The notes beneath the pieces are model-generated. The model searched no databases. It saw only the letters and a list, made by a program, of their open reading frames with translations, and was not told the DNA's origin. 64,000 nt of DNA, taken from positions 1 to 64,000 of the forward strand of contig NZ_ALAB01000039.1 in the NCBI RefSeq assembly GCF_000280055.1, given 5' to 3'. The position numbers were made by a program, and so were the translations under genes. Numbering within the stretch: the stretch's first letter is position 1; every line of letters begins with the position of its first letter. Origin of the DNA: Alishewanella aestuarii B11. GTDB lineage: Bacteria; Pseudomonadota; Gammaproteobacteria; Enterobacterales; Alteromonadaceae. Positions 1 to 64,000 of this stretch are shown in pieces.

Positions 1-33
1 GATCGCGGTCAATCAGTTATGTTAAAGTGCGCG

Positions 34-954
34 TTAAATGTTCGTGATCTTGCCCTGGTCTTGCAATGCATTTAAGCGAGCTTGTCGATAGGCGTAGTAA
101 AGACTAAATAGTGCCAGAAAGAGCAAGATACACAGGCTGTAACCCACCAGCCTGACTAACAGACTACTTAAGCCAAACCGCCCTTGTTGGTCCTGAGGTA
201 AGGCAAGAGCAATTTGCCAGCTGCCACTTAACAGACGAATATTCTCGATGGCAAAGGCATTGTTAAAGACGGCGGCATTCCCCAAAAACAGCTCTCCTTC
301 AGCACCGGTGCCATCCACGCCACGCATCGCCAACTGGCCCTGGTTTGCCAGTGCGAACAACCCTGTGCTTTGGAACAGTTTGTCGATATCAATAACGACA
401 CTACAGGTGCCCCAATATTGCTGATTAGTTGGCGCATCATTAAAAATCGGCATCCGGGCGATCACCGCCGTGCCACCCTGCACCAAGGTCAGGGGGCCGG
501 CGATCATAATATCCTGACGCTGTCGAGCCAGCTCCACTGTGCGAAATTGTGCCGGGACAGTACGGTAATCCAGACCGAGCGCGGCCTGATTACCCTCTAT
601 TGGGTAAATAAAGCGAATGATATTATCGGGAGCCACGGCGATATTACGGATACTGGTTGCTTTTCGCATCAGGGCCTGTGCTAATAGCTCCCAGTCGTCA
701 GGGCCAGAAGAGGGGTTAACGCTGATAATGGTGGCCAGACTATCGGCCAGAAAAATATTGGCATTAAGTTCAGACTCAATATTAGCTCTGACCAAGGATA
801 ACTGCCGGCTCAGGCTTTGCTGTTGCTCAAGCGTCAGTTTCTGTAATAGGTTCTGGTGAAAAAATTCAACCAGCATAATGCTGCCAGCAAACAGCAGCGC
901 ACTGAGTGAACCAAGTAACCAACGATGGCGACGGCTGAGCAATCTTACTAGCAT
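34..954 (-). CDS. CHASE-domain membrane protein without an output domain
   Basis: An N-terminal membrane segment (about residues 12-33) is followed by a periplasmic region of about 220 residues that resembles the CHASE sensory domain, with the IRFIYPIEGN and LGLDYR motifs, and a second membrane segment near the C-terminus. CHASE domains normally feed a cytoplasmic GGDEF, EAL or kinase module. Here only about 20 residues follow the second segment before a TAA, so no output module is visible. It may be a stand-alone sensor or a truncated one, and the downstream sequence lies outside the window. A GTG at 963 is possible, but the ATG at 954 has AGGCGG about 8 bases upstream and is preferred. It lies about 80 bp after a methyl-accepting protein on the same strand, so the two may work together. 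The CHASE call is by motif recognition. Confidence 0.7.
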   Translation of the reverse strand: MLVRLLSRRHRWLLGSLSALLFAGSIMLVEFFHQNLLQKLTLEQQQSLSRQLSLVRANIESELNANIFLADSLATIISVNPSSGPDDWELLAQALMRKATSIRNIAVAPDNIIRFIYPIEGNQAALGLDYRTVPAQFRTVELARQRQDIMIAGPLTLVQGGTAVIARMPIFNDAPTNQQYWGTCSVVIDIDKLFQSTGLFALANQGQLAMRGVDGTGAEGELFLGNAAVFNNAFAIENIRLLSGSWQIALALPQDQQGRFGLSSLLVRLVGYSLCILLFLALFSLYYAYRQARLNALQDQGKITNI

Positions 955-1036
955 GGTCAGCACCGCCTGACTATCGAGGCGGTACCAATATGGTCCGGGC
1001 TACAGGGACGTTGCATTTGCCCTGGCAAGCCCATAA

Positions 1037-2251
1037 CTAACTCTTGCGGGCAAAGCGCGCTAATTGCGCCTGCGTTGCCGCTGTGCCACTCAGTAAGTTG
1101 CGGGCAGCCTCGTCAATAGCAGCCATTTGTTGATAGGCCTGATTGGTCATCTGTTCGATGGCGCTCAAATGTCCCTGCGTTTGCTGATACTTTTGTTCCA
1201 GACTGGATACGCTGCCACTGATATTTTTCATGCCACCCTGAGCTGACTGTAACTCGGTTTGCAGCAATGAAAATTCGTGATTGGTGTCATGGATCTGGCT
1301 GCTGGCATCTTTGGCCTGTTGATTCAAGCTATCCGATTCTTGCTTGGTTTCCTTGACCAGCCGTTCCATATCATTAAGGAAGCCTGAAATTTGTTTCGTG
1401 GCATCATTAACTTTGGCGGCCAGCGTGCGGACTTCATCGGCAACCACGGCAAAGCCACGGCCGGCATCACCGGCTCTGGCCGCTTCAATGGCGGCATTTA
1501 GCGCTAATAGATTGGTCTGATCAGAAAAGCCCTCGACCATTACCAGGATTTGTCGCACGTTTTCCGAGTTTTTCTGCAGGCCATTGATGGTGGCGCCAAA
1601 GGAATCAAGTAAGCCAGCGATAGCGGCTAACTGGCGATTCAACTGCTGCATCTGGCCACTGGCGATTTTGGCTTTATCCGCTGCCAGATTAGTAACCTGG
1701 CCCATTTGGTCACTGCTTTGCACGATCCTGGCCAGGTACTCGATCACTTCATCACTATCTTTACGGATCTGCTGATTCCGATGTTCAGTATCCTGTAAAT
1801 TACGGCGGGTCTGCTTAACCGCATCAGAGACTTTTTCATTGATCTGATGGTTGTCACTGGCTTGTACGTGAACTTTTGTTAATACCTCACTAAGCTGGCC
1901 AACAAAATGATTAAACTCTTCCGACAGGGTGCGGAATTCGTCAAAGGTGAAGGCGGGCAAGCGCTGACTGAGATCTGCGCCCTGACGATTGCTTTCATGT
2001 AGGGTGCCAACCAGCGCCTGTACCGGCCGTACAATCAGGTGCCGCAGATAAAACCCGGTAAACAAAAAAGCGGCTGCGCCACTTAACAATAACAACCACC
2101 AAAGTGTCGCATCGCCATTGGCCGGATACGCCATCCATAATGCCAAACCAAAGAAAATACCAATAAACAGCATATTGCCGGCAATTTTTCGGTTAAGGGT
2201 AAAGAAAAAACTACGCTCAATAAAGCTGTACAGGGCCATGAATCTCTCCAT
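1037..2251 (-). CDS. Methyl-accepting chemotaxis protein, membrane-anchored, no large sensor domain
   Basis: Two closely spaced membrane segments (about residues 22-42 and 49-68) with a very short loop are followed by a HAMP-like stretch ([11 protein letters not shown]) and a long helical signalling domain. The conserved receptor hairpin tip reads [18 protein letters not shown] followed by [15 protein letters not shown]. This hairpin contacts CheA and CheW in chemoreceptor arrays. With no periplasmic ligand domain, it may sense a membrane or cytoplasmic cue, or act with the CHASE protein encoded just downstream. No NWETF-type C-terminal tether is present. The first ATG (2251) has GAGG 11 bases upstream. 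A second ATG at 2239 (MALYSF) has GGAGAG 4 bases upstream and may be the real start. Confidence 0.9.
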
Positions 2252-2458
2252 TACGACTGAGACCTCTTCTGTTTTTCAAGCAGCATAACATAAAGGATAA
2301 GCGAAACTTTGATCTCGGCGGGGTTCGCTGTTGTTTAACGTCTTGTGGCGACAAAACAAATAGTATACCCGGACCAAAACGCTGGTTTCAGACTGTTGCT
2401 ACAGACAATAGCCTAGTTTTTCGCTGGCGCCAAGATAGCGTTACGATAAGAAGAGATA

Positions 2459-2480
2459 CTCCCGGTGGTTTAGCCGGGAG
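2459..2480 (-). terminator. Hairpin after the YeeE/YedE genes
   Basis: CTCCCGG (2459-2465) pairs with CCGGGAG (2474-2480) across a short loop, just past the stop of the last gene of the sulfur operon. The minus-strand side is only moderately T-rich, so the terminator call is tentative. Confidence 0.5.
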
Positions 2481-2494
2481 TCAGACAAAGAAGG

Positions 2495-2917
2495 TTATGC
2501 CTGTGAAAACGGCAGTTTGATTTTTCGGGCAATAAACCAGCCTGCGGTCATCGCCAAAACAAAACCCAGGGTACCGCTGCTACCCGAGGATAAAGCACTG
2601 ATAGCAGGTCCCGGACAGTAACCGACCATACCCCAGCCTAAGCCAAATACAGCAGCACCAATCAATAAGGGTTTATCGATATAACGGGCTGTGGGCAGAT
2701 AAAACTGTTTATCAAACAATGGCGCCGGTTTATGGATAAATAACCGGTAGCCGACAGAATACACCGCCAGGGCGCCAGCCATGACCAGTGCTAAACTCGG
2801 ATCCCAGCTGCCACTCAGATCAAGAAAGGCCAAGACTTTCTGTGGGTCAATCATCTTCGAGATCGCCATGCCCACTGACATCAACAAACCGGCGATAAAA
2901 GCGACTAATAACTTCAT
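2495..2917 (-). CDS. YeeE/YedE (DUF6691) family membrane protein, C-terminal half-transporter
   Basis: This 140-residue protein has about four hydrophobic segments and the GYCPG cysteine motif near residue 98, typical of the second half-protein of split YeeE/YedE sulfur transporters. In the fused bacterial family, conserved cysteines relay thiosulfate or other sulfur species across the membrane. Here the transporter is split into two genes separated by 10 bp, and this is the downstream one. It is the last gene of a four-gene minus-strand operon with a rhodanese and a TauE-type permease, divergent from a persulfide dioxygenase-like gene. Import or export of a sulfur compound is inferred from family and context. 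Confidence 0.85.
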   Translation of the reverse strand: MKLLVAFIAGLLMSVGMAISKMIDPQKVLAFLDLSGSWDPSLALVMAGALAVYSVGYRLFIHKPAPLFDKQFYLPTARYIDKPLLIGAAVFGLGWGMVGYCPGPAISALSSGSSGTLGFVLAMTAGWFIARKIKLPFSQA

Positions 2918-2927
2918 GGTTGACTCC

Positions 2928-3332
2928 TTAAAACAGCAGGCTGGCGGCTAGCACACCAAACAACATAAAAACCAGGGTGGCAGCTAAAGATCGTGGCGAA
3001 AAGCGGCCAATCCCACACACGCCATGACCAGAAGTGCAACCTGAGCCCCAAGCGGTGCCGAGGCCAACCAGCAAACCCGCGGCCAGCGTAAAGGGGCTAA
3101 GCTCAGGGGTGCTATAACTAAAGTCCTTATAAAACAGGGTTGTTAACAGTGGTCCTGCAACTAAGCCCAGCACAAAGGCCAGCCGCCAGAGCTTATCTTC
3201 TTTCTGAAATAGCAGAGTACTGGTAATGCCGGAGATACCGGCAATCCGACCCAGGCCAACCAATAATAATAAGGTGCCCAAGCCGATTAACGCACCGCCT
3301 AATAGTGCAGATACCGGGGTAAAGTTTTCCAT
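2928..3332 (-). CDS. YeeE/YedE family membrane protein, N-terminal half-transporter
   Basis: This 134-residue hydrophobic protein carries the family signature GSGCTSGHGVCG near residues 96-107, whose cysteines are the expected sulfur-relay residues. It is the partner of the DUF6691 protein encoded 10 bp downstream, and the two together would correspond to one full YeeE/YedE unit. The gene begins 9 bp after the rhodanese stop, so all three are almost certainly co-transcribed. The PmpA/PmpB pair of bigR operons in other proteobacteria has the same organisation (family knowledge). The substrate is not shown by sequence. Confidence 0.87.
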   Translation of the reverse strand: MENFTPVSALLGGALIGLGTLLLLVGLGRIAGISGITSTLLFQKEDKLWRLAFVLGLVAGPLLTTLFYKDFSYSTPELSPFTLAAGLLVGLGTAWGSGCTSGHGVCGIGRFSPRSLAATLVFMLFGVLAASLLF

Positions 3333-3341
3333 TTAAACCTC

Positions 3342-3743
3342 CTACGCTTTAACAGGATAACCGGCGTCTTGCCAGGCCTGCATACCGCCGGCAACCGAAT
3401 AGACATCGCTAAAGCCCATGCGCAGTAATGATTCTGCTGCCAGGGCTGAGCGGGCACCGGAGCGGCAAATCAGATAGAGCGGTCGCTCCGCTAGTTGCGC
3501 TAACGCCACTTCAGCGGCGCAGCCACTGGCGGCGACCAGTGGATGATTAGGTAATTGCATTTCTAACACGCCACGCGGGTAATTTACCGCGCCAACGATA
3601 TGGGCCTGGGTAAACTCAGCCGGTTCACGCACATCAATCAGTAAGGGTTCGCTTTGCTGCTGCAGGTAAGCAGCCAGCTGAGCAACATCGACTTCTTTAA
3701 TTGCCGCTTTAGCTTCGGCGACCAGCTGTTGTGAGGTTTTCAT
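3342..3743 (-). CDS. Rhodanese-domain sulfurtransferase
   Basis: This is a single rhodanese domain of 133 residues without a signal peptide, so it should be cytoplasmic. The active-site loop CRSGARS (about residues 93-99) holds the cysteine that carries the persulfide. The LLIDVREPAEF motif is the conserved CH2A segment. Single-domain rhodaneses move sulfane sulfur between thiosulfate, glutathione persulfide and acceptors. Next to a persulfide dioxygenase-like enzyme and sulfur-compound permeases, its likely role is sulfide/persulfide handling. It sits 30 bp after the TauE gene and 9 bp before the first YeeE/YedE gene, all on the minus strand. Confidence 0.92.
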   Translation of the reverse strand: MKTSQQLVAEAKAAIKEVDVAQLAAYLQQQSEPLLIDVREPAEFTQAHIVGAVNYPRGVLEMQLPNHPLVAASGCAAEVALAQLAERPLYLICRSGARSALAAESLLRMGFSDVYSVAGGMQAWQDAGYPVKA

Positions 3744-3773
3744 AAAGATCTCCGTTAAGTTGCAAGCATTAAG

Positions 3774-4526
3774 TTATTTCAGTACCGACTGGCTAATCAC
3801 GACTACCGCCATCACCGCCAGGAAGAGTGCAAAACCTTTTTGTAATTTTGCTTTTGGCAATTTTTGACCGAGCCAGTTGCCGGCAAAACTGCCAATAAAA
3901 CCCGCCACCACCATTATTGCAATCACCTGCCAGTTAAAGCTCATGCCGGCGGCACTAAAAGCCAGATAATACTTGGTAAAGCCAGCAAAAGACTTCATCG
4001 CAATGATGCCAAGGCTGGTTGCCACGGCGATACCCAATGGCAAGCCAGCCATCAGTACCAGTGCAGGTACAATTAAAAAGCCACCACCGACACCGACAAA
4101 GCCAGTAATGGCACCAACAACTAAACCGTCGGCCACCACTTTGACCGGTTGAAATGGTCGTTGATTTGCTGTTTCCTGCTGGTTGTTACGCCACATAAAA
4201 ATAGCAGCAACCACCATCAGGATTGCGAAGACGAGTAGCTGCCAGCGGCTATCGACCAGAGTTCCGATCCAGGCGCCACCGTAAGTACCGAGCATGCCAG
4301 GTAAGCCAAACCACCACAGATGACGCCAGCTAATGCGCTTTTGCCAGGCGTTTTGCACGGATCCCAGTAAACTTATTCCGGCCACGATTAGCAGGGAGGA
4401 GGCAATGGCCAGCTCCGCCGGCATTTGCAGTAAATACAACAGCACCGGCACCGTCAGAATAGAACCGCCCGAGCCGAACAGACCTAAACTGATACCGATA
4501 ATAAGTGCACCAAGCAGAACTAACAT
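3774..4526 (-). CDS. TauE/SafE family sulfite/anion exporter
   Basis: This polytopic protein of about 250 residues is built from two similar halves. Each starts with a glycine-rich membrane motif (GLFGSGGSI and GFVGVGGGFLIVP), typical of the TauE/SafE (DUF81) family, which exports sulfite, sulfoacetate and related anions. It heads the minus-strand sulfur operon, where export of sulfite made by the divergent persulfide dioxygenase is a sensible role (inference). A GTG at 4532 is possible, but the ATG at 4526 has AAGG 5 bases upstream. The palindrome at 4536-4554 overlaps the leader or promoter, so repression there would control the operon directly. Confidence 0.9.
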   Translation of the reverse strand: MLVLLGALIIGISLGLFGSGGSILTVPVLLYLLQMPAELAIASSLLIVAGISLLGSVQNAWQKRISWRHLWWFGLPGMLGTYGGAWIGTLVDSRWQLLVFAILMVVAAIFMWRNNQQETANQRPFQPVKVVADGLVVGAITGFVGVGGGFLIVPALVLMAGLPLGIAVATSLGIIAMKSFAGFTKYYLAFSAAGMSFNWQVIAIMVVAGFIGSFAGNWLGQKLPKAKLQKGFALFLAVMAVVVISQSVLK

Positions 4527-4535
4527 AATCACCTT

Positions 4536-4554
4536 ATATTCTATTTTGGAATAT
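4536..4554. promoter_or_regulatory. Palindromic ArsR-type (BigR/SqrR-like) operator
   Basis: ATATTC (4536-4541) and GAATAT (4549-4554) form a perfect inverted repeat with a 7-base centre, 10 bp upstream of the TauE start. ATTC...GAAT palindromes are the kind of site recognised by the persulfide-sensing ArsR-family repressors BigR and SqrR (family knowledge), and the flanking genes are typical of their regulons. No ArsR-family regulator gene is in the window. Confidence 0.55.
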
Positions 4555-4600
4555 GCTTATAACTTGTTTGCATTCTAGGCGCCTTTTCGCTAAGCTGCAA

Positions 4601-4627
4601 CTAAAATTTAGTATTAACTAATTTTAG
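4601..4627. promoter_or_regulatory. Second AT-rich imperfect palindrome in the divergent region
   Basis: CTAAAATTTAGT (4601-4612) faces ACTAATTTTAG (4617-4627). The arms are complementary except for one unpaired T. The site lies 12 bp before the start of the persulfide dioxygenase-like gene, where a bound repressor or a leader hairpin would affect it. It may be a second operator; its sequence differs from that of the first palindrome. Confidence 0.4.
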
Positions 4628-4639
4628 AGGCTGAATGCG

Positions 4640-5515
4640 ATGTCACAACAAAATTTGCTGATTGAAATGTTCTTTGATCACGACAGCTCCACCTTTAGCT
4701 ATGTGGTAGCAGATAAAGCAACAGGTCAAGCTGCGATTATCGATCCGGTATTAAATTATGATGCAGCAGCTGGCGCCGTAAGCACCATTGATGCCGATAA
4801 GATGCTGGCGTTTTTAAAGGCTAACAACCTGACGCTGCAATGGGTGCTGGAAACCCATGCCCATGCCGACCATTTATCAGCAGCACATTATTTAAAGCAA
4901 CAAACCGGTGCCAGCATTGCTATTGGCGAAGGGATCCGTAAGGTGCAGCAAACCTTTAAGGTGGTATTTAATCTCAGTGATCAGGAGCTGCTGGCCAAGG
5001 GCGATTATTTTGATAAGTTATTTGCTGATAATGAGGAATTTCAGATTGGTACCATTAAGGCTAAGGTGATCAATACGCCTGGCCATACCAACGACAGCGT
5101 CAGTTATCTGATAGCCGGTAATTTGTTTGTGGGTGACTCCTTGTTTATGCCTGACGCAGGTACAGCGCGCTGTGATTTCCCGGGCGGCGATGCCCATATT
5201 CTGTATCGCTCGATCCAGCGTATCTATCAGCTGCCGGAGGAAACCGTGATCTATATGTGCCACGATTACCAACCAAATGGCCGCGAGCTGTTATATAAAA
5301 CCACCGTCGCCGAGCAAAAACAGCACAACATCCATGTCAAAGCCGATACGGTTGAGGCAGATTTTGTCGCCAGACGTGAAGCGCGCGATAGAACCCTGGC
5401 GGTGCCACGGCTGATTTATCCTTCGGTGCAGGTGAACATTCGCGGCGGGCAGTTACCGCAGGCGGAGGCAAACGGCAGCCGTTATATTAAGATCCCGCTA
5501 AAAAGTGCGCTCTGA
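4640..5515 (+). CDS. MBL-fold persulfide dioxygenase-like hydrolase (Blh/ETHE1-type)
   Basis: This is a 291-residue metallo-beta-lactamase-fold protein. Metal ligands are visible in THAHADHL (near residue 72), in the NTPGHT histidine, in the GDSLF aspartate and in the CHDYQPNG histidine. The GTARCDFPGG segment is typical of the Blh/ETHE1-like subgroup, which oxidises glutathione persulfide to sulfite with a single iron. The gene is divergent from a TauE permease, a rhodanese and YeeE/YedE half-transporters, the usual partners of this enzyme in BigR-controlled operons. The start has AGAGG 9 bases upstream. The persulfide substrate is inferred from subgroup and context. Confidence 0.88.
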   Translation: MSQQNLLIEMFFDHDSSTFSYVVADKATGQAAIIDPVLNYDAAAGAVSTIDADKMLAFLKANNLTLQWVLETHAHADHLSAAHYLKQQTGASIAIGEGIRKVQQTFKVVFNLSDQELLAKGDYFDKLFADNEEFQIGTIKAKVINTPGHTNDSVSYLIAGNLFVGDSLFMPDAGTARCDFPGGDAHILYRSIQRIYQLPEETVIYMCHDYQPNGRELLYKTTVAEQKQHNIHVKADTVEADFVARREARDRTLAVPRLIYPSVQVNIRGGQLPQAEANGSRYIKIPLKSAL

Positions 5516-5529
5516 CATCTCAAAAAAAT

Positions 5530-5551
5530 AAAGGCAGCCTCGGCTGCCTTT
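5530..5551. terminator. Bidirectional terminator between convergent genes
   Basis: AAAGGCAGCC (5530-5539) and GGCTGCCTTT (5542-5551) form a strong hairpin with an A-run before it and Ts after it. It lies between the convergent ends of the persulfide dioxygenase-like gene and proS and can serve both. Confidence 0.8.
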
Positions 5552-5569
5552 ATGCTATCAAGCGGTCAC

Positions 5570-7297
5570 TCAGCGTTTGAGCTGCTGATTAACAAAGGCC
5601 AGCACCTCATCGATAGCCAGCAACTCGGTGGCACCGCTGCGGCGGTTTTTATATTCCACCTGACGGTTATCCAAGTTACGCTCGCCAATCACGATATGAT
5701 GCGGAATACCGACCAGCTCCATATCGGCAAACATCACACCCGGGCGCTCTTTACGATCATCAAACAGGACTTCAATACCGGCAGCAGTCAGTTGCTGGTA
5801 CAGCAGTTCAGTGGCTTCGGCGATCCGTACTGATTTGTGCATATTCATCGGAATTAACACCACCTGAAATGGCGCTATCGCGTCAGGCCAGATAATACCG
5901 CGCTCGTCATGGTTTTGCTCGATGGCTGCAGCGACGATACGTGACACGCCAACGCCATAGCAGCCCATGGTCATGATCTGGTGCTTGCCTTCTTCGTTCA
6001 GTACACCGGCTTTCATCGCCTGTGAGTATTTGTCACCCAGTTGGAAGATATGGCCCACTTCAATACCGCGCTTGATCACCAGCTTACCAAAGCCGCAGGG
6101 ACTGGCATCGCCTTCCACCACATTGCGCAGGTCGGCAACCTGATAATCGGTGACATCGCGGTCCCAGTTAACACCGGTCAGATGGAAGCCATCCTGATTA
6201 GCACCACAGCTAAAATCGGCCAGATGCGCCGCGCTACGATCGACAATCAGCGGCAGCGGGCACTTTACCGGGCCTAATGAACCCGGGCCGGCACCCATTA
6301 CGGCGCGGATTTCTTCTTCCGAAGCAAACACCAGCGGGCTGGCAACTTGTGGCAGCTTTTCGGCTTTGATTTCGTTTAATTCGTGATCGCCACGCAGTAC
6401 CAGGGCGACCAACGTCTGGGGCGCATCGTCACTGGGTTTGGCGGCATAGACTATCAGCGTTTTGCTGATTTGACTGGCCGGCTGCTGTAACAGCGCGGCA
6501 ACTTCAGCGACCGTTTTCGCGCCAGGGGTTGCTACCTGTGTCAGCTGCTGCGTCGGGGCAGGGCGGGAGCCTGCCGGTGCCTTGGCTTCCGCCATTTCGA
6601 TGTTTGCGGCGTAATCGCTGGTATCTGAAAAGGCAATCGCATCTTCACCTGAGGCAGCAAGGACATGGAACTCGTGCGAGACACTGCCACCGATAGCGCC
6701 GGTATCAGCCAGCACCGGCCGGTAGTCCAGACCTAAGCGGTTAAAAATATTGCAGTAGGCGCTATACATCGCGTCATAGGTTTGCTGCAGCGATTCCTGA
6801 CTTAAGTGGAAAGAGTAGGCGTCTTTCATCAGGAATTCACGGGCGCGCATTACGCCAAAGCGTGGCCGGCGCTCATCGCGGAATTTGGTTTGGATCTGAT
6901 ACAGATTCAGTGGCAGCTGTTTGTAACTGGTGATTTCGCGGCGTACCAGATCGGTAATCACTTCTTCATGGGTTGGCCCCAGCACAAAGTCGCGCTTGTG
7001 GCGGTCAACAAAGCGCAGCAGCTCAGCGTCCATTTTTTCCCAGCGCCCCGACTCCTGCCACAGCTCAGCCGGTTGTACCAGCGGCATTAATACCTCAATG
7101 GCGCCGGCTTTATTCATTTCTTCGCGGACAATTTGCTCAACTTTACGCAGCACCCGCATACCAGAGGGCAGATAGGTGTACATACCCGAGGCCAGACGAC
7201 GGATCATCCCGGCGCGCAGCATAAGTTTGTGGCTGATCACCTCGGCATCGGCCGGGGTCTCTTTCATGGTCGATAATAAATACTGACTGGTGCGCAT
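5570..7297 (-). CDS. proS: Prolyl-tRNA synthetase
   Basis: This 575-residue class II aminoacyl-tRNA synthetase charges tRNA-Pro with proline. It has the bacterial-type architecture: catalytic core with the [12 protein letters not shown] segment and the motif 2 region [12 protein letters not shown], a YbaK-like editing insertion between about residues 230 and 400 that hydrolyses mischarged Ala-tRNA-Pro, motif 3 (CYGVGVSRI), and a C-terminal anticodon-binding domain. The length matches the E. coli enzyme. It is a single gene between a terminator and the kelch gene. Confidence 0.97.
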
Positions 7298-7350
7298 GCG
7301 ATTCTCTGCAAAAAGCTGATTCTTAAGTGGCGGCTATTCTAGCAACGCTT

Positions 7351-8409
7351 TTACTCGGGCAGAAGTTTAATCTGCTGATTAATTACCTGATTGGTCACTT
7401 GCTGCTGTGCGAGCATCCCGCCCAGGCTGTAAAAACTGCCGTTGATCTCCACCAAAGCCCGTAGATCCATCACTGCGGTGGCGGCCTCGCCTTTAAACCA
7501 GCGTTGCTGCTTGGGCGAATATAGCCATACCGCAGCCGAGGGCTCTGCGGCCTCGCCCTGATAACCGACACCATTTAAGCGATAAGGGGTATTACTGCCG
7601 CCAATAAAGGCTGCAAATTCTTCACCATTGAAGCGCACTGTGCTGGCGGCTAAACGATACCGACCTTGTTGATCGGGGTGCGGGATCTGGCGCCAACTGA
7701 TTTTAAGCGGATCGCTACCCAGAGTACCGGCCCAGCAAGCTGGCGATTTTTGTAACGCTGGCGCCTGGTCTTTGGCGTAATGCAGGGTGACGCCATCACA
7801 GACAACTAACTGATTGGCGGCGATGGTGGCAGCATGGCCGAATACCGGCGCACCGGGAAAAGGTGTGGCCTGCGCCCAGCGCTGGGTAAAGTTATCAAAT
7901 ACCTGCACCAGATTGACGGTGCCATGATCGCTCCAGCCGCTGACCAGATAAATATAACGGTTCTGGTGTGGCACTGCCGCAGCATGGTCAACCGGCACTG
8001 GCATATCATTCAGACGGGTAAAGCGCCGGGTGACAGGGTCCAGCCGGTAACTGTCTGAGGCGGTGGTCACATTACCATCGGACTGCATAAAAGCGCCGCC
8101 GAAAATAAAAAAGTTGTTATTCAGAGCAACGGCGCTAATACCAATCCGACCGGCCAGGCGTTGCTGACTGGGCAGGGCTGGCAAACTGTTCCAGCTAAAC
8201 TCGCCGACGGTATGCAACCAGACCTTGTTATGCTGATCAGCGGTGTTTTTTCCCGGCGCTATGCCTCCGACTGACAAAACATAGGTTTTATCGCGGATGC
8301 TGGTACTCGCCACCGCATTGTTACTGACCGGCTCTGGCAAGTCAGGCAGGGCCAGTACGATACTACTGGCAGCCAGCAGGCTCAGACAGCTTAATGATTT
8401 CAGTAACAT
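7351..8409 (-). CDS. Secreted kelch-repeat protein, NanM-like
   Basis: An N-terminal signal peptide (about 20 residues, ending near VLA) precedes a beta-propeller of kelch repeats, seen as recurring GG or SG motifs (FFIFGGAF, YLVSGWSD) with downstream aromatic residues. The overall form resembles NanM (YjhT), the periplasmic N-acetylneuraminate mutarotase. No sialic-acid genes are nearby, so the sugar is unknown. The first 47 bases overlap the end of trmO in another frame. The start keeps an intact signal peptide and has GGAG about 9 bases upstream, so the overlap looks real. Confidence 0.75.
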   Translation of the reverse strand: MLLKSLSCLSLLAASSIVLALPDLPEPVSNNAVASTSIRDKTYVLSVGGIAPGKNTADQHNKVWLHTVGEFSWNSLPALPSQQRLAGRIGISAVALNNNFFIFGGAFMQSDGNVTTASDSYRLDPVTRRFTRLNDMPVPVDHAAAVPHQNRYIYLVSGWSDHGTVNLVQVFDNFTQRWAQATPFPGAPVFGHAATIAANQLVVCDGVTLHYAKDQAPALQKSPACWAGTLGSDPLKISWRQIPHPDQQGRYRLAASTVRFNGEEFAAFIGGSNTPYRLNGVGYQGEAAEPSAAVWLYSPKQQRWFKGEAATAVMDLRALVEINGSFYSLGGMLAQQQVTNQVINQQIKLLPE

Positions 8410-9091
8410 AGTTATGTTCTCCGTTTACCGTCCACTTAATATTGAAGTTATACAGCGTCATACCATAGGTTTGTTCACTCTCGCGCTGTTTTTTATAAGG
8501 CGGGCGTGGGTCTTGTTTCAACACCTTCTCTATCAACTGCTGCAACTTCGGGTAGGCGCTTTGTTGCCGGCAAAACTGCTCGGCTGCTGCACTAAACTCA
8601 ACCGTCATACTGGTTTCCGGCGCCGCGTCAGCGAAACCACCCCGGGCATCAGCCAAGGCATCAGAGTAGGGTAGATAGGGTTTAATATCCAGGATTGGCG
8701 TGCCATCGAGCAGATCGATACCACTAATAAGTAACGTTACTGCGCCATTATGGATCTCAACCCCGTCCAGTTTGACTACCGACAAACCCAGTGGGTTAGG
8801 CCGAAAAGTTGCCCGGGTCGCAAAGACCCCTTTGCGGGTGTTGCCACCCAAGCGTGGCGGGCGCACCATTGGCGACCAGCCTTTATCGGCGGTTTCGTGA
8901 AACACAAATACCAACCACAGATGACTGAATGCTTCGATACCCCGAATCATCGTTTCGCTGGCGTAGGGTGCCTGCAGTTTAAGCTTGCCGGTGGCCTCTG
9001 GTATTAATCCCGGCTGCCGGGGAATCGCAAATTTTTGTTTGTAGGGTGACTCGATATAGCCAATCACCTGCATCTGATACGGGTTAGTCAT
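8363..9091 (-). CDS. trmO: tRNA (N6-threonylcarbamoyladenosine37-N6)-methyltransferase TrmO
   Basis: This 242-residue protein of the TsaA/VirR family methylates t6A at position 37 of tRNAs such as tRNA-Thr(GGU), using S-adenosylmethionine. Recognisable family segments include ESPYKQKFAIPRQPGL near the start, the FRPNPLG motif, DLLDGTPILDIKPYLPY, and a C-terminal PPYKK extension. Length matches the E. coli enzyme. It is transcribed leftwards, and its last 47 bases overlap the kelch gene, so the two may be translationally coupled. Confidence 0.93.
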   Translation of the reverse strand: MTNPYQMQVIGYIESPYKQKFAIPRQPGLIPEATGKLKLQAPYASETMIRGIEAFSHLWLVFVFHETADKGWSPMVRPPRLGGNTRKGVFATRATFRPNPLGLSVVKLDGVEIHNGAVTLLISGIDLLDGTPILDIKPYLPYSDALADARGGFADAAPETSMTVEFSAAAEQFCRQQSAYPKLQQLIEKVLKQDPRPPYKKQRESEQTYGMTLYNFNIKWTVNGEHNYVTEIIKLSEPAGCQ

Positions 9092-9253
9092 GCGGCCTTA
9101 GCAGTTAAGTTGTGGGTTTTATTCGGACTTTATTATGCAAGCACCGGCTTGAAACAACAAGAAAAGTTAATTTTAGCTGTCTAAATGGCTTTGACGCCAG
9201 ATGGATATGTTGTCAAAATGACAGGCATGATAGTTGAGTTGGAAGTTAACCAG

Positions 9254-10087
9254 ATGGAACAACGGATCCTGCTTACCGCCTGCCCGGACTCGAAAGGGTT
9301 GATCGCCCAAATCACCAATATTTGCTACAAGCATCAGTTAAATATTAGTCGGAATACTGAATATGTGGATCCGGTCAGTGGGCAGTTCTATATGCGAACC
9401 GAGCTGGACGGTTTTTTTAACGAAACCACCTTACTCGCCGATCTGGATCGGGCTTTACCGGCAGGCAGCTCCCGCAGTTTGTTGCGTCGTCAGGCAAAGC
9501 GGGTAGTGATTCTGGTAACCAAAGAGGCACATTGCCTCGGTGATATCCTGATAAAAGTTTACGATGGCTCGTTATCGCTGGATATCGCGGCGGTAGTGGG
9601 GAATCATCCGCAACTGGCCACACTCGCGGAACGCTTTGCGATTCCTTATCATTACGTTAGCCATCAGGGATTAAGTCGCAAAGCGCATGAGCAGGCGTTA
9701 CTGCAGACGATTCAGCCCTATCAGCCGGAGTATTTAATTCTGGCCAAATTTATGCGAATTCTAACGCCGGCCTTTGTCGCCGAGTTTCCAAACCGGATTA
9801 TCAATATCCATCACAGCTTTTTGCCTGCCTTTATTGGTGCCAGACCCTATCAGCAAGCGTTTGAGCGTGGGGTGAAAATCATCGGAGCAACAGCGCATTT
9901 TGTAAATAATCAATTGGATGAAGGTCCGATTATTCAGCAGAAAGTGCTGCCGGTTGATCACAGCTACAGCGCGGAAGATATGGAAAGAGCCGGTCGTGAT
10001 GTTGAAAAAGCCGCGCTTAGCGAAGCGTTGCAGTTTGTTACTGAGGATCGGGTCTTTGTACACGGCAACAAAACGGTGATTTTGTAG
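9254..10087 (+). CDS. purU: Formyltetrahydrofolate deformylase PurU
   Basis: This 277-residue enzyme hydrolyses 10-formyl-THF to formate and THF, supplying formate to PurT and balancing one-carbon pools. It has an N-terminal ACT domain (about residues 3-80, starting LLTACPDSKGLIAQI) and a C-terminal formyltransferase-type catalytic domain with NIHHSFLPAF and a downstream DEGPII motif. The reading frame opens at 9185, but the ATG at 9254 (MEQRILL) gives the family-length protein and has GGAAG 8 bases upstream. It converges with can across only 2 bp. Confidence 0.95.
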   Translation: MEQRILLTACPDSKGLIAQITNICYKHQLNISRNTEYVDPVSGQFYMRTELDGFFNETTLLADLDRALPAGSSRSLLRRQAKRVVILVTKEAHCLGDILIKVYDGSLSLDIAAVVGNHPQLATLAERFAIPYHYVSHQGLSRKAHEQALLQTIQPYQPEYLILAKFMRILTPAFVAEFPNRIINIHHSFLPAFIGARPYQQAFERGVKIIGATAHFVNNQLDEGPIIQQKVLPVDHSYSAEDMERAGRDVEKAALSEALQFVTEDRVFVHGNKTVIL

Positions 10088-10089
10088 CC

Positions 10090-10725
10090 CTAGTCGCTGT
10101 CTGGCAGTTCCAGCGGATCCAGTGCGTAGATCCTGTCAATTTGCTCCAGACTCGAATGGCTGACTTTTAAATCCTTGACCCGGCCATTACGTAAGCTATA
10201 CACCCAGCCATGAACACTCAGTTGTTGGCCGCGTTCCCAGGCTTCCTGGACAAAGCTGGTATGGCAGAGATTTTTTACCTGCTCAGCGACATTGAGTTCA
10301 ATCAAGCGGTTCACCCGTTGATCCTCGGTTTCCAGGCAATCAATTTGCTGGCGGTGCAGCGCATAAACATCTTTTACATTACGTAGCCAGTTATCGACGA
10401 AACCTACCCGCTGATTTAATAGCGCTGCTTTAACACCACCACAGCCATAATGGCCAACCACTAAAATATGTTTCACTTTCAAAATATCGATAGCGTATTG
10501 CAATACCGACAAGCAGTTCATATCGGAATGCACCACCAGATTAGCGACGTTGCGATGTACAAAGAGTTCGCCCGGCATCAGGCCGACGATTTCATTAGCA
10601 GGAACCCGGCTGTCAGAGCAACCAATCCACAGATACTCGGGTGCCTGTTGCTCGGAGAGTTGTTTAAAGAAGCCAGGCTGTTCACGTTCAATACGATCGG
10701 CCCAATTGCGGTTGTTAATAAACAA
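10090..10725 (-). CDS. can: Beta-carbonic anhydrase, 5' end removed by an IS insertion
   Basis: The product interconverts CO2 and bicarbonate using zinc. Ligand and catalytic motifs are present: CSDSR (about residues 36-40) and HYGCGG (about residues 92-97). The body is full length compared with E. coli Can. The native ATG and first four codons are separated from it by the IS element at 10740-12064. Joining 12077-12065 to 10730 recreates an open start MPDFNNLFINN. What remains contiguous begins only at a TTG (10725) with no good ribosome-binding site. The frame upstream is open back to the transposase stop (10771), in the same register. It may be silent, weakly translated from TTG/ATT, or expressed by reinitiation after the transposase. 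Confidence 0.93.
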   Translation of the reverse strand: MFINNRNWADRIEREQPGFFKQLSEQQAPEYLWIGCSDSRVPANEIVGLMPGELFVHRNVANLVVHSDMNCLSVLQYAIDILKVKHILVVGHYGCGGVKAALLNQRVGFVDNWLRNVKDVYALHRQQIDCLETEDQRVNRLIELNVAEQVKNLCHTSFVQEAWERGQQLSVHGWVYSLRNGRVKDLKVSHSSLEQIDRIYALDPLELPDSD

Positions 10726-10730
10726 ATTGT

Positions 10731-10739
10731 TAAAGTCTG
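10731..10739. repeat. Target-site duplication, left copy
   Basis: TAAAGTCTG lies directly outside the left end of the IS and recurs exactly at 12065-12073. Nine base pairs is the duplication size made by IS10-like elements. Confidence 0.95.
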
Positions 10740-12064
10740 CTGAGGGATCCCCACAAATTGCTCCCCCATATTATCCACACTCTATCAGATCGTCCGGTGT
10801 CCAGCACCACTGAGCTATCCACTGCAAAATTTGCTTTAGCCCTTGCTGATAATATCGCCTACTTATATTAAGCTTTTGCTCTTTACAGAGCAGTATCCCA
10901 AGGGAACAAAGAGCGAGCACTCGTCTATGCTTAACGGTATTAGCCTGATAACGTCGTTGTAAGCCAGCCTTCTCACCCGCACTGCCAAGCAGGTAATGAA
11001 ACCAGTTAGCTAGGGCTGCCAAGAGCAGTAAGATCTCCAAGCGTGATTTCTTGCGAGTACCATGTAGCTCGCTACCTAACCCGTAACGGTGACTTTTTTG
11101 ATCCCGGAAGCTTTCTTCTATCTGCATTCGGCAGCTATAGCATTTGGCAATTTTCTCGGCATATCCATGACTTTCTGGTAAAGAGGAAACTAATAGCCAA
11201 GGCTCTTTGTATTGCCTGTTTTTATCTCTTTTCAATAACTTGTAACCTTTTCCAACCAAAACAGCTTGTGTTTCATAGCTCTGAGATTGGGTGAGTAAGA
11301 TGTTGCCGACATGCTTGGGCTTGGCTTTGGCCTTACGATAAAATTGGTTAACAGAGATAAACTCTTCCTGCCCTGCCACTTTCAGCTTCACATTCCCTCT
11401 GACTCTGGCGACATAATGCCAGCCGAATTCGCGTACTTGTTTTAACCAAGGCACTTTAAATCCGGCGTCTGTCACGATAATTGGTTTGCAGCCTTCTGGT
11501 AACATGGCTTTAAGTTGCTCTAAGAATGCCTGATGCAAACGGGGGCTGGTGTACTCTTCTTCAGCAGCGATTTTTTGCAACAACGTTAATGCTCTGCCGT
11601 CCGCAGCAATACTCGCTCGTAAAATAAAGTGACGCTTGGCGGTATCCGCATTACTCCAATCGACTAAAATCGTTGGATGGGAATGGGGGGTTACAACAGA
11701 AGCAGTCAACGCGGCATAAATCAATGGTAGCTCTCGTTGCAGATTGGCATTATTGAGTAATCTGTCGGCTCGCTTGATGCTGATTTTGTCTGAGGGTCCT
11801 GGCATAGCGCGACCAATTGCTGTAACGGTGCAACGAGCGTCTTTAGCAAGAGCAGTAACCGCATCTAACAAGACAGAAAATCTGGCTTTATGCATGGTTT
11901 TTGGGGTGACAAATCGGAGGAAATCAGCGAGCATAGTTTTAACATTCATGGCGAGCATCCGCGGTGTGGGATTTTTGGCGAATGATCAGATCGGGAACCG
12001 CCATGAATGTTCCCTAATCACCTAAATTTTTATTTTAACTACAAAATTTCTGGGGATACCTCAG
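10740..12064 (-). mobile_element. Complete IS4-family (IS10-like) insertion sequence, 1,325 bp
   Basis: The left end reads CTGAGGGATCCCCACAAATT. The right end, read inwards on the minus strand, starts CTGAGGTATCCCCAGAAATT. These 20-base terminal inverted repeats differ at two positions and resemble IS10 ends (CTGA.AGATCCCC type). Both sides carry the identical 9-bp duplication TAAAGTCTG. One intact 396-codon transposase frame fills it. A DnaA-box sequence TTATCCACA sits at 10771-10779, 31 bp inside the left end. The element is inserted within codon 5 of can in the same orientation as can. No second copy is present in the window. Confidence 0.96.
10771..11958 (-). CDS. IS4-family DDE transposase (IS10-like)
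   Basis: This 395-residue transposase is intact. DDE residues are visible: first Asp in LVDWSNAD, second Asp in IVTDAGFKVPW, and Glu within the Y-(2)-R-(3)-E-(6)-K signature YSCRMQIEESFRDQK that defines the IS4 family. The C-terminal segment with QANTVKHRRVLALCSLG matches IS10-like relatives. A second in-frame ATG at 11949 is an alternative start. The stop (10771-10773) is in the same frame as the downstream can remnant, 15 codons before its TTG. Confidence 0.95.
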   Translation of the reverse strand: MLAMNVKTMLADFLRFVTPKTMHKARFSVLLDAVTALAKDARCTVTAIGRAMPGPSDKISIKRADRLLNNANLQRELPLIYAALTASVVTPHSHPTILVDWSNADTAKRHFILRASIAADGRALTLLQKIAAEEEYTSPRLHQAFLEQLKAMLPEGCKPIIVTDAGFKVPWLKQVREFGWHYVARVRGNVKLKVAGQEEFISVNQFYRKAKAKPKHVGNILLTQSQSYETQAVLVGKGYKLLKRDKNRQYKEPWLLVSSLPESHGYAEKIAKCYSCRMQIEESFRDQKSHRYGLGSELHGTRKKSRLEILLLLAALANWFHYLLGSAGEKAGLQRRYQANTVKHRRVLALCSLGILLCKEQKLNISRRYYQQGLKQILQWIAQWCWTPDDLIECG

Positions 12065-12073
12065 TAAAGTCTG
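12065..12073. repeat. Target-site duplication, right copy
   Basis: This is an exact copy of TAAAGTCTG found at 10731-10739, directly outside the right IS end. Confidence 0.95.
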
Positions 12074-12077
12074 GCAT
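12065..12077 (-). pseudogene. can: Detached first codons of can
   Basis: Read on the minus strand, ATG CCA GAC TTT A (12077 to 12065) is the original 5' end of can. It now runs into the IS end and meets a TAG after 12 codons. Its native promoter must lie to the right, between here and the divergent H-NS-like gene at 12343. Confidence 0.85.
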
Positions 12078-12342
12078 CTTAGCGCTCACGAAGACGAAAT
12101 CGCGACACAATAACGGATTTTTTGCAAACTACAACACTGACCAGCCAAAACGGACTCAGCTACTGTATTGGCAGCACAGGCGTTTACAATAAATTTAGAT
12201 AGCATATATCAAAACTAATGGGTACAAATTAGTAAGGCAATATTAAATGAATGATGGCTGAATAATATCGATATTATAAAATCACTTTTGTTGTTAAATC
12301 ATTTCCGTTATCATGTCGCAGATTATTAAACGGGAGTCTAAG

Positions 12343-12870
12343 ATGTCTTTATTACTTGATAAACGCGAGTTAAAGAAAGCCGCAAGAGAATTAACGCTGG
12401 CTAAGTTAAATGATGTTCTGGAGACGTTACAATCAGTGTTGGCAGAACGTCAGTCTGAGCTGGATGCGATCAATGAAATTGAACGCTTGGCCCGTGAAAA
12501 AGGATTTACAATGGAGCAGTTAGGTTATAAACAGGTACAAGAGGTGGTTGCCAGTACACCGGCGTCAGTAAGCAGTGATGACAAAAAGCCGGTTAAGCCT
12601 AAATTTAAAACACTGAATAAAGATAGCCAGTATTTTTATGTTGAGAATGGCAAGTTACAATTATTGCGGACTCATACAATGAAAAAAGGTCTACAGGATC
12701 GGGGTATTGATGTGGTACCAGCCGCCAAGGTAGACAAAAAGTTTGCCAAAGATATTGAGCGTTTACTTACTGAAGCCACAGAGCAAGCGGTGGCCAATTT
12801 TAATCAGAAAGTTGCCATCTGGAATGCCTGGGCTGCAGCCAATGGTGGTGAGATCCTGCAAAGCCGCTAA
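12343..12870 (+). CDS. H-NS-like nucleoid protein, divergent DNA-binding half
   Basis: The N-terminal 60 residues form a helical, coiled-coil region (LAKLNDVLETLQSVLAERQS, then a GFTMEQLG turn) that resembles the H-NS oligomerisation domain. A polar linker rich in Ser/Lys/Pro follows. The C-terminal half has FYVENGKLQLLRTHTMKKGL, roughly aligned with the Y-x-x-NG-x-x-W-x-G-x-G core of H-NS but lacking the tryptophan and the glycine loop, then about 60 helical residues of unknown type. The ATG at 12343 follows GGGAG at 6 bases and is chosen over the ATG at 12313. The upstream 150 bp is very AT-rich, as for self-regulated H-NS genes. The family call is tentative. Confidence 0.55.
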   Translation: MSLLLDKRELKKAARELTLAKLNDVLETLQSVLAERQSELDAINEIERLAREKGFTMEQLGYKQVQEVVASTPASVSSDDKKPVKPKFKTLNKDSQYFYVENGKLQLLRTHTMKKGLQDRGIDVVPAAKVDKKFAKDIERLLTEATEQAVANFNQKVAIWNAWAAANGGEILQSR

Positions 12871-12894
12871 GCTTTATCCTTACAGCAGTGCTGA

Positions 12895-12919
12895 AAAAAC
12901 CCGGCATGACCGGGTTTTT
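12895..12919. terminator. Bidirectional terminator
   Basis: AAAAACCCGG (12895-12904) and CCGGGTTTTT (12910-12919) flank a 5-base loop between the convergent H-NS-like gene and the SDR gene. Confidence 0.9.
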
Positions 12920-12935
12920 GTTATTTAAAGCTGTG

Positions 12936-13688
12936 TTATTTCGGTTGGGCGTCGAGCGACTGCCCGGTCACGCCGATACTGTCATCACTCATCAGATAGA
13001 GATACAGCCACATCAGATCAGCCGGCGTTTTCAACTTCTGTGCGTCTTCACCGGGATAGGCCTTGGCGCGCATACTGGTGCGGGTGGCGCCCGGATTAAT
13101 GCAGTTAACCCGTAAACTGGTTTGATCGAGTTCATCAGCCAGAATTTGCATTAAGCCTTCAGTGGCAAACTTTGATATCGCGTAAGGGCCCCAGAAAGCA
13201 CGACCTTTGCGGCCAACACCGGAAGAGGTAAAGACGACAGAGGGGTGTGCGCTTTGCTTTAGTACCGGCAACAGTGCCTGTGTCATCAGCATCGGTGCCG
13301 TAACATTAACCTGCATAATATCCTGCCAGGTTGGCAGGTCGATATGTTCAAAAGGGGTTAGCACGCCCAGTAAGCCCGCATTATGTAACAGGCCATCTAA
13401 GCGCCCGAACTCTGCCTGAATGGTAGCGGCCATATCCTGATAATGTTTCTTGGTCGCGCCTTTCAGATCCAGCGGCACTATCGCCGGTTCCGGATAGCCT
13501 GCCGCTACAATCTCATCATAAACTGCGGTGAGTTTGTTGGTGGTTTTACCCAGTAAAATGACGGTCGCACCATACTGGGCAAAAGTCATAGCGGCGGTTC
13601 TACCGATACCATCGCCGGCACCGGTCACCAGAATCACTTTATCTTGCAGCACGCCAGGCACTGCGCTGTAGTGTTGAGGTATTTGCAT
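12936..13688 (-). CDS. yciK: YciK-like short-chain dehydrogenase/reductase
   Basis: This is a classical SDR of about 250 residues. It has the nucleotide-binding motif GAGDGIG (about residues 24-30), the HNAG motif, the catalytic Ser in FTSSGVG and the YAISK catalytic Tyr/Lys pair. The whole sequence, including VTGAGDGIGRTAAMTFA and the KTPADLM segment, matches E. coli YciK, an oxidoreductase of unknown substrate. A GTG at 13736 with AAAGG upstream would extend it by 16 residues, but the ATG at 13688 fits the family length. Confidence 0.9.
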   Translation of the reverse strand: MQIPQHYSAVPGVLQDKVILVTGAGDGIGRTAAMTFAQYGATVILLGKTTNKLTAVYDEIVAAGYPEPAIVPLDLKGATKKHYQDMAATIQAEFGRLDGLLHNAGLLGVLTPFEHIDLPTWQDIMQVNVTAPMLMTQALLPVLKQSAHPSVVFTSSGVGRKGRAFWGPYAISKFATEGLMQILADELDQTSLRVNCINPGATRTSMRAKAYPGEDAQKLKTPADLMWLYLYLMSDDSIGVTGQSLDAQPK

Positions 13689-13910
13689 AACAGACTCGTC
13701 GTGTAAAAAATGGCGACAGGATACGCCCAATAACACTATTTTGCACCTTTCTTCACGATATCTGTGTTTTTACTCTAGCGATCTTGAAAACTTTGGGTTA
13801 ACTTTAACTGGTCGTAGCTGTTAGTCGCTAACAGTCGCCAAATTCAGAATAAGTAAAGTAAGATTTTGCTTTGCAATAAAAAAATACCAGTGATGGACAG
13901 GGGAGAAATT

Positions 13911-16289
13911 ATGAAGAAGCTGGCAATCAGTATTGCTGTCACCGCGGCGCTCGGTTTAGCAGCTTGTGGTGATTCGTTAGACGACATCAAACAGGATGTC
14001 GGGCAAGGTGGTAATGTTATTCCAAGTGCCCGGGTTGTTTTTGATCCTACCGCCGGGCAAGTCTCAGTTCCGAACGATTTATTATTTCAGGGTACTACCG
14101 ATGGTACTCTGACTCTGGATGCCGGTGCCGCACCCGATTACACTAACCCACAGGTCGCGCTTGGCGCATTAGATGGCTGGTCAACGCAGAACCCGTTCAG
14201 TATCGCTTTAAGCTTCCCTGCTGGTGTGAGTTTGAATATGGACTCCGCCAGAGCTCCGGGTTCAGTGCGGTTATTTAAAGCGCTGATGGGTGATCCTGCG
14301 TCTCCGGATACCGCTTGCCGTGCGGTACCACGTGGCCTGGCGTGTAAGATCGTGTCTGAATTACAATATGGCGTTGATTTCGTTTCTGCTGGCAGTGGTA
14401 ACAGTGTTGCGGTGATTCCGTTAAAACCGCTGGAAGCGGCGACTACCTATTTGCTGGCGCTGACAAATGGCTTAAAAGACAGCACAGGCGCGGCAATTAA
14501 GCCTTCAACAACCTATGAGTTGGTGAAACAAGATCTGGCAACCTTGCCTTTGGCAACAGAATCCCAGCGCGGTTTGCAAGCGGTGATCAACAGCTTCGAA
14601 AATACGATGCGCGGTCAGGGCTTGCCATCCGAGAGTATTATCTATTCTGCCGCCATTACGACCCAGTCTACCGGGGCGGTACTGGCTAATCTGAAACAAC
14701 TGATGGCTTCGCCAACCCCGACCGGTTACGCACCTGGCGCTTTAGTGGTGCAGAACACCGGATTAACAGTATCTCAGGTTAACCCGGCTTTTGCATCATC
14801 CCAGGCTTTCCAGATCACCCGTTTATATCAGGGTAGTCTGACGCTGCCATACTTCCTCGGCGTACCCTCTGCTGAGAATGTAACAGCACCGTTAAATACA
14901 CGCTGGTTGGCGCGTTGTGATAGTGGTGCCATTATCGCTGCCTTACCACCAAGCATGAAACCATCGACACCAGTGTCAGAAAATGATGGCTTCTGTCAGG
15001 CGGTCAGTAATGGCGCCTTACGTGATTTGGGCGTAGACAGTGCCCGTCATCTGACGAAATTTAATATTATTCCGAAGATTAATAGCTACCAGACTGTTGC
15101 GGTGCAGATGACAGTGCCTGATAGCAATGTGATCCCGATGCCGGCAGCAGGCTGGCCGGTGGTGATTTTGCAGCACGGTATCACCTCCCGCAAAGAAGAT
15201 ATGCTGGCAATTACCGGCACGCTGGCTTCACAGGGTTTCGCCACTGTTGCTATTGACCATCCGTTACACGGCAGCCGTGGTTTTAGCTTCTCAACGGCCG
15301 ATCGCACCTTTAACTTTAATGCGTCGACTAATGCCGCTACCGACTATATGAACCTGTCAAACCTGCTGGTGACGCGGGATAACCTGCGGCAAAGTATTGC
15401 CGATATGCTGGCACTGCGGTTTGCGCTGAATAATATCAGCGGTGTGACCATCGACAAGAGCCGCATTCAGTTCCTGGGGCATTCATTAGGTGGTATTACC
15501 GGCACTGGTATGGTGGCATTAGCGAATGCACCAACGGGTAATGCAGCTTTAGATGCCGCCTTTAAGGTGGAAACCGCTGTGCTGGCAATGCCAGGCGGTG
15601 CTGTTGCTAACTTCCTGTTAGATTCGCCATCCTTTGGTCCGCTGATTAAAGCCAGCGTGATGTTAGGTGCCGGTGGTGAACTGACCAGTCAGTTTGTAAC
15701 CTATGTTGCCACTAATACAGGTTGTGGTACGCCTTCTGCGGCAAATCTGGCGACCTGGCCAGCTTGTGCTGCGCCAATCGTCAACCAGTATCTTGCCAGT
15801 TTGCAGCAGACCGGTAATACCGCACAGTTAAACCGTATTACTGCGACCCTGACGCAGTTTGCCTTTGCTGCGCAAACAGTAACAGACAGTGGTGATCCGA
15901 ATAACTACGCACAAATGCTGGTTGCCGGTGGTACTCCAACCTATATTATTGAGGTTGTTGGCGACGGGGCGGATAATAAGCCAGATCAGGTTGTTCCTAA
16001 TGGTTTCTTTAGCCCGCTGACCGCTCTGGCTCAGGGCCGTATGGCGCTGGCCGGTACTGAGCCTTTGGCGCGGTTACTGAATGCCTCTGCTGTACCAGCA
16101 CAGGCACCGGGTGTAGCGCTGACAGGTAATGCGTTGACGCGCTTTAAAGCGGGTGACCATAGTTCTATTCTGAACCCGGCATCCAGCGCAGCAGCGACCG
16201 GTGAGATGCAGTTCCAGACTGTAACTTTCTTCCTGAATCGCGGTAAGCAGATTGGTGTACAGAATCCGGCGGTTATTGCCGGCAATTAA
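13911..16289 (+). CDS. VolA/Pla-1-type extracellular lipase lipoprotein
   Basis: This protein of about 792 residues begins with a lipoprotein signal (lipobox LAAC, Cys near residue 19). The N-terminal part resembles the bacterial virulence-factor lipase N-terminal domain (starting ARVVFDPTAGQVSVPNDLLF). The C-terminal half is an alpha/beta hydrolase with the nucleophile elbow GHSLGG (near residue 525), preceded by VILQHGITSRKED, which would contribute the oxyanion hole. VolA of Vibrio is a surface-exposed lysophospholipase with this layout. The frame opens at 13866, but the ATG at 13911 has GGGGAG 6 bases upstream and starts the signal peptide. It is monocistronic with its own terminator. Confidence 0.88.
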   Translation: MKKLAISIAVTAALGLAACGDSLDDIKQDVGQGGNVIPSARVVFDPTAGQVSVPNDLLFQGTTDGTLTLDAGAAPDYTNPQVALGALDGWSTQNPFSIALSFPAGVSLNMDSARAPGSVRLFKALMGDPASPDTACRAVPRGLACKIVSELQYGVDFVSAGSGNSVAVIPLKPLEAATTYLLALTNGLKDSTGAAIKPSTTYELVKQDLATLPLATESQRGLQAVINSFENTMRGQGLPSESIIYSAAITTQSTGAVLANLKQLMASPTPTGYAPGALVVQNTGLTVSQVNPAFASSQAFQITRLYQGSLTLPYFLGVPSAENVTAPLNTRWLARCDSGAIIAALPPSMKPSTPVSENDGFCQAVSNGALRDLGVDSARHLTKFNIIPKINSYQTVAVQMTVPDSNVIPMPAAGWPVVILQHGITSRKEDMLAITGTLASQGFATVAIDHPLHGSRGFSFSTADRTFNFNASTNAATDYMNLSNLLVTRDNLRQSIADMLALRFALNNISGVTIDKSRIQFLGHSLGGITGTGMVALANAPTGNAALDAAFKVETAVLAMPGGAVANFLLDSPSFGPLIKASVMLGAGGELTSQFVTYVATNTGCGTPSAANLATWPACAAPIVNQYLASLQQTGNTAQLNRITATLTQFAFAAQTVTDSGDPNNYAQMLVAGGTPTYIIEVVGDGADNKPDQVVPNGFFSPLTALAQGRMALAGTEPLARLLNASAVPAQAPGVALTGNALTRFKAGDHSSILNPASSAAATGEMQFQTVTFFLNRGKQIGVQNPAVIAGN

Positions 16290-16310
16290 GGTCTGAGTGA
16301 CCTTACCCCT

Positions 16311-16342
16311 AACAGCCCGGCTGCAGAATGCGCCGGGCTGTT
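16311..16342 (+). terminator. Terminator after the lipase gene
   Basis: AACAGCCCGGC (16311-16321) pairs with GCCGGGCTGTT (16332-16342), a perfect 11-bp stem followed by a short T-containing tract. Confidence 0.8.
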
Positions 16343-16432
16343 GCTTTATGATTTAGCAGTTAAGCATAATAGCGGCTTAGCAGCCATCTTTAACTCGCTT
16401 GGCAATAACGTCAGTGGCAGCAGGAGAATATT

Positions 16433-17431
16433 TTGGCATTTATCTACGAATATGGTTTATTTTTGGCCAAGGCGGCAACGCTGGTTCTTGCTGTGGCCAT
16501 TATTATTGCGTTAATCGCCGGCGTCGCGCTGAAACAGCGCCCCCGCAAAGGCCAGCTTGAGATCCATGATCTGAATGAAGCCTACCTGCAACAGCAAGAG
16601 TTGTTACAGCACTATTTATTGCCAAAAAAAGCCTTTAAAAAATGGCAGAAGAATGCGCAGAAAAGCTATGACCAGTTAACTGAGCAACCCAAGCGTCTGT
16701 TTGTGGTTGAGTTTAATGGCAGTATCGACGCGCATGAGGCTGAAGCCTTGCGTGAAGAAGTCTCGGCGATTCTGGCGGTTGCTACCACAGAGGATGAAGT
16801 CTTACTGAAGTTGGAAAGTGGTGGCGGCGTGGTACATGGCTATGGCCTTGCAGCGTCGCAGCTGGACCGGCTAAAACAGCAACAGATCCCGCTTACCGTG
16901 GCAGTCGACAAGGTGGCCGCCAGTGGTGGCTATATGATGGCTTGTGTTGCCGATAAGATCCTCGCTGCGCCCTTTGCGATTATCGGCTCCATTGGCGTCA
17001 TTGCGCAGTTACCTAATTTTAACCGCTTGCTGAAAAAGCATGATGTGGATTTTGAACAATTTACTGCCGGTGAATTTAAACGTACCGTCACCTTGTTCGG
17101 CGAGAATACCGATAAAGGCCGGCAAAAATTCCAGCAAGAATTAGAAGAGACCCATCAGCTATTTAAAGCTTTCGTTGTCCGGCATCGGCCAGCCTTAACG
17201 CTGGATAAAGTGGCGACCGGTGAGCACTGGTTTGGTTACCAGGCACTTGAGCTGGGTTTGATTGATGAGCTGAGCACCAGTGATAGTTACTTAAGTCAGG
17301 CTTGTCAGCAGCGACAGGTGCTGCAGGTTAAATACAGCCAGAAAAAGCGTCTGTCAGAAAAACTGGGTACAGCGGGGGCCAGTTTTGGCGCCGCATTGTG
17401 GCAGAAGCTGCAGCAGTGGCGTTGGCACTAA
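16433..17431 (+). CDS. sohB: SohB-type inner-membrane serine peptidase (S49)
   Basis: This 332-residue protein has one N-terminal membrane segment (YEYGLFLAKAATLVLAVAII) and an S49 peptidase domain. The nucleophile Ser is in DKVAASGGYMMACVADKI, and the general-base Lys is expected in FKRTVTLFGENT. SohB is a signal-peptide-peptidase-A relative that degrades periplasmic or membrane peptides. Translation starts at a TTG: AGGAG lies 6 bases upstream, and the next residues AFIYEYGLFLAK align with the E. coli N-terminus. A methyltransferase gene follows after 5 bp. Confidence 0.95.
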   Translation: MAFIYEYGLFLAKAATLVLAVAIIIALIAGVALKQRPRKGQLEIHDLNEAYLQQQELLQHYLLPKKAFKKWQKNAQKSYDQLTEQPKRLFVVEFNGSIDAHEAEALREEVSAILAVATTEDEVLLKLESGGGVVHGYGLAASQLDRLKQQQIPLTVAVDKVAASGGYMMACVADKILAAPFAIIGSIGVIAQLPNFNRLLKKHDVDFEQFTAGEFKRTVTLFGENTDKGRQKFQQELEETHQLFKAFVVRHRPALTLDKVATGEHWFGYQALELGLIDELSTSDSYLSQACQQRQVLQVKYSQKKRLSEKLGTAGASFGAALWQKLQQWRWH

Positions 17432-17436
17432 GCACA

Positions 17437-18102
17437 ATGGAGCAGGCATTTTGGCATCAATGCTGGCAGCAGCAGCAACTTGGTTTTCAGCTCGCAGAAC
17501 CCCATCCGTTATTACAGGCACATCTGGCAGAGGTGCTTGCCAGCAAAGCGGGTGCGCTAAACAGCATAGTGCTGCCATTATGCGGTAAAAGCCCGGATCT
17601 GATGTTTTGTCGCCAGTTTTTGCCGGTAACAGGTTTCGAGCTATCACCTATTGCCTGCCATGATTTCTTTAGCGAACAGGGGCTTGGCGTGACAGTGGAT
17701 AGGTCACCCACTGCTGCGCCGGACTTTGTGCATTATCAAAGCTCAGACATAGTGCTTTGGCAGGGTGACTTCTTTCAGGTGCCGGCGGCATTAATTAAGC
17801 GGTCAGTTTTGCTGTACGATCGTGCCGCATTGATTGCCTTACCCGCACCGATGCGCCGGGCCTATGCAGATAAATTAAAGCAGTGGTTGGCGCTGGGCGC
17901 CTCGCTGTTGTTGATTAGTCTTGAATATCCGGAGGCAGAGCGTCAGGGGCCACCTTTTGCGGTATTGCCGGATGAATTAGCGCAACTATTTTCAGGCTAT
18001 CAGCTAACGTTGCTGCAAAGCCAGGATATTACCGGTCAGGGATTTGGCCGCCGACGCTTGGCGACCAGTCAACTATGGGAAAAAATTTGGTTAATAGAAT
18101 AG
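17437..18102 (+). CDS. tpm: Thiopurine S-methyltransferase family protein
   Basis: This 221-residue class I methyltransferase has the TPMT features: an N-terminal FWHQCWQQQQLGF segment, LPLCGKSPDL (SAM-binding region) and VTGFELSPIAC. Bacterial TPMTs methylate thiols and also selenite or tellurite. A longer frame starting at 17398 would overlap sohB by 34 bp, but the ATG at 17437 gives the family start. It directly follows sohB and is probably co-transcribed with it. Confidence 0.92.
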   Translation: MEQAFWHQCWQQQQLGFQLAEPHPLLQAHLAEVLASKAGALNSIVLPLCGKSPDLMFCRQFLPVTGFELSPIACHDFFSEQGLGVTVDRSPTAAPDFVHYQSSDIVLWQGDFFQVPAALIKRSVLLYDRAALIALPAPMRRAYADKLKQWLALGASLLLISLEYPEAERQGPPFAVLPDELAQLFSGYQLTLLQSQDITGQGFGRRRLATSQLWEKIWLIE

Positions 18103-18150
18103 CGCGTGTTGACGTGTCAACACGCGCTGGCAATGGCGAGCTGCCATTGC
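18101..18150. terminator. Two adjacent hairpins between convergent genes
   Basis: AGCGCGTGTTGAC (18101-18113) pairs perfectly with 18116-18128, and GCAATGGC (18130-18137) with GCCATTGC (18143-18150). A third repeat (ATTCCTG, 18152-18158, with 18171-18177) overlaps the end of the symporter gene. Terminator use is likely from position, but there is no strong T-run. Confidence 0.6.
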
Positions 18151-18169
18151 TATTCCTGCGTTGTTACGC

Positions 18170-19510
18170 TCAGGAATCGCGCAGGTGATGAAAGTCGATA
18201 CTTTCTTCTTTTAAGCCAGCGCGCGGATCGTTAAAGACTTTTTCATCAAACTCGCCCTCGCTTTTACCGACGACGACTGACACCATGGCGTCGCCGGTAA
18301 TATTGACCGCAGTGCGTGTCATATCCAGCAGGCGATCCACACCGATAATCAGCGCAATACCCTCAACCGGCAGCCCCACCTGTTGCAGTACCATGGCTAA
18401 CATAATTAAACCCGCGCCCGGTACTCCGGCAGTGCCAATTGACGCCAGTGTTGCCGTGAGAATCACCATTAGAAAGTCAGAAAAGCTAAGGTCGACGCCA
18501 AATAGCTGTGCAATAAAGACGGTGGCAACACCCTGCATAATGGCCGTGCCGTCCATATTGATGGTGGCGCCAAGAGGCACAGTAAAAGAGCTGATGGTAT
18601 TTTTTACACCGAGCTTTTTGGTTACGGTTTCCATCGTGATGGGTAAGGTGGCGCTGCTGCTGGAAGTGCTAAAGCCAAAAAGTGCGGCTTCGCGCATTTT
18701 CTTTAAAAAGATAATCGGGTTTAAGCCGGTCAGCGCTTTTAAAATGACCGGATAAACCAATAATCCATGCACCAGCAGCACCGTTAAAACCACCATAAAA
18801 TACATAAAGAGGTTGAGGATGGTCTCGTAGCGGATAAAGGTAAATAGTTTGGCTAACAGGAAAAACACACCATAGGGTGCCAGATTCATCAGTATGGTGA
18901 CCAGGCGCAGTATCACTTCATTTAAATCGTTAAAGATCCCCGCCAGACGCTCTCCCGCTTTACCGGTAAGCGCCATGGCAATACCAAAGAGTAATGCAAA
19001 GACAATAATCTGTAGCATATTGCCAGAGGCCATCGACTGGATAGGATTGGTTGGGAAGATATTGATAAACACCTGCGCCAGTGACGGTGCGGCACTGACA
19101 TCAAAGGTCGACTCAGCCTGCAGCTCAACCCCCACGCCAGGCCCGGTAAGCAGTGCCAAGGCCATCGCCAGGCTGATTGCCAGCGCGGTCGTGATCAGAT
19201 AAAGCCCAATCGATTTACCGCCAAGCCGCCCCAGTTTACTGGTATCGGATAAAGAACAGGTGCCGCAGACCAAGGATACAAACACCAGCGGCACTACCAG
19301 CATCCGCAAGCTGGCGATAAAGATCTCACCACCAATATGAAAGATACCATCGACAAAGAAGGCGCGCAGCGGTATCGACAGCCCCAACAGTGATAGCTGA
19401 CGCTCTTCAGCACCGGCCAGAATAAACTGAAAGAAGATACCGACAGCGATACCGGCAAGCATACCTATTACGATGCGGCTGGTGAGACTAAGTTTTTTTT
19501 TGGTTGTCAT
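18170..19510 (-). CDS. Dicarboxylate/amino acid:cation symporter (DAACS family)
   Basis: This 446-residue multi-spanning inner-membrane protein has the transport-core signatures of the glutamate/aspartate/C4-dicarboxylate family: the serine-rich loop FSTSSSSATLPIT, the NMDGTAIMQG motif in TM7, and the GVPGAG segment of hairpin 2. These residues bind substrate and sodium or protons. Substrate (glutamate, aspartate or succinate) cannot be told from sequence alone. It is a single minus-strand gene separated from tpm by paired hairpins. Confidence 0.92.
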   Translation of the reverse strand: MTTKKKLSLTSRIVIGMLAGIAVGIFFQFILAGAEERQLSLLGLSIPLRAFFVDGIFHIGGEIFIASLRMLVVPLVFVSLVCGTCSLSDTSKLGRLGGKSIGLYLITTALAISLAMALALLTGPGVGVELQAESTFDVSAAPSLAQVFINIFPTNPIQSMASGNMLQIIVFALLFGIAMALTGKAGERLAGIFNDLNEVILRLVTILMNLAPYGVFFLLAKLFTFIRYETILNLFMYFMVVLTVLLVHGLLVYPVILKALTGLNPIIFLKKMREAALFGFSTSSSSATLPITMETVTKKLGVKNTISSFTVPLGATINMDGTAIMQGVATVFIAQLFGVDLSFSDFLMVILTATLASIGTAGVPGAGLIMLAMVLQQVGLPVEGIALIIGVDRLLDMTRTAVNITGDAMVSVVVGKSEGEFDEKVFNDPRAGLKEESIDFHHLRDS

Positions 19511-19676
19511 AAGGCTGAAAATCAGTTTGTTCGCAAAGGTTCCTAGGGTAGCAGGTTGTCAGGCAGCTTTGCAGTCAGGGAATAATTTTTTTTAAATATC
19601 GCTGCCGGCTGGATATTTATTAGTTTAAGATACAGAATTAACAAAACTATATAAGAAAGTGCTAGGGAGAGTTTTC

Positions 19677-22600
19677 ATGCGATTGATCCAGTATCTGATA
19701 ATTGGATTTTTCACTTTAGTCTTGGCTGCCTGTGGCGGTGGAGGCACATTAGAGAGTGGCGGTGGAACAGGTGGCGGTTCTGGCGGAAATACCAGCACAT
19801 ACACCCTAAGTGTAACTATAGTTAATTCTGCAGGGCAGGAAATTAGGCAGATTTCTGAACAGCAAGACGGCACTATAAGAGCAACTTTAAGAAGAAACGG
19901 TCAACCTGCTGCGAACCAATTAATTGTTTTCACGCTTAATGGCTCCGTCGGTGTTTTGAATCCAACCGATGGTTCAGCTAGAACAAACGAAAGTGGAGTT
20001 GCTGAGTTGAAAATTGCGGCTGGAACTGTTGCTGGGGCCGGTCAAGTTATAGCGACATTTAACGATGGCGCAATATCGATTTCATCAACTCCATATGTTT
20101 ACGATGTAGTTGTCTCAGCGAATACAACCGAGCTTAAACTATCGATTGTGGACCGTGCAGGAAACGAAACTCGAAACATCTCACATACTAATCCCGGAAT
20201 TGGTCTCGCTAGATTGACAATTAACGGCCAGCCTGTAGCTTTCAGATTAGTATCTTTTTCACTTGATAGCCTTGGTGTCCTTAATCCCACTAATGGCACC
20301 GCTATGACCGACGCGAATGGTTTCGCCCGTATTGATATTCTCGCAGGTACTGAAGCAGGTGCAAGCAAGCTTACTGCAAAATTTGTTACGAGTAACAACA
20401 CCGAAATTACAGGTGATGATTTCGTTTTTACTACCGCTGGTGATGCTCCAGTCCAAGGAGATTCAGGTGACTTTAACCTTGCATTACGTTTAATTTCTAC
20501 TTCGACTTTGCAAGATGTAAGTGAAATCAGTGCAAACAGTAGCGGTCAAATTGTTGCTCTGGTTACCGATCTCAACAACCAGCCTGTAGTAAACAAAGTT
20601 GTATCTTTTAGTTCCACCTTAGGTAATCTGAAACCAGCAATCGGCACTGCACTTACTGATATTAATGGCAGAGCAACCATAAATATTTCTGCTGGAACTA
20701 TAGAAGGCGCCGGTTCAGTAAGAGCTCAGTATGAAGGCGTAACAGAGACGTTAGGTTTTTATACTAGGGGTGACGAGGTAGATCCTAGTCAGTTGAATGC
20801 GGCAGTTGATTTTAGAATTCTAACTGATTGTGCTGCAGAGTTCCGAACTTCCAGAAATCCTGCACTGTGTACCGAGGTTACCAGTATCTCCGCGGAAAAA
20901 CCTGGTGTCTTATTTATTCAGACGACTCGTGCAGGCACAACTCAGCCTCTGGTGCAGTATTTAGTCAGTGCCACCACCACGCTTGGAACGATTAGTCCTA
21001 ACACAGGTACTGCTATTACAGATACTAATGGTATAGCTTTACTGGATATTCTGGCTGGACGAGATGTCGGGGCCGGTGAGATTACTGTCAGTTTATTGAA
21101 CGCACAGCGTCGAAAGGCGTTTGAAATTGGCGCGGCAAATGTTCGGATCCAAGTTTCAACTACTCCTGATCTTAGCTTGACTAAGTTACCGGCCGGCTCT
21201 ACAGCATTAATAAAAGTTGCAATTACTAATGCTGCAACCTCAGAACCTTACTTACCACCGCTAGAAGTTCAATTTAGTTCTAGTTGTGCTATAGCGGGCT
21301 TGGCTGTTTTAGATCAGTCGGTATTTAGCACTGGTGGTACAGCAGTCTCGACCTACAGAGCGAATGGTTGTCAAACTTTAGATACCATTGTTGCTACTGT
21401 AATCGCAGGTGGGAACACTGTAACCGATTCCGTTAATATTGATGTGTCGGCAGCAAATGTAGGTTCTATTCAGTTTGTAGATGCATCTGAGTCGTATCTA
21501 GCCCTCAAGGGCACAGGTGGTGCCAATCGTACAGAGAGCTCTATTGTCCGTTTCCGCTTATTAGATGCTAATGGGAATCCTGTTCCAGCGACAACCGTCA
21601 ATTTTACGCTGAGCACTGCAGTTGGAGGTATAGACCTGGATCCTGTTTCTGCATTCACCAATAGTGAGGGTTTTGTACAAACTGTTGTGCGATCTGGTTT
21701 AGTGCCTACTCCCGTGCGAGTTATTGCAAGAGCACAGGATCAGAATAATTCCATTCAGGTGCAGGCACCTTCTGATAATGTGTTGATCAGTACCGGCGTG
21801 GCGGATCAAAATAGCTTTTCGTTGTCCCGTTCTGCGTTCAACGTCCATGCACTTGATTTTGACGGCAATGAGGTTGATGTTAATGTATTTCTCGCGGACC
21901 ACTTTAATAACCCCGTTCCAGATGGAACTGCAGTCAGCTTTATTGCCGAGGGTGGGTCAATTGAGCCTGGTTGTTTAACGGAAAATGGACGTTGTTCAGT
22001 TAAATGGCGCAGTCAAAATCCGCGACCTTTCACTAGTCCAATGTATAAGAATACAATTTTAGAGAAATGTCATGATAGATTACCGTGCCCGCTTGGTATT
22101 CTTGATATAAACGGAGATATTGATTTACCCCTTGGAGGCCGTGCAACGATCACTGCTTATGCTGTTGGTGAAGAGTCTTTTGTTGATAGAAATGGTAATG
22201 GTCGTTTTGACGAAGGTGAATTTGTCGGGTTATATGACTTAACGGAAGCTTTTACTGATCATAACGAAGATGGCCTTTTTGCCAAATCAAGTAACGGTGC
22301 GGCTATTGATTGTGGTACTGATATGAATACTGGACCATGTAGTGCAGATAATTCTGTCGGTGATGAATTTGAAGAGTTTATTGACTTCAATAGTAACGGT
22401 GTTTTTGACCGAGCTGATGGTATTTATAATGGTTTGCTGTGTCCTCTGGCCCTAGAGGTTCAGGGGCTTTGCTCAAGGGATCTTAAGCATATTTTCCAGA
22501 ATCGTGAAATAGTGATGTCTGGTGATGTAGCTTATTTCCGTCTTGTTACTTTCGCCTCAGATTGCACCAATGGCAGTATTATTGGACTCGAAACCTCACA

Positions 22601-22997
22601 AGTTCAGTTGAGTGTAGTTAATGCGGATCCGGTCATTATCGGTGGACAGCGGATGTGTAATGTGAGATCTATTGATCTATCACGGGTTGGTCTTCCAGGC
22701 CCAGACGTTGGATTAACAAATCGAGATTTAAGGATTTATATTGCTGATATTTACAATAACCCACTGCCTGTTGGAACACTGATTGAGATTAGTTCTGATA
22801 ATGGGGTTGTCACGGGCAATACTACCTACACATTCCCGAACACTACCAGTTTTATTCCGGTTAGTCTCAATTTTGGTGTTACCAGAGAGCCCTTTGGACA
22901 AGGGAATAACAAAACAGATGGCTTCTTGACAATCACTGCCACAGCACCCTCTGGTTTGGTTAGCACATTGACAATACCTGTAAAAGATGACCGCTAA
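19677..22997 (+). CDS. Large Ig-like (Big_1/invasin-type) repeat lipoprotein with Ca-binding-like loops
   Basis: The product has about 1,106 residues. The signal peptide ends in the lipobox LAAC, followed by a Gly/Ser-rich linker. At least five repeats of about 100 residues follow, each with a phrase like GVLNPTDGSARTNESGVA and a GAG motif before the last strand, typical of Big_1 invasin/intimin-type domains. Near residues 840-920 there are loops DRNGNGRFDEGE, DHNEDGLF and DFNSNGVFDRAD that look like EF-hand/dockerin calcium sites. It is probably an outer-membrane-anchored adhesin. The start at 19677 has GGGAGAG 5 bases upstream. Codon use is visibly AT-richer than in neighbouring genes, suggesting acquisition or a fast-evolving surface protein. 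Confidence 0.8.
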   Translation: MRLIQYLIIGFFTLVLAACGGGGTLESGGGTGGGSGGNTSTYTLSVTIVNSAGQEIRQISEQQDGTIRATLRRNGQPAANQLIVFTLNGSVGVLNPTDGSARTNESGVAELKIAAGTVAGAGQVIATFNDGAISISSTPYVYDVVVSANTTELKLSIVDRAGNETRNISHTNPGIGLARLTINGQPVAFRLVSFSLDSLGVLNPTNGTAMTDANGFARIDILAGTEAGASKLTAKFVTSNNTEITGDDFVFTTAGDAPVQGDSGDFNLALRLISTSTLQDVSEISANSSGQIVALVTDLNNQPVVNKVVSFSSTLGNLKPAIGTALTDINGRATINISAGTIEGAGSVRAQYEGVTETLGFYTRGDEVDPSQLNAAVDFRILTDCAAEFRTSRNPALCTEVTSISAEKPGVLFIQTTRAGTTQPLVQYLVSATTTLGTISPNTGTAITDTNGIALLDILAGRDVGAGEITVSLLNAQRRKAFEIGAANVRIQVSTTPDLSLTKLPAGSTALIKVAITNAATSEPYLPPLEVQFSSSCAIAGLAVLDQSVFSTGGTAVSTYRANGCQTLDTIVATVIAGGNTVTDSVNIDVSAANVGSIQFVDASESYLALKGTGGANRTESSIVRFRLLDANGNPVPATTVNFTLSTAVGGIDLDPVSAFTNSEGFVQTVVRSGLVPTPVRVIARAQDQNNSIQVQAPSDNVLISTGVADQNSFSLSRSAFNVHALDFDGNEVDVNVFLADHFNNPVPDGTAVSFIAEGGSIEPGCLTENGRCSVKWRSQNPRPFTSPMYKNTILEKCHDRLPCPLGILDINGDIDLPLGGRATITAYAVGEESFVDRNGNGRFDEGEFVGLYDLTEAFTDHNEDGLFAKSSNGAAIDCGTDMNTGPCSADNSVGDEFEEFIDFNSNGVFDRADGIYNGLLCPLALEVQGLCSRDLKHIFQNREIVMSGDVAYFRLVTFASDCTNGSIIGLETSQVQLSVVNADPVIIGGQRMCNVRSIDLSRVGLPGPDVGLTNRDLRIYIADIYNNPLPVGTLIEISSDNGVVTGNTTYTFPNTTSFIPVSLNFGVTREPFGQGNNKTDGFLTITATAPSGLVSTLTIPVKDDR

Positions 22998-23020
22998 CTA
23001 GTTTATATAACAAAACTAGT

Positions 23021-23052
23021 AAAAACCCCCTGAGTTAACTCAGGGGGTTTTT
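23021..23052. terminator. Perfect bidirectional terminator
   Basis: A 32-bp perfect palindrome (arms 23021-23036 and 23037-23052) runs from five As through five Cs to the mirrored Gs and Ts. It separates the convergent Ig-repeat gene and astB. Confidence 0.93.
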
Positions 23053-23101
23053 GTTTCAAAAGTTTAAAACACTAAACTGCTATAAACTTATCCACTAAAT
23101 A

Positions 23102-24442
23102 CTAACGCTGGAAACTGTACACCGACCCCAGTTTTAGAATTTGCGTCAGCTCATCTAAAGCGGTGCGGGATTCAATCATTAACTGTGGATCCGCCAGATC
23201 CGCTTCGCTTAACTGGTCGCGATAATGCTTATCAACCCAGCTATTTAGCGTGGCAAATAGCTGCTCATTCATCAGCACAGCAGGGTTAACGGCCTGGCGC
23301 TCCTGCTCGTTCAGGACCACTCTTAACCGCAGACAGGCTGGACCACCGCCATTACGCATGCTTTGTTTAACATCAAAGTATTTTACCTGGCGAATGGGGG
23401 TATCCTGTTGGCATAACTCGGTCAGATAACGGTGTACACCGGCATGTTCCTGACATTCGGTTGGCGCGATAATCACCATCTCGCCGTTGGGTAAATTGAT
23501 CAGCTGGGTATTAAATAAGTAGGTATTAACCGCATCGGCAACCGACACTTGCTGATCCGGCACTTCAATAAAGTGCAGGCTGCTGTCGTCGCCAAATTTA
23601 CGCCGGATCTCAGACAGTTTTTGTGTCGTATCCAAAAACGCCTGTTGATGGTAAAACAGCACGTTGCGGTTGCCCACAGCGATAACATCGTTGTGGAACA
23701 CGCCCTGATCAATTACCGCTGGATTTTGTTGTAAATAGACGGTGCCACGCTCACTTAAGCCATGTAAGCGGGCGACGGCCTGACAGGCTTCCAGGGTTTG
23801 CCGCGCTGGATATTTCGACGGTGCCGGCTTACTGCTATCAAAGGCGTGACGGCCATAAACAAAGATTTCGACGCCGGCTTTGGCGTAATCACTGCACAGG
23901 CGGGTATGGTTAGCAGCGCCTTCATCGCCAAAGTGATCGTTATCTGGCAAGTGTTGGTGATGGGCGAAGTGGCGCTGATCACTGAACATGGCACGCAAAA
24001 TCCGGCCTGTTGTTTCCGGCTCTAACGAGCGGTGAAATTTATTGGTCAGGTTAGCCGGAGTAAAGTGTACTTTACCGTCAGCGGTATCGGCACTGGGTGA
24101 GACTGTCGCTGCATTGGCGGTCCACATACTGGACGCCGAGCAGACCGCCCGGTAAACTTCCGGCGCCTGTTTGGCCGCCTGGGTAATAACCTCGTTATCA
24201 GAGCCAGTAAAACCCAGCCGGCGCAGCGCGGCAATGTCAGGCCGCTCCTGCGGCGCTAACACGCCTTGTACCATGCCAAGGTCATGCAGGGCTTTCATTT
24301 TCTGCAGTCCTTGTTTGGCGGCTTGCTTGGGGCTGGAGGTATTACGGGCATTGTTTAGTGAGGCAACATTGCCTACTGATAAACCGGCATAGTTGTGCGT
24401 CGGCCCAACCAGGCCGTCGAAATTGGCTTCATAAGCTTGCAT
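23102..24442 (-). CDS. astB: N-succinylarginine dihydrolase AstB
   Basis: This 446-residue enzyme carries out step two of the arginine succinyltransferase (AST) pathway, converting N2-succinylarginine to succinylornithine, CO2 and ammonia. Family segments are clear: the N-terminal [18 protein letters not shown], a central [15 protein letters not shown] carrying the expected catalytic His, and [12 protein letters not shown] near residue 365 holding the catalytic Cys. Length equals the E. coli enzyme. The other ast genes are not in the window, so astB is separate from the usual operon. Confidence 0.97.
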
Positions 24443-24662
24443 TAAGTTTATCCTTATTTGTGGCGACGCTGTTTTTGTTTTTTTTACGGTCGCGGGATCA
24501 TGTGCTTCATTTTGTTATGGTCAGAGACTGGTCGATTCAGCGAAAAAACCAGCCAACAGGCATAATAATCAGTTTGAGCACTTGTCACAACAGCGGTTTG
24601 CGGATATACGTTTAAAAAGGGGCGCCGTTTACGGCCAAATGCTAAGGATCTTTGGATTAAAA

Positions 24663-27248
24663 ATGGCAAAATCACTGGTAATAGTTGAATCACCGGCTAA
24701 GGCAAAAACGATAAATAAGTATCTGGGTAACGACTTTGTCGTGAAATCCAGTGTCGGGCATATCCGGGATTTACCCAGTAGCAGCAGTAAAGACAAGGCC
24801 AAAAGCTCAGATAAAAGCTTAAGTAAAGCCGAGAAAGAATATCAGGCGCTGGTTGATCGGATGGGCATTGATCCCGAGCACGGTTGGAAAGCGCGTTATG
24901 AAATTCTCGCGGGCAAAGAAAAAGTCGTTAAAGAGCTCAAGGCGCTGGCAGAAAAGGCGGATACCGTTTATCTGGCAACCGACTTAGACCGTGAAGGAGA
25001 GGCCATTGCCTGGCATTTGCGCGAAGTGATCGGCGGTACACCTGATAAATTTAAGCGGGTGGTATTTAACGAAATCACCAAAAACGCCATTACCCAGGCG
25101 TTTGAGCAGCCGGGTGAGTTGAACCTGGATCAGGTTGATGCGCAGCAAGCGCGACGTTTTCTGGACCGGGTGGTTGGCTTTATGGTGTCACCACTGTTGT
25201 GGAAAAAAGTCGCCCGGGGCCTGTCTGCGGGGCGGGTGCAGTCTGTAGCGGTACGCCTGGTAGTCGAGCGGGAGCGGGAAATTAAAGCCTTTGTGCCCGA
25301 AGAGTATTGGAGTATTGATGCCGATACACTGACCCAGGCCAAGCAGGCACTGCCGCTGGAAGTAGTCAAACAAGGCGGCAAAGCGTTTAATCCGGTTAAT
25401 AAAGCCCAGGCCGATGCCGCACTTGGGATATTACGGCAGGCCAGCTATCAGGTGCTGGAACGGGAAGATAAGCCCAGTAGCAGCAAACCGCAGGCGCCCT
25501 TTATTACTTCGACGCTACAGCAGGCAGCCAGTACCCGTTTGGGCTATGGCGTGAAGAAAACCATGATGTTGGCGCAGCGTTTATATGAAGCAGGCCACAT
25601 TACCTATATGCGTACCGACTCCACCAACTTAAGTGCGGAAGCGGTATCCAGCTGCCGTGATTATATTGCAAAACAATTTGGCGCCGCCTATTTGCCGGCA
25701 GAGCCGGTAAGTTACGGTAACAAAGCCAATGCGCAGGAAGCGCACGAAGCCGTGAGGCCATCAGATGTGTCTGTTCTGGCTTCAGCACTTGGCGATACGG
25801 AAGCCGATGCGAAAAAGCTTTATGAGCTCATTTGGCGTCAATTTGTTGCCTGTCAGATGCCAGCAGCGCAGTACGATGTAACCAATATCACTGTCGCAGC
25901 CGCGGATTTTGAGTTAAAAGCCAAAGGCCGGGTATTGCGTTTCGACGGTTGGACCCGGGTGCAACCGGCGGTAAAGCGCAAAGGCGAAGAAGAGCTGGAA
26001 TTGCCGGATGTTAAAGCCGGAGATAGTCTGGCGCTGGTTGATTTGCATGCGGCACAACATTTCACCAAGCCGCCAGCCCGTTTTAGCGAAGCCAGTCTGG
26101 TTAAAGAGTTAGAGAAACGGGGCATCGGCCGGCCGTCGACCTATGCTGCTATCATCTCTACCATTCAGGAGCGCGGCTATGTGCGGGTTGACAACAAACG
26201 GTTCTACGCCGAGAAAATGGGAGAAATTGTTACCGACCGTCTGGTAGAAAACTTTGATGATCTGATGAACTATGATTTTACCGCCAATATGGAGCTGAAG
26301 CTCGATGATATTGCAAAAGGGCAATTAGATTGGCGTAAAGAACTGGACCAGTTCTATCAGGGCTTTAACGCAAAATTAAAGACCGCTGAGCAGGAGCCGG
26401 AGCTCGGTGGTATGCGGGTGAATCAGTTTGTATTAACCGATATCGCCTGTCCAACCTGTGGCCGGCAGATGGGGATCCGTACCGCCTCTACCGGGGTATT
26501 TCTCGGTTGCTCAGGCTATAACTTACCGCCAAAAGAGCGCTGTACCACCACCATGAACCTGGTGTCGGGTGAAGAGGCGGTGTTAGCGGCTGATGACGAG
26601 CTGGAAACCGAAGCGCTGCGGCAGAAAAAACGTTGTCAAAAATGTGGCACCGCAATGGATTCATATCTGCTGGATGAGCACCGGAAGCTACACGTCTGTG
26701 GTAATAACCCGCAGTGTGATGGTTATCAGGTCGAACAAGGGGCCTTTAAACTGAAAGGTTATGAAGGGCCAGAGATCGAGTGTGATAAATGCGGTGCTCA
26801 GATGCAGCTGAAATCCGGCCGCTTTGGTAAGTATTTTGGTTGCACCAACAGTGAATGTAAAAATACCCGTAAGCTGTTACGTAGCGGCGAAGCGGCACCG
26901 CCAAAAGAAGATCCGGTGCATCTGCCGGAACTGAAATGTGAAAAGTCAGATACCTACTTTGTGTTGCGTGATGGCGCCTCGGGGGTGTTTCTGGCGGCGG
27001 CGAATTTTCCGAAATCCCGCGAAACCCGGGCACCTCTGGTCAGCGAGTTAAAACGCTTTAAAGACCGGCTATCGCCGAAGTTCCATTATTTGGCCGAAGC
27101 GCCGGAGCAGGATCCACAGGGTAACCCGGCGATTGTACGTTATAGCCGCAAGACCAAACAACAATATGTGATGACGGAGCAAAATGGTAAAGCCACAGCC
27201 TGGTCGGCCTGGTATGAAAATGGGCGTTGGGTGGTCAGTAGTAAGTAA
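24663..27248 (+). CDS. topA: DNA topoisomerase I
   Basis: This 861-residue type IA topoisomerase relaxes negative supercoils. The N-terminal TOPRIM domain starts [14 protein letters not shown] and includes the DLDREGE metal-binding motif. The active-site Tyr is in [10 protein letters not shown] (about residue 315). Three C-terminal zinc ribbons are visible: CPTCG...C...C near 600, CQKCG...C...C near 665 and CDKCG...C...C near 705, then a basic tail. The frame opens at 24582, but the ATG at 24663 gives the family start. The topA-cysB proximity matches E. coli. Confidence 0.97.
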
Positions 27249-27260
27249 GACTAACTAACA

Positions 27261-27286
27261 GTAACAGGGGCTAAGGCCCCTGTTAC
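27261..27286. terminator. Bidirectional terminator between topA and a convergent gene
   Basis: GTAACAGGGGC (27261-27271) and GCCCCTGTTAC (27276-27286) enclose a 4-base loop. The right arm includes the stop codon of the convergent minus-strand gene. Confidence 0.8.
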
Positions 27287-28047
27287 CATTTACGCTTCGG
27301 CGCAAATAACTCGTCAATATCTTTGTTGTCTTTTTCACCGCGCTTTTCAATATCTTTGGCATTACCCTGTTTAAGTGCCTGAGTAATTTCTTCCAAAGCC
27401 ATCTGGGCTTCTGAAATGCGGTTGGTTATATAGTCATGCTGATGATTAGTATTGCGTAAAAACGCCAGTGCTTTTTCAAAATACTGCCGGGCTGAGCCAA
27501 GCATATTGTTGGACTGTGCGGTGCGGCCACGTTTTAACTGGCTCTCAACGTTGATTCTTAACTGCAGCAAATCAAGTCGCTTGTCTTCGTCGATCACCAG
27601 CTGCGTCTCCACATTACCTCTGGCGTGCTCTGCCCGTAACATGGTACGTAGCTTCTTAATACCTTTGATCATCGCCAGCAACTGCTGATCATTATCTGGC
27701 AGTGGCGGTACTTCAGCCACGCTAGGCGTTGCTTTACTGAGTTCGTTGATACGATTTTCGGTGTCTTCCAGTCGTTGCCGGATATCCTTTACGTCTGGTT
27801 CTAACTCCACCATGGCCCGCAGCAGGTAAGCATTGCGGCGCAGTAACATCAGGGACAGGCCGGTCGATAATGGGACATTTGCTGCGTTAAACAGAATTTC
27901 TTCAGTTTCTTCCAGGGCATGACGCAGCTTGGTATATTCCGCACGCTTCAATGCCCGGATCCGCTCGCGGTGCTGTTGCACCACGTTAACGGTAACGGCA
28001 ATAATCACCAGAGCTATCGTTAGCGTGATGATCAGGGGTAAGACCAT
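27283..28047 (-). CDS. Conserved membrane-anchored coiled-coil protein of unknown function
   Basis: This 254-residue protein has one N-terminal membrane segment (residues 3-23, LPLIITLTIALVIIAVTVNV) followed by long charged helices, including EYTKLRHALEETEEILFNAA and a second coiled coil near residues 165-230 with a TPR-like GSARQYFEKALAFL segment. The tail is highly charged (KRGEKDNKDIDELF). I do not recognise a named family. It lies between convergent topA and divergent cysB. A scaffold or sensor role at the inner membrane is possible but unsupported. Confidence 0.75.
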   Translation of the reverse strand: MVLPLIITLTIALVIIAVTVNVVQQHRERIRALKRAEYTKLRHALEETEEILFNAANVPLSTGLSLMLLRRNAYLLRAMVELEPDVKDIRQRLEDTENRINELSKATPSVAEVPPLPDNDQQLLAMIKGIKKLRTMLRAEHARGNVETQLVIDEDKRLDLLQLRINVESQLKRGRTAQSNNMLGSARQYFEKALAFLRNTNHQHDYITNRISEAQMALEEITQALKQGNAKDIEKRGEKDNKDIDELFAPKRKW

Positions 28048-28217
28048 TTATACCTCTGTCTTATTCTGCATAAGCAGTATCTTAATCGGAAACCCTACAG
28101 CTGAACAGATGCTCTGCCAGGCAGTGTGCGGTATTGTCAGCTAGTTAGCTGTCAGACTAGCAAAATCCGCACCAGAATCCACTATATTTTTCTGACGCCA
28201 GTAGCACTTTTGTCTAA

Positions 28218-29954
<1,737 letters not shown>

Positions 29955-30334
29955 ATGACAATTCTTTGACTTAATGAATGATTACCCTAGCATTTTTTTA
30001 TGTTGTCGGCTGCTTAAAAAGCCAACAAACTAACTTATGCACAGTCAGAATTTATAATCACACCTTGATTGATTCACTTAATGTTATGAATTTAATGGTA
30101 AAAAAGCATTTATTTTGATGCGGGTTGTTAAAGTGCCTAAAGTTATTCAGTGATTAACTTAGGCTTATCCAGAGTGTTATGCACAGCAGCTGTGAAAAAA
30201 CTCACAGTACCCTTGCTTATCTTCTGCTCATTGTGGATAAGTTGTGTGATGTTTGGCTGAAAATACCGTTTGCCGCCACGACAACTTTATGAAAGAATCC
30301 TTGTATAGCAGAAATTTAGATGCTTGAGGTTTGT
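29955..30334. other. Gene-free mutH-rppH intergenic region with DnaA-box-like sites
   Basis: The 380-bp region between divergent mutH and rppH is AT-rich and has no convincing ORF. It contains TTATGCACA at 30035-30043 and again at 30177-30185, TTATCCAGA (one mismatch to the DnaA box) at 30165-30173, and TGTGGATAA (the exact box TTATCCACA on the minus strand) at 30232-30240. Promoters for both flanking genes must lie here. Confidence 0.6.
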
Positions 30335-30841
30335 GTGATCGATGCCGAGGGTTTCCGGCCCAATGTCGGCATAGTGATTTGTAACACCTTTGGACAGGTG
30401 TTTTGGGCGAAACGATACGGTCAGAATTCCTGGCAATATCCACAGGGTGGCATTGATGATGGCGAAACGCCAGAACAGGCCATGTACCGTGAACTGCACG
30501 AAGAAGTTGGGCTCAGGCCTGAAGATGTGGAAATTATAGCGACAACCAAACACTGGCTACGCTATAAATTACCCAAACGACTGATTCGTAAAGACAGTAA
30601 CCCTGTGTGTATCGGGCAGAAGCAGAAGTGGTTTTTACTGCGGCTGACCTGCCGGGAAGAAGACGTAAATCTGGCGAAAACCAGTCACCCGGAGTTTGAT
30701 AGCTGGCGTTGGGTCAGTTACTGGTATCCGGTCAGGCAGGTGGTTTCCTTTAAACGGGAAGTTTATCGCAAGGTTATGAAAGAATTCGCTCCGGTCGCTT
30801 TGCCTTTTGTTCGTCGGGACAGCAGTAAACGTAAAGTATAA
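30335..30841 (+). CDS. rppH: RNA pyrophosphohydrolase RppH
   Basis: This Nudix hydrolase of about 168 residues removes pyrophosphate from mRNA 5' ends and triggers RNase E decay. The Nudix box [20 protein letters not shown] continues with VGL. The downstream [14 protein letters not shown] segment is an RppH hallmark. An ATG exists at 30320, but the GTG at 30335 has GAGG 5 bases upstream and gives the start [17 protein letters not shown], aligned with E. coli [17 protein letters not shown]. It is first in the conserved rppH-ptsP-(TauE)-lgt-thyA block. Confidence 0.96.
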
Positions 30842-30867
30842 ACAACCTTTAATGTGAAGAGGTTAGC

Positions 30868-33126
30868 ATGCTAGGCCAGTTGCGGCGAATTGTTCAGGAT
30901 GTGGCACAGGAGCCGATACTTAACAAGGCGCTCGCTGGCTTGGTAAGTAGTGTCAAGCAAGCATTGGCAACCGAATGTTGTTCGGTTTATCTGGCTGATT
31001 ATCAGCAACAGCACTTTATGCTGATGGCAACCGATGGTTTGAATCAGGATGCGGTCGGCAAAGTCTCCATTGGTTTTTCTGAAGGCTTGATTGGCTGGGT
31101 TGGCCAGCGTGAAGAGCCGATCAACCTGGCGCAGGCTCACCTGCATCCGCGTTTTAAAGTCACCCCCGAGGTCAGCGAGGATCGCTTTTCAGCTTTTCTT
31201 GGGTGTCCGATCATCCACCACCGCAAAGTATTAGGCGTACTAACAATTCAGCAATCGGCCGAGCGGGTATTTAGCGAAGATGAAGAGTCTTTTCTGGTTA
31301 CCCTGGGCGTACAGCTGGCGTCTGTACTGGCTAACGCCGAGATGCGCGACGCGGCCAGTCGCAGTTCCGGTTACCAGCAACAGGTTTCTCAGCTAGCTGG
31401 CTTGCCCGGTGCGCCCGGCATGGCCATTGGCCAGGCTTATGTGTTGCAACCGGCCAGTGACTTTGCGGCGATCTCATTGAAAAAAGCCGAGGATCCGGAA
31501 AAAGAACTGGCGCACTTTTACCGCGCCGTCAAAATCACCAAGGCTGAATTTAACCGGCTGGCCGAGCGTATGTCGCAGCATTTACCGGAAGATGCGCTGG
31601 CTATTTTTGATGTGTATCATCAGCTGCTGGATGCCGCCAGCCTGGGGCGGGAAATTGAAGCGCAGATCGCAGAAGGCTGGTGTGCAAAAAGCGCATTAAA
31701 ACGCGTGGTAGAGCGCTTTGCCCGCCAGTTTGATGATATGGAAGATCCCTATCTGCGCGAGCGTGGCCTGGATATCCGCGATCTGGGGCAGCGGGTGCTG
31801 AATAATCTGCTGGATACGGAACAGCGGCGTGCGAAATTACCCGAGCAGGTGGTGCTGGTTGCTGATGAAGTCACAGCAACCATGCTGGCAGAAATCCCGC
31901 GTGAACAACTGGTTGCAGTAGTGTCTTTGCGTGGTTCGGTTAACTCACATGCTGCTATTATGGCCAGAGCCCTCGGGATCCCGGCGGTAATGGGCGTCAG
32001 TGAGCTGCCGCTGTTGCATTGGCATGAGCAGAAACTGATTGTCGATGGTTATCAGGGGCTGATCCTGTTGTCGCCAACTGAGGCGTTGAGCAACGAATAT
32101 TTACGCCTGATCAGTGAAGATCAGGCCATGCATGCCCGCTATCAGCAAGAAATCGCGCTGCCGTCACAATCACAATGTGGCGAACGTTTTAAGTTAATGG
32201 TCAACTCTGGTCTGGCGGTTGAGCTGGAGAATCAGCATGCGCAGTACACCGATGGCGTTGGCCTGTATCGAACCGAATTTCCTTTTATTATCCGCAGCCG
32301 CTTCCCGACTGAGCAAGAGCAAATCGAACTCTATGCCAAGGTATTAAGCAGCTACCCGCAGAAAACGGTAGTGATGCGCACTCTGGATGTTGGGGGCGAC
32401 AAAGCTTTACCTTATTTCAGTATCATTGAGGAAAATCCGTTTCTGGGTTGGCGGGGGATCCGTTTGACGCTGGATCATCCGGAAATTTTCCTGGTGCAGA
32501 TCCGGGCGATGGTAAAAGCCAATGTCGGACAAGATAATCTACATATTTTATTGCCGATGGTGTCGGATCTGGCGGAAGTTGATGAAGCCATCCGACTGAT
32601 CCGCCAAGCCTGCTTCGAGGTTGGTGACGAGTTAGGCATTGCGGTACCCCGGCCGAAAGTGGGGGTGATGATTGAAGTGCCTTCGGTACTTTATCTGTTG
32701 CCTGAGTTGGCGGCCCGGGTCGATTTTTGCTCCGTGGGTACCAACGATTTAACCCAATACTTATTAGCCGTTGACCGCAATAATGCCCGGGTGGCAAACC
32801 TGTATGATGCGCTGCATCCTGCCGTATTACGTGCCTTGCACCAATTAGGGCAACAGGCGCAGGCGCTGCAGTTTCCAATCAGTATTTGTGGTGAGCTTGG
32901 CGGTGAACCGGCTGGGGTCTTACTTTTGGCGGCGATGGGGTTTCGGCGCTTTAGTATGAACAGCAGCAATTTGGCGCGGATCAAATGGTTACTGCGCCGG
33001 GTAGAACTGTCTGAACTGGCGTTATTGCTGCCGGAAGTGCTGTGTTGTCATTCGCCAAAACAGGTACGGTTGCAGGTTCAACGTTTCCTCGAGCACAAGC
33101 AGTTGCTAACCCAGGTCAGAACCTGA
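30868..33126 (+). CDS. ptsP: Phosphoenolpyruvate-protein phosphotransferase PtsP (EI-Ntr)
   Basis: This 752-residue protein has an N-terminal GAF domain (about residues 1-165) and an Enzyme I module. The phosphorylated His is in GSVNSHAAIMARA (near residue 360), and the PEP-binding C-terminal barrel includes DVGGDKALPYF, VGTNDLTQYLLAVDR and ICGELGGEPAG. PtsP phosphorylates NPr in the nitrogen PTS and links PEP and glutamine status to regulation. It follows rppH by 26 bp, as in E. coli. Confidence 0.96.
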   Translation: MLGQLRRIVQDVAQEPILNKALAGLVSSVKQALATECCSVYLADYQQQHFMLMATDGLNQDAVGKVSIGFSEGLIGWVGQREEPINLAQAHLHPRFKVTPEVSEDRFSAFLGCPIIHHRKVLGVLTIQQSAERVFSEDEESFLVTLGVQLASVLANAEMRDAASRSSGYQQQVSQLAGLPGAPGMAIGQAYVLQPASDFAAISLKKAEDPEKELAHFYRAVKITKAEFNRLAERMSQHLPEDALAIFDVYHQLLDAASLGREIEAQIAEGWCAKSALKRVVERFARQFDDMEDPYLRERGLDIRDLGQRVLNNLLDTEQRRAKLPEQVVLVADEVTATMLAEIPREQLVAVVSLRGSVNSHAAIMARALGIPAVMGVSELPLLHWHEQKLIVDGYQGLILLSPTEALSNEYLRLISEDQAMHARYQQEIALPSQSQCGERFKLMVNSGLAVELENQHAQYTDGVGLYRTEFPFIIRSRFPTEQEQIELYAKVLSSYPQKTVVMRTLDVGGDKALPYFSIIEENPFLGWRGIRLTLDHPEIFLVQIRAMVKANVGQDNLHILLPMVSDLAEVDEAIRLIRQACFEVGDELGIAVPRPKVGVMIEVPSVLYLLPELAARVDFCSVGTNDLTQYLLAVDRNNARVANLYDALHPAVLRALHQLGQQAQALQFPISICGELGGEPAGVLLLAAMGFRRFSMNSSNLARIKWLLRRVELSELALLLPEVLCCHSPKQVRLQVQRFLEHKQLLTQVRT

Positions 33127-33276
33127 CAGTGCGGGAGCTAATGGTCAAGAAGCTGATAGCCCAGATGAATTTACGGTACCTCCAACCCGATAATGCTGAC
33201 AAACAGAACGGCCAAGGCTCAACAAGCGCAGTCGCCTCTGCTACACTGGGCGTACTTTTCTAACTGAGTTGTCATT

Positions 33277-34071
33277 TTGCTATCCATTTTCCTGTTAACT
33301 GCCTTGTTGGGCGCACTGGTCGGGTTATTGGCCGGTTTGCTCGGTATCGGTGGCGGTTTGGTCATAGTGCCGGTGCTGGTGGTGATGCTGCCGGCTTTTG
33401 CAGTAGTGCCGGCTGAACATGCGATGTTGGTGGCCATTGCAACCTCGCTCGCTTCGATCATTATTACCTCCCTCTCGTCAGTGCGGGCGCATCACAAACG
33501 GAATAACGTCAGCTGGCATATCGCCGTGCCGGTGATGCTGGGGGCAGGGAGCGGCGCCTTATTGGTCGGCTATCTGGCGCACAATTTAAGTGGCAAGACG
33601 CTGCAACTTATTTTTGGTGTCGCTGTCGGTTTATTGGCGCTTAGAATGTTAAGTGCGCAAAGTGCCACCGGCAAGCTACCACTGCCGGCAAGGCCGCTGT
33701 TGGCCGTACTGTCGGCATTACTGGGCAGTTTCGCCGCCTTACTGGGGATTGGCGGTGGTGCGCTGATTGTGCCTATGCTGAACTATTTTAGTGTCGACAT
33801 GCGCCGGGCTATCGGTTGTGCGGCGGCCAGCGGTATTGCGATAGCAGTATTTGGTACCGTCGGCTACGTCAGCGCAGGCTGGCAGCATTATAGCTTGCAG
33901 CAGGGCTTTATTGGTTATATCTATTTACCTGCATTACTGGGGGTAATCAGTACTTCGGTGTTTACCACCTCTGTCGGAGCCACGCTGACGCAGCGGTTGC
34001 CGGTGTTGACCATTAAGCGGGTATTTGGCGTATTTTTGTTACTGGTGGCGGCGCGGATGATACTGAGCTGA
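33277..34071 (+). CDS. TauE/SafE family permease (second copy)
   Basis: This 264-residue polytopic protein has the two-halves layout of the family: LLGIGGGLVIVPVLVV near residue 20 and LLGIGGGALIVPML near residue 155. It probably moves sulfite or another small anion outwards. It sits between ptsP and lgt, whereas in E. coli those two are adjacent. The start is a TTG (33277) just after an in-frame TGA, with no convincing ribosome-binding site, so translation may depend on upstream ribosomes or use an ATT two codons from the TGA. Confidence 0.87.
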   Translation: MLSIFLLTALLGALVGLLAGLLGIGGGLVIVPVLVVMLPAFAVVPAEHAMLVAIATSLASIIITSLSSVRAHHKRNNVSWHIAVPVMLGAGSGALLVGYLAHNLSGKTLQLIFGVAVGLLALRMLSAQSATGKLPLPARPLLAVLSALLGSFAALLGIGGGALIVPMLNYFSVDMRRAIGCAAASGIAIAVFGTVGYVSAGWQHYSLQQGFIGYIYLPALLGVISTSVFTTSVGATLTQRLPVLTIKRVFGVFLLLVAARMILS

Positions 34072-34101
34072 GATCGTCAACCGCATTAAAGTAGGGACAT
34101 T

Positions 34102-34911
34102 ATGACAACTGAAGTTTTTTACACCCATGCAATTAATCCGGTGGCACTTGACCTCGGGTTTTTGAAAATTCACTGGTATGGTGTGATGTATCTGGTGGCC
34201 TTTGCTATCGCCTGGTGGCTGGCGAATCGTCAGGCGGCGGAACCCGGTTCCGGCTGGGACAAGGAGCAAGTCAGCGATCTGTTGTTCTACGGCTTTCTCG
34301 GCGTGCTGCTGGGTGGCCGCCTGGGTTATATTCTGTTCTACCAGTTTAGTTATTTGCTGCAGGATCCGCTCTATCTGGTGCGGATCTGGGAAGGAGGCAT
34401 GTCGTTCCATGGCGGCTTACTTGGGGTATTGGCGGCAATGGCGCTGTTTACCCGTAAGTATCGCAAGTCTTACCTGGCTCTGGGCGATTTTGTTGCGCCA
34501 CTGATCCCGCTTGGGTTGGCTGCCGGTCGGATCGGTAATTTTATTAATGGTGAATTATGGGGCCGGCCGACCGATGTGTCCTGGGCAATGGTGTTCCCGA
34601 CCGGTGGCGACATCGGCCGCCACCCGTCACAACTCTATCATGTGGCGCTGGAAGGGCTGTTGCTGTTTGCGATCATTATGCTGGTGCGCCGTGCTAAACC
34701 GGCAACCGGCACCCTGGGCGGCGTCTTTCTGGCCGGTTATGGCATGGCGCGCTTTAGCGTCGAGTTTTTCCGTGAGCCGGATGCACATCTTGGCGTTTTA
34801 TCCTTGGGCATGACGATGGGGCAGTGGCTATGCTTGCCGATGATAATTGCCGGCCTGGCGATTATTGTTTTCGCCCGCTCCCGTGCCGCAACTGCCGGAG
34901 CTAAAGCATGA
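34102..34911 (+). CDS. lgt: Prolipoprotein diacylglyceryl transferase
   Basis: This 269-residue integral inner-membrane enzyme moves diacylglycerol from phosphatidylglycerol to the lipobox cysteine of prolipoproteins. The Lgt signature [17 protein letters not shown] (near residues 142-158) and the [10 protein letters not shown] motif with the essential His are present. Its activity is needed by the many lipoproteins encoded here (FlgO family, FlgP, FlgH, lipase, Ig-repeat protein). It overlaps thyA by 4 bp (ATGA). Confidence 0.97.
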
Positions 34912-35756
34912 AGCAGTATCTTCAATTATGTCAGCGGATCATTGAGCAGGGAACCTGGGTGGAGAATGCCCGCACCGGTACCCGCTGCTTAACCGTGGTT
35001 AATGCCGATCTGGAATATGATGTGGCGAATAATCAGTTTCCACTGCTGACGACCCGCAAAAGCTATTACAAGGCGGCGATTGCCGAGTTGCTGGGTTATT
35101 TACGCGGCTACGACAGTGCGGCACAGTTCCGTGCACTCGGTTGCAATACCTGGAATGCCAATGCGAACGAAAATCGCGCCTGGCTGGCTAATCCGCATCG
35201 TAAAGGTGAAGATGATATGGGGCGGGTGTACGGTGTGCAGGGCCGGCGTTGGCAGAAACCAGATGGTACCACCCTGGATCAGCTACAAAAGGTGGTGACT
35301 AATCTTAGTCAGGGCATTGATGACCGGGCGGAAATCCTGACCTTTTATAATCCGGGAGAGTTCGAGCTGGGTTGTCTGCGGCCTTGTATGCACACCCATA
35401 CCTTCAGCCTGCTTGGCGATACCCTGTATCTGACGTCCTACCAGCGCAGCTGTGATGTGCCGCTTGGCCTGAATTTTAATCAGGTACAATGCTTTGTGTT
35501 GCTGGCGCTGATGGCACAGATCACAGGTCTTAAACCGGGCAAGGTGTATCATAAGATCGTTAATGCCCATATTTATGAGAATCAACTGGAGCTGATGAAA
35601 ATACAGCTGCAGCGCGAGCCTTACCCGTCACCGCGGTTGACCATCAACCCACAGATCCGAAGCTTAGCCGATCTGGAAACCTGGGTAACACCGGATGATT
35701 TTGTGCTACACGATTATCAGTGCCACCCGCCAATTAAATACCCTTTTAGCGTCTAG
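34908..35756 (+). CDS. thyA: Thymidylate synthase
   Basis: This 282-residue enzyme methylates dUMP to dTMP using methylene-THF. The catalytic Cys is in [10 protein letters not shown] (near residue 160), followed by the phosphate/nucleotide-binding segment [13 protein letters not shown]. It belongs to the longer Vibrio-type ThyA group rather than the 264-residue E. coli type: its start [14 protein letters not shown] and end YPFSV fit that group. It starts within the lgt stop codon (ATGA overlap), so the two are coupled. Confidence 0.97.
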
Positions 35757-35777
35757 TCAAAAAATCATCTCTTGTTG

Positions 35778-35793
35778 TGGCCTGCTTTTTGCT
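35778..35793 (+). promoter_or_regulatory. Sigma-54 promoter of the first flgO-like gene
   Basis: TGGCCTGCTTTTTGCT matches the -24/-12 consensus TGGCACG-N4-TTGCW with the invariant GG and GC correctly spaced. The expected start site is about 20 bp before the ATG at 35826. The identical 16-mer precedes flgB. Confidence 0.88.
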
Positions 35794-35825
35794 TGAAGCA
35801 AGTTGATAACCAGCAAGAGGTGATT

Positions 35826-36449
35826 ATGAACAAGTGTCTTGGCCTGCCGCTAGTGGCATTGCTTGCCAGCTGCGCGCATCAGCAACCTGAACCGACAGTG
35901 TCGATGCCGGTTCGTCAGGTCTCTGCCGTTGGCTTAAGCCCACAGCCACTGGGATTTTATACTCAGCGTCTGGCGGAACAGCTTTTTCAAACGCCTGCCG
36001 GACAACAACCGCAGTTGCGGCATAAAATTGCCATCAGTAGTTTTGTACCGGTGCGGCAATTGTCACTGGTCAATGCTGGTACAGAGCAAACGGATTTAGC
36101 CAATCAGCTGGCGGAAAGCTTACTCACCGAAGCGGTACAGCGCGGCTATGAAGTCGTCGATATCCGGTTACGTGCTGCAGTACTACTGCAACAGGATCAT
36201 GAACAAGCCTTTTCCCGCTTATTGCACGAGCTACAGCAACAACAGCAAGCCCGGGTATTACTCAGTGGTACCTTTATACCGCAGGAGGATGGCTGGATTG
36301 TCAATGCCAGACTGATTGATATCCAAAGTCAGCAGGTGCTGGCTGCGGCCACCGACTATGTGCCGGATAATGTGTTGTGGAGTGCGGAGAAGATGCTGAA
36401 AAGAGGCAATTTTTTATATCGTAGCGATCGAATTGGAGAGCGCCCATGA
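35826..36449 (+). CDS. FlgO-family lipoprotein, copy 1
   Basis: This lipoprotein of about 207 residues has a lipobox (LLASC, Cys near residue 16) and a FlgO-type domain: a central segment resembling KIAISSFVPVRQLSLVNAG, then NQLAESLLTEAVQRGYEVVD, and a C-terminal part ending LSGTFIPQEDGWIVNARLID. FlgO is an outer-membrane protein needed for motility in Vibrio. The frame opens at 35772, but the ATG at 35826 starts the signal peptide and has AAGAGG upstream. It overlaps copy 2 by 4 bp and is driven by a sigma-54 promoter. Confidence 0.82.
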   Translation: MNKCLGLPLVALLASCAHQQPEPTVSMPVRQVSAVGLSPQPLGFYTQRLAEQLFQTPAGQQPQLRHKIAISSFVPVRQLSLVNAGTEQTDLANQLAESLLTEAVQRGYEVVDIRLRAAVLLQQDHEQAFSRLLHELQQQQQARVLLSGTFIPQEDGWIVNARLIDIQSQQVLAAATDYVPDNVLWSAEKMLKRGNFLYRSDRIGERP

Positions 36450-37105
36450 ACAAATCAGCTATCAGTGTCGCTATCTTGCTGGCATTAAGCGGTTGCGCCC
36501 AGCAAACGGCACAACCCAAGGTAGTACCGGAAAATGCGGTGTCGATGCGCGGCGACCTGGCACGGCAAGAGCGTATTTTACAGCAGCAGGCGTTCGCGGT
36601 TGAGTCGGCCCCGACGCAGCAGCGACAAACCCCGGTTATCACGCTGGACCATTATGCTCGTAATCTGGTGCATGATTTGATGGCAAATCATCACCGGGTA
36701 GAAGAGCAAGCCATGGTTGCAGTGACGGATCTGGCATTTCTGGACTCAGATCTGCAGCACGGCTCGGTATTTACCAATCACCTGAGCGAAGCCATTATCT
36801 ATGACTTGCATCTGTTTGGCGTGCCGGTACTGGATTTTAAAGTCACCGATTATATCCGGGTGACGGAGAAAGGTGACTTTGTACTGAGTCGTGATTTTAG
36901 CGAGTTATCGGCAGAGTTACCGATCAAATACGTGGTTACCGGTACTGTAACGCGGCATCAGGCTGGAGTGATGTTAAACGCCAGATTAATCCAGATCGAC
37001 AATAAAAGGGTGGTATCGGCGGCTCGTACCTTTGTGCCGGCGGCGGTTTATAACGCTATTCTGCAACAACGTCAGGACAACAGTCTAAAACTGAAACAGG
37101 GTTGA
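36446..37105 (+). CDS. FlgO-family lipoprotein, copy 2
   Basis: This 219-residue lipoprotein (lipobox ALSGC, Cys near residue 17) has the FlgO domain in its C-terminal two thirds: VAVTDLAFLDSDLQHGSVF, then NHLSEAIIYDLHLFGVPVLD, DFVLSRDF, and a VVTGTVTRHQAGVMLNARLI core. It is closer to copy 3 than to copy 1 in the VxDFKxTxxI and GDFVxSR phrases, and may be the functional FlgO. It overlaps the preceding gene (ATGA), forming a two-gene operon that ends at a hairpin (37105-37128). Confidence 0.82.
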   Translation: MNKSAISVAILLALSGCAQQTAQPKVVPENAVSMRGDLARQERILQQQAFAVESAPTQQRQTPVITLDHYARNLVHDLMANHHRVEEQAMVAVTDLAFLDSDLQHGSVFTNHLSEAIIYDLHLFGVPVLDFKVTDYIRVTEKGDFVLSRDFSELSAELPIKYVVTGTVTRHQAGVMLNARLIQIDNKRVVSAARTFVPAAVYNAILQQRQDNSLKLKQG

Positions 37106-37128
37106 TTGCCGGTGCTGTACCCGGCAAT
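37105..37128 (+). terminator. Hairpin ending the first flgO-like operon
   Basis: ATTGCCGG (37105-37112) pairs with CCGGCAAT (37121-37128). No T-run follows, so termination is only suggested by position. Confidence 0.4.
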
Positions 37129-37193
37129 ACACAATCTTAGCGGTTAACATCAATATGCTCCGTACAAACCTCGTTATTTTTCTGAGGCTTTGC

Positions 37194-37220
37194 TAAAGTT
37201 TAAGCCAAGGCCGCCGACAA
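37194..37220 (+). promoter_or_regulatory. Sigma-28 (FliA) promoter of the third flgO-like gene
   Basis: TAAAGTTT, an 11-base spacer, then GCCGACAA. Only one base differs from the consensus TAAAGTTT-N11-GCCGATAA. It is about 38 bp before the start codon. Confidence 0.88.
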
Positions 37221-37257
37221 GTAGAGGTTAGCCTAAATCTGGGGTCAGGAGCGTATG

Positions 37258-37938
37258 ATGAAAAGCAACTATCTGGCATTGCTTGCCGGTGCCGTCTTGC
37301 TAAGCGGCTGTTACAGTTACCAAAGAACGGAGTGTGATAGCAAAGGCAATTGCCGGACTGAGGTCCGCCGCCAGGTACAGGACCAGGCGCCTGCCGACCG
37401 GGTTATGCCGGTATCTTCTGGTCAGGCCGCCAGCCCGCTGCGGCAGAATGGCTGGATGGTGCCACACCAGTATGTCACCAGTTTAAATGCTAATAAGCAG
37501 CTTAATGACTATGTGGCGCAGATGGCGATGCAGCTGGTTGAAACCTTTCATTATTTCCCGGTCGAATCCCGCGTGGCCGTGGCATCCTTTGTTGATTTAG
37601 ACAGTGAGTTAAACCGCACCAATATTATTGGTAACCAACTGGCTGAAGCCTTTATTCATCAGTTCCAGCAGTTCGGTATCCAGGTTGTCGATTTTAAAAC
37701 CACCCGCGATATTCAGGTGACACCGAGCGGTGATTTTGTCTTTAGCCGGCAGCACAACCAGCTTGATATGATGCAGCAAATTGATTATGTGTTATCAGGA
37801 ACTATGGTATTTACCCCAAGAGGTATTATGGTGAATGCCAGAGTGATTAACTTTCGCACTAAAGTAGTTGCTGCCAGTTCACAGCAGTTGATCCCACATT
37901 TTGTGGTCAGCTCGCTGTATCCGCAAATACTGCGCTAG
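37258..37938 (+). CDS. FlgO-family lipoprotein, copy 3
   Basis: This lipoprotein of about 226 residues has lipobox LLSGC, then a short Cys-containing region (TECDSKGNCRTEVRR) and the FlgO domain: VAVASFVDLDSELNRTNIIG, NQLAEAFIHQFQQFGIQVVD, DFVFSRQHN, and VLSGTMVFTPRGIMVNARVI. It has its own sigma-28 promoter, so unlike copies 1 and 2 it should be made late with the filament. Two ATGs are adjacent, and the second (37258) has AGGAG at 6 bases. Confidence 0.82.
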   Translation: MKSNYLALLAGAVLLSGCYSYQRTECDSKGNCRTEVRRQVQDQAPADRVMPVSSGQAASPLRQNGWMVPHQYVTSLNANKQLNDYVAQMAMQLVETFHYFPVESRVAVASFVDLDSELNRTNIIGNQLAEAFIHQFQQFGIQVVDFKTTRDIQVTPSGDFVFSRQHNQLDMMQQIDYVLSGTMVFTPRGIMVNARVINFRTKVVAASSQQLIPHFVVSSLYPQILR

Positions 37939-37943
37939 GAGAT

Positions 37944-38017
37944 GGCCGCCCCAACAGGAATCGAACCTGTAACTGCCCCTTAGGAGGGGGCCGTTATATC
38001 CATTTAACTATGGGGCG
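37944..38017 (-). tRNA. tRNA-Arg (anticodon CCU), CCA encoded
   Basis: On the minus strand the 7-bp acceptor CGCCCCA/TGGGGCG, D-arm with GTTAAATGGATATAAC, anticodon stem GCCCC/GGGGC with loop CTCCTAA, T-arm ACAGG-TTCGATT-CCTGT and 3' GCCA fold as a standard tRNA. The body closely matches E. coli argW-type tRNA-Arg(CCU). The first pair is C1-G72 rather than the usual G1-C72. It reads AGG codons. Confidence 0.95.
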
Positions 38018-38038
38018 GGCGGCGCAGAGTCTAACAGA

Positions 38039-38065
38039 CTGAAAAGATTCTGTGAATCTTTTCAG
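38039..38065. repeat. Inverted repeat next to the tRNA, possible terminator
   Basis: CTGAAAAGATTC (38039-38050) and GAATCTTTTCAG (38054-38065) form a perfect 12-bp stem with a 3-base loop, just downstream of the flgT stop on the minus strand and upstream of the tRNA gene. It may terminate flgT. Confidence 0.55.
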
Positions 38066-38072
38066 GCTGTGG

Positions 38073-39215
38073 TTAGTTTGCTGCCAGACTGACGATATCA
38101 CCAGGCTGAATATGATTAAGTAATTGCTGTGACGGTGATGCGGCCCAGGCGCCATCAGGGGTAACTTCCGTGAGTAGCAACTGTAAGGGGCTGTGTAGCA
38201 GGCGCCGGATTTGATTATCTTGTGGATCCCGCTGCAACTGGATGATTTGGATCTGATCACCCACCCGCAAACCGTGATTGCTACCCAAAGGAATTTGCAG
38301 CTGTTGTTGGCGAACCTGACGGATCTGGGTCAGCAAAGGCTGGCACTGCAGCTGCTGGCCAATATCCTGGGCCGCAGTACGCAGCACCTGGTCAATTCTC
38401 TGACCATAAGGCATTTGCCAGAATGCCATGCTGTGACTGGCTGGCGTGGTGTCAGAGGTAGGCCAGTAACTTCCGGTACGATATTCCTGCTGGTAGCGAA
38501 CCCGCCGCTCAAAGGTATCATATAACCAGAGTTCGAAGGCGAAGAAGCGCTCATGTTGACTGCTTTGCCAGAACTTGTTCAATTTTTTACCAAGCGACAG
38601 GTCATTAATACTGGCTATTAGAATAAACTGATGGCCGCGGTTAAACAGGGCATCTGCGGTTGCCTGGTCCAGCATCTGTAACGGGATTGGCTGAGGCGAT
38701 GGCTCCACCAGCAGTGCCGGAGCAAAGTCACGCAGATGCCGGTTTAATTGCCGGCTACTATCGCTACCCAGTTGAAACAGCTGGCCTGAAATCGCATCCT
38801 GCCGGGCCTGAAGCTGAATTTCGCTTACAAGTAGCGGTGTGCGGTACTGGGCCTGGCAGGCCTTGCCTTCAGCGACAATATGGGCTTTGAGCGTGATCGT
38901 CACCTGGTTTTTACTCTGAACCTCTGACAGCAGCTGTACTTCTTTTAATTCCGCAGCGCTGCTTAAGGTGATCTGACTGTGCTGCATAATGCCCTGGATC
39001 ACCTGTTGCTGGCTTTGTAATCTGGCGCCGGCAAATAAGCTGGCCCGTTGCAATGCATCTTCAATTGCGGCTTTGCGTGCGCTGTTCAGGTCACCCCGTT
39101 CAATCGCCGCCTGCCCGGTGGCTTCATACCAATTGGCGTGCAGTAATGGGCTGAACAGCAGACTCAGGCCGCTCAGCGCTGTCAGAAGCGCTTTTGTCAT
39201 AGGTTTAATCGTCAT
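38073..39215 (-). CDS. flgT: Flagellar H-ring protein FlgT
   Basis: This 380-residue periplasmic protein has a signal peptide ending near LLHA and a mature start NWYEATGQAAIERGDLNSAR, typical of FlgT. FlgT builds the H-ring around the LP-ring of polar sheathed or sodium-driven motors in Vibrio and relatives and helps recruit MotX/MotY. The C-terminal part (VGDQIQIIQLQ, PGDIVSL) resembles the FlgT C domain. It diverges from flgP over a pair of back-to-back sigma-54 promoters. Confidence 0.9.
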   Translation of the reverse strand: MTIKPMTKALLTALSGLSLLFSPLLHANWYEATGQAAIERGDLNSARKAAIEDALQRASLFAGARLQSQQQVIQGIMQHSQITLSSAAELKEVQLLSEVQSKNQVTITLKAHIVAEGKACQAQYRTPLLVSEIQLQARQDAISGQLFQLGSDSSRQLNRHLRDFAPALLVEPSPQPIPLQMLDQATADALFNRGHQFILIASINDLSLGKKLNKFWQSSQHERFFAFELWLYDTFERRVRYQQEYRTGSYWPTSDTTPASHSMAFWQMPYGQRIDQVLRTAAQDIGQQLQCQPLLTQIRQVRQQQLQIPLGSNHGLRVGDQIQIIQLQRDPQDNQIRRLLHSPLQLLLTEVTPDGAWAASPSQQLLNHIQPGDIVSLAAN

Positions 39216-39255
39216 CCCGCTTTCGCTCGTGTCAAAAGAGTGCTGTGTTTAATAA

Positions 39256-39271
39256 AGCAAAGTTTATGCCT
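39256..39271 (-). promoter_or_regulatory. Sigma-54 promoter of flgT
   Basis: On the minus strand the sequence is AGGCATAAACTTTGCT: GG and GC are correctly spaced, and the first consensus base differs (A for T). The -12 element is about 40 bp upstream of the flgT ATG. It is only 3 bp away from the opposing flgP promoter. Confidence 0.65.
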
Positions 39272-39274
39272 AAC

Positions 39275-39290
39275 TGGCATTTTTTTTGCT
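39275..39290 (+). promoter_or_regulatory. Sigma-54 promoter of flgP
   Basis: TGGCATTTTTTTTGCT matches TGGCACG-N4-TTGCW, with a T-tract between the two elements. The start site would lie about 100 bp before the flgP ATG at 39406. Confidence 0.8.
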
Positions 39291-39405
39291 AAACAAAAAC
39301 AGTAGCAATAGGTTTTGTCGCCGGGCTTGTCGAGTTGTCGGCAACTGGCAACAACAGCATGGCAGTATTACAGTGAGCACAGTCACTTTGCTAAGGGTAA
39401 GTACT

Positions 39406-39867
39406 ATGAAAGTTATAGGTTTCGTATTGCTTGGTAGCGGCCTGATGATCTCAGGCTGTAGCCAATTCGCGGATCGGCATATTGAATACCAGCATGAAAC
39501 ACCTGTCAGTTTTCCGGTGATCACTGCTTTGGGTGCCGCGCCCATATCGTTACAACAAGGCAGTAATGAGACGCAACGTATGCTATTAGCGATGCGGGCG
39601 TCGAAGTTGGAAGCCTATCGCGAGTTGGCGGAGCGGGTATATGGTCAAAGAATTGACAGCCAGAACACCGTCAGTGCAATGGTGGCAAAGAATGATGTGC
39701 TGGAAGCGTCGGTGCAGGGCTTGATCCGTGGCGCCAGAGTAGTGAAAAGCTATGCTGTGGATGATACTTACGTGACGGAGTTGGAGCTGAATTTCGCTGA
39801 AGTGTATGCCACCTTGCAACATACCCAACCAAAACAAAGCATCAGGAGTGTGCGCTACCTGTGGTAG
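39406..39867 (+). CDS. flgP: Flagellar outer-membrane lipoprotein FlgP
   Basis: This lipoprotein of about 153 residues (lipobox MISGC, Cys near residue 18) is of the LPP20/FlgP type, with a conserved SKLEAYRELAERVYGQRID segment and VQGLIRGARVVKSY. FlgP is an outer-membrane component required for motility in Vibrio and Campylobacter, where it forms basal disk material. The frame opens at 39286, but the ATG at 39406 starts the signal sequence and has AAGGG upstream. It faces flgN tail to tail. Confidence 0.9.
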   Translation: MKVIGFVLLGSGLMISGCSQFADRHIEYQHETPVSFPVITALGAAPISLQQGSNETQRMLLAMRASKLEAYRELAERVYGQRIDSQNTVSAMVAKNDVLEASVQGLIRGARVVKSYAVDDTYVTELELNFAEVYATLQHTQPKQSIRSVRYLW

Positions 39868-39873
39868 CGCCGG

Positions 39874-40308
39874 TCAGGCTTTAATGCCTGGCCCTTTATT
39901 CTCAACAGCCGGTTGGCCTTTACTGGTATAGGTCAGGCCGGATTTGCCCTTAGCGCCCAATAATTCGTTCTTAAAGCGTTGTAAAATAAGCTGACTTTGT
40001 TCCAGTGCTTGCTGGTTAACGGCGGTTTGAGCTTTGCAGTCAGCCAGTTTTTGTTCCAGCAGTGCGCGTTGTTCAACAAACCAGGCTTCAGCTTTTACCG
40101 CTGCCAACTGTGGCTGTGCGGCAAGTTCAGCGTCAGTGGCACTGATTTGTGTTAACAGCGCCGTTTTCTCGGCAATAACCTGCTCTAAGGTTTCCACCTG
40201 TCTTTCAGCGAGGGCAGAGAGTTCATTTTTTAACAATAGCAACAGCGCATCCAATTGCGCTGCTTGCTTGGTCAGGACAGTGATGATGAGATCGTGGCTG
40301 CTATTCAT
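39874..40308 (-). CDS. flgN: Flagellar export chaperone FlgN
   Basis: This 144-residue, mostly helical protein has LLLLLKNELSALAERQVETL and a long coiled-coil core, as in FlgN, the cytoplasmic chaperone that delivers FlgK and FlgL to the export gate. It starts within the end of flgM (4-bp ATGA overlap), the standard flgM-flgN arrangement, and shares the flgM sigma-28 promoter. Confidence 0.87.
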   Translation of the reverse strand: MNSSHDLIITVLTKQAAQLDALLLLLKNELSALAERQVETLEQVIAEKTALLTQISATDAELAAQPQLAAVKAEAWFVEQRALLEQKLADCKAQTAVNQQALEQSQLILQRFKNELLGAKGKSGLTYTSKGQPAVENKGPGIKA

Positions 40309-40646
40309 TTACGGTCGAACAAATCGCCTTCAAATTGCATAATGCGTTTTGCCAGCATCTCTACATTCACTTTGTATTTGCCTTCAGCAATAGCTTGCTT
40401 GATTTTGTTCACCCGCTCCTGATCAATACCTGAGCTATTGGCTGCCTTTTCCTGTAATTTGGAAAATTGCTGCGCTTGCGGGGTAATGGATACCGAATCC
40501 TGCTTTTGTACTGCCTGATTGCTGGCATTTTGCTGCACCGCCGTTTGTTGGCGTTGCACTAATTGCTCAGTGCTACCGGCATTGCCGGCTTTGTCAGTTT
40601 TGACCTGCGGTGCATTTTGCTGCAGGTTATTGATATTTATAGCCAT
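40305..40646 (-). CDS. flgM: Anti-sigma-28 factor FlgM
   Basis: This 113-residue protein starts MAININ and has a Gln/Asn-rich disordered first half and a C-terminal helical part VNKIKQAIAEGKYKVNVEML, the conserved FliA-binding segment. It holds FliA inactive until secreted through the finished hook. A nearly perfect sigma-28 promoter precedes it, giving the known feedback loop in which FliA makes its own inhibitor. Confidence 0.93.
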   Translation of the reverse strand: MAININNLQQNAPQVKTDKAGNAGSTEQLVQRQQTAVQQNASNQAVQKQDSVSITPQAQQFSKLQEKAANSSGIDQERVNKIKQAIAEGKYKVNVEMLAKRIMQFEGDLFDRK

Positions 40647-40687
40647 AGTAGAACCTCATCACCTTAAACACAGTCCTTATGCTTAGG

Positions 40688-40714
40688 TTAACGGCAGTTT
40701 GCCTCTAAACTTTA
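40688..40714 (-). promoter_or_regulatory. Sigma-28 promoter of flgM-flgN
   Basis: On the minus strand: TAAAGTTT, 11 bases, GCCGTTAA. One base differs from the consensus. It lies about 40 bp upstream of the flgM start and between flgM and flgA. Confidence 0.88.
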
Positions 40715-40730
40715 GCACTTTTTTCAGAAT

Positions 40731-41432
40731 TTAAAACCGGACCTTTACCTGATTGACACCGGTCACTTCGGTGCTAATGGCACGGCCAGATTGTTGATTA
40801 CGCACCTGGATGACTTCACCCAGGGTACCATCCTGTTGTGCAACGCCTGTGGCGGATACGGCAAGGCCACCCTGGCTGATTTCTATTGTAACAATATCTC
40901 CCCGGCATACAAGACAAAGATCCTGCAGACTAAGGATTTGGCCGGCACTCAGGCTGCGTTTATTCCGGCTGCCAGCAACCGTCGCGATGTCTTGCACAAT
41001 ATTACCACGTACCAACCGACGTTCCCGGCGCTGCACTTCTAACATATCGGCAGTGATGACGGTTCCTGGAGCGATATTTTGCCTGCTCACCACCAGGGCC
41101 AACCATTCAGTAAGTCTGGCCGGTACAAATAGCTGCCAGCTGGTTGGCGCACTACAACTAATCTGCACCGTCGTCTGACGCGGGTTAGCATTGGCCGGCA
41201 GACTGATTTGTGGCTGATGGGCGCAGTCTTTACTGCCAATCCGGCTATCAAGTGCCGTGACGTGGATTTCGCTCTCCAGCTCATCGACTGCCCATGCCGT
41301 TTGCAGCCAGTCCTTTACCGCATCAGTCAGTTGCGATGGACTAAATTGTTGCACTTGCGCCTGACACCAGGGACTGATGGTGAAGGCAAGTAGCAGGATG
41401 CAGCTGCGGATAAAATTTTCGTACTTTTTCAT
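40731..41432 (-). CDS. flgA: P-ring assembly chaperone FlgA
   Basis: This 233-residue periplasmic protein has an N-terminal signal peptide (cleaved near WCQA) and a C-terminal SAF domain with IAPGTVITADMLEVQRRERR and LVCRGDIVTIEISQGGLAVS. FlgA holds FlgI subunits competent for P-ring assembly. It is followed by flgM, whose separate sigma-28 promoter lies between them. I found no clear sigma-54 or sigma-28 site in front of flgA itself. Confidence 0.94.
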   Translation of the reverse strand: MKKYENFIRSCILLLAFTISPWCQAQVQQFSPSQLTDAVKDWLQTAWAVDELESEIHVTALDSRIGSKDCAHQPQISLPANANPRQTTVQISCSAPTSWQLFVPARLTEWLALVVSRQNIAPGTVITADMLEVQRRERRLVRGNIVQDIATVAGSRNKRSLSAGQILSLQDLCLVCRGDIVTIEISQGGLAVSATGVAQQDGTLGEVIQVRNQQSGRAISTEVTGVNQVKVRF

Positions 41433-41559
41433 ATAGTTTGGCTATGCTTTACGAATAAAGGGTTATAACATGCCTGAAGATAGACAGTGCCGTAGTTTTG
41501 ACTATGGCTCCACGACAGTATGCAAATACCAAGCCGTTTGGCTGCCTAAGGAGAGCTTG

Positions 41560-42489
41560 ATGTCCAGTATTCTCGATTCCGTTAACCAACGTACGCAGCT
41601 GGTTGGGCAGAACCGCTTGGAATTATTACTTTTTAAGCTCAATGGCCGCCAACGTTACGGCATTAACGTGTTTAAAGTGCGGGAAGTATTGCAATGTCCA
41701 AAGCTGACGGCGATGCCGAAGCGAAATCCTTTTGTGCGGGGCATTGCCCATATCCGTGGCCAAACGATTTCCGTGATTGATTTAAGTTTGGCCACAGGTG
41801 GTAAGGCAATCGCCGATTTATCGACTGCCTTTATTATCATTTCTGAGTATAACCGCTCAGTGCAGGGGTTTCTGGTCAGTGGGGTAGAGCGTATTGTTAA
41901 TACCAACTGGGAATCTATTATGCCACCACCCAAGGGCACCAGCGGTAAGCAAAGTTACCTGACCGCGGTGACCGAAATTGATAAAGAGTTGGTTGAGATC
42001 CTGGACGTTGAAAAAATCCTCGAAGAGATTTCCCCTTCGCCGACGATGATTCATGATGAGGCCGTCACCCAGAGTATTACTACTGATCTTGGCGGTCGGG
42101 TGATTTTAATTGCCGATGATTCGGCTGTCGCCCGAAATCAGGTAAAACGGTCATTAGAACCACTGGGTGTCAGGATGCATTTGGTAAATAACGGTCGTGA
42201 GGCCCTGACTTATTTACAGCAACAGGCGAAAGAGTGTCAGGAGTCTATTACTGAAAAAGTAGGTTTGCTGATCTCTGATATCGAGATGCCGGAAATGGAC
42301 GGCTACACCTTGACCGCAGAAGTAAAGGCCGACCCTAAACTGCGCCGTCTGCACGTTATTCTACATACCTCGCTAAGTGGGGTTTTTAATCAGCAGATGG
42401 TACAGAAAGTGGGGGCGGAAGACTTTATCGCCAAGTTTAACCCGGACGAGCTCGCACAATCGGTGCAAAAATGGCTACATGTTGATTAA
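41560..42489 (+). CDS. cheV: Chemotaxis coupling protein CheV
   Basis: This protein of about 309 residues joins an N-terminal CheW-like domain (about residues 10-160, with INVFKVREVLQCP and VDLSLATGG) to a C-terminal receiver domain with the phospho-acceptor Asp in LLISDIEMPEMDGY. CheV links receptors to CheA and may act as a phosphate sink or adaptor. The frame opens at 41470, but AAGGAGAG 4 bases before the ATG at 41560 settles the start. It precedes cheR by 16 bp, as in Vibrio and Shewanella. Confidence 0.95.
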   Translation: MSSILDSVNQRTQLVGQNRLELLLFKLNGRQRYGINVFKVREVLQCPKLTAMPKRNPFVRGIAHIRGQTISVIDLSLATGGKAIADLSTAFIIISEYNRSVQGFLVSGVERIVNTNWESIMPPPKGTSGKQSYLTAVTEIDKELVEILDVEKILEEISPSPTMIHDEAVTQSITTDLGGRVILIADDSAVARNQVKRSLEPLGVRMHLVNNGREALTYLQQQAKECQESITEKVGLLISDIEMPEMDGYTLTAEVKADPKLRRLHVILHTSLSGVFNQQMVQKVGAEDFIAKFNPDELAQSVQKWLHVD

Positions 42490-42505
42490 AGGCTGAGGAC
42501 GTCGC

Positions 42506-43339
42506 GTGTCAGATAAGCAATTACAGGACGCAGAGTACCGGCAATTCCGGGATTTTCTGGAACAGCAGTGTGGCATCGTGCTGGGTGATAATAAGCAATA
42601 TCTGGTCAAAAGCCGGCTGGCGCCACTTATGCAGCGTTTTAGCATCGCTACGCTGTCTGAGCTGCTTACAAAAACGATGAATCCGTTTGAACGGCAGTTA
42701 CGTTCAGCAGTAATTGACGCGATGACCACTAACGAAACCCTGTGGTTTCGTGATACCTACCCATACGAGTTGTTAAAGAACCAAATTTTTCCGGAGCTGG
42801 AAAAAACTTGCCGCAGCGTCAAAATTTGGTCAGCTGCCAGTTCTTCCGGTCAGGAACCGTATTCTATTTCCATGACAGTTCTGGAATACCAGCAAGGCCG
42901 GCCCAATGCGTTTCCTGCCGGAGTGAGTATTTTAGGCACGGATATCTCCAATACTATGTTAGAACACTGCCAGCGCGCCGAATATGATGGATTGGCTTTA
43001 GCTCGTGGTTTATCACCGGAGCGGCGCAGCCGTTTTTTTGAAGACAGCGGCAAAGGTATGATGCGGATCAAGGAGCAAGTGAAAAAAAACGTGAGTTTCC
43101 GGCACCTTAACCTGTTAGATAGTTATACCTTGTTAGGTAAATTCGATATTATATTTTGTCGTAACGTGCTGATTTATTTCTCTCCTGAAGTTAAAGCAAA
43201 AATTATCCGCCAGTTTTCGCAGGCATTAAACAGTCGCGGCCATTTGATCCTTGGCGCCTCAGAGTCCTTGTCCAGCCTGAACGAGGACTTTGAAATGTTA
43301 CGCTGTAATCCAGGCATTATTTACCGCAAGAAAACCTGA
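42506..43339 (+). CDS. cheR: Chemoreceptor methyltransferase CheR
   Basis: This 277-residue SAM-dependent enzyme methylates glutamates of chemoreceptors. The N-terminal helical domain is followed by the SAM-binding Rossmann domain with VKIWSAASSSGQEPYSI and FDIIFCRNVLIYF. Translation starts at a GTG with GAGGA about 6 bases upstream. It is downstream of cheV and just before the sigma-54 promoter of the flgB operon. Confidence 0.96.
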   Translation: MSDKQLQDAEYRQFRDFLEQQCGIVLGDNKQYLVKSRLAPLMQRFSIATLSELLTKTMNPFERQLRSAVIDAMTTNETLWFRDTYPYELLKNQIFPELEKTCRSVKIWSAASSSGQEPYSISMTVLEYQQGRPNAFPAGVSILGTDISNTMLEHCQRAEYDGLALARGLSPERRSRFFEDSGKGMMRIKEQVKKNVSFRHLNLLDSYTLLGKFDIIFCRNVLIYFSPEVKAKIIRQFSQALNSRGHLILGASESLSSLNEDFEMLRCNPGIIYRKKT

Positions 43340-43349
43340 CTTTTCAATT

Positions 43350-43365
43350 TGGCCTGCTTTTTGCT
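43350..43365 (+). promoter_or_regulatory. Sigma-54 promoter of the flgBCDE operon
   Basis: TGGCCTGCTTTTTGCT is identical to the site at 35778-35793. The start site would be about 25 bp before the flgB ATG at 43403. Confidence 0.9.
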
Positions 43366-43402
43366 TCCTCATATTTAACGTGTAACAAGAGGTGGCAAGA
43401 AA

Positions 43403-43804
43403 ATGGCTATCAGCTTTGACAAAGCCTTTGGCATGCACCCGGATGCATTATTAACCCGGGATCGGCGTGCGCAGGTGCTTTCAGAAAATATCGCTAATGC
43501 AGATACGCCGGGTTATAAGGCGAAAGATCTGGATTTTCAGCAGGCGCTGAACAATGCGCAGTCGCGGCAGAGCCGGCCGGTGAGTCGCACGCACGAAGGG
43601 CATTTTGCCATCTCTACCCAGAGCCGGCAGGAAGTAAAATTCCGTAACCCGGATCAACCGGATACCGGCGATGGTAATAGTGTCGACGTGCATCACGAGC
43701 GGAATGCGATGATGCAAAACGCTATTCAGTATCAAACCAGTTTGCAGTTTTTAAACAGCAGAATCAGTGGCCTGAAAAAGGCTATCACAGGTACGGGACA
43801 ATAA
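43403..43804 (+). CDS. flgB: Flagellar proximal rod protein FlgB
   Basis: This 133-residue rod protein has the N-terminal rod signature (RRAQVLSENIANADTPGYKA) and a C-terminal heptad helix ending SGLKKAITG. FlgB forms the first part of the rod on the FliE adaptor. It is the first gene of the sigma-54 flgBCDE operon, 2 bp before flgC. Confidence 0.97.
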   Translation: MAISFDKAFGMHPDALLTRDRRAQVLSENIANADTPGYKAKDLDFQQALNNAQSRQSRPVSRTHEGHFAISTQSRQEVKFRNPDQPDTGDGNSVDVHHERNAMMQNAIQYQTSLQFLNSRISGLKKAITGTGQ

Positions 43805-43806
43805 TC

Positions 43807-44229
43807 ATGAGCTTATTTAAAGTTTTCGATATTGCCAGTTCCGGTATGACCGCGCAATCAGTACGGATGAATACCACGGCCAGCAATATGGCAAATGCCA
43901 ACAGTGTCAGTAGCAGTATTGATCAGGTTTATAAAGGCCGGCATCCGGTCTTTGCCGCGGAGCTGTCGGAGGCAAAACGGCAACAAGATGCCGGTAGCGG
44001 TGTAAAAGTACTGGGTATCGTCGAGTCTGACGCGCCACCGGTAATGGAATATGCGCCTAATCATCCGATGGCAGACGAAAATGGTTATGTATACAAGCCG
44101 AACGTGAACATTATGGAAGAGATGGCGAATATGATTTCGGCCTCCCGCTCCTATGAAACGAACGTACAGACGGCAGACGCTGCTAAGCAAATGCTAATGC
44201 GCACCTTGCGTATGGGCCAGTCTGGCTAA
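43807..44229 (+). CDS. flgC: Flagellar proximal rod protein FlgC
   Basis: This 140-residue rod protein has an N-terminal helix with MTAQSVRMNTTASNMANANS and the C-terminal NIMEEMANMISASRSYETNV helix typical of FlgC. It stacks on FlgB in the rod. It lies between flgB and flgD with gaps of 2 and 10 bp. Confidence 0.97.
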   Translation: MSLFKVFDIASSGMTAQSVRMNTTASNMANANSVSSSIDQVYKGRHPVFAAELSEAKRQQDAGSGVKVLGIVESDAPPVMEYAPNHPMADENGYVYKPNVNIMEEMANMISASRSYETNVQTADAAKQMLMRTLRMGQSG

Positions 44230-44239
44230 GGAGTAACGG

Positions 44240-44965
44240 ATGAGTAGCGTAAGTAATAATTCGGCACTGAATAACCTGTATTGGGAAGAAAAGCCTAAAG
44301 TCCAGGATAGAAATAACGGTGCGCTAACCCAGGCAGATTTTTTTGCGCTGTTAACGCAGCAACTGGCTTATCAGGATCCAACCAAACCAGTTGAAAATGA
44401 TCAGATGATTGCGCAAATGACCAACTTTACTACTGCCGATGGTATCGGGAAGTTAAATGAGAACTTTTCCAGCCTGGCGCAAAGTATGACGTCTAATCAG
44501 GCACTGCAAGCCTCTTCTCTGGTGGGACGCTCAGTACTGACACAGTCTGACCAGCTCGTGTTTACCGGTGATAGTCTGGCGCGCGGTGTTATTGATTTGG
44601 AGCGGCCAGCCAGCTCACTACGAGTGATGATTGAAAACGAAAAAGGCGAGCTGATTCAGAGTTTCAGTGTAGAAAACCCGAAAATGGGCCGTAATAGCTT
44701 TATCTGGGATGGCACCTATTTACCCTCGGGAGAAAGCAGTGCCGACCTGATCGATGGTGAGCTATCGGAGCGGGTCAGAGCGGGTACTTACAAGTTAAAA
44801 GTAGAAGCGAGTTATAGCGACGGCTCCCGTGCCAGTGTTCCGGCGAATGTCTATACGCCGGTGGGCAGTGTCAGTATGAATAGTAATGGTAAAGGCATCA
44901 TGCTGAATCTACTGGGACTTGGTGCGGTGAAACTGGGTGATGTGTTAGAAGTATCTTACGGTTAA
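44240..44965 (+). CDS. flgD: Hook-capping protein FlgD
   Basis: This 241-residue scaffold caps the growing hook. The N-terminal part has QADFFALLTQQLAYQDPTKP and IAQMTNFTTADGI. The C-terminal part has the FlgD Ig-like/FNIII fold including FIWDGTYLPSGE. It is exported and replaced by FlgK once the hook is complete. It lies between flgC and flgE. Confidence 0.96.
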   Translation: MSSVSNNSALNNLYWEEKPKVQDRNNGALTQADFFALLTQQLAYQDPTKPVENDQMIAQMTNFTTADGIGKLNENFSSLAQSMTSNQALQASSLVGRSVLTQSDQLVFTGDSLARGVIDLERPASSLRVMIENEKGELIQSFSVENPKMGRNSFIWDGTYLPSGESSADLIDGELSERVRAGTYKLKVEASYSDGSRASVPANVYTPVGSVSMNSNGKGIMLNLLGLGAVKLGDVLEVSYG

Positions 44966-44977
44966 GCGAGGTTTGTT

Positions 44978-46285
44978 ATGAGTTTTAATATTGCACTAAG
45001 CGGCCTGGCTGCCGCACAAAAAGATCTGGATGTTACAGCGAACAATATTGCCAACGTAAATACCACGGGCTTTAAGGAATCTCGTGCTGAATTTGCGGAT
45101 GTGTATGCCACGTCTATTTTTGCTTCCGGGCGTACTAAGGTTGGTGATGGTGTAACGACTGCCGTTGTTGCGCAGCAGTTCAATCAGGGGTCTTTACAAT
45201 TTACAAATAATTCACTGGATCTGGCGATCACCGGTGAAGGCTTTTTTGCAACGACACCGGATCGGGTATCCCGCGATATGACCTATAGCCGGGCTGGCGC
45301 CTTTAAGCTAAATAAAGATAACTTTATTGTTGATAATAAGGGTAATTTTCTCCAGGGGTTTTCGGTAGATCCGGTAACAGGGGAGAACCAATCGGTCAGC
45401 TTAAGTACGACCTCGCCAATCTCAATTCCAACTTCTGCTGGTGCGCCAAGAGCGACCAACAATATCTTTTTGAGTATGAACCTGGATTCCCGGGAAATAG
45501 GTAAGGATCCTGCGGTTCCCTTTAACGCAGCCGATCGCTCAACTTACAACCACTCCACCTCAGTCACGGTGTATGACAGTCTCGGTGAGGCTCATACTGT
45601 AACGAGCTACTTCAGAAAGATACAAACCACTCCACCGGCGAACTCAGAATGGGAAACCTGGGTTGTTTGGGATGGTTTGACCAGTGCTCCCATCCAGGGA
45701 AATAACATTCAGTTTGACTCCAGCGGTAATTTTATCGATACACCCCCGGTACCCAACATTACGCTACCAGCTGCAACGTTAAATGATCCTTCAGCTGGCT
45801 ATCTGACTAATGGTGCGCAGTTTGCTGCTGATATCGTTGTAAACTTCCGCGATGCCTCTGGCGTGCGGTTACCAACGCAGTATGCGGCTGCTTTTGATGT
45901 CACCAATCTTAGCCAGGACGGTACAACGGTGGGTTTCCTGACCGGTGTGGATATCGATGCCTTCGGCCGGGTGCTGGCAAGTTATAGTAATGGAGATTCT
46001 GCGTATCTTGCTCAGGTAAGCCTGGTGCGTTTTGCGAATGTGCAAGGCTTAAAGCAAGTCGGCAATACCTCCTGGAAGCAGTCTATCACGTCGGGTGAAC
46101 CCATTGCCGGTCAGGCTAATATTGGGACCTTCGGTGCTATTAACGCCTCCGCATTGGAACAGTCAAATGTTAACCTAACAACGGAACTGGTCGATCTCAT
46201 TACCGCGCAGCGTAATTTCCAGGCTAATTCGCGGGCACTGGAAGTGAACAGTCAGCTGCAACAGAGTATTCTGCAGATCCGGTAA
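44978..46285 (+). CDS. flgE: Flagellar hook protein FlgE
   Basis: This 435-residue hook protein has the flagellar rod/hook N-terminus (LSGLAAAQKDLDVTANNIAN), a variable central region with TSVTVYDSLGEAHTVTSYF, and the conserved C-terminus with NVNLTTELVDLITAQRNFQA and SQLQQSILQIR. Its operon ends at a strong hairpin (46321-46350), and flgF starts afresh from its own sigma-54 promoter. Confidence 0.96.
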   Translation: MSFNIALSGLAAAQKDLDVTANNIANVNTTGFKESRAEFADVYATSIFASGRTKVGDGVTTAVVAQQFNQGSLQFTNNSLDLAITGEGFFATTPDRVSRDMTYSRAGAFKLNKDNFIVDNKGNFLQGFSVDPVTGENQSVSLSTTSPISIPTSAGAPRATNNIFLSMNLDSREIGKDPAVPFNAADRSTYNHSTSVTVYDSLGEAHTVTSYFRKIQTTPPANSEWETWVVWDGLTSAPIQGNNIQFDSSGNFIDTPPVPNITLPAATLNDPSAGYLTNGAQFAADIVVNFRDASGVRLPTQYAAAFDVTNLSQDGTTVGFLTGVDIDAFGRVLASYSNGDSAYLAQVSLVRFANVQGLKQVGNTSWKQSITSGEPIAGQANIGTFGAINASALEQSNVNLTTELVDLITAQRNFQANSRALEVNSQLQQSILQIR

Positions 46286-46320
46286 TTATTTTCAGTCTGG
46301 TAAACAGCAACCCTTCACTG

Positions 46321-46350
46321 ACACCCCGGCACTTTGCCGGGGTATTTTTT
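46321..46350 (+). terminator. Terminator of the flgBCDE operon
   Basis: ACCCCGGC (46323-46330) pairs with GCCGGGGT (46336-46343), followed by a T-run. Confidence 0.88.
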
Positions 46351-46393
46351 GGATTTTATTTTTTTGGCCGCCCTGGCTTATTCCATTTACTGT

Positions 46394-46409
46394 TGGCACT
46401 TTTATTGCT
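46394..46409 (+). promoter_or_regulatory. Sigma-54 promoter of the flgF operon
   Basis: TGGCACTTTTATTGCT matches the -24/-12 consensus closely (TGGCAC, N5, TTGCT). It is 45 bp before the flgF ATG. Confidence 0.9.
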
Positions 46410-46454
46410 TCACATATCACACTTAACTTCGAAAGTTGCTAAACGGAGTCTGTT

Positions 46455-47201
46455 ATGGATCGTTTGCTTTATATCGCCATGAGCGGTGCCAAAGAAAATA
46501 TGCATGGCATCAGTGTACGGGCGAATAACCTGGCCAATACCGGGACCGTTGGCTTTAAAGCTGATTTTGAGCAGGCCCGCTCGATGCAGGCCTTTGGTGC
46601 CGGCTTGCCAACCCGTGTGTTTTCAATGACAGAGCGCCCTGGTCAAAACTTTGACAGCGGCGCTCTAATCATTACCGAGCGCGAGCTGGATATCGCGATC
46701 CAGGGCGATGGCTGGTTTGCGGTACAGGACAAAAACGGTAACGAAGCCTACACCCGTGCAGGTAACTTGCAGTTAACGCCAGACGGTATGCTGCGCACCG
46801 CCAATGGCCATCCGGTGTTAGGTGAGGATGGTCCTATTATACTGCCCTTACCCCTTGCAAAAATGGAAATTGGTCAGGATGGGACCGTCAGCGCCAGAGT
46901 TCAGGGTGCTCCGGCCAATGTGTTGGAAGTAGTTGGCCGGATCAAGCTGGTTGATACCGAATACCGGGCGGTGGAAAAAGGTAGTGACGGTTTGTTCCGA
47001 CGTAAAGACGGCGAACTAGCGCAACAAAGTGCCGCAGTAACGCTACTACACGGTGCTTATGAAGGCAGCAATGTTAATGCGGTATCCGAAATGACTACCA
47101 TGATCAGTTTGCAGCGCCAATTTGAGCTGCAGGTGAAAATGATGAAAAAAGCGGAACAGATGGACCAGCAGCAGAATCAGCTAATGCGGATCATCGGCTA
47201 A
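46455..47201 (+). CDS. flgF: Proximal rod protein FlgF
   Basis: This 248-residue rod protein has an N-terminus YIAMSGAKENMHGISVRANN with LANTGTVGFKADFEQ and a C-terminus SNVNAVSEMTTMISLQRQFE. CGGAG lies 6 bases before the ATG. It is the first gene after the flgF-operon sigma-54 promoter; flgG to flgJ follow closely. Confidence 0.96.
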   Translation: MDRLLYIAMSGAKENMHGISVRANNLANTGTVGFKADFEQARSMQAFGAGLPTRVFSMTERPGQNFDSGALIITERELDIAIQGDGWFAVQDKNGNEAYTRAGNLQLTPDGMLRTANGHPVLGEDGPIILPLPLAKMEIGQDGTVSARVQGAPANVLEVVGRIKLVDTEYRAVEKGSDGLFRRKDGELAQQSAAVTLLHGAYEGSNVNAVSEMTTMISLQRQFELQVKMMKKAEQMDQQQNQLMRIIG

Positions 47202-47270
47202 TTATTTTTCACAACGGCCGCTGTTACAGCTGTCGTTGCCGTTAACAGGGTTTAGGCCCGGGAGGTACAA

Positions 47271-48059
47271 ATGCATCCGGCTTTGTGGATCAGTAAAACC
47301 GGTCTCGACGCAAAACAGCGCGATATCTCGGTTATTTCTAACAACCTGGCGAATGCCAGTACTGTCGGCTTTAAGAAAAGCCGGGCGATTTTTGAAGACT
47401 TGCTATATCAGAATATTAATCAGCCGGGCGGGCGCTCGTCGCAAAACTCTGAGCTACCAAATGGCTTAATGATTGGCGCCGGTACCAAGGTAGTGGCAAC
47501 GCAAAAGAGTTTTACTCAGGGCAATATGATTACCACGGAAAACAGCCTGGACTTGATGATCCAAGGTCATGGTTTTTTTGAGGTACTGATGCCGGATGGC
47601 ACTATTTCGTACAGCCGTAATGGTCAGTTTACTGTAGACGGTGATGGCAATATGGTGACCTCAGGTGCCGGTTATCAGGTGCAGCCGAATATTGTAATCC
47701 CGCCGGACGCGACTGCCATCATGGTATCACAGGACGGTGAGGTGTCGGTGCGGTTGGCTGGCCAGGTAGAAAATGCGGTATTAGGGCAGTTGACGGTCAC
47801 TAATTTTATTAATCCGGCAGGCTTAGAGCCGATTGGCCAAAACCTGTTTAAGGAAACTCCGGCCAGCGGAGATCCGGTGCAGGGCATTCCGGGTCTGGAG
47901 GGGCTTGGTATCATTGTGCAAGGCGCGCTGGAAACCTCCAACGTCAATGTCACGGAAGAGCTGGTGAGCTTGATTGAAAGTCAGCGGGTGTATGAGATGA
48001 ACTCGAAAGTCATTTCTACCGTCGACCAGATGCTTGGTTATGTTATTCAGCAATTATAA
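47271..48059 (+). CDS. flgG: Distal rod protein FlgG
   Basis: This 262-residue distal rod protein has the N-terminal ISKTGLDAKQRDISVISNNL and LANASTVGFKKSRAIFEDLL segments and the C-terminal SNVNVTEELVSLIESQRVYE and TVDQMLGYV. GGGAGG lies 5 bases before the ATG. It forms the drive shaft that passes through the LP-ring made by the next genes. Confidence 0.97.
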   Translation: MHPALWISKTGLDAKQRDISVISNNLANASTVGFKKSRAIFEDLLYQNINQPGGRSSQNSELPNGLMIGAGTKVVATQKSFTQGNMITTENSLDLMIQGHGFFEVLMPDGTISYSRNGQFTVDGDGNMVTSGAGYQVQPNIVIPPDATAIMVSQDGEVSVRLAGQVENAVLGQLTVTNFINPAGLEPIGQNLFKETPASGDPVQGIPGLEGLGIIVQGALETSNVNVTEELVSLIESQRVYEMNSKVISTVDQMLGYVIQQL

Positions 48060-48070
48060 CGGGGGCTACG

Positions 48071-48751
48071 ATGCGTAACGTTGCTTACTTGATAGGGCTC
48101 AGTTTGCTGTTATTGCTAACCGGGTGTGCGGCAACACAGGAAGCCAAACCTGACGATCCTTTTTTTGCGCCCTTGCCACCTGAGCCAGCGCCGCGGCCGG
48201 TGCTGCGTAATGGTTCGCTGTTTACGCAAAGTCATTCGAATAGTCTGTATACCGATAATCGTGCGCGGCATGAAGGCGATATTATTACCGTGGTGCTGCG
48301 CGAACGGACCCAGGCTTCAAAGAATGCCAAGACCGAGAGTAAAAAAGACAGTAACGTCGCTTTTGAGCCGATCAATATCGCGGGTCGCAATGCCTCAATC
48401 GGTGGTAACGTGTTGCAGTTTGGTTCCAGTAGTAATCAGGATTTTAAAGGCGATGCCAAAGCCAATCAAAGTAACAGCCTGGTAGGGGATATCTCGGTCA
48501 ATGTGTTGCAGGTGCTGGCCAATGGTAATCTGGTGATCCGTGGCGAAAAGTGGTTAACCTTAAATACCGGTAAAGAGTACATCCGGCTGACCGGTGTGAT
48601 CCGGCCACAGGATGTCGATGTGAATAACACGGTTGAGTCTACCAAGATCGCTAATGCCCGCATTGAATATAGCGGCACGGGCGCACATCATCATGGCCAG
48701 TCTCCTGGTTGGTTAAGTCGGTTTTTCAATGGCCCGCTGTGGCCGTTCTAG
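48071..48751 (+). CDS. flgH: L-ring lipoprotein FlgH
   Basis: This 226-residue lipoprotein (lipobox LLLTGC, Cys near residue 19) has the FlgH core DIITVVLRERTQASKNAKT and the C-terminal RPQDVDVNNTVESTKIANAR and GWLSRFF. It forms the outer-membrane L-ring bushing and needs Lgt for acylation. It is 11 bp after flgG. Confidence 0.97.
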   Translation: MRNVAYLIGLSLLLLLTGCAATQEAKPDDPFFAPLPPEPAPRPVLRNGSLFTQSHSNSLYTDNRARHEGDIITVVLRERTQASKNAKTESKKDSNVAFEPINIAGRNASIGGNVLQFGSSSNQDFKGDAKANQSNSLVGDISVNVLQVLANGNLVIRGEKWLTLNTGKEYIRLTGVIRPQDVDVNNTVESTKIANARIEYSGTGAHHHGQSPGWLSRFFNGPLWPF

Positions 48752-48760
48752 GAGCAGCAC

Positions 48761-49864
48761 ATGCGTAGCGCTAATATTGTCACTGTCTGTTTGTTGCTGC
48801 TAGCCAGTTGTTTGCCGCTGGCGGCACAGAGTGCCCGGATCAAAGATGTCGCCGATATCGAGGGTGTGCGTTCAAACCAACTGGTGGGATACGGACTGGT
48901 AGTGGGGTTGCCTGGCACCGGTGAGCAAAGCCCCTTTACTGAACAAAGTTTTCGTACCATGTTGGCAAATTTCGGCATTAATTTGCCGGCCGGAGGCCGC
49001 ACGCAAATCAAGAACGTGGCTGCCGTTGCGGTACACGCCGAATTACCCCCCTTTGCCAAACCAGGACAGAGTATTGATATTACCGTTTCGTCGGTGGGCA
49101 GTGCCAAGAGCTTACGTGGCGGCACCTTGCTGCAAACCTTTTTAACCGGTCTGGACGGCAATGTTTATGCGGTAGCACAGGGTAGTCTGATAGTCAGCGG
49201 CCTGGGAGCGGAAGGGCTGGATGGTTCACGTATCGTCGTCAATACTCCGACAGTAGGGCGTATTCCGAATGGTGCCGTGGTAGAGCGCGAAGTGGAGTCG
49301 CCCTTTGGCAATGGCGATTTTATTACCTTTAATCTGAAACGTCCCGATTTCACTACCGCTAAGCGGCTGGCTGAGACCATTAATGGCTTTATGGGACCGG
49401 AAACGGCGTTTTCACTGGACGCCTCTTCGGTAAGGGTGCGGGCGCCACGGGATATTAGCCAGCGCGTATCCTATTTAGCGACCCTGGAAAATCTGACCTT
49501 TCAACCGGCGGATCAGGCAGCCAAGATCATTATTAACTCCCGCACTGGTACCATTGTGATTGGCAAAGATGTGCGCTTGTTCCCGGCGGCAGTAACCCAT
49601 GGTGGTTTAACCGTCACCATTGAAGAAAATCGGCAAGTTTCTCAACCCAATCCCTTTAGCGATGGTGAAACGGTAGTGGTAGAAGACAGCATTATTAATG
49701 TTAATCCGCAAAACTCCCGGATGTTTAAGTTTGATCCCGGCGTGACGCTGGATGAGTTAGTGCGTACCGTCAATGCGGTAGGGGCGGCGCCTGGCGATCT
49801 GATGGCGATTCTGGAAGCCTTAAAAGAAGCCGGTGCCATTCATGGTGAATTGGTGGTGATCTAA
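48761..49864 (+). CDS. flgI: P-ring protein FlgI
   Basis: This 367-residue periplasmic protein has an N-terminal signal peptide (cleaved near LAAQS) and the FlgI core [39 protein letters not shown] and the C-terminal [20 protein letters not shown]. It forms the P-ring at the peptidoglycan with help from FlgA. FlgJ follows after 1 bp. Confidence 0.97.
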
Positions 49865-49865
49865 G

Positions 49866-50987
49866 ATGGACAGCGGCAAGCTTCAGCACTCCTATCATGA
49901 TCTGCAAAGTTTGCAGCAGATCCGCACCGCGTCCCGCAGTGATGAACAGGGGGCGCTGCGTCAGGCTGCCGAACAGTTTGAAGCCATTTTCTTTAATATG
50001 CTGCTGAAAAGTATGCGCCAGGCAAATAAAGCGTTTGAAGCCGAGGGGCTGATGAACAGTCAGACCACCGAGTTTTACCGCGATATGCACGATAACCAGC
50101 TGGCCACTGATCTGGCACAAAAAGGCGGGCTGGGGCTGGCCGAGCTGTTAGTGCAACAGTTAGATCCGGCTGCGGCAGCCAAGCAGCGAAAAGCTGTCGA
50201 GTTACTGATGCCTGGGCAGCGTGCGGAAAGCCTGAGCATGCCACAGGCGCAACAGTATCAGGACAGCTCAGATTTGGGATTGTTACAAGCTCAGGCTGCG
50301 GCACAGCTAACACAAAGTGGCGTACTACAGCCGGGGCGGCGGGATGAGTCGGTACTGGCACCGTTACTGGAAAAGCTGGAATTGCAGCGCGCTGAGCGCG
50401 CAAAACAGCAAGCACAAAAAGCGGCAGCTAATCAGGCAAAGAGCGAGGTGGCGCCGACCAACCACTGGCAGATTGAATCGCCCACCGACTTTATCCGTGC
50501 CTTGTTACCGGCAGCCCGCAAAGCAGCCGGCGCCCTGGGCCTGGATCCTCTGGCGCTGATTGCACAGGCCGCGCTGGAAACCGGTTGGGGAAAGCGAATG
50601 ATCCGTACCAATGATGGCGAAAATAGCTTTAACCTGTTTGGCATTAAAGCCAGTCGCAACTGGCAGGGCGATACTGCTGTCGTCGATACTCTGGAGTACC
50701 GGCAGGGGGTGGCCCGTAAAGAGCAGGCAAAATTCCGCGCCTACAGCTCACCGGAGCAGAGCTTAAAGGACTATACTGATTTTATCAGTAACAGTGTCCG
50801 TTATCAGCAGGCGGTTGCCGTCGCAGCTGAGCCGGCTGCCTATTTCAGTGAGTTACAAGCTGCCGGTTATGCCACTGATCCGAACTATGCACAAAAAATT
50901 ATGGCGGTTTACCGCAGTTCGGCATTTGAGCAAATTCGCGCTGAATTGGAAACGGCTCAAGAAGTTCCGGCTGCGGCCGATGAATAA
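49866..50987 (+). CDS. flgJ: Rod-cap and peptidoglycan hydrolase FlgJ
   Basis: This 373-residue two-domain protein has an N-terminal rod-cap domain (about residues 20-105, AAEQFEAIFFNMLLKSMRQA), a Gln/Lys-rich linker, and a C-terminal glucosaminidase/muramidase domain (about 200-355) with the catalytic Glu in IAQAALETGWGK and the NLFGIKA motif. It caps the rod and cuts peptidoglycan so the rod can pass. The dual-domain form is typical of beta- and gammaproteobacteria. Confidence 0.96.
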   Translation: MDSGKLQHSYHDLQSLQQIRTASRSDEQGALRQAAEQFEAIFFNMLLKSMRQANKAFEAEGLMNSQTTEFYRDMHDNQLATDLAQKGGLGLAELLVQQLDPAAAAKQRKAVELLMPGQRAESLSMPQAQQYQDSSDLGLLQAQAAAQLTQSGVLQPGRRDESVLAPLLEKLELQRAERAKQQAQKAAANQAKSEVAPTNHWQIESPTDFIRALLPAARKAAGALGLDPLALIAQAALETGWGKRMIRTNDGENSFNLFGIKASRNWQGDTAVVDTLEYRQGVARKEQAKFRAYSSPEQSLKDYTDFISNSVRYQQAVAVAAEPAAYFSELQAAGYATDPNYAQKIMAVYRSSAFEQIRAELETAQEVPAAADE

Positions 50988-51021
50988 GCTAGCGGCTTAG
51001 TCAAGACGCTGTGGAGAGAGC

Positions 51022-53052
51022 ATGTCAGACAATCTGTTAAAAATTGGTAGTTCAGCGATCCGGGCCAGCAGCCTGCTGCTAAACACCACCAGTAACAACA
51101 TTGCCAATATTAATACGCAGGGCTATGTGCGCCAACGCACCGAATTTGCGCCTGATCCACTGGGGATCGGTGTGGGTCGTGGCACGACTGAGCGACTGAT
51201 TAGTGAGTTCACCGTCAAACAACTGCGCCGGGATACCTCGCAGTACTCCTTTGCACAGCAATATGTGTCTGAAGCAAACCGGATTGATGCCTTATTTTCT
51301 AATCCCGCCAATAGTATTGCCACTGGCATGAACGATTTGTTTGCTCAGTTGCAGAGTGCTAACAACGATCCGGTACAACCGGCCAGTCGTCAGCTGGTGA
51401 TTGGTAGTGCGCAATCACTACTCAATCGCTTTGAAGGCATGTCCAAGCTATTAAAGGATCAAGAAACCTTTATTAATGACCAGTTCGATATTTACGTTAA
51501 TGAAGCTAATGATCTGATTAAACAAATTGCGATTTACAACAAAGATATTGCTTCTTACGGCAATGGTACTACCCGGCAGCTGCCGCTGGAACTGCTCGAC
51601 AAGCGCGACCTGGCAATCCTGAAGTTATCGGAAATGGTCGAAATTAACGTGCTGGACGCGGCAAACGGCGAAAAACTGGTATTTATGAATGACGGCCAGT
51701 CGTTGGTGGTAGAGCAGGGCGAGTTTCGATTGCTATCCTTGCGCGGTGATCCTGATCCATTGCGTAAAGAACTACAGTTACAGTTAAATTCTAACAGTAA
51801 CGTTGTTCGCGATGTTAATTCCAAAGCCATAGGCGGCAAGCTTGGCGCTTTGGTGGCGTTTCGGGAAGAAATTCTTGACCCAACCCAGATCCAACTGGGT
51901 CAGCTTGCTCTCTCTTTGGGGGATGCGCTAAATAATCAAAACAAGCTTGGCATGACGCTAAACGGCACCCTCGGCGGTGACTTATTCCGACTGCCGGTAT
52001 CCAATGGTTTAGCCTATCGCAATAACACTGGTGAGATGGCGATCCGGGTTGGTTTAGAAGCCGGGCAAGGTAAAAAACTGCCGCCCAATGACTTTTTGGT
52101 TACTGTTACCGGCGCTAACGAAATTACCGTGCAAGCCGTTGATAGCAGAGGGCAGGTGATTCCGGGCTCAGATAAGGTTATCGGTGGTCTGGATTTAACC
52201 GCAAACCTGACGCTTAATTCCGCCAGTATGCCGCCTGGTGATGATCTCTACGGTCTTGAAATCAATATTTTTATTGGTGCCGGCGGTGCAGCAGTGGGTG
52301 ATCGGTTTTTGTTAAAACCATTACAGGAATCGGCCAGTCAGCTGCAACTTGCGACCAATAGAGGTGAAGATATTGCGTTGGCCAGTCCGGTACGGGGTGG
52401 TTTTAATGTCGCAAACCTGGGCAATGGCCGAGTCGAGCAGCTTGTAGTTACTAATACTGATACCGCAACGCCCTTTATCGGTAATTTACCGTTGAACCTG
52501 GTGTTCACCGGCAGTGACACCTTTGAGATTTACGACAATACACTGCCGGTGCCAAACCTGTTAGGTACCGCCAGTTTTAGCAATAATAATTACAATAATG
52601 TGTTGGCTCAAGCGGGTTTGGCAGGTACTTACGGCTTTGATTTTAATATCAGCGGCGTACCACGCCCCGGCGATCGTTTTACGCTGGAGTTCAACCAAAA
52701 CGGCTTTAGTGATAACCGCAACGGCTTGGCGCTGGTTGGGCTACAAACAGCAGAAACCACCCGGCGTAATGCCGTATCGGTTGCCAATGCAGTTAATGAA
52801 TACAGCTTTAACCAGTCTTATGGCACTATGGTAGGCAGTATCGGGGAACGAACCCGACAGGGACGTACGTTGGAAGAGGCTAACGCGGCTATTCTGGAAC
52901 AAACGACACTGTGGTACGAGTCTTTGTCAGGCGTCAGTTTGGACGAGGAAGCGGCTAACCTGGTGCGCTTCCAGCAAACTTATGCTGCGGCAGCCAGGAT
53001 CTTATCAACGTCGCAAACCATTTTTGATACCCTGTTACAGGCAGTGAGGTAA
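51022..53052 (+). CDS. flgK: Hook-filament junction protein FlgK (HAP1)
   Basis: This 676-residue protein has an N-terminal TTSNNIANINTQGYVRQR motif with the following RQRTEF, and a C-terminal SGVSLDEEAANLVRFQQTYA with AARILSTSQTIFDTLLQAVR. The length is in the long FlgK class (E. coli 547), with extra central domains. It is 34 bp after flgJ and is exported with FlgN. Confidence 0.96.
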   Translation: MSDNLLKIGSSAIRASSLLLNTTSNNIANINTQGYVRQRTEFAPDPLGIGVGRGTTERLISEFTVKQLRRDTSQYSFAQQYVSEANRIDALFSNPANSIATGMNDLFAQLQSANNDPVQPASRQLVIGSAQSLLNRFEGMSKLLKDQETFINDQFDIYVNEANDLIKQIAIYNKDIASYGNGTTRQLPLELLDKRDLAILKLSEMVEINVLDAANGEKLVFMNDGQSLVVEQGEFRLLSLRGDPDPLRKELQLQLNSNSNVVRDVNSKAIGGKLGALVAFREEILDPTQIQLGQLALSLGDALNNQNKLGMTLNGTLGGDLFRLPVSNGLAYRNNTGEMAIRVGLEAGQGKKLPPNDFLVTVTGANEITVQAVDSRGQVIPGSDKVIGGLDLTANLTLNSASMPPGDDLYGLEINIFIGAGGAAVGDRFLLKPLQESASQLQLATNRGEDIALASPVRGGFNVANLGNGRVEQLVVTNTDTATPFIGNLPLNLVFTGSDTFEIYDNTLPVPNLLGTASFSNNNYNNVLAQAGLAGTYGFDFNISGVPRPGDRFTLEFNQNGFSDNRNGLALVGLQTAETTRRNAVSVANAVNEYSFNQSYGTMVGSIGERTRQGRTLEEANAAILEQTTLWYESLSGVSLDEEAANLVRFQQTYAAAARILSTSQTIFDTLLQAVR

Positions 53053-53056
53053 GAGT

Positions 53057-54292
53057 ATGCGGTTAACCTTTAATATGCAGTTTGCTCAGAGTCTGAATGG
53101 CATCCTCAACACTCAGAAGAAGATGTCGATTGCTGAGCAGCAATTAACCAAGCAAACCCGCATTTTAAGTCCGGCAGATGATCCTGCTGCCTCTGCTAAA
53201 GTACTAGCTTTAGATCAGAACTTGTCGCAAATTGAGCAGTTTCAAACTAACAGTGTGCTGTTAAAAAATGGCTTGGCGTTACAGGAGACCATTCTGACTA
53301 ATATGCGTGTCAATTTTGATCGGATAAGTCAGTTAGCGATTGCATCTGGTAATGGTACTTTTACTATTGCTGAACGCCAAGCTGTCGCTTTAGAGTTAGA
53401 GAACATTCAAACCGAATTTTTCGATCTGATGAATACTCGTGATTCTGATGGTGGTTATATATTCGCTGGTTTCCAAGATAAGTCACCGGCGTATGAATTA
53501 AACGCTACGACCGGTCGTTATGAATTTAGAGGTGATGATGGTAGCCGCAGATTGCAAATTTCACCATCGATTAGTCTTTCCGGAAGAGACAGTGGCAAGC
53601 AGATCTTTGATGACGTCTTCGGACGTTTCAAACCTGATAATCCGGTAGTGATATCAGGTACTCCTGATTCTGTAGCTTTACGTGTTAATAACCAGCAGAT
53701 TTTCGATCAATTTTATAGAGAGAAATACGACAGTCAGAACCCGGCGAACAATTTATATAGTTTGCAGATTGATGCCGGAAGCAATTATCAAGTACTGAAT
53801 AATGGCGCTCCTTTAACACCACCAGTGAACGGAGTCTTTGTCTCTGGAGAACCTATCAGGTTCTCAGGTTTGGAGTTACGTGTCGATGGCGCTGCCGCAG
53901 CTCCTGGACAAATTGATTTTACTTTGCCGACACCTGAGAAGAGAAATATTCTCGATACACTTAATGATTTTATCACTGCACTCCGAGACCCATCTGTGAC
54001 TGGTGTCAATTTCAATGAAGCAATAGCTGATGTGTTAGTTCAAACTGACAACAGCGCGAGAAACGTCGATAATACTCTTGCCAGTATAGGTGGCCGTGTG
54101 AATGTACTTGATAGCGTGTTCTCAAGTAATGAAGACCTAATTATCAACAATAAAGGCTATAAAGCCGACATTTCCGAGGTCGATTTTGCTGCTGCTCTGA
54201 CAGAGATTAAACGTCAAGAAATAGCGTTGCAGGCTGCCTCTACAGTATTTAGTAAAATAGGTACGACGACCCTATTTGATTATTTACGTTAA
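53057..54292 (+). CDS. flgL: Hook-filament junction protein FlgL (HAP3)
   Basis: This 411-residue flagellin-like protein has an N-terminal helix with LNGILNTQKKMSIAEQQLTK and RILSPADDPAASAKVLALDQ, a variable centre, and a C-terminal DFAAALTEIKRQEIALQAAS. From about 53,350 onward the bases are clearly AT-richer than in flgI-flgK, so the central domain may have been replaced. It starts 4 bp after flgK. Confidence 0.95.
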   Translation: MRLTFNMQFAQSLNGILNTQKKMSIAEQQLTKQTRILSPADDPAASAKVLALDQNLSQIEQFQTNSVLLKNGLALQETILTNMRVNFDRISQLAIASGNGTFTIAERQAVALELENIQTEFFDLMNTRDSDGGYIFAGFQDKSPAYELNATTGRYEFRGDDGSRRLQISPSISLSGRDSGKQIFDDVFGRFKPDNPVVISGTPDSVALRVNNQQIFDQFYREKYDSQNPANNLYSLQIDAGSNYQVLNNGAPLTPPVNGVFVSGEPIRFSGLELRVDGAAAAPGQIDFTLPTPEKRNILDTLNDFITALRDPSVTGVNFNEAIADVLVQTDNSARNVDNTLASIGGRVNVLDSVFSSNEDLIINNKGYKADISEVDFAAALTEIKRQEIALQAASTVFSKIGTTTLFDYLR

Positions 54293-54357
54293 TACCTCTA
54301 TGCCCGATTTATCAACAATTGGGCGTAGAAGCAAATCGGAAATATGGAAAGTTTTTC

Positions 54358-54384
54358 TAAAGTTTCTCTCAGACTAACCGATAA
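54358..54384 (+). promoter_or_regulatory. Sigma-28 promoter of flagellin gene 1
   Basis: TAAAGTTT, 11 bases, ACCGATAA, with one mismatch to the consensus. It lies about 75 bp before the ATG at 54459. Confidence 0.92.
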
Positions 54385-54458
54385 CTAATTAACACGGCAA
54401 CGCTAGACAAAAACATGTGCTGGTTGCGCTAGAACGGTCAGAATGAGAGGAAATAATC

Positions 54459-55286
54459 ATGGCTCTATATGTAAACACCAACACCAGTTCATTAAACGCT
54501 CAGCGCCAGTTATTTAACTCAGGTAGTGCGTTAGATACAGCATTTAAACGTTTATCATCCGGTTTCCGGATTAACAGCGCCGCCGACGATGCAGCCGGTC
54601 TGCAGATTTCAAACCGCCTGACCAGTCAAATTAACGGCTTAGACCAAGCCGCGCGTAATGCCAACGACGGTATCTCTCTGGCGCAGGTTGCCGAGGGGGC
54701 CATGGAAGAGATCACTAACTCATTGCAGCGCATCCGTACTCTTGCTATTCAGTCACAGAACGGTATCAATAGTACGGATGACAGAGCTGCGCTGCAAAAA
54801 GAAGTGAGTGCATTAAAAACCGAAATTACCCGTGTTGCGGATACCACTCAATTCGGCACGACGCTGCTGCTGGACGGAAACTTAAATGTTGATTTCTTGG
54901 TCGGTGCTAATGCTGGACAGAATATAAATGTAGCGCTGACAAATAGTGGTGGTTATGGAACTACGGCATTGGGTTTGGCTAGCTTAAGTGTCGCGTCCGT
55001 TACAGCTGCGGGTTCGGCGTTAGCATTAATTGATACAGCAATCGGGACTATTGATGGTGCGCGCGCGGATTTAGGTGCATTGCAAAACCGCTTCCAGGCC
55101 ACTATTCGTAACCTGACCAATATATCAGAGAACGTGTCAGGCGCCCGCAGCCGGATCCGGGATACGGATTTTGCCAAAGAAACCGCAGAGTTAACACGCA
55201 CGCAGATCCTGCAGCAAACCAGCACTACCGTGCTGGCGCAGGCTAATCAGCGTCCGCAAGCCGCGCTGAGTTTACTGCAAGGTTAG
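54459..55286 (+). CDS. fliC: Flagellin 1
   Basis: This 275-residue flagellin has D0/D1 helices, with LDTAFKRLSSGFRINSAADD near the N-terminus and SRIRDTDFAKETAELTRTQI with LAQANQRPQAALSLL at the C-terminus, separated by a short variable part of about 60 residues. It has no cysteines and no outer D2/D3 domains. The protein equals flagellin 2 apart from one extra C-terminal Gly. It has its own sigma-28 promoter and terminator. Confidence 0.97.
   Translation: MALYVNTNTSSLNAQRQLFNSGSALDTAFKRLSSGFRINSAADDAAGLQISNRLTSQINGLDQAARNANDGISLAQVAEGAMEEITNSLQRIRTLAIQSQNGINSTDDRAALQKEVSALKTEITRVADTTQFGTTLLLDGNLNVDFLVGANAGQNINVALTNSGGYGTTALGLASLSVASVTAAGSALALIDTAIGTIDGARADLGALQNRFQATIRNLTNISENVSGARSRIRDTDFAKETAELTRTQILQQTSTTVLAQANQRPQAALSLLQG
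54768..55252 (+). repeat. 485-bp tract identical between flagellins 1 and 2, first copy
   Basis: By direct base-by-base comparison, 54768-55252 equals 55789-56273 with no mismatch. Upstream and downstream of the tract the two genes differ by scattered synonymous changes. Confidence 0.93.
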
Positions 55287-55301
55287 TAAAATCATTCGGA
55301 T

Positions 55302-55327
55302 AAAAGGCCGCTTAATTGCGGCTTTTT
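55302..55327 (+). terminator. Terminator of flagellin gene 1
   Basis: GCCGC (55307-55311) and GCGGC (55318-55322) with a 6-base loop, preceded by As and followed by five Ts. Confidence 0.83.
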
Positions 55328-55375
55328 GCCTTTCGATAAGAAATCAATATTTAAGCGTTATTTTTATAAATTATC

Positions 55376-55402
55376 TAAAGTATTCTCTTTTTTTTCCGAT
55401 AC
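55376..55402 (+). promoter_or_regulatory. Sigma-28 promoter of flagellin gene 2
   Basis: TAAAGTAT, 11 bases rich in T, TCCGATAC. It has three mismatches to the consensus, so it is probably weaker than the flagellin 1 promoter. Confidence 0.75.
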
Positions 55403-55479
55403 ATAAGTAACACGAAAATATAGTAGCATCGTCAGTTATGGCGGTTGTCAGTGTTTAATTAGGTAGCAGGAGAGTTAAG

Positions 55480-56304
55480 ATGGCTTTATATGTCAATACC
55501 AATACTTCATCGCTGAATGCACAACGCCAGTTGTTTAACTCAGGTAGTGCATTAGATACAGCATTTAAACGTTTATCATCCGGTTTCCGGATTAACAGCG
55601 CCGCCGACGATGCTGCCGGTCTGCAGATTTCAAACCGCCTGACCAGTCAGATTAACGGCTTAGACCAGGCAGCGCGTAATGCCAACGACGGTATCTCTCT
55701 GGCGCAGGTTGCCGAGGGTGCCATGGAAGAGATCACCAACTCATTGCAGCGCATCCGTACTCTGGCTATTCAATCACAGAACGGTATTAATAGTACGGAT
55801 GACAGAGCTGCGCTGCAAAAAGAAGTGAGTGCATTAAAAACCGAAATTACCCGTGTTGCGGATACCACTCAATTCGGCACGACGCTGCTGCTGGACGGAA
55901 ACTTAAATGTTGATTTCTTGGTCGGTGCTAATGCTGGACAGAATATAAATGTAGCGCTGACAAATAGTGGTGGTTATGGAACTACGGCATTGGGTTTGGC
56001 TAGCTTAAGTGTCGCGTCCGTTACAGCTGCGGGTTCGGCGTTAGCATTAATTGATACAGCAATCGGGACTATTGATGGTGCGCGCGCGGATTTAGGTGCA
56101 TTGCAAAACCGCTTCCAGGCCACTATTCGTAACCTGACCAATATATCAGAGAACGTGTCAGGCGCCCGCAGCCGGATCCGGGATACGGATTTTGCCAAAG
56201 AAACCGCAGAGTTAACACGCACGCAGATCCTGCAGCAAACCAGCACTACCGTGCTGGCGCAGGCTAATCAGCGGCCACAGGCCGCATTAAGTTTACTGCA
56301 GTAA
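55480..56304 (+). CDS. fliC: Flagellin 2
   Basis: This 274-residue flagellin is identical in amino acids to residues 1-274 of flagellin 1. The DNA differs at many silent positions in the first 110 codons and in the last ten, but not in the middle 485 bp. It has its own, weaker-looking sigma-28 promoter. A hairpin at 56312-56347 separates it from flagellin 3, which has no visible promoter of its own. Confidence 0.97.
   Translation: MALYVNTNTSSLNAQRQLFNSGSALDTAFKRLSSGFRINSAADDAAGLQISNRLTSQINGLDQAARNANDGISLAQVAEGAMEEITNSLQRIRTLAIQSQNGINSTDDRAALQKEVSALKTEITRVADTTQFGTTLLLDGNLNVDFLVGANAGQNINVALTNSGGYGTTALGLASLSVASVTAAGSALALIDTAIGTIDGARADLGALQNRFQATIRNLTNISENVSGARSRIRDTDFAKETAELTRTQILQQTSTTVLAQANQRPQAALSLLQ
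55789..56273 (+). repeat. 485-bp tract identical between flagellins 1 and 2, second copy
   Basis: This is an exact match to 54768-55252. Confidence 0.93.
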
Positions 56305-56311
56305 CTGAGGT

Positions 56312-56347
56312 AGAGTGATGAACTGCTATAAGGCGGCTCATCACTCT
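56312..56347 (+). promoter_or_regulatory. Hairpin in the flagellin 2-3 gap, possible attenuator
   Basis: AGAGTGATGA (56312-56321) pairs perfectly with TCATCACTCT (56338-56347). There is no T-run, and flagellin 3 follows at 56370 without a sigma-28 site, so the hairpin may reduce read-through or protect mRNA ends. Confidence 0.5.
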
Positions 56348-56369
56348 CTAACCGAGAAGGAATTGCAGC

Positions 56370-57194
56370 ATGTCGTTAGTGGTAAATACTAATCAATCAT
56401 CGCTCGCATCACAGCGTTTACTTAGCAATGCGACCTCGGGGGTAACCACCAGCTTTGAACGCTTAACGTCAGGTTTTCGTATTAACCGTGCAGCTGACGA
56501 TGCTGCCGGGTTGGTGATAAGCAATGTATTGACCAGCCAGGTTAATGGCTTAGATCAGGCGGTACGTAATGCTAACGATGCCATTTCACTGGTTCAGGTG
56601 GCGGAAGGGGCCTTGGATGAAATTGGAGTCAGTTTACAGCGTATGCGGGTATTAACTATACAGTCAGAGAGCGGCATTAATACAGCAGCCGACATCACGG
56701 CTATCCAGCAAGAATATAATGAGCTGGCGGCTTCTATCCAGAACATTGCCGATAATACTGAGTTTGGTAGCCTGAAATTACTTGATGGTAGTGCTCAAAC
56801 TTTGGTTTTTCAAGTGGGGGCTAATACCGGACAAAAAATTGAAATTGATTTGTCTGCTGGCTATGGTAGCGGAGTGATGGGTCTTAATATTGCAGCAGTG
56901 CAATTAGGTGTGGATGATGTTGCTAGCTCGCTTAGCACGCTGGATGCAGCCATTTTAGCTATCGACAATGGTCGAACTGAGCTGGGGGCTTGGCAAAATG
57001 TGTTGGATACAACAATACGTAATTTGACCAATATCAGTGAAAATGTATCGGCATCACGTAGCCGTATCCGCGACACTGACTACGCCAGAGAAACAACCGA
57101 GTTAACCCGCACTCAAATTATACAACAAAGCAGTACTACAATGTTGGCACAGGCAAATCAGCGGCCTCAGGCTGCATTAAGTGTTTTAAATTAA
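56370..57194 (+). CDS. Flagellin 3, divergent paralogue
   Basis: This 274-residue flagellin keeps the terminal helices (ERLTSGFRINRAADDAAGLV at the start and SRIRDTDYARETTELTRTQI at the end) but differs widely from the other three, for example TSGVTTSFERL instead of SALDTAFKRL and a different centre (QTLVFQVGANTGQKIEIDLS). It is probably a minor flagellin with a specific position in the filament. No sigma-28 promoter was found before it, so it is likely transcribed from flagellin 2. AGAAGGA precedes the start. Confidence 0.95.
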   Translation: MSLVVNTNQSSLASQRLLSNATSGVTTSFERLTSGFRINRAADDAAGLVISNVLTSQVNGLDQAVRNANDAISLVQVAEGALDEIGVSLQRMRVLTIQSESGINTAADITAIQQEYNELAASIQNIADNTEFGSLKLLDGSAQTLVFQVGANTGQKIEIDLSAGYGSGVMGLNIAAVQLGVDDVASSLSTLDAAILAIDNGRTELGAWQNVLDTTIRNLTNISENVSASRSRIRDTDYARETTELTRTQIIQQSSTTMLAQANQRPQAALSVLN

Positions 57195-57311
57195 TGTTTG
57201 TAACTAGAAAAAATGGTGCTGTTTGATTGCAGTCATATCGCTCCATTATATCGGACAACATTCAGGCTAATATCCCGGAGTGACCACCTGAATCGGTCTG
57301 ATAGTCTCTAC

Positions 57312-57336
57312 AACCACCTGCAAAGGTGGTTTTTTT
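57312..57336 (+). terminator. Terminator after flagellin 3
   Basis: ACCACCT (57313-57319) pairs with AGGTGGT (57324-57330), followed by six Ts. Confidence 0.88.
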
Positions 57337-57406
57337 AATCTAAATAACCCTACTTTTTACGTTTTCGGTACTCCAAGTTTTTTTTCAAAAAAAGTAATAA
57401 TTTTTC

Positions 57407-57433
57407 TAAAGTTCTTAATAAGCCGGTCGATAA
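57407..57433 (+). promoter_or_regulatory. Sigma-28 promoter of flagellin gene 4
   Basis: TAAAGTTC, 11 bases, GTCGATAA. It has two mismatches to the consensus and lies about 100 bp before the ATG. Confidence 0.87.
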
Positions 57434-57533
57434 CGTTAATAAGTCAAGTTGCAGCTTGGCTCAGTTAACGGGATACCCGTATTTTAAATATCAGTTGAAG
57501 GTAGTACTTTCACCGACAACTAAGGAGTGACTC

Positions 57534-58358
57534 ATGGCTTTATATGTAAACACCAACACCTCGTCGCTGAATGCGCAGCGTCAGCTGTTTAACTCAGGTA
57601 ATAACTTGGATACGGCGTTCAAACGTTTGTCTTCAGGTTTTCGTATTAACAGCGCGGCAGATGACGCAGCCGGCTTGCAGATTTCAAACCGTTTAACCAG
57701 CCAGGTAAATGGTTTAGATCAGGCTGCGCGTAATGCTAACGACGGTATTTCAGTAGCTCAGGTAGCGGAAGGCGCAATGGAGGAGATTACTAACTCTTTA
57801 CAGCGTATCCGAACCCTGGCGATTCAATCGCAAAACGGTATCAATAGCGCGGATGACAGAGCTGCTTTGCAAAAAGAAGTTGATGCGTTGAAATCTGAAA
57901 TGACTCGGATCGCTAGCGATACCCAGTTCGGCACAACTAATCTATTGACAGGCTCTTATACTGCCGATTTCTTAGTTGGGGCAAATGCTGGACAAAATAT
58001 TACTATTGCCCTGACAAACTCTGGTGGATATGGTACTGCTGCACTGGGACTTTCTGGTTTAAGTGTAGCCTCAGTCACTGCAGCAGGTTCAGCTTTAGCG
58101 CTAATTGATACAGCAATAGGCACTATTGATGGCGCACGAGCCGATTTAGGTGCGTTGCAGAACAGGTTTCAAGCGACAATTCGAAACTTAACCAACATCT
58201 CTGAAAACGTATCAGGTGCTCGTAGTCGCATTCGTGATACTGACTTTGCTCGTGAAACCGCTGAGCTGACTCGTCAGCAGATCCTGCAGCAAACCAGCAC
58301 AACCGTGTTGGCGCAGGCTAATCAGCGGCCACAGGCAGCTTTATCGTTATTGGGTTAA
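57534..58358 (+). CDS. fliC: Flagellin 4
   Basis: This 274-residue flagellin is very close in protein sequence to flagellins 1 and 2 (for example SVASVTAAGSALALIDTAIG is shared) but has many silent differences and replacements such as NNLDTAFKRL, IASDTQFGTTNLLTGSYTAD and TRQQILQQ. It is not part of the recent conversion tract. It has its own promoter and ends at a hairpin that overlaps the flaG promoter. Confidence 0.97.
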   Translation: MALYVNTNTSSLNAQRQLFNSGNNLDTAFKRLSSGFRINSAADDAAGLQISNRLTSQVNGLDQAARNANDGISVAQVAEGAMEEITNSLQRIRTLAIQSQNGINSADDRAALQKEVDALKSEMTRIASDTQFGTTNLLTGSYTADFLVGANAGQNITIALTNSGGYGTAALGLSGLSVASVTAAGSALALIDTAIGTIDGARADLGALQNRFQATIRNLTNISENVSGARSRIRDTDFARETAELTRQQILQQTSTTVLAQANQRPQAALSLLG

Positions 58359-58366
58359 ACTAATAC

Positions 58367-58407
58367 GCGTAGCGGTGAGGTACTTGGGTAAAGTTCTCAC
58401 CCTACGC
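58367..58407 (+). terminator. Hairpin after flagellin 4, overlapping the flaG promoter
   Basis: GCGTAGCGGTGAG (58367-58379) pairs with CTCACCCTACGC (58396-58407) with one bulged base. The right arm is the spacer of the sigma-28 promoter for flaG. Confidence 0.6.
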
Positions 58408-58415
58408 GCCGATAA
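58389..58415 (+). promoter_or_regulatory. Sigma-28 promoter of flaG-fliD-fliS
   Basis: TAAAGTTC, 11 bases, GCCGATAA: a perfect -10 and one mismatch in -35. The -10 ends 11 bp before the flaG ATG, and the AAGGAG Shine-Dalgarno overlaps its end. Confidence 0.92.
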
Positions 58416-58426
58416 GGAGTCTGAAG

Positions 58427-58816
58427 ATGAGTAGCATTAATGCCAATAGTGCGTCGGTTTTCAGTTATACGGCCACTGCTGATAAAATTGCTAAAGCTGT
58501 TGCAGCCGAGCCTAACGTAGTGAATGAAACGTCGCCCGGAGCATTGGCGGTAGCTGGTGTGCAGCCCATAAGCAAAGCTGAATTACAGCAAGCGGTAGAT
58601 GTAGTAAACCAGGCCGTCGCGTTAGAGCAGCGTTCTTTAAGCTTTTCCATTGATGATGTATCAGGCCGTTCTGTAATTAAAGTGGTAGACTTTGAAACAG
58701 AAGAGCTAATTAAACAGATCCCGTCAGAGGAGCTGTTAAAAGTAGCGCAGGATATCAAACGGTTACAGGAAGAAATGGGACAGTCTATAGGCCTGTTAAT
58801 TGATAAAACAGTATAG
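58427..58816 (+). CDS. flaG: FlaG-family protein
   Basis: This 129-residue protein has a low-complexity N-terminal half and a C-terminal FlaG domain with LSFSIDDVSGRSVIKVVDFE, then TEELIKQIPSEELLKVAQDI. FlaG affects filament length in polar flagellates and is regularly encoded between flagellin and fliD. It is the first gene of a sigma-28 operon with fliD 9 bp downstream. Confidence 0.94.
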   Translation: MSSINANSASVFSYTATADKIAKAVAAEPNVVNETSPGALAVAGVQPISKAELQQAVDVVNQAVALEQRSLSFSIDDVSGRSVIKVVDFETEELIKQIPSEELLKVAQDIKRLQEEMGQSIGLLIDKTV

Positions 58817-58825
58817 AGGTGGATT

Positions 58826-60289
58826 ATGTCTGGTATTAACTTTCTGGGGGCAGCTTCAGGTTTACCGCTTGAGGAGCTGGTATCTACTTTAGTAAAAGTA
58901 GAGCGTGACAGTAAACTCGGGCGCATTAATACTACGAAAAAGACATTAAACACCTCATTGTCTGGGGTTGGGCAGCTAAAATCTGCTTTGTCTGCGTTTC
59001 AGGATGCGGTAAAAAAACTGAGTGGAAACACCTTAAATGCCCGAATCGCAACCGTTACTCAGCCAACAGAGAATAAAACCTACCTAGAAGCCTCTGCTTC
59101 CAGCACGGCCGCGGCAGCGCGCTTTGATATTAAAGTGAACCAGCTGGCATCAGGCAGCCGTTTGGAAAGCGCTGATGCAACCTTTTCGTCTGCTAACGAC
59201 GTAATTTCCACAACTAATGGCACTTTAACATTTGCCGCCAACGGTAAAAGTTTTGATGTCGAAGTAACCGCAGGCATGACACTTAATGAGCTACGACAAA
59301 AAATTAATGCAAAAAGTGATAATTTTGGCGTAAATGCCAATATTATTAATGCTGGCGGTGCTATTGGTACTAAGCTGGTATTAACCTCTGACGAAACAGG
59401 CTTTGGCAATGATTTGGTTATCACCAATAACAATGCCGAGCTTGATAACGTCTCAACCGTGGCAACAGGCACCACAGCGGGTTTAAGTGTCATCCAGGCA
59501 GCACAAGATGCCATTATTGAAATTGATGGTATCACTGCTAACAACGCCAGTAATACCTTTAGTAATGTTATCCAGGATGTCACCCTTACCGTTAAAGCGG
59601 TGACGCCTGATGGTAACAATGCCAGTGTGAATATTGCCACTGATAATGCCAGTGCAGAAGCAAACATTCAGAATTTTATTAATAACTATAATGTGCTGGT
59701 TGACCAAATTGCTAACCTGACGAAAAAACGTACTTTAGGCGCAGACGGTAAAACTGTGACTGCAGAGGGGGGGGCATTAGCTACGGATCAATTACCAAAA
59801 AACATTATGTCGCAGTTACGTGGTTTATTAGGTAATGCCATTGGTGGTGCAGATGCATCAATATCAACCTTATATTCGTTGGGCATTACATTTCGCGAAG
59901 ATGGTAAGCTTGAGATTTCCAGTAGCTCTCAGTTTGGGGCGGATTCTGGCCGTAAACGCTTTGATAAAGCACTTAGTGAAAACTACGACGCTGTGGCTAA
60001 GCTTTTTGGCGGCGATACGGGGTTGGCAACAACACTAGATGATTTTTTAAAAGAGTTTACAAAGTCAGGCGGAATTATTGCCAGTAAAGAAAATTCACTG
60101 AAAACACAAATTGATAAAAACACTAAAGATTTAGACGCAGCTAACCGATATATAGCTAGTTTCGAGCAAACTTTGCGTAGCCGTTACACTGCATTAGATG
60201 CTTTACTTGGCTCAATGCAAAATATGGCCTCTACTGTGACGGCTCAACTAACAAGTCTGCCCGGTTTTATTACCAATAAATCTAAATAG
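58826..60289 (+). CDS. fliD: Flagellar filament cap protein FliD (HAP2)
   Basis: This 487-residue cap protein has the N-terminal GINFLGAASGLPLEELVSTL, a central domain with GTTAGLSVIQAAQDAIIEID (the flagellin hook IN motif), and a C-terminal coiled coil ending YTALDALLGSMQNMASTVTA. It folds flagellin subunits at the filament tip. AGGTGG lies before the ATG. fliS follows after 11 bp. Confidence 0.96.
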   Translation: MSGINFLGAASGLPLEELVSTLVKVERDSKLGRINTTKKTLNTSLSGVGQLKSALSAFQDAVKKLSGNTLNARIATVTQPTENKTYLEASASSTAAAARFDIKVNQLASGSRLESADATFSSANDVISTTNGTLTFAANGKSFDVEVTAGMTLNELRQKINAKSDNFGVNANIINAGGAIGTKLVLTSDETGFGNDLVITNNNAELDNVSTVATGTTAGLSVIQAAQDAIIEIDGITANNASNTFSNVIQDVTLTVKAVTPDGNNASVNIATDNASAEANIQNFINNYNVLVDQIANLTKKRTLGADGKTVTAEGGALATDQLPKNIMSQLRGLLGNAIGGADASISTLYSLGITFREDGKLEISSSSQFGADSGRKRFDKALSENYDAVAKLFGGDTGLATTLDDFLKEFTKSGGIIASKENSLKTQIDKNTKDLDAANRYIASFEQTLRSRYTALDALLGSMQNMASTVTAQLTSLPGFITNKSK

Positions 60290-60300
60290 TGGAGTGCATC

Positions 60301-60735
60301 ATGAGCTATGGCATTAAAGCATACAAATCAGTTGGTATTAAAGATGATCTTGCGGTGGCAGACCCCCACCGTGTTATTCAGTTGTTAATGCAAGGTGCTT
60401 TGGAAAATATGGCTAAAGCCAAAGGTTGTATTGAACGCAAAGATTTTGTTGGCAAATCAGAGTCAATTTCGAAGGCGATAAACATTATTTCTGCTTTACA
60501 AGGTTGTTTGGATATGAGTGCAGGACAGATTTCCGATAACCTCTTTGCTTTATACGATTTTATGCTTGACCGGTTAATTCAAGCCAGCGGTGAGAAAAGC
60601 ATTGAAATGCTTAATGAAGTAATGGAAATTCTGCTCACTATAAAAGGTGCTTGGGATCAAATTCCGGTTGCAGAACGTGAGAAAGGCTATCAGTTGCAGG
60701 CCCAGAAACACCAGCAGCAAGCAGTGGGCGCTTAA
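60301..60735 (+). CDS. fliS: Flagellin export chaperone FliS
   Basis: This helical chaperone of about 144 residues binds the C-terminal flagellin helix. Its core has ADPHRVIQLLMQGALENMAK and the conserved LFALYDFMLDRLIQAS. The frame opens at 60289, but GGAG 6 bases upstream of the ATG at 60301 and the family start MSYGIKAYKS fix the start. It overlaps the next gene by 1 bp. Confidence 0.95.
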   Translation: MSYGIKAYKSVGIKDDLAVADPHRVIQLLMQGALENMAKAKGCIERKDFVGKSESISKAINIISALQGCLDMSAGQISDNLFALYDFMLDRLIQASGEKSIEMLNEVMEILLTIKGAWDQIPVAEREKGYQLQAQKHQQQAVGA

Positions 60736-61040
60736 TGCATTTAAAAAACAGAGCGCAGCGTTGTGAAAAGCTGCGCCAACAAATCGAAAAGTTGGTACGT
60801 AAAGAGATGTACCCAGTTGAGAGCTTGGTAGAACTTATTGAGCAGTTAAATGCTACGCTCAATCAACCTGCTAGCCCAGATGACAACATCGCTGAATATT
60901 CAGCTTTCTTACAGCTAAATCTTGACTGGCTGCAGTTAATCATGGCACAACTGTCAGCAGAAAAAGACGCCGTAGCTGTCAGCATGAACAACATCAGGCA
61001 GGGTAGAAAAGCTCTGCGTAGCTATGGTCAACACAACTAA
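60735..61040 (+). CDS. FliT-like flagellar chaperone
   Basis: This small helical protein of 101 residues with coiled-coil character (LRQQIEKLVRKEMYPVESLV) is encoded directly after fliS with a 1-bp TAATG overlap, the normal place for fliT. FliT chaperones FliD and inhibits FlhDC in enterics. Sequence similarity is weak by eye, so the call rests largely on position and size. Confidence 0.65.
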   Translation: MHLKNRAQRCEKLRQQIEKLVRKEMYPVESLVELIEQLNATLNQPASPDDNIAEYSAFLQLNLDWLQLIMAQLSAEKDAVAVSMNNIRQGRKALRSYGQHN

Positions 61041-61059
61041 CTAAAATCAGGCATACCGC

Positions 61060-63870
61060 ATGCTGAAGTATATCAACTACCAGCTACACTCTGATCAAAA
61101 AATCCAACAGCAGCTTGAACGTGACGCTGCAATTCAAATTGATAAACGCCTTAAAGCAAACCTTGCGGCTTTTTCTCAGCATATGCCCAGTATTTTGCCG
61201 CTAATACAGGCTTACAAAGTTCAGCAATACTCGTTGTTTTGCACAAAACAAGGCGAAATGAATATCGTCAATTTTGCCACAGGTCGGGTCTGGTATAGTG
61301 ATAACGCTACTAGCGAAGTTGCTGAGGAGGTTAAAAGTTTTTGTCAAAAAGCACCCTTTACAGCTTTAAGCACTATTCATCCATCTGAACAACAAGATTG
61401 GCAAACAGAATCTAAACCAACCAGTATAGACGTGTTGATTATGTTTGGTCTTGGTTTAGGTTATCAGTTAAATGATTTACTTAGTAAAGTAAAAATAAAA
61501 TACTTAATCATTTATGAGCCAAGCTTAGATGTTTTATTTTGTAGTTTGCAAGCAAATGATTGGCAGAAAACCTTTGATATCTTAACCAAGAGTGGTACGC
61601 AGATTTTTTTGCAACTAGAAAATGCTGGCAATTCGTTGTCTGAAGACTTAATTGAGCTAAGCGCTGTTATAAAATTTGAGCGAGTTTATGTTTATCGGCA
61701 TTATTTTCATGCAACAATGGATAGGGTTGTTGAATATCTATTATCTGGACGTTTTAAATTAGGAGAACAGAATGTCGAGATTGCTTCGTTCTTGCCTTAT
61801 GATGATTTTAATGATTCAGTCTCTGAGCGGGCTGGCAATGTACTCGGTAACAAAAAATTTGAATTGAAAAGAGAAGCAAGCCAGCTGTACGATAGAAATT
61901 TGTCTGCTTTCAAAAAATATTACCCAAATATCTTTTGTCAGATAGAAAAGTATAAAACTCATAGTTGGGTGTGTATACTGGATGATTCCGGAAAAGATAA
62001 TATATTTCATAAAACGCGTAGGGCGTTTTTTTACCATGATAGTGAGCAAGATTCCGAAGAATTGGTTTCTTATTTCTCACTTAATCCATCTAAAGATAAT
62101 GTTGCCTTGCGCCAAAGCTCGACTGGTAAATTTGACCACTATATTCATTTTTCTTATGCTGAGAAAGTTGAGAAATTAATCGAAAAAAATATCCTCGGAC
62201 ATCTCGAACTGCCAGCTGAAGTAAGTTCACTTGTGGTTTTTGGTATATGTCTAGGCAGGCACATTGATGTTTTGCTTAATAGCTATACTATACAAAATTT
62301 ATATATCTTTGAACCGAATCTAGATTATTTTTATGCAAGCCTTCATGTTTTTGATTGGGATGGTTTATTTAGCGCGGCTGCTAAGGGAGGTCAGCGAGTT
62401 TATCTAAATCTTGGAGGCGATGGTTCTGATTATTTCAAAGATATAATTGCTCAGTTTTATCTTGCAGGTCCTTATTCTATTGCCGACACCTATATCTTAA
62501 CTTCTTATTACAATAATAGGATGAGTAAAGCTATAGCAGAGCTTCGCGAAGAGTTAAAAGTGGTGTTGGCTTTTGGAGAATATTTCGACCATGTTCGATA
62601 TGGAGTAGCGCACACTTACCACAGCTTGACTCATAATCATCTATTCCTTAAAGAAAATAACGCTTCGTATAAAGATTTAGAAATATTAAATATGCCCGTT
62701 TTTATAGTAGGCAACGGACCGTCATTAGATGTAAATTTTGATTATATAAGAAGTTATCGCGATCGAGTAATTGTTATCAGTTGCGGCACGGCTCTCTACT
62801 CGCTTTATAAATATGGTATAACACCTGATTTTCATGCAGAACTAGAACAAAACAGAGCTACTTACTGCTGGATTAATAGGGTGGAAGATAAATCATTTTT
62901 GCGCAAGATTAGGTTGATAAGTATAAATGGTATACATCCTGAAACGGCGTCGTTATTTAAAGATGTTATGTTATGCTTCAAGAGCGGTGAAGCATCAGCA
63001 AATCTCTTTAGAAATGGCTTACAGAGGTTAGGCTTTAAAATATCTGAGATATCATATGCTTATCCTACAGTAAGTAATTTAGCATTAAACTTTGCCTTGC
63101 ATGTTGGATTCAAAACAATTTATCTCTTTGGCGTAGATTTGGGCTATGCTGATGTAAAGTATCATCACTCTAAAGCTTCTGCTTATTATAAAAAAGATGG
63201 GTCAGAGATATTTAGCTATGAAAAAGCTCATGGCTCCGGCGATCGAGTTAAAGGTAATTTTCGCCCCTATGTATATACAAAAAGGGAGTTCAATTTGTCT
63301 AGAAAACTTATTGAAGACGCTATTAAGAGTAATAAAGGAGCTGCAGAGATTTATAACTGTAGTGATGGGGTGAAGATTGATGGGGCAATACCGCTTAAGG
63401 TTGATAATATTTTAATTAAAAACTTAGGTTTTGATAAAGAGCACGGAATAGTAGAGTTTTGTGACAAAGCATATTATTCAGATTTAAAAGGAAGCTCTGA
63501 GCTCGTTTTTTCTAATCTTAGTATGGAAAAGCTTTCCATAAGCGTAAAAGAATGGCTAGCTATTCTTGAACAAGAGGTTATAGACCAGAATGGAGCTAGA
63601 GAAATAATTAGGGCGCAGTGGGGCCTGTTACATAGAAAAATAGCCTGTCTAGACGATCCAACACCTTTTCTTTTGCAAGGGAGCTTTTACTACTTTGGGG
63701 GCATCATGACAAAATTAGCGGCAAATATAAGTAATAACAACCCCCAAGTATTGGCTTGTTTTAATGAAATTAAAAAGATTTGGAGAGAGTATATTGAAGT
63801 TGCAAGTACAGAGTTTTTTGAAGAACCTATGAAATTTGATGATGTGGATGTTTCTCACTTGTTTTCTTAA
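61060..63870 (+). CDS. Maf-type motility accessory factor / DUF115 glycosyltransferase with duplicated N-terminal domain
   Basis: This 936-residue protein has a DUF115/MptE-like core (about residues 545-780) with VFIVGNGPSLD, VISCGTALYSLYKYGITPD and TIYLFGVDLGYAD, typical of Maf proteins that attach pseudaminic or legionaminic acid to flagellin. Two related N-terminal units precede it: FGLGLGYQL...IIYEPSLDVLFCSLQANDW near residues 127-170 and FGICLGRHI...IFEPNLDYFYASLHVFDW near 392-430. Maf relatives usually carry one such unit and are about 600-700 residues (from memory). The DNA is strongly AT-rich from about 61,450, unlike upstream flagellar genes, so it was probably acquired or belongs to a variable glycan island. 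It lies 19 bp after the fliT-like gene. Confidence 0.88.
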   Translation: MLKYINYQLHSDQKIQQQLERDAAIQIDKRLKANLAAFSQHMPSILPLIQAYKVQQYSLFCTKQGEMNIVNFATGRVWYSDNATSEVAEEVKSFCQKAPFTALSTIHPSEQQDWQTESKPTSIDVLIMFGLGLGYQLNDLLSKVKIKYLIIYEPSLDVLFCSLQANDWQKTFDILTKSGTQIFLQLENAGNSLSEDLIELSAVIKFERVYVYRHYFHATMDRVVEYLLSGRFKLGEQNVEIASFLPYDDFNDSVSERAGNVLGNKKFELKREASQLYDRNLSAFKKYYPNIFCQIEKYKTHSWVCILDDSGKDNIFHKTRRAFFYHDSEQDSEELVSYFSLNPSKDNVALRQSSTGKFDHYIHFSYAEKVEKLIEKNILGHLELPAEVSSLVVFGICLGRHIDVLLNSYTIQNLYIFEPNLDYFYASLHVFDWDGLFSAAAKGGQRVYLNLGGDGSDYFKDIIAQFYLAGPYSIADTYILTSYYNNRMSKAIAELREELKVVLAFGEYFDHVRYGVAHTYHSLTHNHLFLKENNASYKDLEILNMPVFIVGNGPSLDVNFDYIRSYRDRVIVISCGTALYSLYKYGITPDFHAELEQNRATYCWINRVEDKSFLRKIRLISINGIHPETASLFKDVMLCFKSGEASANLFRNGLQRLGFKISEISYAYPTVSNLALNFALHVGFKTIYLFGVDLGYADVKYHHSKASAYYKKDGSEIFSYEKAHGSGDRVKGNFRPYVYTKREFNLSRKLIEDAIKSNKGAAEIYNCSDGVKIDGAIPLKVDNILIKNLGFDKEHGIVEFCDKAYYSDLKGSSELVFSNLSMEKLSISVKEWLAILEQEVIDQNGAREIIRAQWGLLHRKIACLDDPTPFLLQGSFYYFGGIMTKLAANISNNNPQVLACFNEIKKIWREYIEVASTEFFEEPMKFDDVDVSHLFS

Positions 63871-64000
63871 AGTTACGCGAACTGGACTTTTTATATAACT
63901 CTTCCATAATTCTAATACGCGCCAGATCCATACGGCGTATAAATAGACCTAAATTGTTCAGCATTTCTGCCGGGGCACTGGATAATCTCTAAAGGTTTGG
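63827..64000 (-). pseudogene. Decayed, frameshifted fragment resembling a methyltransferase-like N-terminus
   Basis: The minus strand reads KPLEIIQCP, then shifts frame at the run of four Cs (plus-strand G at 63972-63975). The next frame reads APAEMLNNLGLFIRRMDLAR followed by IRIMEELYKK. After about 25 more residues it drifts into the antisense of maf and stops at 63827. From memory, the LGLF-I-R-x-x-LARI-x-x-MxELYKK pattern resembles the N-terminal region of a methyltransferase-like family (sometimes annotated as a carnitine CoA-transferase) found in glycan loci, but the enzyme domain is missing. It is probably a remnant, though the upstream part lies outside the window. Confidence 0.4.

Follow-up and report, generated by a model that had tools for sequence, protein, structure and literature searches.

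Architecture of the interrupted can locus

The window analyzed here, a 64,000-nt stretch of Alishewanella aestuarii B11, carries at 10740-12064 a complete 1325-bp insertion sequence of the IS4 family, IS10-like in type, which separates the start of can from the body of the enzyme. The features of the locus are as follows, in window coordinates.

10090..10725, minus strand: can body, beta-carbonic anhydrase read from TTG at native codon 7, 211 aa (PF00484, 188.5 bits; NF007756, 269.9 bits)
10726..10770, minus strand: 15 open codons from the transposase TAA to the TTG, in frame with both, with an ATT at 10758-10756 after GGGGGAG (sequence reading, Shine-Dalgarno scan)
10731..10739, no strand: target duplication TAAAGTCTG, can-body side (repeat search)
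10740..12064, minus strand: IS4-family, IS10-like insertion sequence (inverted repeats, 9-bp duplications, NF033591)
10740..10759, no strand: terminal inverted repeat on the transposase 3' side, towards the can body (repeat search)
10771..11958, minus strand: intact transposase ORF, 395 aa, with an alternative ATG at 11949 (ORF list, profile scans)
11941..12011, minus strand: hairpin with perfect 13-nt arms at 11941-11953 and 11999-12011, over the transposase ATG at 11949 (repeat search, fold test)
12039..12077, minus strand: native can ATG and four codons, now a 12-codon stub terminating within the element (comparison with A. agri BL06)
12045..12064, no strand: terminal inverted repeat at the transposase 5' end (repeat search)
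12065..12073, no strand: target duplication TAAAGTCTG, on the side of the native can start (repeat search)
12078..12312, minus strand: can upstream region, expected to hold the native promoter, intergenic to a divergent ORF at 12313 (weak matches only, loose scan)

The terminal inverted repeats span 20 nt and are 90% complementary (18 of 20 pairs), and the transposase clears both the IS4 model NF033591 (339.7 bits against a cut-off of 152) and PF01609 (84.3 bits against 23). NF033591 is a model of IS4-family DDE transposases. Inverted repeats, an intact transposase, and a perfect duplication had been described in the initial annotation; all three were found, the last as a 9-bp repeat for which the computed chance of an exact match between two given 9-mers is about 4e-6. 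Exact 9-bp duplications, nine different sequences in all, flank each of the nine full-length copies tested that have both flanks available: the can copy, its 74% identical relative within this genome, two from plasmids, and five from the genome taken as A. jeotgali KCTC 22429 (G007). Five more loci (L004, L056-L059) are partial, interrupted, or at a contig edge and fall outside this count. Compared by eye, TAAAGTCTG / CAGACTTTA matches neither IS10 target consensus, NGCTNAGCN or NPuCNNNGPyN, as given in the available part of PMC4574204, which also records IS10 insertions outside the first target consensus.

The element shares with IS10 and iso-IS10R an IS4-model DDE transposase, a length of about 1.3 kb, and 9-bp duplications, and a plasmid copy annotated as iso-IS10R matches it at 98.8%. 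Likeness to IS10R is established through the family model and this annotated copy, not through direct alignment to a reference IS10R. For the antisense RNA of IS10, which comes from an outward promoter close to the transposase start, an Rfam search of 10000-12500, up to E 1, returned no family match. IS10 has protection against transposase made from incoming transcripts. The hairpin over the transposase start codon is a feature distinct from the antisense RNA (fold z -2.52; 2 of 200 shuffles equally stable), and its arms are retained, sometimes shorter, in three relatives at 65-76% identity. Judged from its fold, the hairpin, in RNA entering from outside, should stop transcripts from the can promoter from making transposase.

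Distribution of the element

At full identity, the element occurs once in the present genome, alongside 17 other matches: the 74% copy, one 165-bp stretch at 91%, and fragments at 71-94%. The 71-94% fragments, several of which lie at contig ends, mark a more distant multicopy element. The 74% copy is a full-length relative with its own 9-bp duplication (L003, G000:C24:815-2138), and the 165-bp match is an end piece (L004, G000:C5:102356-102520).

Some match to the element turns up in 23 of the 31 genomes of the genus, and long copies of about 99% identity occur in the genome taken as A. agri BL06 (G001; element positions 49-1325), in G007 (five full copies), and in G024 (49-1325). At least 30 of 147 genomes in a family sample matched, G055 at 99%. 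Among 72,556 plasmid records, 27 carry the element at 98.8-99.1%, and a search of higher sensitivity picked up 485 records, of which 454 lie at 60-80%. The copies in the genus and on plasmids thus mark the element as mobile and common to Alishewanella and enterobacterial plasmids.

Two arrangements among these copies deserve mention. A 98.8% copy on an IncC plasmid (L155 3001-5894, NC_018994.1) is oriented with its transposase 3' end facing blaCMY-4, just as the present element faces can. Both G024 (G024:C5, L057 572-624 and 1501-2778) and G001 (G001:C26 77382-82443) hold the element split into pieces 1-53 and 49-1325, about 0.9 kb apart and overlapping by 5 bases, a pattern suggestive of a further insertion within the element. 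Near the split element, these two genomes also hold additional end pieces (1-52 and 1290-1325) spaced about 1 kb from each other.

The insertion site and its empty counterpart

Insertion took place in codon 5 of can, as initially annotated, leaving ATG CCA GAC TTT A on the far side of the element with the native ATG at 12077-12075. When the flanks are joined with one duplication kept, they align with the A. agri BL06 locus over 966 bp without a gap and with 16 mismatches, bearing out the earlier observation that removing the element and one duplication rejoins the can start to the enzyme body. In A. agri BL06, the closest relative found, can is uninterrupted and the 9-mer is present once. The start region was read in the 30 genus genomes other than the present one (31 in total): by tblastn positions, 29 of 29 relatives have an ATG 18 nt before codon 7, and so does the thirtieth, G019. 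A native can start inside the end of the element is ruled out, since all 30 relatives start at this ATG, and relatives sharing the junction sequences but lacking the duplication structure were sought and not found.

The structure of the insertion is certain. An assembly chimaera is ruled out by the exact duplication and by the position in the middle of a 245,648-base contig. The insertion is real and recent, in line with the first description, because the duplication is accompanied by an empty site in a sister species, an undamaged can body, and near-identical copies of the element elsewhere. The best explanation is that it postdates the split from A. agri. Literature searching, with subscription journals largely outside its coverage, never paired the strain with the gene and yielded no published account of the insertion. 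As a yardstick, E. coli can spans at least 80% in one place in 5374 of 5426 complete genomes, none of the remainder having a smaller piece only and 52 having no match; being blind to an insertion this near the start, the comparison bears only on mid-gene insertions.

State of the can body

The can body is predicted to be a beta-carbonic anhydrase of the Can type. It covers PF00484 from position 1 to 156 of 156, and it passes the carbonate dehydratase equivalog NF007756 (cut-off 251) even without its first residues. The motifs CSDSR and HYGCGG are seen in the translation, and these we take to hold the Cys, Asp, His, and Cys zinc ligands of beta-carbonic anhydrases. E. coli Can (YadF) is alike in belonging to the NF007756 equivalog, and the solved E. 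coli protein 1i6o matches residues 3-200; the difference is that here the native start and first six residues are severed. These six residues precede the Pfam domain and vary among relatives, and in alignments to the best solved homologues query residue 1 pairs with chain residue 5 or 7.

Compared with A. agri BL06, the can body carries seven synonymous and no nonsynonymous differences across 212 codons including the stop. Divergence between the two may predate the insertion, so the comparison shows an absence of decay rather than selection since the insertion.

Routes to expression across the junction

The can body is read from the same strand and in the same frame as the transposase, with a single TAA between them; this is the sole internal stop from 11958 to the can stop. 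Terminator prediction over 10600-12320 of the minus strand returned no site. The idea of a consensus promoter facing can was rejected, as the strict setting gave no promoter-like site on this strand, and the loose scan gave three weak sites against 5.3 expected.

Start signals differ sharply among the candidate codons. All 29 relatives have leucine at codon 7, encoded by TTG in just three. In a crude scan, Shine-Dalgarno pairing at this TTG is -0.5 kcal/mol, compared with -2.0 at the native ATG and with -3.1 to -4.1 at the native ATG in 28 of 29 relatives. The in-frame ATT at 10758, 12 nt past the TAA, is preceded by the Shine-Dalgarno-like GGGGGAG (-7.8 kcal/mol in the same crude scan, spacing 4 nt), and a start there would yield nearly full-length Can. 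Initiation at ATT is very uncommon. Read-through of the TAA that parts transposase from can is judged a minor route. As to the earlier suggestion that the truncated gene is still expressed, the frame is open and co-oriented and expression is possible, but the start signals at the TTG are poor.

The available text of PMC4574204 reports outward promoters at both IS10 ends, and that of PMC9330008 places Pout at the 5' end, so a Pout here would point away from the can body. Also on record in the available text of PMC4574204 is an IS10 copy between promoter and ORF, selected by chloramphenicol. That insertion, upstream of cat in pSU vectors, likewise separates a promoter from a gene body; unlike the present one, it lies 53 bp before the ORF and keeps the start codon, whereas can loses its own (PMC4574204).

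Candidate substitutes for Can

Profile searches of the whole genome of 3,588,054 bases (3.59 Mb) covered beta- and alpha-carbonic anhydrases, hexapeptide proteins, DabA, and SulP-type transporters. PF00484 has one match genome-wide, the interrupted can itself. A second beta-carbonic anhydrase, an alpha-carbonic anhydrase, and the DabA transporter were not found by these family searches and are ruled out as compensating functions. One SulP-type transporter is present (PF00916). Hexapeptide matches number 17 in eight frames, of which one is YrdA-like and the other seven were judged by eye only.

The YrdA-like gamma-carbonic anhydrase matches the solved YrdA 3tio over residues 4-174 of 176 (E 1.1e-75) and is found in every one of the 31 genus genomes (82-100% identity), which makes it normal equipment and no special compensation in the present strain. 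For the idea that another carbonic anhydrase compensates, raised when the insertion was first noticed, the searches thus gave nothing particular to the present strain. In E. coli, a can deletion mutant fails to grow in air but is able to do so when CO2 is raised, and a bicarbonate transporter can stand in for Can, according to the available part of PMC6689103. E. coli possesses YrdA, as the accessible text of PMC13261364 states; that E. coli with YrdA still needs can argues against a simple rescue by YrdA. Reports on its activity diverge: the portion of PMC2914000 available describes earlier tests in which E. coli YrdA had no activity, and that of PMC7470111, a later paper, reports the E. coli gamma-carbonic anhydrase to be active, with a kcat of 5.7 x 10^5 per second.

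Each of the 31 genus genomes has exactly one beta-carbonic anhydrase. In the wider family, PF00484 matches in 361 of 395 genomes (343 of 369 among the better assemblies), and 34 of 395 (26 of 369) have no match, so that a beta-carbonic anhydrase is usual in the family, not universal. A need for this enzyme in air is documented in E. coli and, for Alishewanella, is a presumption.

Interpretation of the insertion allele

The A. aestuarii type strain is grown in air. The best reading of the locus, held tentatively and at a little under even probability, is a weakly expressed can allele from which residual Can is made. The IS10-like element transposed into codon 5, cutting the enzyme body off from the native ATG and the region upstream of it, and RNA that starts either at the native can promoter or in the element may run co-directionally into that body. 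A little Can, shorter by six residues, could then be made from UUG at codon 7; alternatives are a start at AUU within the element end, or reinitiation past the transposase stop. Such an allele would be weak, not dead, with the output of a fast enzyme enough for growth of the strain. Favoring it are the one internal stop, the lack of a terminator-like site, the 212 codons of which none is changed in meaning, the NF007756 score, the lost residues (outside the Pfam domain and variable), the Shine-Dalgarno stretch before ATT, and the IS10-cat precedent. Weighing against it are the poor pairing at TTG, the rare ATT start at 4-nt spacing, the empty strict promoter scan, and a Pout that would face away. 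On a bold reading, the element end itself might supply the start (AUU after GGGGGAG) and so give full-length Can with a new N-terminus.

Close behind the weak allele in likelihood is a null that the strain tolerates thanks to YrdA or to growth with ample CO2. As a null, can would make nothing useful, and the strain would live by the YrdA-like gamma-carbonic anhydrase, by another bicarbonate source such as the SulP-type transporter, or by raised CO2 or rich medium; this is a substantial possibility, if a doubtful one. Speaking for it are the poor start signals of the headless gene, a YrdA-like protein of a kind reported active in E. coli (PMC7470111, in the part available), one PF00916 transporter, and the 34 family genomes that lack a PF00484 match. 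CO2-dependent Brucella strains with a defective carbonic anhydrase are also known, as the available text of PMC6126018 describes. They resemble the present case in the natural loss or weakening of a carbonic anhydrase gene, but their defects, so far as that text describes them, are sequence changes, whereas here the cause is an insertion. Yet the E. coli can mutant fails in air despite YrdA (PMC6689103 and PMC13261364, in the parts available), the earlier assays in the available part of PMC2914000 found that protein inactive, and every genus genome searched keeps its single beta-carbonic anhydrase. A. aestuarii HH-ZS, a different strain, was isolated anaerobically under 10% CO2 (PMC5201056). 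That the present strain grows normally in air without working Can, through YrdA alone or an unrecognized bicarbonate source, is unlikely; if true, it would be a natural knockout in which the beta enzyme is replaced by a gamma-carbonic anhydrase whose role is disputed, or by some unknown route.

Two further readings carry less weight than the weak allele. The insertion may have arisen in the sequenced clone or stock, or be mixed in the culture, in a species whose can is normal; a single assembly is available and apparently mobile copies elsewhere are near-identical to the element, but the exact duplication, the clean junctions, and the mid-contig position make this quite unlikely. That the element brought a better promoter and was kept for raised or re-timed can expression is highly improbable: outward promoters are reported at both IS10 ends (PMC4574204, available part), but no promoter-like site stands at the element end facing can, and translation would still rely on a weak start.

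That an IS10-like element inserts into a gene is routine; the target is unusually important, being the sole beta-carbonic anhydrase found in the genome, with a native start kept in the 30 other genus genomes searched. The strain offers a natural test of whether growth in air can be sustained by a YrdA-type gamma-carbonic anhydrase, or by trace Can from an unusual start codon.

Neighboring features of the window

An H-NS-like ORF (PF22470) lies at 12313-12870, divergent from can. Farther along, four flagellin-like ORFs of 274-275 aa, named by eye, stand in a row at 54459-58358, the first two nearly identical. The G+C content falls to 0.36-0.39 over 60001-64000, compared with 0.45-0.56 in the remaining window, and this low-G+C stretch surrounds a 936-aa ORF at 61060-63870 that adjoins the flagellar genes.
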